Notes under the pieces: generated by a model
What the model saw: the letters and a program-made list of their open reading frames with translations, nothing else
Told to the model about the DNA's origin: nothing
Databases searched by the model: none
Made by a program: the position numbers and the translations under genes
IMG/VR virus record: IMGVR_UViG_3300032323_000924
Location: 1 to 21,673 of that record
Strand: one strand, 5' to 3'
Origin: a virus
Length of the DNA stretch: 21,673 bases
Shown: positions 1 through 21,673 of the stretch, one piece after another
Numbering within the stretch: position 1 is the first letter of the stretch
Layout of the letters: each line of letters begins with the position of its first letter

Positions 1-49
1 CACTTCACACCTGCAAACCTGCGCACCCTGCGAACGGAGAACCCTGTGA
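1..49 (+). CDS. Possible 3' end of the upstream gene (partial)
   Basis: The frame starting at base 2 stays open to a TGA at 47-49. That stop overlaps the GTG start of the next gene as GTGA, the coupling used repeatedly in this genome (for example at 17283 and 20651). Only 15 codons are visible and they match no family I recognise. A second frame ends with TAA at 51-53, so the choice of frame is uncertain. By gene order the off-window gene would be a head gene such as the major capsid protein, but that is inference. Confidence 0.3.
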   Translation, partial: TSHLQTCAPCERRTL

Positions 50-2007
50 ATAATCCAATGGCACTGTTATGGCATAGCAACGCACCTTGGTGCGGAACCG
101 GCTATGGAACGCAAACCGCGCAAGCCGTGGAACGAATCAAACGTGACGGTCACGCTGTCGCAATCAACTGCAACTATGGCTTGCAAGGTATGCGCAGCGA
201 CTGGAATGACATCCCAATCTTTCCAATGGGAATCGAGTCCTATTCCAATGACACCGTGCGCGCAAACTTCACCACATGGAAACGCGAAAACCCTGACCTA
301 CCTGCGCACGTTGTCTGCCTGTTCGACGCGTGGACAATGCCAGAGGCAATGTGGAAAGACGTACCAACATCGGTGTGGGCGATGGTTGATCATCAGCCAC
401 TACCCCCCAATGTGTTGCAAGTTTTACAACGCCAAAACATCACACCAATTGCGGTGACCATGTTTGGATTTGAGCAGATGCAGCGCGCTGGATTGACTGA
501 TGCCAAATACATCCCAATGGCGATTGACACCAAGATGTATCACCCTGGTGCAACTTATGACGGCAAGACTGGGCGCGAGTTGATGAGCTTTGAACATGAT
601 TACCCTGACAGCCTGTTTGTTGTGTCAATTATTAACGCCAACAAAGCAAGCAGCGCCGGTGGTATTCACCGCAAGTCATGGGCTGAAAACATCTTGGCCT
701 ATTCGATTTTTGCTCAAGACAAACCTGATGTGCGGTTGTATCTGCACACTGAACGCTTTGGCAATTACGGCGGCCTAGCCCTCGACTTTCTGCTGAAGGC
801 TTGCGGCCTGAAAGACCAGGACAACTTTAAGTTTGTGAGCCAACACGCCATGCACAACGGCATCCCCAATGAGGCGATGGCGGCATTATTCAACGGCACC
901 GATGTCCTACTGGCGAGCACGATGGGTGAAGGATTCGGTTTGACCCTTCTCGAGGCGCAGGCCTGTGGAACTGTTGCAATCGCCAATGACTTTAGTGCCT
1001 CACCTGAGCTGCTCGGCGATGGATGGCTGACAGAGAATCAACCGTTTTGGGATGGCACACAGTTGTCATGGTTTGCCACACCCAACATTCCCAGCATCGT
1101 TGACGCACTTGAGAAGGCTTACGCCCGTGGCAAGCATCGCAGCGACAAGGCGCGCAAACATGCACTTGAGTACGACGCCGACCGGGTGTGGAAAAAGTAT
1201 TGGCGGCCATATCTCAAGGAATTGGCCAAGACGCCAAAGGTTGTGGAAGCAAAGACCACGATCGTTGCGAAAGGCAATGCGCAACCGAAACTTACTATTT
1301 ACGTCCCGGCATATCGTCGCCCTGAGATTGCTGACCTGTTTGCAAGTCTGGCACCGCAGCTCACCAATCAAGTTGAGTTGATTGTGTCCGACAACTGCCC
1401 TGACCAAACTGCGCTGGCGCCTTTGCGCTTACTCAGCAGCGCCCCGTGTTCGGTGACTTATCTGCACCAACCGTCAAACACTGGCGGCGTTGCCAACCTC
1501 GAGCGCGGCTTGACCCTTGGCACAGGCGCATGGTTGTGGATGATCTCAGACGATGATCAAATCTTGCCCAATGCGATTGCCGACATTCTCAACGAGATCG
1601 AACAGGCAGACATCGACCGCTTGATTCTGTTGAGTCACAAGGCGCCGACGGGCGCAGCTGGCATGGTGGGAACACCAGCAGAGATTGAAGCTGCGCAACC
1701 TGGCATCATGATTGCGGCAACCCTGATCACTGCCAATGTGTTGCGCCGTAGCGCCTTGGATGTCGAACTGGCACGGGCTAAGGCTGCAACACTCTATGGC
1801 CCTGCCTTTGCCTACACAGGCTGCAAGCGAGTCAAGGTTCACGCAACGCCAGCGATTGTTGTTGGGTGTGCTCATGTCAATGAATTTGTTGAAATGAGTG
1901 ACTCAACCGTTGACGTCTCTGCGGTGTGGTCGGAATTGCTAACGATGCTTGGCATTGAACCAACCCAGTCTGCAACTTCGTGGAACTATGTTTCGGTGGA
2001 GATGTAG
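46..2007 (+). CDS. Two-domain glycosyltransferase (GT4-like N-terminus fused to GT2-like C-terminus)
   Basis: This 653-aa protein appears to contain two sugar transferases. Residues about 1-395 look like a GT-B enzyme of family GT4. An N-terminal GTGYGTQ loop and the EX7E donor-binding motif (E295 and E303, in EGFGLTLLE) followed by AxACG support this. From about residue 418 a GT-A domain of family GT2 begins with a TIYVPAYRR strand, then SDNCPD, and the metal-binding acidic cluster at D502-D504 in ISDDDQ. It would act in the host cytoplasm, using nucleotide-sugar donors. The start is GTG at 46, with an ACGGAGA ribosome site just upstream; an in-frame ATG lies at 58. The epimerase gene follows with a 2-base gap. 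Because the next genes are head-tail genes, I infer that it decorates virion proteins. Modification of host surface sugars or DNA remains possible. There is no transmembrane segment. Confidence 0.85.
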   Translation: MNNPMALLWHSNAPWCGTGYGTQTAQAVERIKRDGHAVAINCNYGLQGMRSDWNDIPIFPMGIESYSNDTVRANFTTWKRENPDLPAHVVCLFDAWTMPEAMWKDVPTSVWAMVDHQPLPPNVLQVLQRQNITPIAVTMFGFEQMQRAGLTDAKYIPMAIDTKMYHPGATYDGKTGRELMSFEHDYPDSLFVVSIINANKASSAGGIHRKSWAENILAYSIFAQDKPDVRLYLHTERFGNYGGLALDFLLKACGLKDQDNFKFVSQHAMHNGIPNEAMAALFNGTDVLLASTMGEGFGLTLLEAQACGTVAIANDFSASPELLGDGWLTENQPFWDGTQLSWFATPNIPSIVDALEKAYARGKHRSDKARKHALEYDADRVWKKYWRPYLKELAKTPKVVEAKTTIVAKGNAQPKLTIYVPAYRRPEIADLFASLAPQLTNQVELIVSDNCPDQTALAPLRLLSSAPCSVTYLHQPSNTGGVANLERGLTLGTGAWLWMISDDDQILPNAIADILNEIEQADIDRLILLSHKAPTGAAGMVGTPAEIEAAQPGIMIAATLITANVLRRSALDVELARAKAATLYGPAFAYTGCKRVKVHATPAIVVGCAHVNEFVEMSDSTVDVSAVWSELLTMLGIEPTQSATSWNYVSVEM

Positions 2008-2009
2008 TC

Positions 2010-2726
2010 ATGCGCGTGGGCGTGACTGGCGCAAGTGGTCATCTTGGTCAGGCGATGCTGGCGTACCTGGCGCAGGCCGGGATTGACTTCACCCCAATCG
2101 GCAGGGAGATCCCGCAAGACCTGCGCGCCGATGTGATCTTTCACTTGGCCGCACCTAATCTGAAAGAGCCGGAAGCCTGCACCAGCTTCACCTATTTCAA
2201 TGAGGACTTGGTGATGTGGGCTGAGCGCAACAGCGTCCAGGTCATCAACACTGCAAGCTGGTGGCAACATGCCGGCATTGAGGCTGAGTCGCTTTTTTAC
2301 ACTCGCACCAAGGCAGCCCAGCAGGGCATGTTTGCAGGTCACACCACTTTAACTTTGTTCAGTGTGTACGGCGACCCAGTGCGTGACGACCGTGGATTCA
2401 TCCCACAACTCATTCGTCACCTGACGGGATTTAAGGCACTCACAGCGGCTTCAGATCAGCCTCGCGACTTCGTCCATGCAGATGATGTTTGCACCGCTTA
2501 TTTGACCGCTATTTCGGCGCCTGTGGCCACTTACGACATCGGCACACATCTGGCGCTGAGTCCGATGCAGTTGCTGGGAATGTTCCGCGATGACGTCGTG
2601 CCGCTACACATTGATCAACCCCCGGCAACATGCCACTGGCCGAACCAAAGACTTCCACATTGGTTTGCTGAAACATCAGTCATCACCCACATTCACAATG
2701 CTTACGAGGAGACCCAGTGGCAATAA
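2010..2726 (+). CDS. NAD-dependent epimerase/dehydratase (extended SDR)
   Basis: The 238-aa product is a short-chain dehydrogenase of the nucleotide-sugar epimerase type. It begins with a beta strand and the Rossmann motif GASGHLG at residues 7-13. The probable catalytic triad is S83 (NTAS), Y97 and K101 (YxxxK in YTRTK). RDFVHADDV near residue 153 is the conserved C-terminal segment of epimerases and dTDP-4-dehydrorhamnose reductases. It is shorter than typical family members (about 300 aa). I place the start at ATG 2010, preceded by a GGTGGAGA ribosome site, because the longer frame from 1980 adds ten residues before the nucleotide-binding strand. It sits between the glycosyltransferase and the head-tail connector, overlapping the latter by 10 bases. 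It probably supplies or tailors the sugar donor for the neighbour. The exact sugar cannot be read from the sequence. Confidence 0.85.
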   Translation: MRVGVTGASGHLGQAMLAYLAQAGIDFTPIGREIPQDLRADVIFHLAAPNLKEPEACTSFTYFNEDLVMWAERNSVQVINTASWWQHAGIEAESLFYTRTKAAQQGMFAGHTTLTLFSVYGDPVRDDRGFIPQLIRHLTGFKALTAASDQPRDFVHADDVCTAYLTAISAPVATYDIGTHLALSPMQLLGMFRDDVVPLHIDQPPATCHWPNQRLPHWFAETSVITHIHNAYEETQWQ

Positions 2727-3313
2727 CAAATGGCTATTGCACTCTCACCCAGATCAAAGCTGCCGTGCGCATCACCGATTCAGTTGATGACACATTGCTC
2801 GAAATGGCAGTGGAGTCAGCAAGTCGAATGATTGACGCCGAATGTGACCGAAACTTTTTTAGTGCAGGAACAGCCACCCGCGACTTTCAACCCAATGATG
2901 ATTATGTCGTTGACGTTGATGACCTGATCAGCATTGTCAGTGTCAAAATTGATGACGCTGGCGAACGAACTTTCTTGATCACCTTGGCCGCTAGTGATTA
3001 CCAGACCGAACCTTTGAACCAGCGCGTTAGCGGCAACGCTTTCCCCATCTCACGGCTACGTATGGTCGGTGACTATCTGCTCCCGATTTACAAAAGGCAG
3101 GCAACGGTGCGCATCGAGGGCGTTTACGGATTTACACCAACGCCGATTCAAGTCACCCAGGCAACCGTCATTCAGGCCAGCCGGATATTCAAGCGGCTAG
3201 ATAGTCCACTCGGAGTAGCTGGCTTTGGAGACATGGGCGCCATCAGGGTGGGCAAAGTTGATCCCGATGTGGCAATGTTGATTCGCCCGTTCAAAAAGAT
3301 TGCGGCTAACTGA
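2717..3313 (+). CDS. Head-tail connector protein (HK97 gp6 / phiE125 gp8-like)
   Basis: The 198-aa protein starts with a helical segment of the connector-adaptor type. It has 'ITDSVDDTLLEMAVES' at about residues 19-34, followed by an acidic aromatic stretch (IDAECDRNFF) characteristic of the DNA-packaging/connector superfamily that docks under the portal. A beta-rich middle (DYVVDVDDLISI, then a YQTEP segment) and a C-terminal helical part follow. The family normally runs 100-200 aa. The GTG start at 2717 has a CGAGGAGA ribosome site 5-12 bases upstream and lies inside the end of the epimerase gene. The next gene starts at its stop codon (TGATG). It forms the ring between portal and tail. The family call rests on pattern and position; no structure comparison was made. 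Confidence 0.75.
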   Translation: MAITNGYCTLTQIKAAVRITDSVDDTLLEMAVESASRMIDAECDRNFFSAGTATRDFQPNDDYVVDVDDLISIVSVKIDDAGERTFLITLAASDYQTEPLNQRVSGNAFPISRLRMVGDYLLPIYKRQATVRIEGVYGFTPTPIQVTQATVIQASRIFKRLDSPLGVAGFGDMGAIRVGKVDPDVAMLIRPFKKIAAN

Positions 3314-3720
3314 TGGCTGACATTTCAACTCTACGCACCGCCATCGCCACGAACCTTGCAACAATCTCAGGGCTGCGCACATCGGCAACTGTGCCCGATC
3401 AGATCAACCCACCAATTGCCGTGGTCATGCCGGCATCCATCACTTACGATCTAGCCTTTCGGCGCAGCGGCGGCGATGAATATGAATTCAGCGTGATGGT
3501 GATTGTTGGCCGTGTTGATGAAAGAATGGCCCAAAATAAACTTGATGCATACTGCTCAGGAACTGGCGCGCAAAGTATCAAAGCCGCCATCGAATCAAAT
3601 AGGACTCTCGGCGGCGAAGCATTTGACTGCCGAGTTACGAGCCTGCGCTCATATAGCCAAGTCAGCGTTGCTGACGTCACTTACCTGTCAGCAGAATTTG
3701 CTGTTCAGGTTATCGCATAA
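3313..3720 (+). CDS. Putative tail terminator / head-tail joining protein
   Basis: This 135-aa protein has no catalytic motif. The N-terminus (ISTLRTAIATNLATISGL) is a helix like those opening tail-completion proteins of the lambda gpU / DUF3168 type. Alternating beta strands follow (YEFSVMVIVGRVDER, DVTYLSAEFAVQVIA), ending in a strand, as expected for this alpha/beta fold. Its place directly before the tail tube gene is where the tail terminator sits in most siphoviruses. The start is ATG 3313 in TGATG coupling with the connector. It probably caps the tail tube and joins it to the head. A head-closure protein is an alternative, since no other candidate for that role is visible in the window. 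Confidence 0.6.
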   Translation: MADISTLRTAIATNLATISGLRTSATVPDQINPPIAVVMPASITYDLAFRRSGGDEYEFSVMVIVGRVDERMAQNKLDAYCSGTGAQSIKAAIESNRTLGGEAFDCRVTSLRSYSQVSVADVTYLSAEFAVQVIA

Positions 3721-3732
3721 GGAGAGCCAACT

Positions 3733-4152
3733 ATGGCAAAGCAAGTTCTTACAAGTCCCACAGTGGTTTTCGCTGGCGGGACGATCAGCGCAAACGTTGC
3801 ACAAGTAACAATCGCATTTGAAGCCGATGATGTTGAGGTGACAAATTTCAGTTCAGGTGGCTTTAGGGAGCGGATTGGCGGTTTGAAATCCGGCACGTTC
3901 TCAATGGAGCTTCACCAAGATTACGCACTCGGCACCATTGACTCGACATTCTTTAGCAACCTTGGTGGCACCGTGGCTGTGGCAGTTCGTCCACAAAACG
4001 GCACCGCTGCAATCGGTTCAGCAAACCCCGAATATCGCTTCAACGTCTTGGTGACCGGCTATGACGCCGTGGATTCAGCCGTTGGGGATCTCAGCACGTT
4101 CTCTGTTTCATACCCAATCACCGGATCGGTTGCTCGCGCAACTGCCGCCTAA
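3733..4152 (+). CDS. Major tail (tube) protein
   Basis: The 139-aa protein is almost entirely beta-structured, with the pattern of a phage tail tube subunit. An N-terminal strand is followed by 'NVAQVTIAFEADDVEVTNF', then a GGFRERIGGLKSG segment typical of tube proteins, where two sheets stack. SMELHQDYALGTID and a C-terminal FSVSYPITGSV strand follow. It has the strongest ribosome site of the block, AAGGAGAG just before ATG 3733, which fits a protein needed in hundreds of copies. It lies before the frameshifted chaperone gene, as in lambda and HK97 relatives. It should polymerise around the tape measure protein into the tail tube. If the neighbouring glycosyltransferase acts on virion proteins, this surface protein is one plausible target. 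Confidence 0.8.
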   Translation: MAKQVLTSPTVVFAGGTISANVAQVTIAFEADDVEVTNFSSGGFRERIGGLKSGTFSMELHQDYALGTIDSTFFSNLGGTVAVAVRPQNGTAAIGSANPEYRFNVLVTGYDAVDSAVGDLSTFSVSYPITGSVARATAA

Positions 4153-4193
4153 TTTTCACTATTGCCATTCCACCTACGCAAGGGAGTCCTGCT

Positions 4194-4478
4194 ATGAAAA
4201 TGAATCTAGAGGTGGTTTACACCGATGGCTCCACGGCGGCAGCTTCGGTTGCTGCCGTGGACTTCGTTGGCTTTGAGGAAACGTATGACCGCAGCGTTGC
4301 CAAGTTCCAAACAGAGTTGAAGTTCACCGACCTGTGCTGGTTGTCGTGGCACTCGTTGCAACGCAAAAACAAAGACCTCGGTGAGTTTCACACTTGGTTG
4401 GAAAATGTTGAAAGCGTCACGTTCGGAGACGATTCTGAAATTGTCCCTTTGGAGAGCAAAGCCAGCACTGGGCAATAG
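4194..4478 (+). CDS. Tail assembly chaperone, short (G-like) form
   Basis: This is the non-frameshifted 94-aa product. It is a small mixed alpha/beta protein beginning 'MKMNLEVVYTDGSTAAASV' and containing a conserved-looking TELKFTDLCWLSWHSL segment. It matches the lambda gpG position: directly after the tail tube gene and upstream of the tape measure, with a second overlapping frame that can be fused to it. The start is ATG 4194, with AAGGGAG 8-14 bases upstream. In the zero frame translation ends at TAG 4476-4478, 25 bases after the slippery heptamer. The protein is expected to bind the tape measure and keep it soluble during tail assembly; it is not part of the finished virion in characterised relatives. 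Confidence 0.8.
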   Translation: MKMNLEVVYTDGSTAAASVAAVDFVGFEETYDRSVAKFQTELKFTDLCWLSWHSLQRKNKDLGEFHTWLENVESVTFGDDSEIVPLESKASTGQ

Positions 4479-4609
4479 TCCACCTGGCTTACGAGTTCCA
4501 CATTGCACCATCAGTTTTGTTGCAAGAGTCAGACCGGATGTTGACAACCATGCACCGATATCTGCGCTGGCGTCACCTTGAAATGACCAAGGCGCGAAGG
4601 AAGGGTTGA
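4194..4609 (+). CDS. Tail assembly chaperone, frameshifted (G-T-like) fusion by -1 frameshift
   Basis: The first 86 codons are those of the short form. At CCCTTTG (4445-4451) the ribosome can slip back one base and continue in the -1 frame from 4451 to a TGA at 4607-4609, adding 52 residues for a 138-aa fusion. The added part contains LAYEFHIAPSVLLQESD, the arrangement of an aromatic/His segment, Pro-Ser and an acidic helix that characterises the T part of these chaperones. No independent start with a ribosome site serves this frame, and it is closed upstream by a TGA at 4436-4438. The shift must therefore occur between 4439 and 4476, exactly where the heptamer lies. In lambda the T domain recruits tail tube subunits to the tape measure. 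Confidence 0.82.
4445..4490 (+). promoter_or_regulatory. Programmed -1 ribosomal frameshift signal
   Basis: The zero-frame codons read C CCT TTG, a perfect X XXY YYZ heptamer at 4445-4451. Both tRNAs can re-pair after slipping to CCC and TTT. Seven bases further on, AAGCCAG (4459-4465) can pair with CTGGCTT (4484-4490), and an inner TGG/CCA pair (4469-4471 with 4480-4482) adds stability. Slippery site, short spacer and hairpin are the three standard parts of a -1 frameshift site. Confidence 0.82.
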
Positions 4610-4611
4610 CA

Positions 4612-5151
4612 ATGGCTAGTCGTGGCGGTTTGAGCGGTTGGAAAATCGAGGTCACAAATCTCAAGCAACTAATGAACGCCTTGGAAGTCATTGACAAATC
4701 CGCAACAAAAAACATTCAGAAAACTATCACGGACGTTGCAAAGCGTGTTGTGGTGGATGCCACTTATTTAACGCCCAGCGGTAATCCAATTAGCAACTGG
4801 GGTCAATGGAGATTTGCCCGTGACGGTCGTGATCTGTCGTTTGATTCTGGCGATGTTGCCAAAGGTTTCAAGGTCCAAAAAAGTAATTTTAGGCGCAAGG
4901 GTGTAAGTGCTGGCCTTGGTTTTGATGTTGTCCAAAGCGATGCAGCCGGCGCCATTTTTGAAGTCATGGGTGACGGTTCGCGGCTAACTACTCGCGGCGG
5001 TGCCAACATGGTCAGGATGATCAACCAGCGTTTCCCACGCAAACGACCACGCACTTTGATTGCGGCTTATTACCAGAACATGAACCAAGAAGTGCGTGAT
5101 GGCATTAGAGATCAAATCATTGATGAAGCGCGAAAGGCAGGGTTGAGATAA
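4612..5151 (+). CDS. HK97 gp10-like tail/neck component
   Basis: The 179-aa protein resembles the HK97 gp10 family of tail-completion/neck proteins. It opens with a strand and helix (WKIEVTNLKQLMNALEVID), then a long amphipathic helix (ATKNIQKTITDVAKRVVVDA). A glycine/serine-containing beta region follows, where relatives carry 'P-x-x-T-G-x-L'; here this signature is weak (LTPSGNPISNWG). C-terminal helices end the protein. The start is ATG 4612, preceded by GAAGGAAGGG, rather than the TTG at 4606, which lies inside the chaperone stop. Its place, between the chaperone and the tape measure, is unusual; in HK97-type genomes this family is encoded before the tube protein. An uncharacterised minor tail protein is the alternative. 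The next gene starts in its stop codon (TAATG). Confidence 0.55.
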   Translation: MASRGGLSGWKIEVTNLKQLMNALEVIDKSATKNIQKTITDVAKRVVVDATYLTPSGNPISNWGQWRFARDGRDLSFDSGDVAKGFKVQKSNFRRKGVSAGLGFDVVQSDAAGAIFEVMGDGSRLTTRGGANMVRMINQRFPRKRPRTLIAAYYQNMNQEVRDGIRDQIIDEARKAGLR

Positions 5152-7271
5152 TGGCAAAGGCCGGCGCGCGCGTACACATTTATGGTGACTATGACGGCAC
5201 AGGTGTCAAGAAGGCTCAGCAAGACATCAGCAATTTTGGGCGTCAGGCTGACGGTTTTAGTAAGAGCTTCAAAGGCTCCATGGCTGGCGCCGGTGCTGCC
5301 CTTGGTGCCGCTTTTGGCGTGGGTGTTATTGGCGCCAATGTTTTGGATTTCTTTCAATCATCGATTACCGCTGCCCTTGCCGATGAGAAGGCGATGCGTT
5401 CTCTTGAGATCGCGCTGCAAAATGTTGGCGCAGCACATCAGACTGGCCCGATTGAAGGTTTCATTGACGCCTTGGCGCGCGAATCTGGCGTGGCCGATGA
5501 TCTTTTGAGGCCAAGTTTTCAGAGGCTAGTCACCGCCACAGGTGACGTTGCGTTGTCACAACAAAACTTGCAGCTCGCCATGGACATTTCAGCGGGCACG
5601 GGGCGCGATCTTGAGGCGGTCACCACTGCCCTTGCCCGTGCATTTACGGGATCAACAACAGGGCTTTCACGCCTTGGCGCTGGCCTTGATGCCAACTTGC
5701 TCAAGTCTAAAGACATGGACGCCATCACGACGGCGTTGTCTGAGAAGTTTGCCGGCCAAGCATCTGCCGCCGCTGATACCTACCAGGGCAAGATCAACAA
5801 ACTCAGCATTGCCGTTGATGAAGGCAAAGAACTTATTGGTGTGGCCCTGCTTAAGGCAGTAGACGACATCTCTGAGGCGTTCGGCGGCACTGGCGGCATG
5901 GCCGATGCGGTTGATGCTTCGGCGCAGGCAATGGCTGACTTCATCACTGGCGTTTCAATCAGCATCAATCCCCTTGCTGATTTCGTTGGTGGCATAAATC
6001 GGTCAACAGGATCAACATTTGATTTCGCCGATATTCTGAAAGTCGCGTACTTACCGTTTTCACCTCTGATCAATGCCACAGAAAAGTACATTGATTCTGG
6101 CGCTGATGCTCGGAAAAGAATGGAAGATCAATCGGCATCATCTGCCGTTTTGTCTGGCAGGCTCACCGGCTTGGCTGGGGATTATGTTCGCGCAACTGGC
6201 GCGGCAATAAACTTCGGTCGTTATCAGAACGCTCCTGATGGCCGTAGTGTTGTGGGTTTTTACGATGTAAACATCTCGGCGCAAAAGGCACTCGCTGACG
6301 CGCAGAACAATGTCAAGACCTTAACTGAGGACTATAACGAAAGCCTTAAGAAAGTTGGAACGTCCTCGGCTGGCGCAGCCAAAGACACGTTTACTTTCAA
6401 AGAGGCTTTGGAGCAAGTCAACAAGGAAGGCTTGGAGAAACTCAACGCCAACCTTAAAAAGGCGCAGGATGAGTTTGACGGTTTCCGTGATTCTGTTGCC
6501 GGCGGCCTGACCGGGCAACTTGACTTTGCGGGCGCCATTGATGACGCCAAAGAAGGCGGCACCGGAATTGTTGACGGGATCAGCGCGCAGGCTGGTGGCA
6601 TTGTTGCCTTTGGTGAGCAACTCAAGTTGTTGCTGTCTACATCACTAAGCCAAGAATCATTTGCTGCGGTGGCTGCACTATCAGCCGAGCGGGGCGCTGC
6701 CTTGGCGTCAGAGTTGTTGGGTGCTAATGGCGCAACTTTGATTGCTCAACTCAACACATCGGTTGCTGCCGTTAATACGGTGGCTGAGGCTGTCGGTTTG
6801 CAGTCAGCCGAAAAGTTCAAAAGTGCCGGCGTTAAGACAGCCGAGGACACCATCACGGGCTTCAAAGAATACATGGGTAAGGATGGCCTTGGCCGTAAGC
6901 GCCTGATGAACGTCATGGACAACCTCGCTGATGCTGCAACGCGTGAAGTTCGCATTGACGTTTTGGTGACTCGATCAGTGAATGAGGTTGTGAGCCGGAT
7001 TAGTTCAGGCACAACCAGCCTTACACCTATGGCTGCTGGCGGCCCTGTTGTCGGTGGACGCCCTTACCTTGTGGGAGAGGTCGGCCCTGAACTATTCATC
7101 CCATCGGCGTCAGGCAACATCGTGCCGAACAATGAAATGGGTGGCGCGTCCAATGTGTACTCCATCACGGTGAACACCGGCGTTGGCGATCCGCGCGTGA
7201 TCGGTGAGGAAGTTGTGAACGTGATCAGTCGTTTTGAGAAGGCCAACGGCGCCGTGTTTGCGCGGGCATGA
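5151..7271 (+). CDS. Tail tape measure protein
   Basis: At 706 aa this is the second longest protein here and has the features of a tape measure. A hydrophobic, Gly/Ala-rich segment lies at about residues 43-68 (MAGAGAALGAAFG...GANVLDFF). Long alanine-rich helical stretches follow (FQRLVTATGDVALSQQN, TALARAFTGSTTGLSRLG). Near the C-terminus the family-typical motif GGPVVGGRPYLVGEVGPE occurs at about residue 630. In relatives, tail length is about 0.15 nm per residue, giving a tail of roughly 100 nm if the whole chain is extended. There is no obvious lytic transglycosylase or peptidase domain. It overlaps the following minor tail gene in an ATGA. It acts inside the tail tube, sets tail length and is ejected into the cell with the DNA. 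Confidence 0.9.
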   Translation: MAKAGARVHIYGDYDGTGVKKAQQDISNFGRQADGFSKSFKGSMAGAGAALGAAFGVGVIGANVLDFFQSSITAALADEKAMRSLEIALQNVGAAHQTGPIEGFIDALARESGVADDLLRPSFQRLVTATGDVALSQQNLQLAMDISAGTGRDLEAVTTALARAFTGSTTGLSRLGAGLDANLLKSKDMDAITTALSEKFAGQASAAADTYQGKINKLSIAVDEGKELIGVALLKAVDDISEAFGGTGGMADAVDASAQAMADFITGVSISINPLADFVGGINRSTGSTFDFADILKVAYLPFSPLINATEKYIDSGADARKRMEDQSASSAVLSGRLTGLAGDYVRATGAAINFGRYQNAPDGRSVVGFYDVNISAQKALADAQNNVKTLTEDYNESLKKVGTSSAGAAKDTFTFKEALEQVNKEGLEKLNANLKKAQDEFDGFRDSVAGGLTGQLDFAGAIDDAKEGGTGIVDGISAQAGGIVAFGEQLKLLLSTSLSQESFAAVAALSAERGAALASELLGANGATLIAQLNTSVAAVNTVAEAVGLQSAEKFKSAGVKTAEDTITGFKEYMGKDGLGRKRLMNVMDNLADAATREVRIDVLVTRSVNEVVSRISSGTTSLTPMAAGGPVVGGRPYLVGEVGPELFIPSASGNIVPNNEMGGASNVYSITVNTGVGDPRVIGEEVVNVISRFEKANGAVFARA

Positions 7272-8479
7272 TGAAGGTTGAAATTGCTTTCGACTTATCC
7301 GCCAACGGACTGGGCAATTTTTTCACCCTCGATGATTCCCTGCGCGGCGTCTTAGACAACACGCTCTACACCCTGGGCGGCGATGTCTACATTGACGTAA
7401 CGAGCACAGTGCGCAGTGTGAGCATTAAGCGTGGGCGCAACCGGCAACTAGAAAAGTTCACTGCCGGAAACGCCAACATCATCTTGGATAATCGCAGCCG
7501 AGTTTATGATCCAACGAATACTGCCGGCCCGTATTACAACCAGATTCTGCCACGCAAACGGGTGCGGGTCACTGAGCAAGACCGGGTGATTTACACCGGC
7601 CAAGTTGCCGATTGGAACTTTGACTATTCGGTGTCTGGCGATAGCACAGCGCAGGTGTCGTGCGTTGACGCCTTGACGTTGTTGGTTGAGCCTGAGTTGA
7701 CTGCCGGCACGGAAACGGCACAGCTGTCAGGGTCGAGGGTTTCGGCGGTGCTCAATGACATCGCGTGGCCTACGGATGACCGGCGCATTAGTGCAGGTCA
7801 AGTCACGTTAGATGCCGATGTTATTGGCGCCAACGTGAAGGCGCTGGACTATTTGAACAAAGTGGCACTATCTGACCCCGGCGCGTTGTTCGTTGGCGCT
7901 GACGGCTTCCTGGTGTTCCTTGATCGGGCTGACTTGCAGAACGCATCAAACCCCATTGTTTTTGGTACGGGCGGGATTCCTTTCACTGACATTCAAGTTG
8001 AGTACGGCATCGAGGAATTGTCCAACCAGGTGTCGGTCACTTACTACGGTGGCACGGCGGTGGCTGGCACAGCGGTTGCTATTGATAACACCTCTGTTGG
8101 CAAGTTCGGTTTGTTTGACACCGATTACAACACACTGCTGGCCAGTGCCGCTGATGCGCAGGCGTTGGCTGATTTTCAGGTGGCGCGCTACGCGCAACCG
8201 CAGTATCGCGTGGACACAGTGACGGTGGCCCTCGATGGTTTGAGCACGGCAACGCAGCAAAGCGTGTTGGCTTTAGACCTTGGCGCCGTGGCAACCGTGA
8301 CTTGGACACCTAACGGCATCGGCTCGGCGCTCTCGCAAACCGTCACTATTGACGGGATTGATTTTAAGGCAACACCGGCGTCACGAACGATTTCATTCAC
8401 CATGTCAGAAACAGCCGCCGGCTTCATTCTTGACAGTAGCGTTTTTGGTGTGCTGGACGCCAACGCTTTAGCGTTCTAA
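7268..8479 (+). CDS. Minor tail protein (baseplate/tail-tip, distal-tail type)
   Basis: The 403-aa protein starts at ATG 7268 inside the tape measure stop (ATGA); ATG 7271 is an equal alternative. It is beta-rich. An N-terminal segment, 'VRSVSIKRGRNRQLEKFTAG', precedes ANIILDNRSRVYDPTNTAGPYYNQILPRKRVRV. The stretch 'LDNRxRxYDP...GPYYNxIxPxxxVRV' is common in minor tail proteins of actinobacterial phages encoded just after the tape measure. The remainder contains repeated beta segments ending in TIDGIDFKATPASRTISFTMS. It probably forms part of the tail tip or hub between tube and receptor-binding protein. No peptidase or glycan-binding catalytic motif is visible. Confidence 0.72.
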   Translation: MMKVEIAFDLSANGLGNFFTLDDSLRGVLDNTLYTLGGDVYIDVTSTVRSVSIKRGRNRQLEKFTAGNANIILDNRSRVYDPTNTAGPYYNQILPRKRVRVTEQDRVIYTGQVADWNFDYSVSGDSTAQVSCVDALTLLVEPELTAGTETAQLSGSRVSAVLNDIAWPTDDRRISAGQVTLDADVIGANVKALDYLNKVALSDPGALFVGADGFLVFLDRADLQNASNPIVFGTGGIPFTDIQVEYGIEELSNQVSVTYYGGTAVAGTAVAIDNTSVGKFGLFDTDYNTLLASAADAQALADFQVARYAQPQYRVDTVTVALDGLSTATQQSVLALDLGAVATVTWTPNGIGSALSQTVTIDGIDFKATPASRTISFTMSETAAGFILDSSVFGVLDANALAF

Positions 8480-8491
8480 GAAAGGAACACA

Positions 8492-9658
8492 GTGCCATTT
8501 CCATTTGCTGCCGCTGAGGTTTTAACAGCGGCGAACCTGAACGCCATGATTGGCGCACCAACTCAGAACAATCAAACCGGCACCAGTTACACCCTCGCCT
8601 TGTTAGACGCGGGCAAAACGGTGACTTTGAGCAATGCATCAGCGGTGTCGGTCACGGTGCCATTGCAGTCAACTGTGGCATGGGCGGCCAACACTCAAAT
8701 CAACTTGCTCAACATTGGCGCTGGCCTAGTCACCATTGCCGGCGCCGGTGGCGTGACAATCAACGGAACGCCTTTGACACTTGCGACATCCAAGGGGGGA
8801 AGTCTTATTCGCACAGCGTCAAACACATGGACGTTCGTCCCTTTAGGTTCGGGCGTTAGTAACGCCAACTTCACCGATACAGCAACAGGCACCTATACCG
8901 ACGGCGGCATCAATTACAAATACTTGACTCTGACATCAACAGGATCGGTTACTTTTGATCGCGCCGGTTTCGCCGATATTCTCGTAATCGGGGGAGGAGC
9001 CGGTGGCGGTTCTTTTGGTGGTGGCGGTGGTGCTGGTGGTTATCTAGCAGTGACAAACGCATATTTTGAAGCCACTGCTCAGACGGTAGTGATTGGCGCT
9101 GGTGGCGCGGGTGCTACTGCTGCAAGTTTAGTCAGAGGCGTCAACGGTTCAACGAGTCGCTGTGGAAATTATTATGGAGTGGGCGGCGGCGCTGGCGGTG
9201 GTCAAAGCGCTTCGTTTGAGGCCGGTTTCTTTGGTGGTTCCGGTGGTGGCGCTAGTCAAAACGCCGCCGGTGGTGCTGGCACATCAGGTCAAGGTTTTGC
9301 GGGTGGTGGCGCGTTTACAAGTGGCGGCAACTCTGCCGGCGGCGGCGGCGGTGGTGCTAGTGCCGTTGGAGTGACAGGTGTCACTGGGCCAATTGGTGGC
9401 GCTGGCGGCGCAGGAACTGCATCCACTATCACGGGTACAAGTGTGACCCGTGGCGGTGGTGGTGGTGGCGGTTCACGCTCAGGCACTGCGGGCGCTGCGG
9501 GCGCTGGTGGTGGCGGCGCTGGCACTAATAACGACACTAATGGCGGCGCAGGAACAATCTCCACCGGCGGCGGCGGTGGCGGTAGCGGCTACGCATCATC
9601 CGGTGGTGCTGGCGGTGCCGGTGGTTCGGGAATCGTAATCATAAGGGTGGTTGTGTAA
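8492..9658 (+). CDS. Glycine-rich tail fibre/adhesin protein
   Basis: The 388-aa protein has two parts. Residues 1-155 form a beta-rich attachment domain. It starts MPFPFAAAEVLTAANLNAM, a phrase common at the N-terminus of phage tail proteins, and continues through repeated 'TVTLSNASAVSVTVP' strands. From about residue 160 a glycine-rich domain follows, with runs of GGGG and GGAGG spaced by short hydrophobic strands (ILVIGGGAGGG), ending in GGSGIVIIRVVV, the usual C-terminus of the phage glycine-rich domain family. Such poly-glycine helix bundles form the receptor-binding tips of T-even-type adhesins. The GTG start at 8492 has AAAGGAAC a few bases upstream. It probably carries receptor specificity. 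The repetitive DNA is a recombination-prone region for switching it. Confidence 0.75.
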   Translation: MPFPFAAAEVLTAANLNAMIGAPTQNNQTGTSYTLALLDAGKTVTLSNASAVSVTVPLQSTVAWAANTQINLLNIGAGLVTIAGAGGVTINGTPLTLATSKGGSLIRTASNTWTFVPLGSGVSNANFTDTATGTYTDGGINYKYLTLTSTGSVTFDRAGFADILVIGGGAGGGSFGGGGGAGGYLAVTNAYFEATAQTVVIGAGGAGATAASLVRGVNGSTSRCGNYYGVGGGAGGGQSASFEAGFFGGSGGGASQNAAGGAGTSGQGFAGGGAFTSGGNSAGGGGGGASAVGVTGVTGPIGGAGGAGTASTITGTSVTRGGGGGGGSRSGTAGAAGAGGGGAGTNNDTNGGAGTISTGGGGGGSGYASSGGAGGAGGSGIVIIRVVV

Positions 9659-9921
9659 TGGCACATTTTGCAAAGATTGAAAACGGCGTGGTTCGTGAAG
9701 TCATTGTTATTGCTAACAGCGATTGTGGCGGCGGAGACTTTCCTGACTCTGAGCCGATAGGCCAAGAGTTTATCGCTAGCCTTGGATTGACAGGTGAATG
9801 GTTGCAGACTTCATACAATTCAAACTTTCGTGGCACATACGCCGGCATTGGATTCACATACGATCCCGACCTCGATGTGTTCGTTGCACCAGTTGAGGAA
9901 ACACCAGAGCCAACACCATGA
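9658..9921 (+). CDS. Small tail-associated protein next to the adhesin (hypothetical)
   Basis: The 87-aa protein begins MAHFAKIENGVVREVIVI and contains WLQTSYNSNFRGTYAGIGFTYD. This N-terminal strand pair plus 'QTSYN...YAGIGxTYD' pattern recurs in small proteins encoded beside tail-fibre genes of cyanophages and other aquatic phages. Its role is not known; a tail-fibre assembly or capping function is a guess from position. The start overlaps the adhesin stop (TAATG at 9656-9660). A short acidic, proline-rich tail (PVEETPEPTP) ends it. No signal peptide or membrane segment. Confidence 0.65.
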   Translation: MAHFAKIENGVVREVIVIANSDCGGGDFPDSEPIGQEFIASLGLTGEWLQTSYNSNFRGTYAGIGFTYDPDLDVFVAPVEETPEPTP

Positions 9922-10145
9922 CCGCCGGCGAGATCATTAGCTTGGTTGCTGTTTCGTTGTCTATCGTGACGGCGGTGCTTGGTGGGTTGATGTGGGTGAT
10001 TAAGGCGCAGGTGACATCGATGCGCCGGGACTTGCAACCTAATGGCGGCAACTCAACAAAAGATCAACTGAACCGCATCGAGCGTGATGTCATTGAAGTC
10101 AGGCACAAAGTGGACGACCACATCACTTGGCATTTGAAGGACTGA
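9918..10145 (+). CDS. Small single-pass membrane protein of the lysis cassette
   Basis: In this 75-aa protein residues about 5-28 (IISLVAVSLSIVTAVLGGLMWVI) form one transmembrane helix, followed by a basic turn and an amphipathic tail with LQPNGGNSTKDQLNRIE. An 'LxPNGG-S-x-x-D-x-I-x-R-I-E' phrase is frequent in small membrane proteins encoded next to holins in actinobacterial phages. The topology suggests the tail lies in the cytoplasm. It starts in ATGA overlap with the gene before and lies 10 bases before the holin candidate. It may be a second holin, an antiholin or a spanin-like helper; the sequence cannot decide. Confidence 0.6.
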   Translation: MTAGEIISLVAVSLSIVTAVLGGLMWVIKAQVTSMRRDLQPNGGNSTKDQLNRIERDVIEVRHKVDDHITWHLKD

Positions 10146-10155
10146 GGAAGGCATT

Positions 10156-10383
10156 ATGTTCACGAAACTATTTGCAAAGACAGCAGCAGAACGCGCAATC
10201 CGCACAGCAGCCCAGGCGCTGCTGGCGTTGTGGGCAACGGACATTAGCGGCGTGCTTGAGGTTGATTGGGTGCAGGCTGGCAGCGTTGCAGCTCTCGCAG
10301 CCCTGACGTCAATCCTGATGAGCATTGTGGCCACTGGCGTTGCTGACAAAGGCACGGCGTCATTCGTGAAGGAAGATGCCTGA
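10156..10383 (+). CDS. Holin (r1t type)
   Basis: The 75-aa protein starts 'MFTKLFAKTAAERAIRTAAQALLALW', the amphipathic opening typical of r1t-type holins, in which FWxxxxERAxRTxAQ is conserved. A hydrophobic stretch follows (VDWVQAGSVAALAALTSILMSIVA, about residues 36-59), then a short polar end with the family-typical K/P-G-T-A-S-x-V (KGTASFV). It has a strong ribosome site (GAGGAAGG) and its stop overlaps the endolysin start (TGATG). It would form the membrane holes that release the endolysin at the end of infection. Confidence 0.83.
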   Translation: MFTKLFAKTAAERAIRTAAQALLALWATDISGVLEVDWVQAGSVAALAALTSILMSIVATGVADKGTASFVKEDA

Positions 10384-10871
10384 TGGCCAAATTGGTTGCA
10401 GGTGGCGTGACCCTGCGAGATCAACTTGATGCACGATTCCCCAACAGAGACAAGTCCAGCGATGGGTGGGTGGGTGATTCTGCCCATGCAGCTCGTGGGA
10501 ACTTGTCATTTCATAACCCAGACAAAAATGGTTGGGTCAGAGCGCTAGACATTGACGAGAACTTTGGTGCTGGCAAGTTTGGCAATGGGCGCAACGCTAG
10601 GGCGCTGGCCGATCAGTTAGTTGCCTACGCTGCCTCAGGTTTACCCGGTGGTGATCGAGTTCTCCATGTTGTCTATGAAGATAAGGTTGCATCAGGGACT
10701 TACAAAGCGTCATGGTGGAAGTTCCGGGGCAAAGGTTATTCGCATTATCAACATATTCACATCTCCTTCACCGACAAGGCGCGGAAGGATTCTCAACTGT
10801 GGCCGTTGCCGATCTTGGGCAAGACATCCCAACAACGTCGAGCGTGGGCTAAACAACTCGCGGGCAAATGA
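10383..10871 (+). CDS. Endolysin, zinc peptidase of the M15/VanY-like type
   Basis: The 162-aa protein has no signal peptide, which agrees with release by the holin immediately upstream. The zinc-peptidase pattern is visible: SSDGWVGDSAH (H35), then SFHNPDKNGWVRALDID (H44, D56 and D58), and near the C-terminus SHYQHIHIS (H121, H124, H126). This His...Asp...His layout is that of M15-type D,D-/L-Ala-D-Glu peptidases, which cut the stem peptides of peptidoglycan. There is no separate cell-wall-binding domain apart from a short basic end (QRRAWAKQLAGK). ATGA overlap links it to the next gene. The peptidase class is inferred from motifs; bond specificity is unknown. Confidence 0.8.
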   Translation: MAKLVAGGVTLRDQLDARFPNRDKSSDGWVGDSAHAARGNLSFHNPDKNGWVRALDIDENFGAGKFGNGRNARALADQLVAYAASGLPGGDRVLHVVYEDKVASGTYKASWWKFRGKGYSHYQHIHISFTDKARKDSQLWPLPILGKTSQQRRAWAKQLAGK

Positions 10872-11095
10872 ACCTTGCCAAGGATTTTGAAGCTGCCGGC
10901 AACAAACCGTTGCGCTGTCACACATGCAGGGCGTTGGCAACATTGGGCATGCCAGATCGTGATGCGTTGCAGGCGGCAATTGATAATCGTGATTTAAGTG
11001 TGCGAGTGATCGTTGACGTTTGCGCAAAGAATGGGATCAATGTGAACACGAACAGCATTTATGAACACCGCCAGGGTCGTTGTCCGAAACCATGA
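10868..11095 (+). CDS. Small Cys-motif / HTH-like protein (unknown function)
   Basis: The 75-aa protein has a CHTC pair at residues 17-20 and a C-terminal Cys (GRC). It ends in a helical part, SVRVIVDVCAKNGINVNTNSIYEHRQG. The latter resembles the helix-turn-helix in which a recognition helix begins '-S-x-Y-x-H-R', found in small actinobacterial-phage proteins and some small terminase subunits. It might bind DNA or zinc. It is translationally coupled on both sides: ATGA overlap with the endolysin and with the exonuclease gene downstream. I do not recognise a named family. Confidence 0.6.
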   Translation: MNLAKDFEAAGNKPLRCHTCRALATLGMPDRDALQAAIDNRDLSVRVIVDVCAKNGINVNTNSIYEHRQGRCPKP

Positions 11096-11853
11096 CCCTT
11101 GCCGAGGCGCTGGCGGGTATGAGCCGCACGCCGAAAGTGTTGACCATTGACATTGAAACTTCACCGGCGTTGGCATACGTCTGGGGTTTGTGGGATGTGA
11201 ACGTGTCGGTGTCGCAGATTGTTGCGCCGTCGCGCATGTTGTGTTTTGCCGGCAAGTGGTTAGGCGATAAGGGCACCACGTTTGCATCGGAATACCACGA
11301 CGGCAAGAAGGTCATGGTGCAGACAGCGTGGGACATGCTCAACGATGCTGACATTGTTGTTGGTTACAACCATGTGCGCTTTGACATTCCGCACATTAAC
11401 CGCGAGTTCATGTTGGCAGGGTTGGTGCCGCCGTCGCCGGTTCAGCACATTGACTTGCTAAGTGTGATGCGACGCAACTTCAAAATGATGAGTAACAAAC
11501 TTGGCTATGTCACCGACGCTGTTGGCCTTGACACCAAGTTGGACACCGGCGGCCAAGCCCTCTGGAATGACGTGATGCAAAACGATCCCAAAGCTTGGGA
11601 GAAGTTCCGGCGCTACAATATCCAAGACGTCGTGATCACGGAGCAATTGTTCACGTTGCTGGCGCCGTGGATCAAGTCACCGCATGCAGGTTTGTGGACG
11701 GGCGATTTGTCGAGCTGCTACGCCTGCGGATCATCGCGGCTCGTTGCCCACGGTGTCACGCGGTCAAAGTCGGCGGCGTGGCCTTTGACGCAGTGCGCTG
11801 ATTGTGGTGCATGGAATAAAGTTTTGAAGTCTGGCGACACAAGGCCGGCATGA
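11092..11853 (+). CDS. Stand-alone DnaQ/PolB-like 3'-5' exonuclease with C-terminal zinc ribbon
   Basis: The 253-aa protein carries the three exonuclease motifs of the RNase H-like DEDD fold. Exo I is LTIDIETSP (D20, E22), Exo II is VVGYNHVRFDIPHI (D98), and Exo III is YNIQDVV (Y175 and D179, the DEDDy form). A zinc ribbon follows, CYAC at 209-212 and CADC at 235-238. No polymerase domain is attached. I start it at ATG 11092, which overlaps the previous stop (ATGA), rather than the TTG at 11080. It is the last gene of the rightward late block, far from the other replication genes, and is followed by a hairpin. It could proofread for a host or phage polymerase, process DNA ends or degrade host nucleic acid. 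Activity is predicted with good confidence, role with little. Confidence 0.82.
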   Translation: MTLAEALAGMSRTPKVLTIDIETSPALAYVWGLWDVNVSVSQIVAPSRMLCFAGKWLGDKGTTFASEYHDGKKVMVQTAWDMLNDADIVVGYNHVRFDIPHINREFMLAGLVPPSPVQHIDLLSVMRRNFKMMSNKLGYVTDAVGLDTKLDTGGQALWNDVMQNDPKAWEKFRRYNIQDVVITEQLFTLLAPWIKSPHAGLWTGDLSSCYACGSSRLVAHGVTRSKSAAWPLTQCADCGAWNKVLKSGDTRPA

Positions 11854-11856
11854 CAA

Positions 11857-11886
11857 CACCGCCGGCGCTTCCCTTCACCGGCGGTG
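11857..11886. terminator. Probable bidirectional terminator between convergent operons
   Basis: CACCGCCGG (11857-11865) pairs perfectly with CCGGCGGTG (11878-11886) around a 12-base loop. It fills the 43-base gap between the rightward exonuclease stop and the leftward HTH gene stop. The T-tract is poor on the right (an AT-rich stretch begins about 11 bases later) and only TTGT on the left, so position supports the call more than sequence does. Confidence 0.55.
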
Positions 11887-11896
11887 CTGAGTCTGA

Positions 11897-12151
11897 TTAT
11901 ATTTCGTTTGTCTCCACAAGGTCAATGGTGCTCGAACGTCGCTTGTCATCCATGCCCTTGATTACTCGAGCCACCGTTTGCCGATGCCATTTAACCGCTG
12001 TGGCGATCTGGCGCTGCGTTGCCCCATTGTTGTGGGCGGCGCGGATCAGGGCGGCAGTTTCGTTGAAGCGTTTGCGCTCATTAGCTTTGGCTATGGCGTA
12101 GGCGTTGCCTTGGCATTGCAGGGCTAGTAGATCGCCAGTTGATGCGGTCAT
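11897..12151 (-). CDS. Small helix-turn-helix DNA-binding protein
   Basis: The 84-aa protein ends the leftward operon. Residues about 36-65 (FNETAALIRAAHNNGATQRQIATAVKWHRQTVARVI) form a resolvase/MarR-like helix-turn-helix: a leading helix, then GATQRQIA as the second helix and HRQTVARVI as the recognition helix. A charged tail follows. I start it at ATG 12151 with a GGGGGG purine run just upstream; a longer reading from 12223 lacks such a site. Its start overlaps the stop of the preceding gene (12148). It may regulate this operon or the divergent early genes. It is the only regulator-like gene on this strand. Confidence 0.75.
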   Translation of the reverse strand: MTASTGDLLALQCQGNAYAIAKANERKRFNETAALIRAAHNNGATQRQIATAVKWHRQTVARVIKGMDDKRRSSTIDLVETNEI

Positions 12152-12300
12152 GATGCCCCCCACATTTGTGCAAGTTCTTGCGCTGTTGGCATGTATCGTC
12201 CTGCGGGACTTTTCGCCCAACATTCAATGCAAACATCGCCGGGAAATAATTCTGTCCACTTGGTCATCGTGGCGCATAACGCGCAATTCTTGTCCTTCAT
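12148..12300 (-). CDS. Small zinc-ribbon-like protein (50 aa)
   Basis: The protein starts at ATG 12300 in ATGA overlap with the upstream gene's stop (12297-12299) and runs 50 aa. Two Cys pairs, CALC near residue 6 and CIEC near residue 24, suggest a small zinc ribbon. A helical end (TAQELAQMWGAS) follows. A longer reading from 12354 would lie fully inside the neighbour's coding region without a ribosome site, so the short start is preferred. Function unknown. Confidence 0.65.
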   Translation of the reverse strand: MKDKNCALCATMTKWTELFPGDVCIECWAKSPAGRYMPTAQELAQMWGAS

Positions 12301-12587
12301 GCTGTCACCCAATCGGTTAGCACAACGTAACCGCCGTGTTCGGCCGTGTCCCACAAAACTTCATGTTGGAAACCGTGCGCGGTTAAGTAGGACGTGAACA
12401 GAATGCAAGCGGCGGCGCCGGGCTCTAGCCAATAAACGCGACCCCAATGATATGAAGGTGCTTCGTTGTCGGTCTTGACTGATTCAAAGCGTCCATCTTG
12501 GCTGGCCCAATCTTTGCCCCATGCCATTGATGAAATTGCTAAACGTTCCGCATCCTCTGCTGTCATGTCAATAACTATGGCGCTCAT
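12297..12587 (-). CDS. Hypothetical protein of the leftward operon (96 aa)
   Basis: This is a 96-aa acidic protein with no membrane segment. It has an N-terminal helix (TAEDAERLAISSMAWGKDW), a Trp/Tyr-rich middle (YHWGRVYWLEPGAAACIL) and a C-terminal strand (GGYVVLTDWVTA). I recognise no family. ATGA overlaps link it to the gene on each side, so it is probably translated with them from one message. Small proteins in such isolated counter-strand operons are often accessory or host-directed, but nothing in the sequence proves this. Confidence 0.65.
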   Translation of the reverse strand: MSAIVIDMTAEDAERLAISSMAWGKDWASQDGRFESVKTDNEAPSYHWGRVYWLEPGAAACILFTSYLTAHGFQHEVLWDTAEHGGYVVLTDWVTA

Positions 12588-12757
12588 GCTGTCACAGCCA
12601 CAGCATCGTCACGCGTTGCGTATTGCGCAACGAACATGTCATCCATGTCAAACACGAACCACGCGCCGGCGATCTCTTTGATCATGTTTCCGGCTGGCGT
12701 GAATGTGAACATGCCACCGTCAATTGACTTGACCCAGTGGAGTTGTGTTGTGTTCAT
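12584..12757 (-). CDS. Small protein, first gene of the leftward operon (57 aa)
   Basis: Reading the minus strand from ATG 12757 gives an uninterrupted 57-aa protein that opens MNTTQLHWVKSIDGGMFTF and ends ATRDDAVAVTA, with the stop at 12584-12586 overlapping the next ATG (12585-12587). A GGGGAAC ribosome site lies 5-11 bases upstream. The tight coupling and good ribosome site argue that it is real despite its size. It looks like a compact beta-alpha domain with IKEIAGAWFVFDMDDMFVAQ in the middle; I know no family for it. Confidence 0.65.
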   Translation of the reverse strand: MNTTQLHWVKSIDGGMFTFTPAGNMIKEIAGAWFVFDMDDMFVAQYATRDDAVAVTA

Positions 12758-12781
12758 TTCGTTCCCCTTTTTTCGGTAACC

Positions 12782-12832
12782 TTGTGGCTACAAAGAGAAC
12801 AATACACTATCTGGCACACAATGCGACACTAT
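12782..12832. promoter_or_regulatory. Divergent control region with repeated ACACTAT boxes
   Basis: This gap separates the leftward four-gene operon from the rightward early genes. ACACTAT occurs at 12804-12810 and 12826-12832, 22 bases apart (two helical turns). The plus strand has TTGTGG (12782-12787) 15 bases before TACACT (12803-12808), a TANNNT -10. The minus strand has TATTGT (12802-12797) as a possible -10 for the leftward operon. The repeats may be an operator shared by both promoters. The weak -35 boxes and the spacing keep confidence low. Confidence 0.4.
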
Positions 12833-12869
12833 TCCCCCAATGTTACCAAACCGTTATGAAGGGCATCCT

Positions 12870-13124
12870 GTGCGCGATATCTATGACCAAGCCCGCCATC
12901 TGACCAGCACCGACAGGCAAGCTCAATATGGAGCGCCAGAGGACAATTTAGGGCGCATAGCGGCGCTTTGGTCGGCATACCTAGGCAAAGACCTAAGCGC
13001 CCACGACGTCGCCGTTATGATGGCCTTGGTCAAGATTGGGCGCATAGGCTCAGGCGTGATCGTTAGGGACAACTATGTGGACGCCATCGCCTATATTGGC
13101 CTAGCGGATCAGTTGGCGCCGTGA
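12870..13124 (+). CDS. DUF6378-like phage protein
   Basis: The protein contains DRQAQYGAPEDNLGRIAALWSAYLG and, after a spacer, DVAVMMALVKIGRI...DNYVDAIAYIGLA. This order (DR-x-x-x-Y-G-x-P-x-x-N-F/L-x-R-I-A-x-L-W, then D-V-A-x-M-M-x-L-x-K, then D-x-x-V-D-x-x-x-Y) is the signature of DUF6378, a short all-helical domain common in phages and resembling the MazG-type all-alpha fold. No biochemical function is established. GAAGGG (12858-12863) lies six bases before GTG 12870, which I prefer as start. An in-frame ATG at 12840 would add ten residues but lacks a ribosome site. The next gene overlaps its stop as GTGA. Confidence 0.75.
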   Translation: MRDIYDQARHLTSTDRQAQYGAPEDNLGRIAALWSAYLGKDLSAHDVAVMMALVKIGRIGSGVIVRDNYVDAIAYIGLADQLAP

Positions 13125-13354
13125 AGGTCACCGTCACCGTTGGCGAGGTATGTATTAAATCTAAGGGCGTTGAGGTGACCGTGCGCCAGATTAAAGAATT
13201 AACCCGACTTGCTGCATCGATCGCTCTGGCACTACCCACGCCAACCATCGAGGTGCAGACAGAGCCGCAATCCGCGCCAATGGGATTTACTGCCCACCTT
13301 GAGCTGGCATCTGAACCAGCAACAGAGGACTATTTTACTGACGATGATGAATAA
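13121..13354 (+). CDS. Hypothetical protein (77 aa)
   Basis: The GTG start at 13121 overlaps the stop of the preceding gene. The product is a strand-rich N-terminus (KVTVTVGEVCIKSKGVEVTV), one helix (RQIKELTRLAASIALAL) and an acidic, probably disordered tail ending TDDDE. I recognise no family. It is the last gene before the strong terminator at 13388 and so closes this short transcription unit. Confidence 0.6.
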   Translation: MKVTVTVGEVCIKSKGVEVTVRQIKELTRLAASIALALPTPTIEVQTEPQSAPMGFTAHLELASEPATEDYFTDDDE

Positions 13355-13387
13355 CTAAAGACTTCCGGTTCCTCTCGCCGGTGACGC

Positions 13388-13430
13388 AACGCCCCCCGTT
13401 TGACCCACAAGGTCGGCGGGGGGCGTTTTT
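13388..13430 (+). terminator. Strong intrinsic terminator
   Basis: AACGCCCCCCG (13388-13398) pairs without mismatch with CGGGGGGCGTT (13417-13427). Within the loop GACC (13402-13405) can also pair with GGTC (13411-13414). A run of five T (13426-13430) follows. This is the clearest intrinsic terminator in the window and splits the early region into two transcription units. Confidence 0.9.
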
Positions 13431-13450
13431 GCGTTTCCCGCGTGTTGCCA

Positions 13451-13480
13451 TTGACAGACCACCGCCCCGACGTGTAGTCA
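13451..13480 (+). promoter_or_regulatory. Candidate sigma70-type promoter for the early operon
   Basis: A perfect -35 box TTGACA lies at 13451-13456. An 18-base spacer leads to TAGTCA (13475-13480), a weaker -10. It is 20 bases behind the terminator and 30 bases before the ATG at 13510, which has AAGGGG as ribosome site. The position between a terminator and a new gene supports it; the -10 match is only partial. Confidence 0.5.
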
Positions 13481-13509
13481 TGGACATAACGAAAACGAAA
13501 GGGGACACA

Positions 13510-13713
13510 ATGTCCGAGTTCTTTGGCACCACATTGTTAGTGATCAGCATTGCAGCTGCGGCGTACTGGTTAGGAAAATCCAGCACCAAAAGAGAGATTC
13601 GATATTGGAGACAGCAAGCAATCAGCGCCCGAAAGATCGCCGATGACATGGGCAGGGCGGCGATGGAAAACCACATCGATCTTGCCATCGCTGAACTTAG
13701 GTCGGTCAAATGA
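13510..13713 (+). CDS. Small membrane-anchored protein (67 aa)
   Basis: Residues about 5-22 (FGTTLLVISIAAAAYWLG) form one transmembrane helix. A positively charged, coiled helix follows (STKREIRYWRQQAISARKIADDMG), as in many small early phage membrane proteins. The start is ATG 13510 with AAGGGGACAC upstream. It is the first gene after the new promoter and overlaps the exported lysozyme-like gene (ATGA), so the two may work together at the envelope. No family recognised. Confidence 0.65.
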   Translation: MSEFFGTTLLVISIAAAAYWLGKSSTKREIRYWRQQAISARKIADDMGRAAMENHIDLAIAELRSVK

Positions 13714-14159
13714 TGTTGGCTGCCGTTGCATTGACGGCGGTGATGGCAATCCCAGTGGGAACACCTGCACACATTCTTGACCCGATTGTCAGCGGCGCTT
13801 ACCAGCATGACGGCTCATCTCATTATGTTGGTGAACACTACGTCAAAGCCCATGAACGCATACGGCAATGCATCACATATCACGAAAGCCGAAACGCTTA
13901 CAACGCGAACACTGGGACGGGCAAGTTTCGTGGCGCTTACCAGTTGAGTCGCGAGATGGGCGTTGGTGCTGGCTGGATGATTCAACGCGACCTGCGTAAG
14001 ACCATGAGCGCCAAGTTAGCGAAACAGATTGGCGAAACTCTGCGCGCAACCGTGGTGAATAAATGGCATCCATACTGGCAAGACTACGCATTTTGGTTGG
14101 TATGGGACAAAGGCAATGGCAAAAGTCATTGGAATTCAGTGAGGTGGTGTTTTGCATGA
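13710..14159 (+). CDS. Exported lysozyme/Rpf-like transglycosylase-fold protein
   Basis: The 149-aa protein starts with a hydrophobic signal-like segment (MMLAAVALTAVMAIPVGTPA), probably cleaved after about residue 20. From residue 50 the lysozyme-like domain reads IRQCITYHESRNAYNAN...GKFRGAYQLS. The Glu of HES (E59) is in the place of the catalytic Glu of resuscitation-promoting factors and lytic transglycosylases, and the 'G-x-x-x-G-A-Y-Q' segment matches the family substrate-groove motif. C54 and C147 could form the disulphide typical of exported members. It is in the early operon, away from holin and endolysin. It may remodel the cell wall during infection or be virion-borne. The fold is likely; enzymatic activity is inferred. 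Confidence 0.7.
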   Translation: MMLAAVALTAVMAIPVGTPAHILDPIVSGAYQHDGSSHYVGEHYVKAHERIRQCITYHESRNAYNANTGTGKFRGAYQLSREMGVGAGWMIQRDLRKTMSAKLAKQIGETLRATVVNKWHPYWQDYAFWLVWDKGNGKSHWNSVRWCFA

Positions 14160-14287
14160 CCAACGTTTCATTAGTTCAAAGGTGCATGTTGCAGGCAGAG
14201 TTTGAACAATTACGAGGTGAACCACACTTGGCCGAACTACTCAACGAGTGTGTTGAGGCCTTGGGTGAAGTCAAATCGGATGGCTAA
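14156..14287 (+). CDS. Small helical protein (43 aa)
   Basis: From ATG 14156, in ATGA overlap with the lysozyme-like gene, an open frame of 43 codons ends at TAA 14285-14287, inside the next gene's start region. The product, MTNVSLVQRCMLQAEFEQL..., is predicted to be mostly helical and acidic at its end. It is too short for a family call. Coupled start and stop on both sides are the main support. Confidence 0.5.
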   Translation: MTNVSLVQRCMLQAEFEQLRGEPHLAELLNECVEALGEVKSDG

Positions 14288-14714
14288 CCCTTCCAAAAAT
14301 AAAGGCACCGCTGCCGAAACCGCTGTGGTGCGTCACGCGTGGGCGCAAGGCTTCACCGATGCCGAACGCATCGCACTGAGTGGAGCCAACGACCAGGGTG
14401 ATGTTGTCTTAATGCGTGATCCAAAGATCATTATCGAGGTGAAGGCTGGCAAGGCGGCACAAACGGCATCACTTGGCCAGATTAGTAAGTGGCTCGATGA
14501 GGCGCAGCGCGAACGCGACAACGCGGGCGCGGTGCACGGTTTCCTGTTCGTGCAACGGCAAGGCTTTGGCACCTCACGCGTGGGCAGCTGGGAATGCTGG
14601 ACGCTCAGCGACGATCACGGCGCGTTCACCGATTATGGCGACAGTTTTAACACCATCATGGTCAGCGTGGATGACATGTTCGAGGCAATCAAGGAGCGTT
14701 ATGTTTCAACTTAG
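14280..14714 (+). CDS. Holliday-junction-resolvase-like PD-(D/E)xK nuclease
   Basis: The 144-aa protein has the order seen in Hjc-type resolvases: a basic start (SKNKGTAAETAV, with E13), then a helix, RIALSGANDQGDVVL (D41), then KIIIEVKAGK (E53, K55), which completes the PD-(D/E)xK active site. In the known family the enzyme is a homodimer that cleaves four-way junctions. Phages use such enzymes to clear replication and recombination intermediates before packaging. It precedes WhiB, overlapping it by 14 bases, and lies in the same operon as the Cas4-like exonuclease, consistent with a recombination module. The start at ATG 14280 was chosen because the family begins just there; the longer frame from 14202 adds 26 unrelated residues. 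Confidence 0.75.
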   Translation: MANPSKNKGTAAETAVVRHAWAQGFTDAERIALSGANDQGDVVLMRDPKIIIEVKAGKAAQTASLGQISKWLDEAQRERDNAGAVHGFLFVQRQGFGTSRVGSWECWTLSDDHGAFTDYGDSFNTIMVSVDDMFEAIKERYVST

Positions 14715-14958
14715 ATACATCGAAAGCGACAAGGGTGACGTGCATTGGCGGTTGCGGGCTGCATGTCGTAACTCTGACCCAGAGCTGTTCATGCCGCATA
14801 GCAGATTCGCGCAGGAATATCGCGTGGCCGTGGAGATTTGTCAGGGCTGTGAAGTACGTTCACAATGTCTCGAAGTAGGCAAGCAAGGCCGTGAAACCAC
14901 TGGGGTTTGGGGCGGCGTTTTATTTCAATCGAATGGGGAACAATATGAAGCAAGTTGA
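14701..14958 (+). CDS. whiB: WhiB-family [4Fe-4S] transcription factor
   Basis: The 85-aa protein has the four Cys ligands of WhiB: C22 (RAACRNSDPELF), C47 and C50 (EICQGCEVRSQC) and C56. The diagnostic GVWGG turn at residues 68-72 follows. The spacing C-x24-C-x2-C-x5-C is the family's. In Actinobacteria such proteins bind an iron-sulphur cluster and the principal sigma factor and so redirect transcription. Phage versions can switch early to late genes or modify host expression. The start is ATG 14701 within the resolvase gene; the much longer frame upstream is out of register with any family. The C-terminal basic DNA-binding segment usual after GVWGG is reduced here (LFQSNGEQYEAS), so it may act through sigma alone. 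Confidence 0.93.
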   Translation: MFQLRYIESDKGDVHWRLRAACRNSDPELFMPHSRFAQEYRVAVEICQGCEVRSQCLEVGKQGRETTGVWGGVLFQSNGEQYEAS

Positions 14959-15235
14959 GTTGGACACGCTGACAACTTACGTCTGGGCGTTGAAGCAGTT
15001 GAAGGCTGACCGCGCCGACATTGATGAACAGATTGAACACGCTGAGGCTTTGATCAAAGATGCACTGGGTGATGCAGAGGTTGGGACCATCGGCGGCGAG
15101 CCTGTAATTAAATGGACGCACGTCATATCGCAGCGATTCGATCAAAAGGCAGCCAAGGCACTATTGACCGATGACCAAGTGGCTGCCTGTACGAAGCCCA
15201 GCGAGTCGCGCAGGTTCACGATTGTTGAAGTCTGA
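14945..15235 (+). CDS. Probable accessory subunit of the adjacent Cas4/RecB-like exonuclease
   Basis: The 96-aa protein has a coiled-coil helix (TTYVWALKQLKADRADIDEQIEHAEALIKDAL), a hairpin (VGTIGGEPVIKWTHVISQRFD), then QKAAKALLTDDQVAACTKPSESRRFTIVEV. The last part, with a helix and 'S-x-x-R-x-F-x-V' end, resembles the C-terminal domain that follows YqaJ-type viral recombinase nucleases. Here it is a separate gene directly before the nuclease, with TGATG overlap. It starts at ATG 14945 after GGGGA (14935-14939). The split arrangement suggests a two-subunit exonuclease. The function is inferred from the partner gene. Confidence 0.6.
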   Translation: MKQVELDTLTTYVWALKQLKADRADIDEQIEHAEALIKDALGDAEVGTIGGEPVIKWTHVISQRFDQKAAKALLTDDQVAACTKPSESRRFTIVEV

Positions 15236-15984
15236 TGGGCAAACTCAAAGAAACCGTGTGTTTGGACTCAACGCCCTTCGATGTTGCGACCACGCTTATT
15301 ACACAGGTGAAAGAGTATTCTGCATGGTCACCACGTTCCCAACAAACCATGATTGGTGCCAGCGAAATCGGCACACCGTGTTCGCGCCGGTTGGCGTACA
15401 AGCTGCTGGAAGTTGAGCCGGTCAACACTGACAGCGACCCGTGGCCTGCCATCGTTGGCACGAGCGTTCACTATTACTTGGAACGTGCGTTCAAGAAACA
15501 CCCCGACTACATGACCGAGGTCAAGGTGGTGTTGGAACCGTGGACGAAAGGCACCGCTGACCTTGTGCATCTGCCAAGCAAAACCGTCATTGATCACAAG
15601 GTCGTTGGAGCCACCGCATTGAAAACATACAAGGCCAAGGGCATGTCTGCGCAGTATCGGGTGCAACTCAACATGTACGCCTTGGGGCTACGCTTGCAAG
15701 ACATTGAGATTGACAACATTGCCGTGATGTTCTGGTCACGTTCGGGAATGATGCGCGACGCCTTTTCGATAACGGAGCCTTATGACGAAACATTGGTTGA
15801 TCAAAGTTTTGCCCGGTTCGATGCAATAAAGGCAATGACAGCGATGGGAACAATGGCGTTGCCGTTGATCCCAACGACACCGACACACTGCCTGTACTGC
15901 CCCAACTACTTGCCGATGTCTACAGATATGACATTGGCTTGCAACGGCGTGAAAACCGTTGATCCAACCCAACCCACCGAATGA
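15235..15984 (+). CDS. Cas4/RecB-family PD-(D/E)xK exonuclease with probable Fe-S cluster
   Basis: The 249-aa protein shows the RecB-like nuclease core: H in GTSVHYYLERAF, D109 in KGTADLVH, and D120 and K122 in VIDHKVVG. A conserved Gln helix follows, QYRVQLNMYALGL, as in Cas4 and AddB nuclease domains. Four Cys are placed as in Cas4: C49 (GTPCSRRLAY) near the N-terminus and C219, C222 and C236 (CLYCPNY...ACNG) at the C-terminus, probably holding a 4Fe-4S cluster. It likely resects DNA ends for recombination-dependent replication. There is no sign of CRISPR arrays or cas1/cas2, so a CRISPR role is not suggested. It is followed by the ssDNA-binding candidate. Confidence 0.85.
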   Translation: MGKLKETVCLDSTPFDVATTLITQVKEYSAWSPRSQQTMIGASEIGTPCSRRLAYKLLEVEPVNTDSDPWPAIVGTSVHYYLERAFKKHPDYMTEVKVVLEPWTKGTADLVHLPSKTVIDHKVVGATALKTYKAKGMSAQYRVQLNMYALGLRLQDIEIDNIAVMFWSRSGMMRDAFSITEPYDETLVDQSFARFDAIKAMTAMGTMALPLIPTTPTHCLYCPNYLPMSTDMTLACNGVKTVDPTQPTE

Positions 15985-15995
15985 GAGGAAACACC

Positions 15996-16403
15996 ATGTC
16001 AGTTTGGGACGATCCCGAAATGCGCATTGCCAGCGATTACGTTTCATTCAACGAGATCGGCGACACCGTCACCGGCGTTGTCACCGGCGTGTATGCACAC
16101 CGTTTCGATGACGGCAAAGTTGTGCCAAAGATAATGCTCAATACCGCCGATGGCGAGGTTGCCCTGACCGCTGGGCAGGTTCGACTCAAGGCCGAGCTGT
16201 CAGAGAAGCGCCCCGATGTTGGGGATACGTTGACGGTGACGTTGACGGAGATCGAAAAGCGCGCTGGCGGCAAGACGCTCAAGCACTTTGATGTCAGCGT
16301 GGTCAAAGGTGGCAAGCCTGCGCCTGCCGCTGCTGCGCCGTCGTTGACGCCAGAGCAAATGCAAGCAATGGAGTTGCTGAAGGCATCCGGCCTGAGCGCA
16401 TAG
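15996..16403 (+). CDS. OB-fold-like candidate ssDNA-binding protein
   Basis: The 135-aa protein begins MSVWDDPEMRI and then forms a beta barrel-like string: YVSFNEIGDTVTGVVTGVYAHRF, then VPKIMLNTADGEVALTAGQVRLKAEL, GDTLTVTLTEIEKRAGGKTLKHFDVSVV. The C-terminal linker is Ala/Pro-rich and ends in a short helix (LTPEQMQAMELLKASGL). The same layout is common in actinobacterial-phage proteins encoded next to Cas4-like exonucleases and is usually thought to be a ssDNA-binding or recombination partner; I have not verified this by structure. The start is ATG 15996, with a GAGAGGAAAC ribosome site. The classic acidic SSB tail is absent. Confidence 0.6.
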   Translation: MSVWDDPEMRIASDYVSFNEIGDTVTGVVTGVYAHRFDDGKVVPKIMLNTADGEVALTAGQVRLKAELSEKRPDVGDTLTVTLTEIEKRAGGKTLKHFDVSVVKGGKPAPAAAAPSLTPEQMQAMELLKASGLSA

Positions 16404-16410
16404 CACAACC

Positions 16411-16445
16411 GGCGGCGGTGTCGTGTATGAGCCGCCACCGCCGCC
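16411..16445 (+). terminator. Hairpin after the ssDNA-binding candidate, possible U-tract-less terminator
   Basis: GGCGGCGGTG (16411-16420) pairs perfectly with CACCGCCGCC (16436-16445) around a 15-base loop. It begins 8 bases after the stop at 16403. No T-run follows, so termination is uncertain, but strong hairpins without U-tracts can work in actinobacteria, and a new promoter follows at 16489. Confidence 0.4.
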
Positions 16446-16488
16446 ACCCGTACGCAATCACGCACGTCTTGTTTGTGCCAACTTGCCA

Positions 16489-16524
16489 TTGACTAATTAC
16501 ACTAATGTAATTACACTAAGGGGA
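16489..16524 (+). promoter_or_regulatory. Promoter overlapped by tandem 12-base repeats (operator) before the RHH gene
   Basis: TTGACT (16489-16494) and TACACT (16512-16517) are separated by 17 bases, a good -35/-10 pair with five and four matches to consensus. TAATTACACTAA occurs twice (16494-16505 and 16508-16519), 14 bases apart, covering the spacer and the -10. Between them TTACA and TGTAA (16497-16501, 16506-16510) make an inverted repeat. The layout suits a repressor, and the next gene encodes a ribbon-helix-helix protein. Confidence 0.7.
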
Positions 16525-16742
16525 TGAGATTCATGACACGCGAAAGACCAAGCCGCCGAATTACGGCAGAGGCGAACGCACAACCATTACAAATTCGCAT
16601 ACCGCCAAGTCAACTGCAAGAAATCAGAGCTGCCGCGCAAGCATCTGATGTGACAGTGAGCGCGTTTATTCGTGCAGCGGCGAGGTCTGCAGCGTGGCAA
16701 GTATTGGGAAAGGAACCCAGTGAGCACAGCGATACAAACTAA
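16524..16742 (+). CDS. Ribbon-helix-helix (CopG/Arc-like) DNA-binding protein
   Basis: The 72-aa protein carries a ribbon-helix-helix domain: strand LQIRIPPSQ, helix LQEIRAAAQASD, a turn, then helix VSAFIRAAARSAAWQVLG. These proteins dimerise and read DNA with the paired strands, often repressing their own promoter through short tandem repeats. Such repeats overlap the promoter just upstream. The -10 box ends six bases before ATG 16524, so the message may start at the ATG and be leaderless. ATG 16533 is an alternative but would need the GGGG run that lies at the predicted transcription start. Its end overlaps the TnsA-like gene by 23 bases. Autoregulation is an inference. Confidence 0.78.
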   Translation: MRFMTRERPSRRITAEANAQPLQIRIPPSQLQEIRAAAQASDVTVSAFIRAAARSAAWQVLGKEPSEHSDTN

Positions 16743-17286
16743 ATATCAAGGCATCGAATATAGGTCGAGACTTGAGGCGCGTTGGGCATCATTTATGACA
16801 CGAATTGGTTGGCAGTTTACTTACGAGCCACTAGACGGCGATGGTTACATACCAGACTTTATAGTCCATGGTGAGCGTCCATTATTTATTGAAGTCAAAC
16901 CAGCAATGATTCGTCAAGATTATTATGAGCCTTGCGAAAAAATAGATAAGGGACTCATTCAATTTAAGCAAGACGTTTTGATTGTTGGAATACATCCTTT
17001 TATTGGCCCGGCAGGCTCTTGGGGTTATGAAGGCGCTGGTTTACTAGGTCAATATGAACCATACTGCCTTGAACCCAAGCCGCCTGCCTTTGATTGGGAT
17101 TTTGGGGCGTGGCACATCTGCACAACCTGTGATTCCATTTCATTAAATCATTACAACTACTACATCAGCGCAGTGTGTGGTCACGGTGAATGTGGCAAGA
17201 ATTTTGACTCACCACCGATCACACACATGAAAACTCTTTGGGCTGACGCTTGCAATGATGTCAAATGGAGAGGCACGTCAAAGTGA
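16720..17286 (+). CDS. TnsA-like PD-(D/E)xK nuclease with C-terminal Cys cluster
   Basis: The 188-aa protein reads YRSRLEARWASFMTRIG (E19), GYIPDFIVHGE (D46) and FIEVKPA (E58, K60), the Glu...Asp...ExK active site of the TnsA/phage endonuclease type, usually written 'S-x-L-E-A-x-W-A-x-F'. After the nuclease core a Trp/Tyr-rich segment leads to CTTC and CGHGEC, probably a zinc-binding site. The GTG start at 16720 has AAAGGAAC a few bases upstream. Relatives occur widely in actinobacterial phages near replication genes, where they may cut branched or host DNA. This one is a single gene without TnsB or TnsC, so a transposition role is not indicated. The prim-pol gene starts inside its stop. Confidence 0.78.
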   Translation: MSTAIQTKYQGIEYRSRLEARWASFMTRIGWQFTYEPLDGDGYIPDFIVHGERPLFIEVKPAMIRQDYYEPCEKIDKGLIQFKQDVLIVGIHPFIGPAGSWGYEGAGLLGQYEPYCLEPKPPAFDWDFGAWHICTTCDSISLNHYNYYISAVCGHGECGKNFDSPPITHMKTLWADACNDVKWRGTSK

Positions 17287-19442
17287 CAACCATTATGCAA
17301 TCGCAATCAACGAACCCACTACTGCAAAGCGCGCTGCACCTCGCCGACCTTGGCATCAATGTGATACCGCTTTGGTGGCCTGACGATGACATCTGCGCTT
17401 GCTCTGCCGGTGCAAACTGCGAAAGCCCTGCCAAGCATCCCATTGCTAAGTTAGTGCCTAATGGCTTAAATAATGCGACAACCAACGCCGTGACCATTCA
17501 GCAATGGTGGCAGCGATACCCCAGCGCCAACATAGGACTATGCACGGGTGGTGAAGTTGACGTCATTGATGTTGATGGGGCGATCCCGGCATATCAGGAA
17601 CTTATCGCTGACATTGGCGCGCCACAGTTCGTGGCAATGGTTCTCACTGGCAGAGGTGACGGCGGGCTTCATATCTATTGCACACCAGGTGGGAACAAAA
17701 CAATAACGAGTGGCAAGCATGGTTTGCCTAACAAAATTGAGGTGAAGGGCGCTGGCGGTTACGTTGTAGCACCGCCGTCTAAGCATGTCACTGGCGGCAC
17801 TTATACCTATTTAACCAAGATCACTGGCGAGATTCACGGGGACTTGGAACTTAGTCAATGGCTGGCCAAGTTAGATGTACCAGTTGTACAAGCCGCGACT
17901 GTCACGCCGATACGCCAACCGATGCACGACATCCCAGCGACCGCCGACAATGTGACCAAATACCGTAATGCGGTGATTGAGTCGGCGCGCAGCTGCGTAC
18001 TCAATGCAGGTGAAGGTGGGCGTTGGATGGGTTTAGCAACCGAGGCAGTGCCAAAGATCGCGCGAGGGATTGCCGGTGGCCTTATTGATCACCATATTGG
18101 TGTTTACGCCTTAGAGACTGCTGCCAGAGAGTCAGGGCTAAGCAGTAATGAGGTGGCGCGTATTCCTGAGTTAGTGGACATTATGTTGGCGCAAGGGATC
18201 AAACAACCAATTATGCCCCCACTGGACTCTGAGTGGGCTGTCAATTCATGGTTAGGTGAAATCCCAAAAGACGGAGCAGGTGACCTGCCTGCCGACTATG
18301 TGGAGATCGTTGAACTAACGCCTTACGAGCGCGCAGTGCGTGCCAAGTTTGCTGAAATGCGCGTAGTAGATGACGCCAAACAAATGCTGGCAACCATGAA
18401 GGCAGGGCAGGCGCCAGCGATGGACGGGCGCAGTCTAACTGATTTCTTAGCCGAGATTGAGGACATTGAGAAATATCGAGTTGAAAACATGTGGCCGGCG
18501 CAAGGTCGGGTGTTGCTCGCAGCGCAAGCCAAAGCCGGCAAGACCACAATGGTGGCGGCGAACTTGCTGCCATGCCTTGTGGATGGCGGCGAGTTCCTAG
18601 GCCGTTACAGCGTTGAAAAGGTTGCCCGGCGTGTTGTCTATCTGAACATGGAAGTGGGCACCCGAACGATGCGCCAATGGTTAAAGGATGCTGGCATTAT
18701 CGACACCGCTGCCATCACCGTGGCCAACCTGCGTGGCAAAGCATCGGCGCTGTCGCTGACCTCTGAGGCCGGTCGTAAGCACTTCGCTGCGTGGCTGCGA
18801 GATCGGGATGCCGAGGTGGTCATCCTTGACCCCTTAGCCCCTGCATTGGCATCCCTTGGCCTAGATGAGAACAGCAACGCGGACATTGCCACATTCTTTG
18901 GTTGGTGGTCAGAGGCGCTGACAATGGCCGGGGTCGTGGATGACATGGTGGTTCATCACGCTGGCCACGCCGGTGAACGATCACGGGGCGCGAGCCGCCT
19001 ACTGGACGAACCTGACGCCATTTGGACGCTCACAAAAGACTCTGACTTCACAGAGTCATCAGAGGCTAACCCGCTGCCAGCATCACCAACGCGCTACCTA
19101 AGCGCCTATGGGCGTGACGTCGAGCTGCCACCTGAGGCGCTGAAGTTTGATATGGGATCACGCCAGCTGACTTTGACCGGGCTGAGTCGCTCGGCGATGG
19201 GTCGAAACGATGTTGAAAGGGCGATCATTGGGCTGATGTCAGACCTGCGTTTGCGCACCAAGAATGAGATTGTCAAGATGATTAAAGGGGATCGGAACAA
19301 TGCATGGGATGCGTGTGATGCGCTTATTGATGCCGGAAAATTGATTCTTGCCGGCAAAAAAGGTGGCGGTTGGAACCTGCAATATGTCCCTGAAGTGCCT
19401 GTTGATCCACGCGATTTAATAGCCGAAAATGACCAAATCTGA
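17283..19442 (+). CDS. Bifunctional primase-polymerase / SF4-type AAA helicase
   Basis: This is the largest protein in the window, about 719 aa. Residues about 10-205 form an archaeo-eukaryotic-type prim-pol domain: a zinc-like CACSAGANCESPAKHP (C39, C41, C47), the catalytic VDVIDVDG near residue 93 and GGLHIYC near residue 128. From about residue 395 to 610 a RecA/RepA-like ATPase follows: Walker A AQAKAGKTT at about 413-421, Walker B EVVILDPL at about 511 and a VVHHAGH sensor region. A winged-helix-like end (VERAIIGLMSDLRLRTKNEIV) closes it. One protein thus primes, and perhaps extends, at the fork and unwinds DNA. The GTG start at 17283 overlaps the previous stop and has GAGAGG upstream; ATG 17295 is possible. 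Confidence 0.88.
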   Translation: MTTIMQSQSTNPLLQSALHLADLGINVIPLWWPDDDICACSAGANCESPAKHPIAKLVPNGLNNATTNAVTIQQWWQRYPSANIGLCTGGEVDVIDVDGAIPAYQELIADIGAPQFVAMVLTGRGDGGLHIYCTPGGNKTITSGKHGLPNKIEVKGAGGYVVAPPSKHVTGGTYTYLTKITGEIHGDLELSQWLAKLDVPVVQAATVTPIRQPMHDIPATADNVTKYRNAVIESARSCVLNAGEGGRWMGLATEAVPKIARGIAGGLIDHHIGVYALETAARESGLSSNEVARIPELVDIMLAQGIKQPIMPPLDSEWAVNSWLGEIPKDGAGDLPADYVEIVELTPYERAVRAKFAEMRVVDDAKQMLATMKAGQAPAMDGRSLTDFLAEIEDIEKYRVENMWPAQGRVLLAAQAKAGKTTMVAANLLPCLVDGGEFLGRYSVEKVARRVVYLNMEVGTRTMRQWLKDAGIIDTAAITVANLRGKASALSLTSEAGRKHFAAWLRDRDAEVVILDPLAPALASLGLDENSNADIATFFGWWSEALTMAGVVDDMVVHHAGHAGERSRGASRLLDEPDAIWTLTKDSDFTESSEANPLPASPTRYLSAYGRDVELPPEALKFDMGSRQLTLTGLSRSAMGRNDVERAIIGLMSDLRLRTKNEIVKMIKGDRNNAWDACDALIDAGKLILAGKKGGGWNLQYVPEVPVDPRDLIAENDQI

Positions 19443-19536
19443 TGTGTATGTATGGCATGTGTATTGGCAATACACTTATGTGTATGTATGACTATATAGG
19501 AATACATACCAATACACACACTTTCAGAGGTCAACC
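19443..19536 (+). promoter_or_regulatory. Repeat-rich gap: candidate replication origin or promoter/operator
   Basis: This 94-base gap is unlike the rest of the window. ATGTGTATGTATG occurs at 19442-19454 and 19478-19490. GTGTATTG and CAATACAC form a perfect 8-bp inverted repeat (19459-19475). GTATGTAT (19482-19489) faces ATACATAC (19502-19509) across an AT-rich core. GTGTATTGG also recurs inverted at 19509-19517. Iteron-like repeats next to a prim-pol/helicase gene suggest an origin. TTGGCA (19464-19469) 17 bases before TATGAC (19487-19492) could instead be a promoter with operators. Confidence 0.55.
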
Positions 19537-19896
19537 ATGACCAGAGCCACCACCTACAAAGCGCCGGCAAAACCCACCCCAAAACCCTGCCAGCGATGTC
19601 GCCGCTTGGTGCTCGCAGGACTTGACGCCAGCGCCGCCGCGTTTTCTGTTGTCATTGATGCCGAACCCCTGACCCGCGATGGTGAGCTGCTAATGATCGT
19701 TGCCGGGGTCAAAGTCTTTGCCACCAACTCGCGCAGCGAGATCCTGCGCCGTAGCCCCAGTGAAGTCATCGCCCACGGCGAGCACCTGACCATGCACCGT
19801 GAACACGACTGTGCCAATGCGACGCCGGCGCACCTAGTGGCCCCACCTAAATCGAAACCTCGACCAATCGCCAACGATGAGGAAGTGCAGTTTTGA
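19537..19896 (+). CDS. Cys/His-containing hypothetical protein
   Basis: The 119-aa protein has a CQRC pair near residue 18-21 and a His/Cys group near 92-96 (HREHDC), which may bind one zinc. A basic, proline-rich N-terminus (TTYKAPAKPTPKPC) precedes a compact middle with SVVIDAEPLTRDGELLMIV and a polar tail ending EEVQF. The start is ATG 19537, with an AGAGG ribosome site. The following gene starts inside its stop codon. The repeat-rich gap directly upstream may control it. No family recognised. Confidence 0.6.
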   Translation: MTRATTYKAPAKPTPKPCQRCRRLVLAGLDASAAAFSVVIDAEPLTRDGELLMIVAGVKVFATNSRSEILRRSPSEVIAHGEHLTMHREHDCANATPAHLVAPPKSKPRPIANDEEVQF

Positions 19897-20654
19897 TCAA
19901 CAACCTGGGTGAATGTCTGATCTGCCACCGATCAACGGAATCAATGACCTGTGGCCGGTGTGAATCAACAATGCGCAACCAGCTGGCAGACATGCCGAAA
20001 TACGCCGCCTTAGCGTCACAGAGGCTACAACCAAGGCAGGGTGGTAGCAGGGGAACCGAACGAGGCTTTGGGCTGTCTATGGCCGCCTTAGAGGCTTCCT
20101 GCGGCTATAACGCCACCGCCGTGCTGGAGAACTGGGTGAGAGACTGGCGCGAAACGTACAACTTGGTGCCGTACGGCGTGGCGACAGAGACCGTGCCCAA
20201 TGCCGAACTGTTGGCACACATCTGCGATTTCTTGCAAACATGGCTCAACCGCGCCTGCGCCGACCATCCGGCCATAGACCTATTCGCCGGGGAACTGCGC
20301 CAACAATGGGCCGCGATGCGTGAAGGCGCCAACGAAACGCCACCCAACTCCTGGGTCATCCCCTGCCCCGCCGACGTTGACACCGCCGACGGTATCGCCA
20401 CCTGCGGCAAGCCCATCAAGATAACCGATGTCGACCTTGAAAACCTCGTTAGTTGCCCCGGCTGCAAGACACATTGGAGAGTTGGCCGGCTGCTCTACGT
20501 TGGCGCCGCCACTGCCAACGGCGGCATTTACGTTGACGCCGAGGCCGCCAGTCAATACCTTGGCGTTAGTGAGCGCACCCTGCGTCAATGGGCCAAGGCC
20601 GGCAAGATCAAACGCGAACGCGGCAGATACGACATCACCGGGCTGACGGCGTGA
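19893..20654 (+). CDS. Zinc-ribbon and MerR-like HTH protein
   Basis: The 253-aa protein has an N-terminal zinc ribbon (C8, C11, C20 and C23 in CLIC...CGRC). A helical middle includes WVRDWRETYNL. A second Cys group lies near the C-terminus (CPAD...CGKP...CPGC), with an excisionase/MerR-type helix-turn-helix at the very end, AEAASQYLGVSERTLRQWAKAGKI, followed by a wing-like KRERGRYDI. Proteins with this outline are frequent in actinobacterial phages. It may regulate transcription or act in replication. The start is TTG 19893, overlapping the previous stop, with GAGGAAG upstream; no ATG or GTG nearby competes. GTGA overlap links it to the next gene. Confidence 0.75.
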   Translation: MINNLGECLICHRSTESMTCGRCESTMRNQLADMPKYAALASQRLQPRQGGSRGTERGFGLSMAALEASCGYNATAVLENWVRDWRETYNLVPYGVATETVPNAELLAHICDFLQTWLNRACADHPAIDLFAGELRQQWAAMREGANETPPNSWVIPCPADVDTADGIATCGKPIKITDVDLENLVSCPGCKTHWRVGRLLYVGAATANGGIYVDAEAASQYLGVSERTLRQWAKAGKIKRERGRYDITGLTA

Positions 20655-20842
20655 CCAAAACGGATCAACGAATCGTGACGGCTTACTGCCCCGCCTGTCA
20701 TACCTTGATCCCCATTGTTACCGTCACATTTATCACGCAAGGCCGCTGGCGTCAACGTGTCAAGATGGAACTAGATGGCGACGCCACAGACTACGTCGCG
20801 CACCTGTGGGCACATCAGCACGGCATAACCGACCCCCCGTAG
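20651..20842 (+). CDS. Small zinc-finger-like protein (63 aa)
   Basis: The GTG start at 20651 overlaps the previous stop. The product has CPAC near residues 13-16 and a C-terminal HLWAHQH, giving two Cys and several His placed as in a small zinc finger. Between them is a two-strand segment (PIVTVTFITQGRW). A longer reading from 20588 lies inside the upstream gene and adds a low-complexity basic stretch, so it is not preferred. Function unknown. It is the last gene before the 150-base noncoding gap. Confidence 0.6.
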   Translation: MTKTDQRIVTAYCPACHTLIPIVTVTFITQGRWRQRVKMELDGDATDYVAHLWAHQHGITDPP

Positions 20843-20869
20843 ACAAACCAGCAGCACTTCCGCTATATT
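20840..20869 (+). promoter_or_regulatory. Candidate promoter in the 20843-20992 gap
   Basis: TAGACA (20840-20845) and TATATT (20864-20869) are 18 bases apart and match the consensus at five of six positions each. An 8-base palindrome GTTGCAAC (20877-20884) lies around the predicted start of transcription and could be an operator. The downstream leader would be about 115 bases and contain the hairpin at 20932-20972. Confidence 0.5.
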
Positions 20870-20931
20870 GTGCTACGTTGCAACAGTCGCAACATTCATG
20901 CTGGCCACATCGGTCACACACTCATAAAAAC

Positions 20932-20972
20932 TTTGGCGTCGTTGGTTTGTTCCCCTTACCAATGGCGCCAAA
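20932..20972 (+). other. Strong RNA hairpin in the leader of the small-gene cluster
   Basis: TTTGGCGTCGTTGG (20932-20945) pairs with CCAATGGCGCCAAA (20959-20972): 14 continuous pairs, two of them G-U, around a 13-base loop that contains TTCCCC. It sits between the candidate promoter and the ATG at 20993 in DNA without other coding sense. No T-run follows, so it is not a typical terminator. It could be an attenuator, an RNA-processing site or a stable leader. Confidence 0.6.
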
Positions 20973-20992
20973 CTCATTTGATGGAACAGGTC

Positions 20993-21121
20993 ATGGACAC
21001 ATTGAGCGACATTGATGAGGCATTGACTTACTTGAACCAAGTCCCCGTGGATGAACGCGGCGCAGCTTGGCGCGCATACCTTGACGCCGTACTCGATCAA
21101 CGAAAAGAATCGGAGCAATAA
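20993..21121 (+). CDS. Small acidic protein (42 aa)
   Basis: From ATG 20993, preceded by GGAACAGG, a 42-codon frame ends at TAA 21119-21121. The product, MDTLSDIDEALTYLNQVPVD..., is two helices joined by a turn (PVDERGAAWRAYLDAVL), acidic and soluble. Upstream extension to 20870 would cover the hairpin and promoter region without a ribosome site, so it is rejected. No family recognised; similar mini-genes are often early accessory proteins. Confidence 0.5.
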   Translation: MDTLSDIDEALTYLNQVPVDERGAAWRAYLDAVLDQRKESEQ

Positions 21122-21123
21122 CA

Positions 21124-21312
21124 ATGGCTGACATCACCCGCGCAGACATTCAAGCCGCCATTGACAACATCACTGGCGCCCCATCCTCGGGGATAGTGCA
21201 TGACGTAACTCCAGGAATCGTTGATGCGATAACCCGCCTGATCGAGGGGGATAGTGAAGTTGAGCAGAGGGTGATCAAGCCCACTGAGACACGCAAGGTG
21301 GCCAGCGATTAA
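21124..21312 (+). CDS. Hypothetical protein (62 aa)
   Basis: The start is ATG 21124, two bases after the previous stop, with GGAGCAA as ribosome site. It contains an N-terminal helix (TRADIQAAIDNITGA), a middle with a Gly/Pro break (SSGIVHDVTPGIVDAITRLIE) and a charged end (EQRVIKPTETRKVASD). It resembles no family I know. The HNH gene begins immediately after its stop codon. Confidence 0.55.
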   Translation: MADITRADIQAAIDNITGAPSSGIVHDVTPGIVDAITRLIEGDSEVEQRVIKPTETRKVASD

Positions 21313-21648
21313 ATGATTGACGGCGTTCAACGACCATGCCTTGAGTGTGGGAAGTTGACCACCAACCGCACCCGGTGTGAGCCTTGTCGATTGCAACATG
21401 GTCAACGCATCGAAGCAAACCGTGATCAAAGCAAACGGCAACATTATTCAGGTGACTATCGCAAACGCGCAAAGGCAGTCCGAGAGGCTGCCACACATTG
21501 TTGGATTTGTGGAGAGAGCGCCCGACCCAATGACCCTTGGCAGGCCGACCATGTGTTCGCTGGCGAAATTAATTCACCACTTTTGCCTTCTCATCGAAGC
21601 TGTAATATCAAAAGGGGTAGGGGAAACAAACCCCGGGGTGGGGCGTAA
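21313..21648 (+). CDS. HNH endonuclease
   Basis: The 111-aa protein has an N-terminal Cys pair set (C9, C12, C22, C25), then the HNH core: C63 and C66 (CWIC), D79-H80 (QADHV), and HRSCNIKRG with C97, N98 and K100. The paired Cys residues hold zinc, and His80 with Asn98 is in the usual position of the nuclease site. In HK97-like phages a small HNH protein of this type is commonly encoded just before the terminase genes and aids DNA packaging. The window ends 25 bases later, so this cannot be confirmed. The ATG immediately follows the previous stop (TAAATG). The ribosome site is weak (AAGGTGG, about 11 bases upstream), so coupling may drive translation. Confidence 0.85.
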   Translation: MIDGVQRPCLECGKLTTNRTRCEPCRLQHGQRIEANRDQSKRQHYSGDYRKRAKAVREAATHCWICGESARPNDPWQADHVFAGEINSPLLPSHRSCNIKRGRGNKPRGGA

Positions 21649-21673
21649 CTGCCCAATCTGTGACGGCAACTAC
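21638..21673 (+). CDS. Partial small Cys-motif protein running off the right edge
   Basis: A GTG at 21638 opens a frame that reads MGRNCPICDGNY and continues past the window end. The CPIC pair after a short basic start matches small zinc/HTH proteins that precede or replace the small terminase subunit in many actinobacterial phages. It overlaps the HNH stop, and the purine run before it (AGGGG at 21619-21623) is a little far. Only 12 codons are visible, so this is a weak call. Confidence 0.35.
   Translation, partial: MGRNCPICDGNY

Follow-up and report, generated by a model that had tools for sequence, protein, structure and literature searches.

Sugar-transfer genes placed next to the head-tail connector gene of a tailed phage raise the question of what their products modify. 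The glycosyltransferases (GTs) of aquatic phages are usually ascribed to DNA protection or to changes of the host surface (PMC10202952, PMC7029224). In the group of phages described here, the genomes themselves indicate the capsid, along with two candidate residues and the initiating enzyme, and the attachment sites are thus open to direct test. The stretch of DNA analysed (hereafter the window) is a linear IMG/VR record of 21,673 bases; by gene annotation it comes from a tailed phage and comprises its late half.

Organization of the window

The window begins inside a hairpin located just 3' of the major capsid protein (MCP) gene, and an alignment with L002–L006 and L010 placed the 3' arm of this hairpin at positions 1–7 (plus strand, like all features given up to position 4152). 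The MCP gene itself lies outside the window and is known from relatives. A Shine-Dalgarno-like GGAG (36–39), which is kept in relatives, precedes the GTG start of an ORF for a fused GT4-GT2 glycosyltransferase of 653 aa (46–2007). The gene for a short-chain dehydrogenase/reductase (SDR) resembling nucleotide-sugar epimerases (2010–2726) starts with an ATG 2 nt past the GT stop codon and overlaps by 10 nt the co-directional head-tail connector/adaptor gene (GTG start; 2717–3313; phrog_442, PF05135), which forms the boundary of the gene island. Both the adjacency and the overlap had been pointed out in a preliminary description of this DNA. Further downstream are the genes for the tail terminator (3313–3720; phrog_17840), the major tail (tube) protein (3733–4152; phrog_4574), which is a possible second acceptor, a probable tape measure protein and a holin, followed by replication genes. 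A WhiB-family gene (14746–14919), a marker of actinobacterial phages, and connector matches restricted to Pontimonas, Rhodococcus and Gordonia phages plus one unassigned EBPR phage indicate an actinobacterial host, and the island-bearing aquatic phages as a whole probably have such hosts.

The fused glycosyltransferase and the short SDR

Pfam searches with ORF 46–2007 identified a GT1/GT4-type domain (PF00534, 1.3e-9) and a GT2 domain (PF00535, 1.1e-13, residues 417–522), and the PHROG assignment was a glycosyltransferase family (phrog_2170, 6e-28). The GT4 domain, of the GT-B type (residues 1–400; 46–1245), represents the island's conserved first enzyme. Among 81 homologues, residues D94, D115, H116, N199, K200, R209, K210 and E295 were invariant, and position 303 was either Glu or Asp; the EX7E motif and the phosphate-binding basic residues (K200/R209/K210) are hence present. 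The GT2 domain, of the GT-A type (residues 414–653; 1285–2004), is acidic at residues 502–504 in the window, and D504 was found in 54/54 aligned GT2 domains. A GT4 profile of 58 homologues had chlorovirus B736L as its closest solved protein (3.2e-10), and the GT2 part of the profile search matched 5tz8/5tze, which we take to be the teichoic-acid glycosyltransferase TarS. An AlphaFold2 model of the fusion reached a pLDDT of 90.2 and its Foldseek matches in the PDB were GT-B enzymes, with B736L in the top rank (TM 0.72 by target). The domain composition, E295/E303 of EX7E and the acidic cluster had all been proposed in the preliminary description, which also suggested structure prediction, and each is borne out by these analyses. 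Since the same fused ORF was recovered from 11 further loci, and from L029 by tblastn, the fusion is not an accident of assembly. Catalysis is a predicted function of the protein, which may carry out two successive transfers.

The SDR matched PF01370 (1.3e-12) and, at the profile level, MoeE5 (1.2e-6). In 10 homologues the TGxxGHLG motif (TGASGHLG in the window), Y97 and K101 were invariant and residue 83 was Ser or Thr, in agreement with the S83, Y97 and K101 put forward for the epimerase. The protein is 238 aa long versus about 310 for extended SDR epimerases. Its fold matches, obtained with a low-confidence model (pLDDT 65), scattered over GalE, GDP-fucose synthase and MoeE5, and an attempt to name the substrate was given up because the model was too poor and the protein short.

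A glycosyltransferase island between the MCP and connector genes

Loci were retrieved by the connector and by the MCP, and the interval between both genes was read, resulting in 86 unique intervals. An island of 1.3–4.6 kb was present in 82 of these and absent from four. The survey of related phages that the preliminary description had recommended thus located a GT-bearing island at the same place in nearly the whole set, and its remark on the rarity of such genes in structural operons does not hold for this group. GT4 is the first gene of all 82 islands (in L029 and L112 it was seen by tblastn and not as a called ORF). Relatives of the window have the order MCP-GT-SDR-connector. What comes after GT4 is variable: nothing, a fused or separate GT2, more GTs, SAM methyltransferases, a cytidylyltransferase, an RmlD-like reductase or epimerases. 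Phages with MCPs 90–98% identical and nearly the same GT4 nonetheless carry differing cassettes behind it, as exemplified by L116 and L152 (MCP 98%, GT4 92% and connector 98% identical). In L022, whose MCP shares 88–90% identity with the MCPs of L099, L101 and L006 (relatives of the window), the fusion and SDR of the window type are replaced by GT4 and three other genes. One gene of this replacement cassette (L022:6061–7014) is a phage homologue of GDP-mannose 3,5-epimerase (1.7e-31). A glycerol-3-phosphate cytidylyltransferase-like gene was observed in the islands of L046 (3594–4016) and 13 further loci; its presence points to a donor activated with CDP and, possibly, to decoration of the phosphoglycerol type.

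GTDB genomes were scanned for GT4, and only three loci matched it over most of its length, one in a Microbacteriaceae MAG (L180) and two in Chloroflexi MAGs (L181 and L182), while the remaining matches were short and generic. All three are situated in phage structural modules. The GT4 family is not a passing acquisition from host wall-polysaccharide genes. Pairwise identities of GT4 and MCP were closely correlated (Spearman 0.89–0.91; protease versus MCP, 0.80–0.83), and this co-inheritance is in part a matter of physical linkage. An apparent uncoupling of the connector from the MCP (0.45–0.50) turned out to be an artefact of mixing the two retrieval sets, and within each set the value was 0.76–0.81. 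Our literature search, which was incomplete, found no published description of this MCP-connector island. Glycosylation of phage virions is already known; the enzyme set, its location, the modular swapping and the candidate sites are new.

Two MCP residues are lost together with GT4

Phages devoid of GT4 would be expected to lose the acceptor if the MCP is what GT4 modifies. Two MCP columns, 251 and 336 (numbered after relative L008), were already conspicuous in the first survey, and 160 more locus hits were then added. Ser or Thr was present at position 251 in 115/123 carriers versus 0/38 island-less phages and at position 336 in 113/123 versus 2/38. At least one of both residues was Ser/Thr in all 123 GT4 carriers and in two of the 38 island-less phages, the other 36 having neither. 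Counted by cluster, the values were 66/71 versus 0/14 for position 251 and 66/71 versus 1/14 for position 336; many of the contigs surveyed are fragments. These two columns outdid all other conserved MCP columns, and among 110 conserved columns they were the only ones to change in all three lineages tested. A prediction fixed beforehand was then tested on later-fetched loci less than 95% identical to the earlier ones, and at least one Ser/Thr was found in 25/25 carriers versus 0/4 island-less loci, L442 being one of the latter.

A FastTree phylogeny built with both columns masked resolved four separate island-less lineages, namely a main clade of 14, the L174 group, L442 and L398, and loss of both residues was seen in all four. 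The association comes from these four lineages, one of which holds most of the island-less tips, and the Fisher and tree tests model shared ancestry incompletely. L442 is nested among carriers and is 79% identical to carrier L164, and it has lost both residues. Four loci with reduced islands (L420, L421, L422 and L425) possess GT2 without GT4 and also lack both residues, which indicates that the residues follow GT4; these loci belong to the L174 group and hence are no independent event, and they may reflect either GT4 loss or a different acceptor. Searches of island-less contigs of 25–34 kb detected no GT4 elsewhere, while control carriers gave matches. Both residues belong to Gly-rich loops that follow the spine-helix region, with position 251 aligning near residue 242 of HK97 gp5. 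Judging from the HK97 A domain, these loops are presumably exposed on the outer surface.

The tail tube protein

The tail tube yielded a weaker signal. A C-terminal Thr, which in the window is Thr137 (..RATAA-COOH; codon at 4141–4143) and a candidate acceptor, was the best of 33 columns, occurring in 69/73 carrier versus 9/17 island-less clusters. Among the 65 loci surveyed first, it had looked like a perfect marker (0/4 island-less), a status that was dropped with more data. The carrier phiPsal1 lacks this Thr, and carriers L142, L286 and L415 have none within the last five tail-tube residues. Its position resembles the C-terminal glycan sites of mycobacteriophages, and the tail tube is perhaps a further target of GT4. 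At the comparative level, the virion glycosylation suggested in the preliminary description for capsid or tail tube protein is thus well supported, and the case for the tail tube is the weaker one.

Proposed function and alternative explanations

Taken together, the comparative data make it likely that the GT and the SDR constitute a capsid-glycosylation cassette in which GT4 primes the MCP, GT2 extends the glycan and the SDR supplies or adjusts the donor. With a host nucleotide sugar as donor, the GT4 domain would attach a first sugar to Ser/Thr hydroxyls of the MCP made by the same phage (O-glycosylation), most likely at the equivalents of L008 Ser251 and Thr336 and perhaps also at the tail-tube C-terminal Thr. 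Cytosolic GT4 enzymes that modify Ser/Thr residues of proteins exist, as exemplified by streptococcal GtfA. A second sugar would be added onto the first by the GT2 domain, and the SDR may make or adjust an activated donor sugar. The glycan would be set by the swapped genes behind GT4 and could then vary among closely related phages that share a constant first step. The acceptor, the type of sugar and the order of transfer in this scheme are predictions. There is a little more for than against a broader version, namely that across the lineage one conserved GT4 reads a pair of similar Gly-[Ser/Thr]-Gly-type loops in the HK97-fold capsid protein and that exchangeable cassettes place differing glycans on capsids that are almost identical, so that "glycan serotypes" would change with the cassette.

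The enzymes could instead act late in infection on wall polysaccharide or teichoic acid of the host surface, so as to block superinfection or the re-adsorption of progeny to debris. Such a role has been proposed in the literature for aquatic phages, and it fits the resemblance of the GT2 domain to 5tz8/5tze and the cytidylyltransferase-like gene of some islands. However, it does not account for the vanishing of two MCP residues when GT4 is absent, nor for GT4 following the MCP gene in every carrier surveyed, and the annotated island families include no flippase- or polymerase-like gene; we consider it unlikely. Slightly less probable still is that the target is mainly the tail tube or another tail protein and that the MCP residues changed for other reasons, e.g. 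capsid subtype. While C-terminal tail-tube glycans are known from mycobacteriophages and the Thr counts lean in this direction, the association with the MCP residues is much stronger and was seen in four lineages, and the Thr is both kept in about half of the island-less tail-tube clusters and missing from the three carriers named above.

Glycosylation of phage DNA as a defence against restriction, which was suggested for GT-carrying Nanopelagicales phages (PMC10202952), appears very improbable here. No gene of the thymidylate-synthase/hydroxymethylase families was detected in 11 records, including the complete phiPsal1, by searches whose controls worked; a Tet/JBP search was likewise empty, though its control was silent too. 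The late structural position of the genes and the co-loss of the MCP residues also speak against a DNA target. Capsid glycosylation, if true, would be a core trait of an abundant phage group in an antibody-free habitat. Since these phages live where antibodies are absent, a role beyond the evasion of animal immunity is suggested, such as protection against grazers, particles, other phages or decay.

Comparison with known systems

In cluster O mycobacteriophages, a methyltransferase and GTs are encoded amid the structural genes (PMC4351075), and mycobacteriophage glycans have been located at the C-termini of capsid and tail-tube proteins (PMC12619734). That some actinobacteriophages glycosylate their own virions, as the preliminary description stated, is known for Corndog, Che8 and Myrna. 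According to papers that cite Freeman et al. (2023), these phages (Corndog gp35–38, Che8 gp108–110, Myrna) likewise use several phage GTs with capsid and tail tube as targets, and Corndog includes a methyltransferase and has its genes among structural genes. The mycobacteriophage GT genes lie between portal and protease or at the genome end, whereas the present island lies between MCP and connector, and it differs from the Corndog/Che8 type in its constant GT4 with exchangeable genes and in the proposed sites being internal MCP loops. No homology to Che8 gp108–110, which are GTs implicated by experiment, was detected in single-sequence comparisons of low power (hhalign probability about 1% or less).

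The chlorovirus PBCV-1 Vp54 system (A064R, A546L/B736L) also relies on virus-encoded soluble cytoplasmic GTs, a multi-domain GT and variable glycans, but it belongs to a eukaryotic virus with N-glycans and an unrelated capsid fold. The function of B736L, the closest solved relative of GT4, is itself putative (PMC5408694). The gene order is also the same in Pontimonas phage phiPsal1 (MCP-GT4-(SAM methyltransferase)-GT2-neck-tail completion-tail tube), but here the GT4 and GT2 genes are separate and a methyltransferase takes the place of the SDR. Synechococcus phage S-CBS4, with two GTs and a SAM methyltransferase between portal and protease, and Microcystis phage Mae-JY09 also carry GT genes in the structural region, but their enzymes are more distant and their capsids are of other types.

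A hairpin behind the MCP gene

A perfect hairpin of at least 11 bp was observed right after the MCP gene in 86/86 loci (e.g. L046, L069, L053 and L116), island-less loci included. The stems varied, with 60 distinct 5' arms among the 86 loci. An AGG-containing loop (TGTAGGTT, GCGCAGGA or GGCAGGA) was present in 61/86 of these hairpins versus 23/270 other hairpins. An Rfam search of six hairpin loci named no family at the hairpin, which is possibly a terminator or an mRNA end whose loop is conserved. The co-expression with virion genes that had been postulated for the cassette is plausible given its co-directional, overlapping genes, but in every relative this strong hairpin lies between the MCP and GT genes, and the GT gene is therefore probably expressed at a lower level than the MCP gene. 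In phiPsal1, the MCP gene is closely preceded by an 82-nt element (L019:5569–5650) that matched the Rfam tmRNA family (1.2e-18); ARAGORN made no call at this match, and the element is perhaps a tmRNA-like remnant or an attachment site.

Follow-up and report, generated by a model that had tools for sequence, protein, structure and literature searches.

A repeat cluster fills the gap behind a primase–helicase gene

The DNA analyzed here (the window), a virus record, is 21,673 bases long; in it, the gene for a 725-residue protein (17265–19442, plus strand) stops 94 bases ahead of the start of a gene for a 119-residue CxxC protein (19537–19896, plus strand). A 253-residue protein with a C-terminal helix-turn-helix (Pfam HTH_17; 19893–20654, plus strand) follows, for which no match was found in the phage collection. 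The 94-base gap (19443–19536) is filled by a repeat cluster whose array proper covers 19443–19518; the remainder, 19519–19536, looks by eye like a leader with a ribosome-binding site. The repeats reported in a first-pass annotation of this DNA are all present: a 13-base direct repeat, ATGTGTATGTATG, exact at 19442–19454 and 19478–19490, 36 bases apart; an 8-bp inverted repeat with a one-base center, GTGTATTG (19459–19466) and CAATACAC (19468–19475); a second 8-bp inverted repeat, GTATGTAT (19482–19489) and ATACATAC (19502–19509), flanking GACTATATAGGA; and a third inverted copy, CCAATACAC, the reverse of GTGTATTGG, at 19509–19517. The exact GTGTATTGG has no further copy elsewhere in the record. 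The same annotation described the site as AT-rich in a GC-richer genome, which holds for the window, where the gap is 36% GC against 47 to 59% in 1-kb windows, but does not generalize, as the gaps of relatives range from 35% to 66% GC.

Allowing at most one mismatch from TGTGTATT, we mapped six words in the gap, three on the plus strand (at 19443, 19458, and 19479) and three on the minus strand (at 19469, 19501, and 19511). In this word map, iteron 1 (TGTGTATG, 19443–19450) and iteron 2 (TGTGTATT, 19458–19465) are followed by an inverted iteron 3 (19469–19476) and by iteron 4 (TGTGTATG, 19479–19486), which forms the left arm of a core palindrome. The core itself, ACTATATAGG, is a proposed melting or priming site and lies at 19491–19500; after it come inverted iteron 5 (19501–19508), the right arm of the palindrome, and inverted iteron 6 (19511–19518), giving the copy order >><>[core]<<. 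No second site bearing the array words was seen in the record.

Shared 8-mer pairs on either strand number 13 in the gap, compared with a mean of 1.4 in shuffled sequence. The gap also holds 24 pairs at k = 7 (matched by 1 of 1000 shuffles) and six at k = 9 (matched by 9 of 1000). When 94-base segments of the record were sampled every 20 bases, only two overlapping segments of 1079 (starts 9421 and 9441) had more 8-mer pairs than the gap, both within the reading frame of a glycine-rich protein. The palindrome score of the gap, equalled by 8 of 100 shuffles, is not decisive alone. Its single-strand fold is weak (z −1.4, with 16 of 200 shuffles as good); the gaps of five relatives fold with z −2.6 to −6.7. 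Short repeats arise easily in A–T rich DNA, and the cores of several relatives are strong hairpins, as might be expected if the cluster were a product of chance or a transcription terminator behind the helicase gene. We consider this explanation extremely improbable: none of 1000 dinucleotide shuffles reaches 13 pairs at k = 8, no terminator-like site is listed between 19323 and 19630, and, as described below, the repeats are exchanged together with a protein domain and their copies change in concert.

The upstream protein is predicted to combine primase, helicase, and winged helix

The 725-residue protein, which PHROG classes as a DNA polymerase/primase, is our candidate initiator and joins a Prim-Pol primase, a RecA-fold (AAA_25) helicase, and a predicted C-terminal winged helix. 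Pfam places the Prim-Pol domain at residues 23 to 184 (17331–17816; PF09250, 5.2e-29) and the helicase domain at residues 394 to 570 (18444–18974; PF13481, 2.5e-22), and matches no PriCT or zinc-binding domain in the protein at E 0.1. A sequence search of solved structures returned no match at E 0.01 for the window protein, and a RecA chain for one relative (L002). Used alone as a single query against viral contigs, the helicase found no match.

The folds of the helicase and the winged helix are predictions. AlphaFold, given a 17-row alignment (A10), modeled the helicase plus C terminus with a mean pLDDT of 82.7. By VIA-align, the predicted helicase is most similar to RSF1010 RepA (1olo_B, Z 20.8, rmsd 3.0 over 209 residues; 1g8y, 20.6; 1nlf, 20.2), with KaiC following at 19.2 and below, whereas the top 50 Foldseek matches, which include other RecA-fold chains, place KaiC first and above RepA. 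AAA_25 has been described as close to RepA (PMC8965321). The last ≈86 residues (19182–19439) are predicted to fold as helix-helix-helix-strand-strand, the arrangement of a winged helix, with a pLDDT of 69.6 for the domain alone. The best VIA match to this model is a winged helix (Z 10.8), and a TubR centromere binder is also among the fold matches. We propose this domain as the iteron reader; comparison of the loci draws attention to GDRN (19287–19298) at the start of its third helix, the predicted recognition helix.

Repeat arrays recur after related helicase genes

Relatives were collected from viral contigs with the prim-pol, 253-residue, and helicase queries, and were joined by three Kocuria loci from genome contigs, a Rhodococcus plasmid, and named phages (loci are given L numbers). 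Two helicase types lie behind related prim-pols. Type I is found in the window and L008/L009 and, with other N-terminal parts, in L031 to L033 and L047 to L060; type II is found in L002, L003, L007, L014, and L015. Of 27 loci, counting the window and near copies, 21 are rich in repeats directly behind the helicase stop (k = 7; at most 1 of 200 shuffles reaches the observed value). Among the named phages, the densest repeats lie at or next to the stop in four Mycobacterium prophages, MinS1, Hendrix, Dagobah, and Verrucomicrobia phage P8625, a set that takes four of five matching Mycobacterium prophages and has a shuffle control for L012 only.

The placement varies at some loci. In L060 and L034, the array sits before the helicase stop, within the coding sequence; L011 is weak after the stop and has a strong array of another word ≈650 bases further on; and the repeats after the stop of L035 are weak. 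L058, which carries a clear type I helicase, has no array after its stop, and none was found at the helicase stop of L010, L069, or L070. For the distant prim-pol loci (L016 to L028, with L010), the repeat scan covered L010, L016, and L027, and L010 also entered the shuffle test.

Copy order and core vary less than the word

The words themselves differ widely among loci. TGTGTAT/TATGTAT, with variants, occurs in the window, L031 to L033, L047, L050, L052, and L053; other type I loci use CATGTCT (L008), CTAGAGA (L055), GGTCACC (L056), or TGCCCAGT (L059), type II loci use ATTCCG, ATTCTG, or ATTCCT, and TGTTTC is found in Mycobacterium. We drew copy-order maps for 20 loci, with one word per locus picked by score, no chance control, and the cores of the window, L064, and L068 set by hand. 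In these maps, the window order >><>[core]<< opens L007 and L014 (followed by >><) and L032 and L052 (with one extra <). Close variants are seen in L008 (>>><>[core]), L034 (>>><>[core]<><), L053 (>><<>[core]<<), L055 (>><>>[core]<>), L064 (>>><>>[core]<>><<), and L067 and L068 (>><<>[core]<><<), as well as in L012, L002, L031, and L047; L050, L056, L059, and L061 have a different order.

The core varies less than the word. The pattern CCCT[AT]0-6AGGG, devised after the gaps had been inspected, is found no more than 250 bases from the stop in 19 of 32 loci, some of them near copies, and occurs once in the other 258,762 bases. The window core is a looser version that falls outside this strict pattern. 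With any spacer allowed, CCCT-spacer-AGGG is as common as its reversed control (42 versus 43 in 12 whole records) and thus is not specific by itself; the specific part is the all-A/T spacer adjoining the helicase stop. Since near copies were kept in the repeat and core counts (L003, L057, L062, and L063, with L061 to L063 and L012/L067 among the 19 core loci), the numbers of independent repeat-rich and core loci are smaller.

Repeats swap along with the predicted winged helix

The clearest exchange is between L055 and L056. Their DNA is 93.3% identical through the prim-pol and helicase until the match ends at L055 position 5849, which is 258 nt short of the end of the helicase stop and one base before the assumed start column of the winged helix (5850); the winged-helix start in A10 thus coincides with the swap boundary. 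The match resumes 160 nt past the stop at 97.8% identity. Between these points lie the winged-helix codons and the gap, without a match, and this is the sole long break from the prim-pol to the downstream gene; a further stretch without a match lies directly ahead of the prim-pol gene (L055 3642–3921). At the protein level, the helicases are 93% identical and the winged helices 18%, and the arrays share zero repeat k-mers.

A related pattern is seen between the window and L014, whose DNA is 89.7% identical over 15000–16447, does not match over 16448–17327, is 67% identical in the prim-pol, does not match over 18305–19535 (helicase and repeats), and is 90.9% identical from 19536, at the next start codon. 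Compared with L008, the window has a helicase identity of 77%, a winged-helix identity of 33%, and a shared-word value of 0.06. Compared with L032, it has a helicase identity of 61% and a winged-helix identity of only 23%, yet a shared-word value of 0.50. Overall winged-helix identity is therefore not decisive alone, and the recognition helix may count for more: all 7 distinct A10 loci whose gap holds TATGTAT have G[DN]RN, against none of the 7 other distinct A10 loci. L031, which has another prim-pol, and L032, which has no Prim-Pol match, carry window-like TATGTAT words after the same helicase type.

Across 14 loci (14 of the 17 A10 rows, with L009, L057, and L062 dropped as near copies and L059 outside A10), Mantel tests correlate winged-helix identity with shared words (r 0.64, p 0.0004; r 0.57, p 0.0002 given helicase identity), and helicase identity given the winged helix shows no such relation (r 0.01, p 0.45); the measure and the locus set, like the core pattern and word maps, were chosen after viewing the gaps, and relatedness is controlled only in part. 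In type II, six homologous sites keep their spacing and read ATTCCG throughout L002, ATTCTG in L007, and ATTCCT in L014, a pattern less clean at six further sites listed. Such concerted change is as expected of sites for one changing protein. Taken by their sequences, the repeats appear to track the winged helix and neither the primase nor the following gene, and from this exchange and covariation we infer that the winged helix is the binding partner of the words.

Near-identical downstream genes follow different repeats

The first-pass annotation had offered a second interpretation, in which the repeats are operators and a promoter of the Cys/HTH gene pair; one of these two proteins would then bind them. 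They do lie directly upstream of these genes, and the 253-residue protein has an HTH_17 match. The 119-residue protein also has relatives behind the array in L002, L008, L014, L055, L056, L059, L060, and L047 (blastp E 4e-6 or better), with identities of 95% in L014, 53% in L008, 51% in L002, and 26 to 30% in L055, L056, L059, L060, and L047. This search took the next ORFs of 22 loci and holds for them apart from L032, L052, L007, and some others; the next ORF of L031 gave no match at E 1, and that of L053 a match of 12 residues only. Because many loci have a relative of the 119-residue protein behind the array, array and neighbor are not independent of each other, and the module may be initiator, origin, and CxxC protein.

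The comparison of close pairs nonetheless weakens the operator interpretation. L014 keeps both genes (90.9% identical in DNA; Cys protein 95% and HTH protein 98% identical to those of the window) with different repeats, and L055 and L056 have different repeats before downstream DNA that is 97.8% identical. Conversely, like repeats stand before unlike neighbors, such as that of L047, whose 30% identity extends over 50 residues, and that of L031. A scan limited to sigma-70-type promoters lists no site in the gap. Because near-identical downstream genes follow different repeats, we rank operators for this gene pair low, as a quite unlikely account of the array. On these sequence comparisons, the neighbor does not set the words, which differ between the window and L014 and between L055 and L056.

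The array is probably a replication origin

We conclude that the cluster is probably the replication origin of the virus, as the first-pass annotation had suggested; the iterons placed around a palindromic core would be read by the winged helix of the upstream protein. Similar arrays follow most helicase genes of this kind that we examined, and the repeats are exchanged with the winged helix. What is seen directly is the array, its position behind the helicase gene, the return of such arrays after related helicases, and this exchange. In the mechanism that we envision, the C-terminal winged helix would bind the six TGTGTATt/g-like words, whose order >><>[core]<< flanks the palindromic core ACTATATAGG, and would thereby seat the fused RepA-like helicase on either side of the core. 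The core would then melt or extrude, and the fused N-terminal prim-pol would prime on the exposed strand, by analogy with P4 alpha, RSF1010, and pRN1. Replication would start at this site, with a single chain doing the work of the RSF1010 trio RepC-RepA-RepB'.

Several observations run counter to this origin assignment: the window core lies outside the strict pattern, the fold is unremarkable, some loci have no array, the window and L032 share words at a low winged-helix identity, the 119-residue protein has relatives behind the array in many loci, Foldseek places KaiC above RepA, and the GC skew has the wrong sign. A skew switch at the site had been proposed as a check. Skew does switch here, from + to −, and the cumulative skew peaks at ≈18.5 to 20 kb; because a + to − switch is opposite in sign to that of a bidirectional origin, it gives the assignment no support. 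Across 26 loci, the sign changes from + to − in 8, in the reverse direction in 0, and not at all in 18.

The same winged helix could instead bind the array as a control site for copy number, autoregulation, or partition, rather than as the start of replication. The present evidence shows a likely cognate pair, not initiation, and a control site read by the same domain would yield the same comparative pattern. Partition and copy-control sites are also built from winged-helix proteins and repeats, and the TubR match noted above fits such a role. Against this stand the search of the record, in which no second site with these words was seen, and the nature of the equivalent site in PICI, SCCmec, and pRN1, which is, or is proposed to be, an origin (passages in PMC6092414, PMC7581432, and PMC4234260). 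We regard a control site as unlikely and favor an origin.

Relation to known replication modules

The following comparisons draw on passages of the cited papers. In the pri-rep-ori modules of SaPIs and PICIs, the origin is immediately 3' of the initiator gene, with iterons on both sides of a core (PMC6092414, PMC7581432), and in SaPI Rep the origin is reported to be read by the C-terminal domain of the helicase (PMC7581432). The gap with the window array likewise begins at the stop codon of the candidate initiator, a place that is repeat-rich in 21 of 27 loci, the window included, and the array shares the layout of iterons around a core (>><>[ACTATATAGG]<<), although 19 of 32 loci instead have a short A/T center within C and G runs. 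Unlike in SaPI/PICI, the helicase here has a predicted RecA fold (Pfam AAA_25) nearest to RSF1010 RepA, and many relatives have a GC-flanked palindrome as the core. The SaPI Rep helicase is of the D5-like/SF3 class.

RSF1010 (IncQ), with its origin oriV, combines a RepA helicase and a primase with an initiator that reads iterons, and primes at small stem-loops (PMC4234260). The helicase here is of the RepA type by VIA-align (1olo_B Z 20.8; a predicted fold for which Foldseek ranks KaiC first). In RSF1010, however, these are three separate proteins (RepA-RepB'-RepC), with the iterons bound by RepC, whereas here there is one polypeptide and the proposed reader is the C-terminal domain of the same ORF. 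RSF1010 has the ssiA/ssiB priming hairpins; relatives here have a palindromic core, and the window fold reaches z −1.4.

The pRN1 protein ORF904 has an N-terminal prim-pol and a C-terminal winged helix, with the origin just downstream of its gene (PMC4234260). Comparable domains are found or predicted here, prim-pol and C-terminal winged helix, and the downstream site is repeat-rich and a putative origin. The helicase of pRN1 is SF3, in contrast to the AAA_25/RecA fold here, and its origin is a ≈100-base stem-loop without iterons; the window has a weak fold and the five relatives folded have stronger ones (z −2.6 to −6.7). Phage P4 alpha combines a primase, which is of the Toprim type unlike the one here, with a helicase and a winged-helix origin binder in one protein, with repeats as its sites (PMC4234260). 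The window protein similarly unites primase, helicase, and predicted winged helix, with the repeats as candidate sites. The P4 alpha helicase belongs to another class than that of the window.

SCCmec Cch2 is a helicase whose binding sites are direct repeats immediately behind the gene that encodes it (PMC7581432); it differs in being of the D5 family and in having a separate polymerase/primase pair. PrimQH primases have the order primase, ATPase, winged helix, some with a RepA/DnaB-type helicase, and their winged helix has been suggested as an origin recognizer (PMC5862659). The domain order is the same as in the window, where the protein has no PriCT match; the passages on PrimQH give no cognate sites (PMC5862659), and here the array is proposed as the cognate site.

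The logic of the module is thus already known from SaPI/PICI, P4, and pRN1; what the window adds is a variant with a RecA-fold helicase. As a variant it is new in the class of its helicase, in the GC flanks of the core, in a copy order shared between loci, and in the cassette exchange observed. A literature search in partial texts, with subscription journals largely outside its scope, found no earlier account of such origins in AAA_25-type phages. Whether it represents a wide, mainly actinobacterial class of phage origins is an evenly balanced question in our judgment; such a class would share the grammar >><>[CCCTATAGGG-like core]< with a word free to change, and ≈85 winged-helix codons with ≈160 bases of iterons would be swapped between phages as a unit. 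If so, a phage could keep its replication enzymes and neighboring genes while changing the origin that its initiator recognizes, and, with repeats and reading domain swapped together, its replication identity would change in one step. If the origin assignment is right, the sequence behind the helicase gene would point to the origin in uncultured and many actinobacterial phages, which lack a known one, and also in named records, namely the four Mycobacterium prophages, Microcystis phage MinS1, Streptomyces phage Dagobah, Microbacterium phage Hendrix, and Verrucomicrobia phage P8625. L055 and L056, as a natural domain-and-site swap, make initiator specificity directly testable and suggest that replication compatibility could change by exchange of a small cassette. 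Other origins have been described for mycobacterial prophages (PMC7157519), as has the RepA_N origin of PLE (PMC7145576).

Repeat arrays and the neighboring CxxC protein

A small CxxC protein belonging to a single family is encoded directly after the proposed origin array in the window (19537-19896) as well as in eight of the loci from relatives that we compared with it (L002, L008, L014, L047, L055, L056, L059, and L060). The replication module may have this family as a conserved partner. In Streptomyces phage Dagobah (L066), the product of the first ORF past the array resembles the CxxC protein by eye.

In some loci, an array is found elsewhere than directly after the helicase stop. On the Rhodococcus plasmid pDJL3 (L011), a dense AGTGCGTT array lies at about 5760-5890, some 650 bases past the helicase stop. 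This 15.9-kb plasmid carries a terminase and an integrase along with the helicase and looks like a phage-plasmid or satellite. In two other loci, L034 (about 6070-6160) and L060 (about 6030-6150), the iteron array is part of the helicase gene itself, lying within the 3'-terminal portion of its coding region. The iterons of lambda sit within gene O, and these two loci resemble lambda in having iterons inside coding sequence. In Verrucomicrobia phage P8625 (L071), CTATCGGCA repeats occur 3' of the primase/helicase stop (3478-3593), forming the extreme end of the linear record.

The pair L055 and L056 shows a second homology break (L055 3642-3921), positioned directly upstream of the prim-pol gene.

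Host signals and other features of the window

The presence of a WhiB-like regulator gene (14698-14955; PF02467, 3.7e-17) points to an actinobacterial host for the window virus. Microcystis phage MinS1 (L064), the host of which is named in its record as Microcystis, carries a helicase-iteron module similar to those of actinobacterial phages, and one of its proteins is annotated as belonging to the Lsr2 family; this host label may be worth checking.

Elsewhere in the window, a 653-aa protein (46-2004) matches both GT1-type and GT2-type glycosyltransferases. Within a stretch encoding a glycine-rich protein (about 9260-9560), two sampled windows exceed the origin gap in internal repeats. By eye, a small block of minus-strand ORFs (11897-12757) interrupts the mainly plus-strand ORFs, and this block comes with the top sigma-70-like site of the scan (11925-11896).
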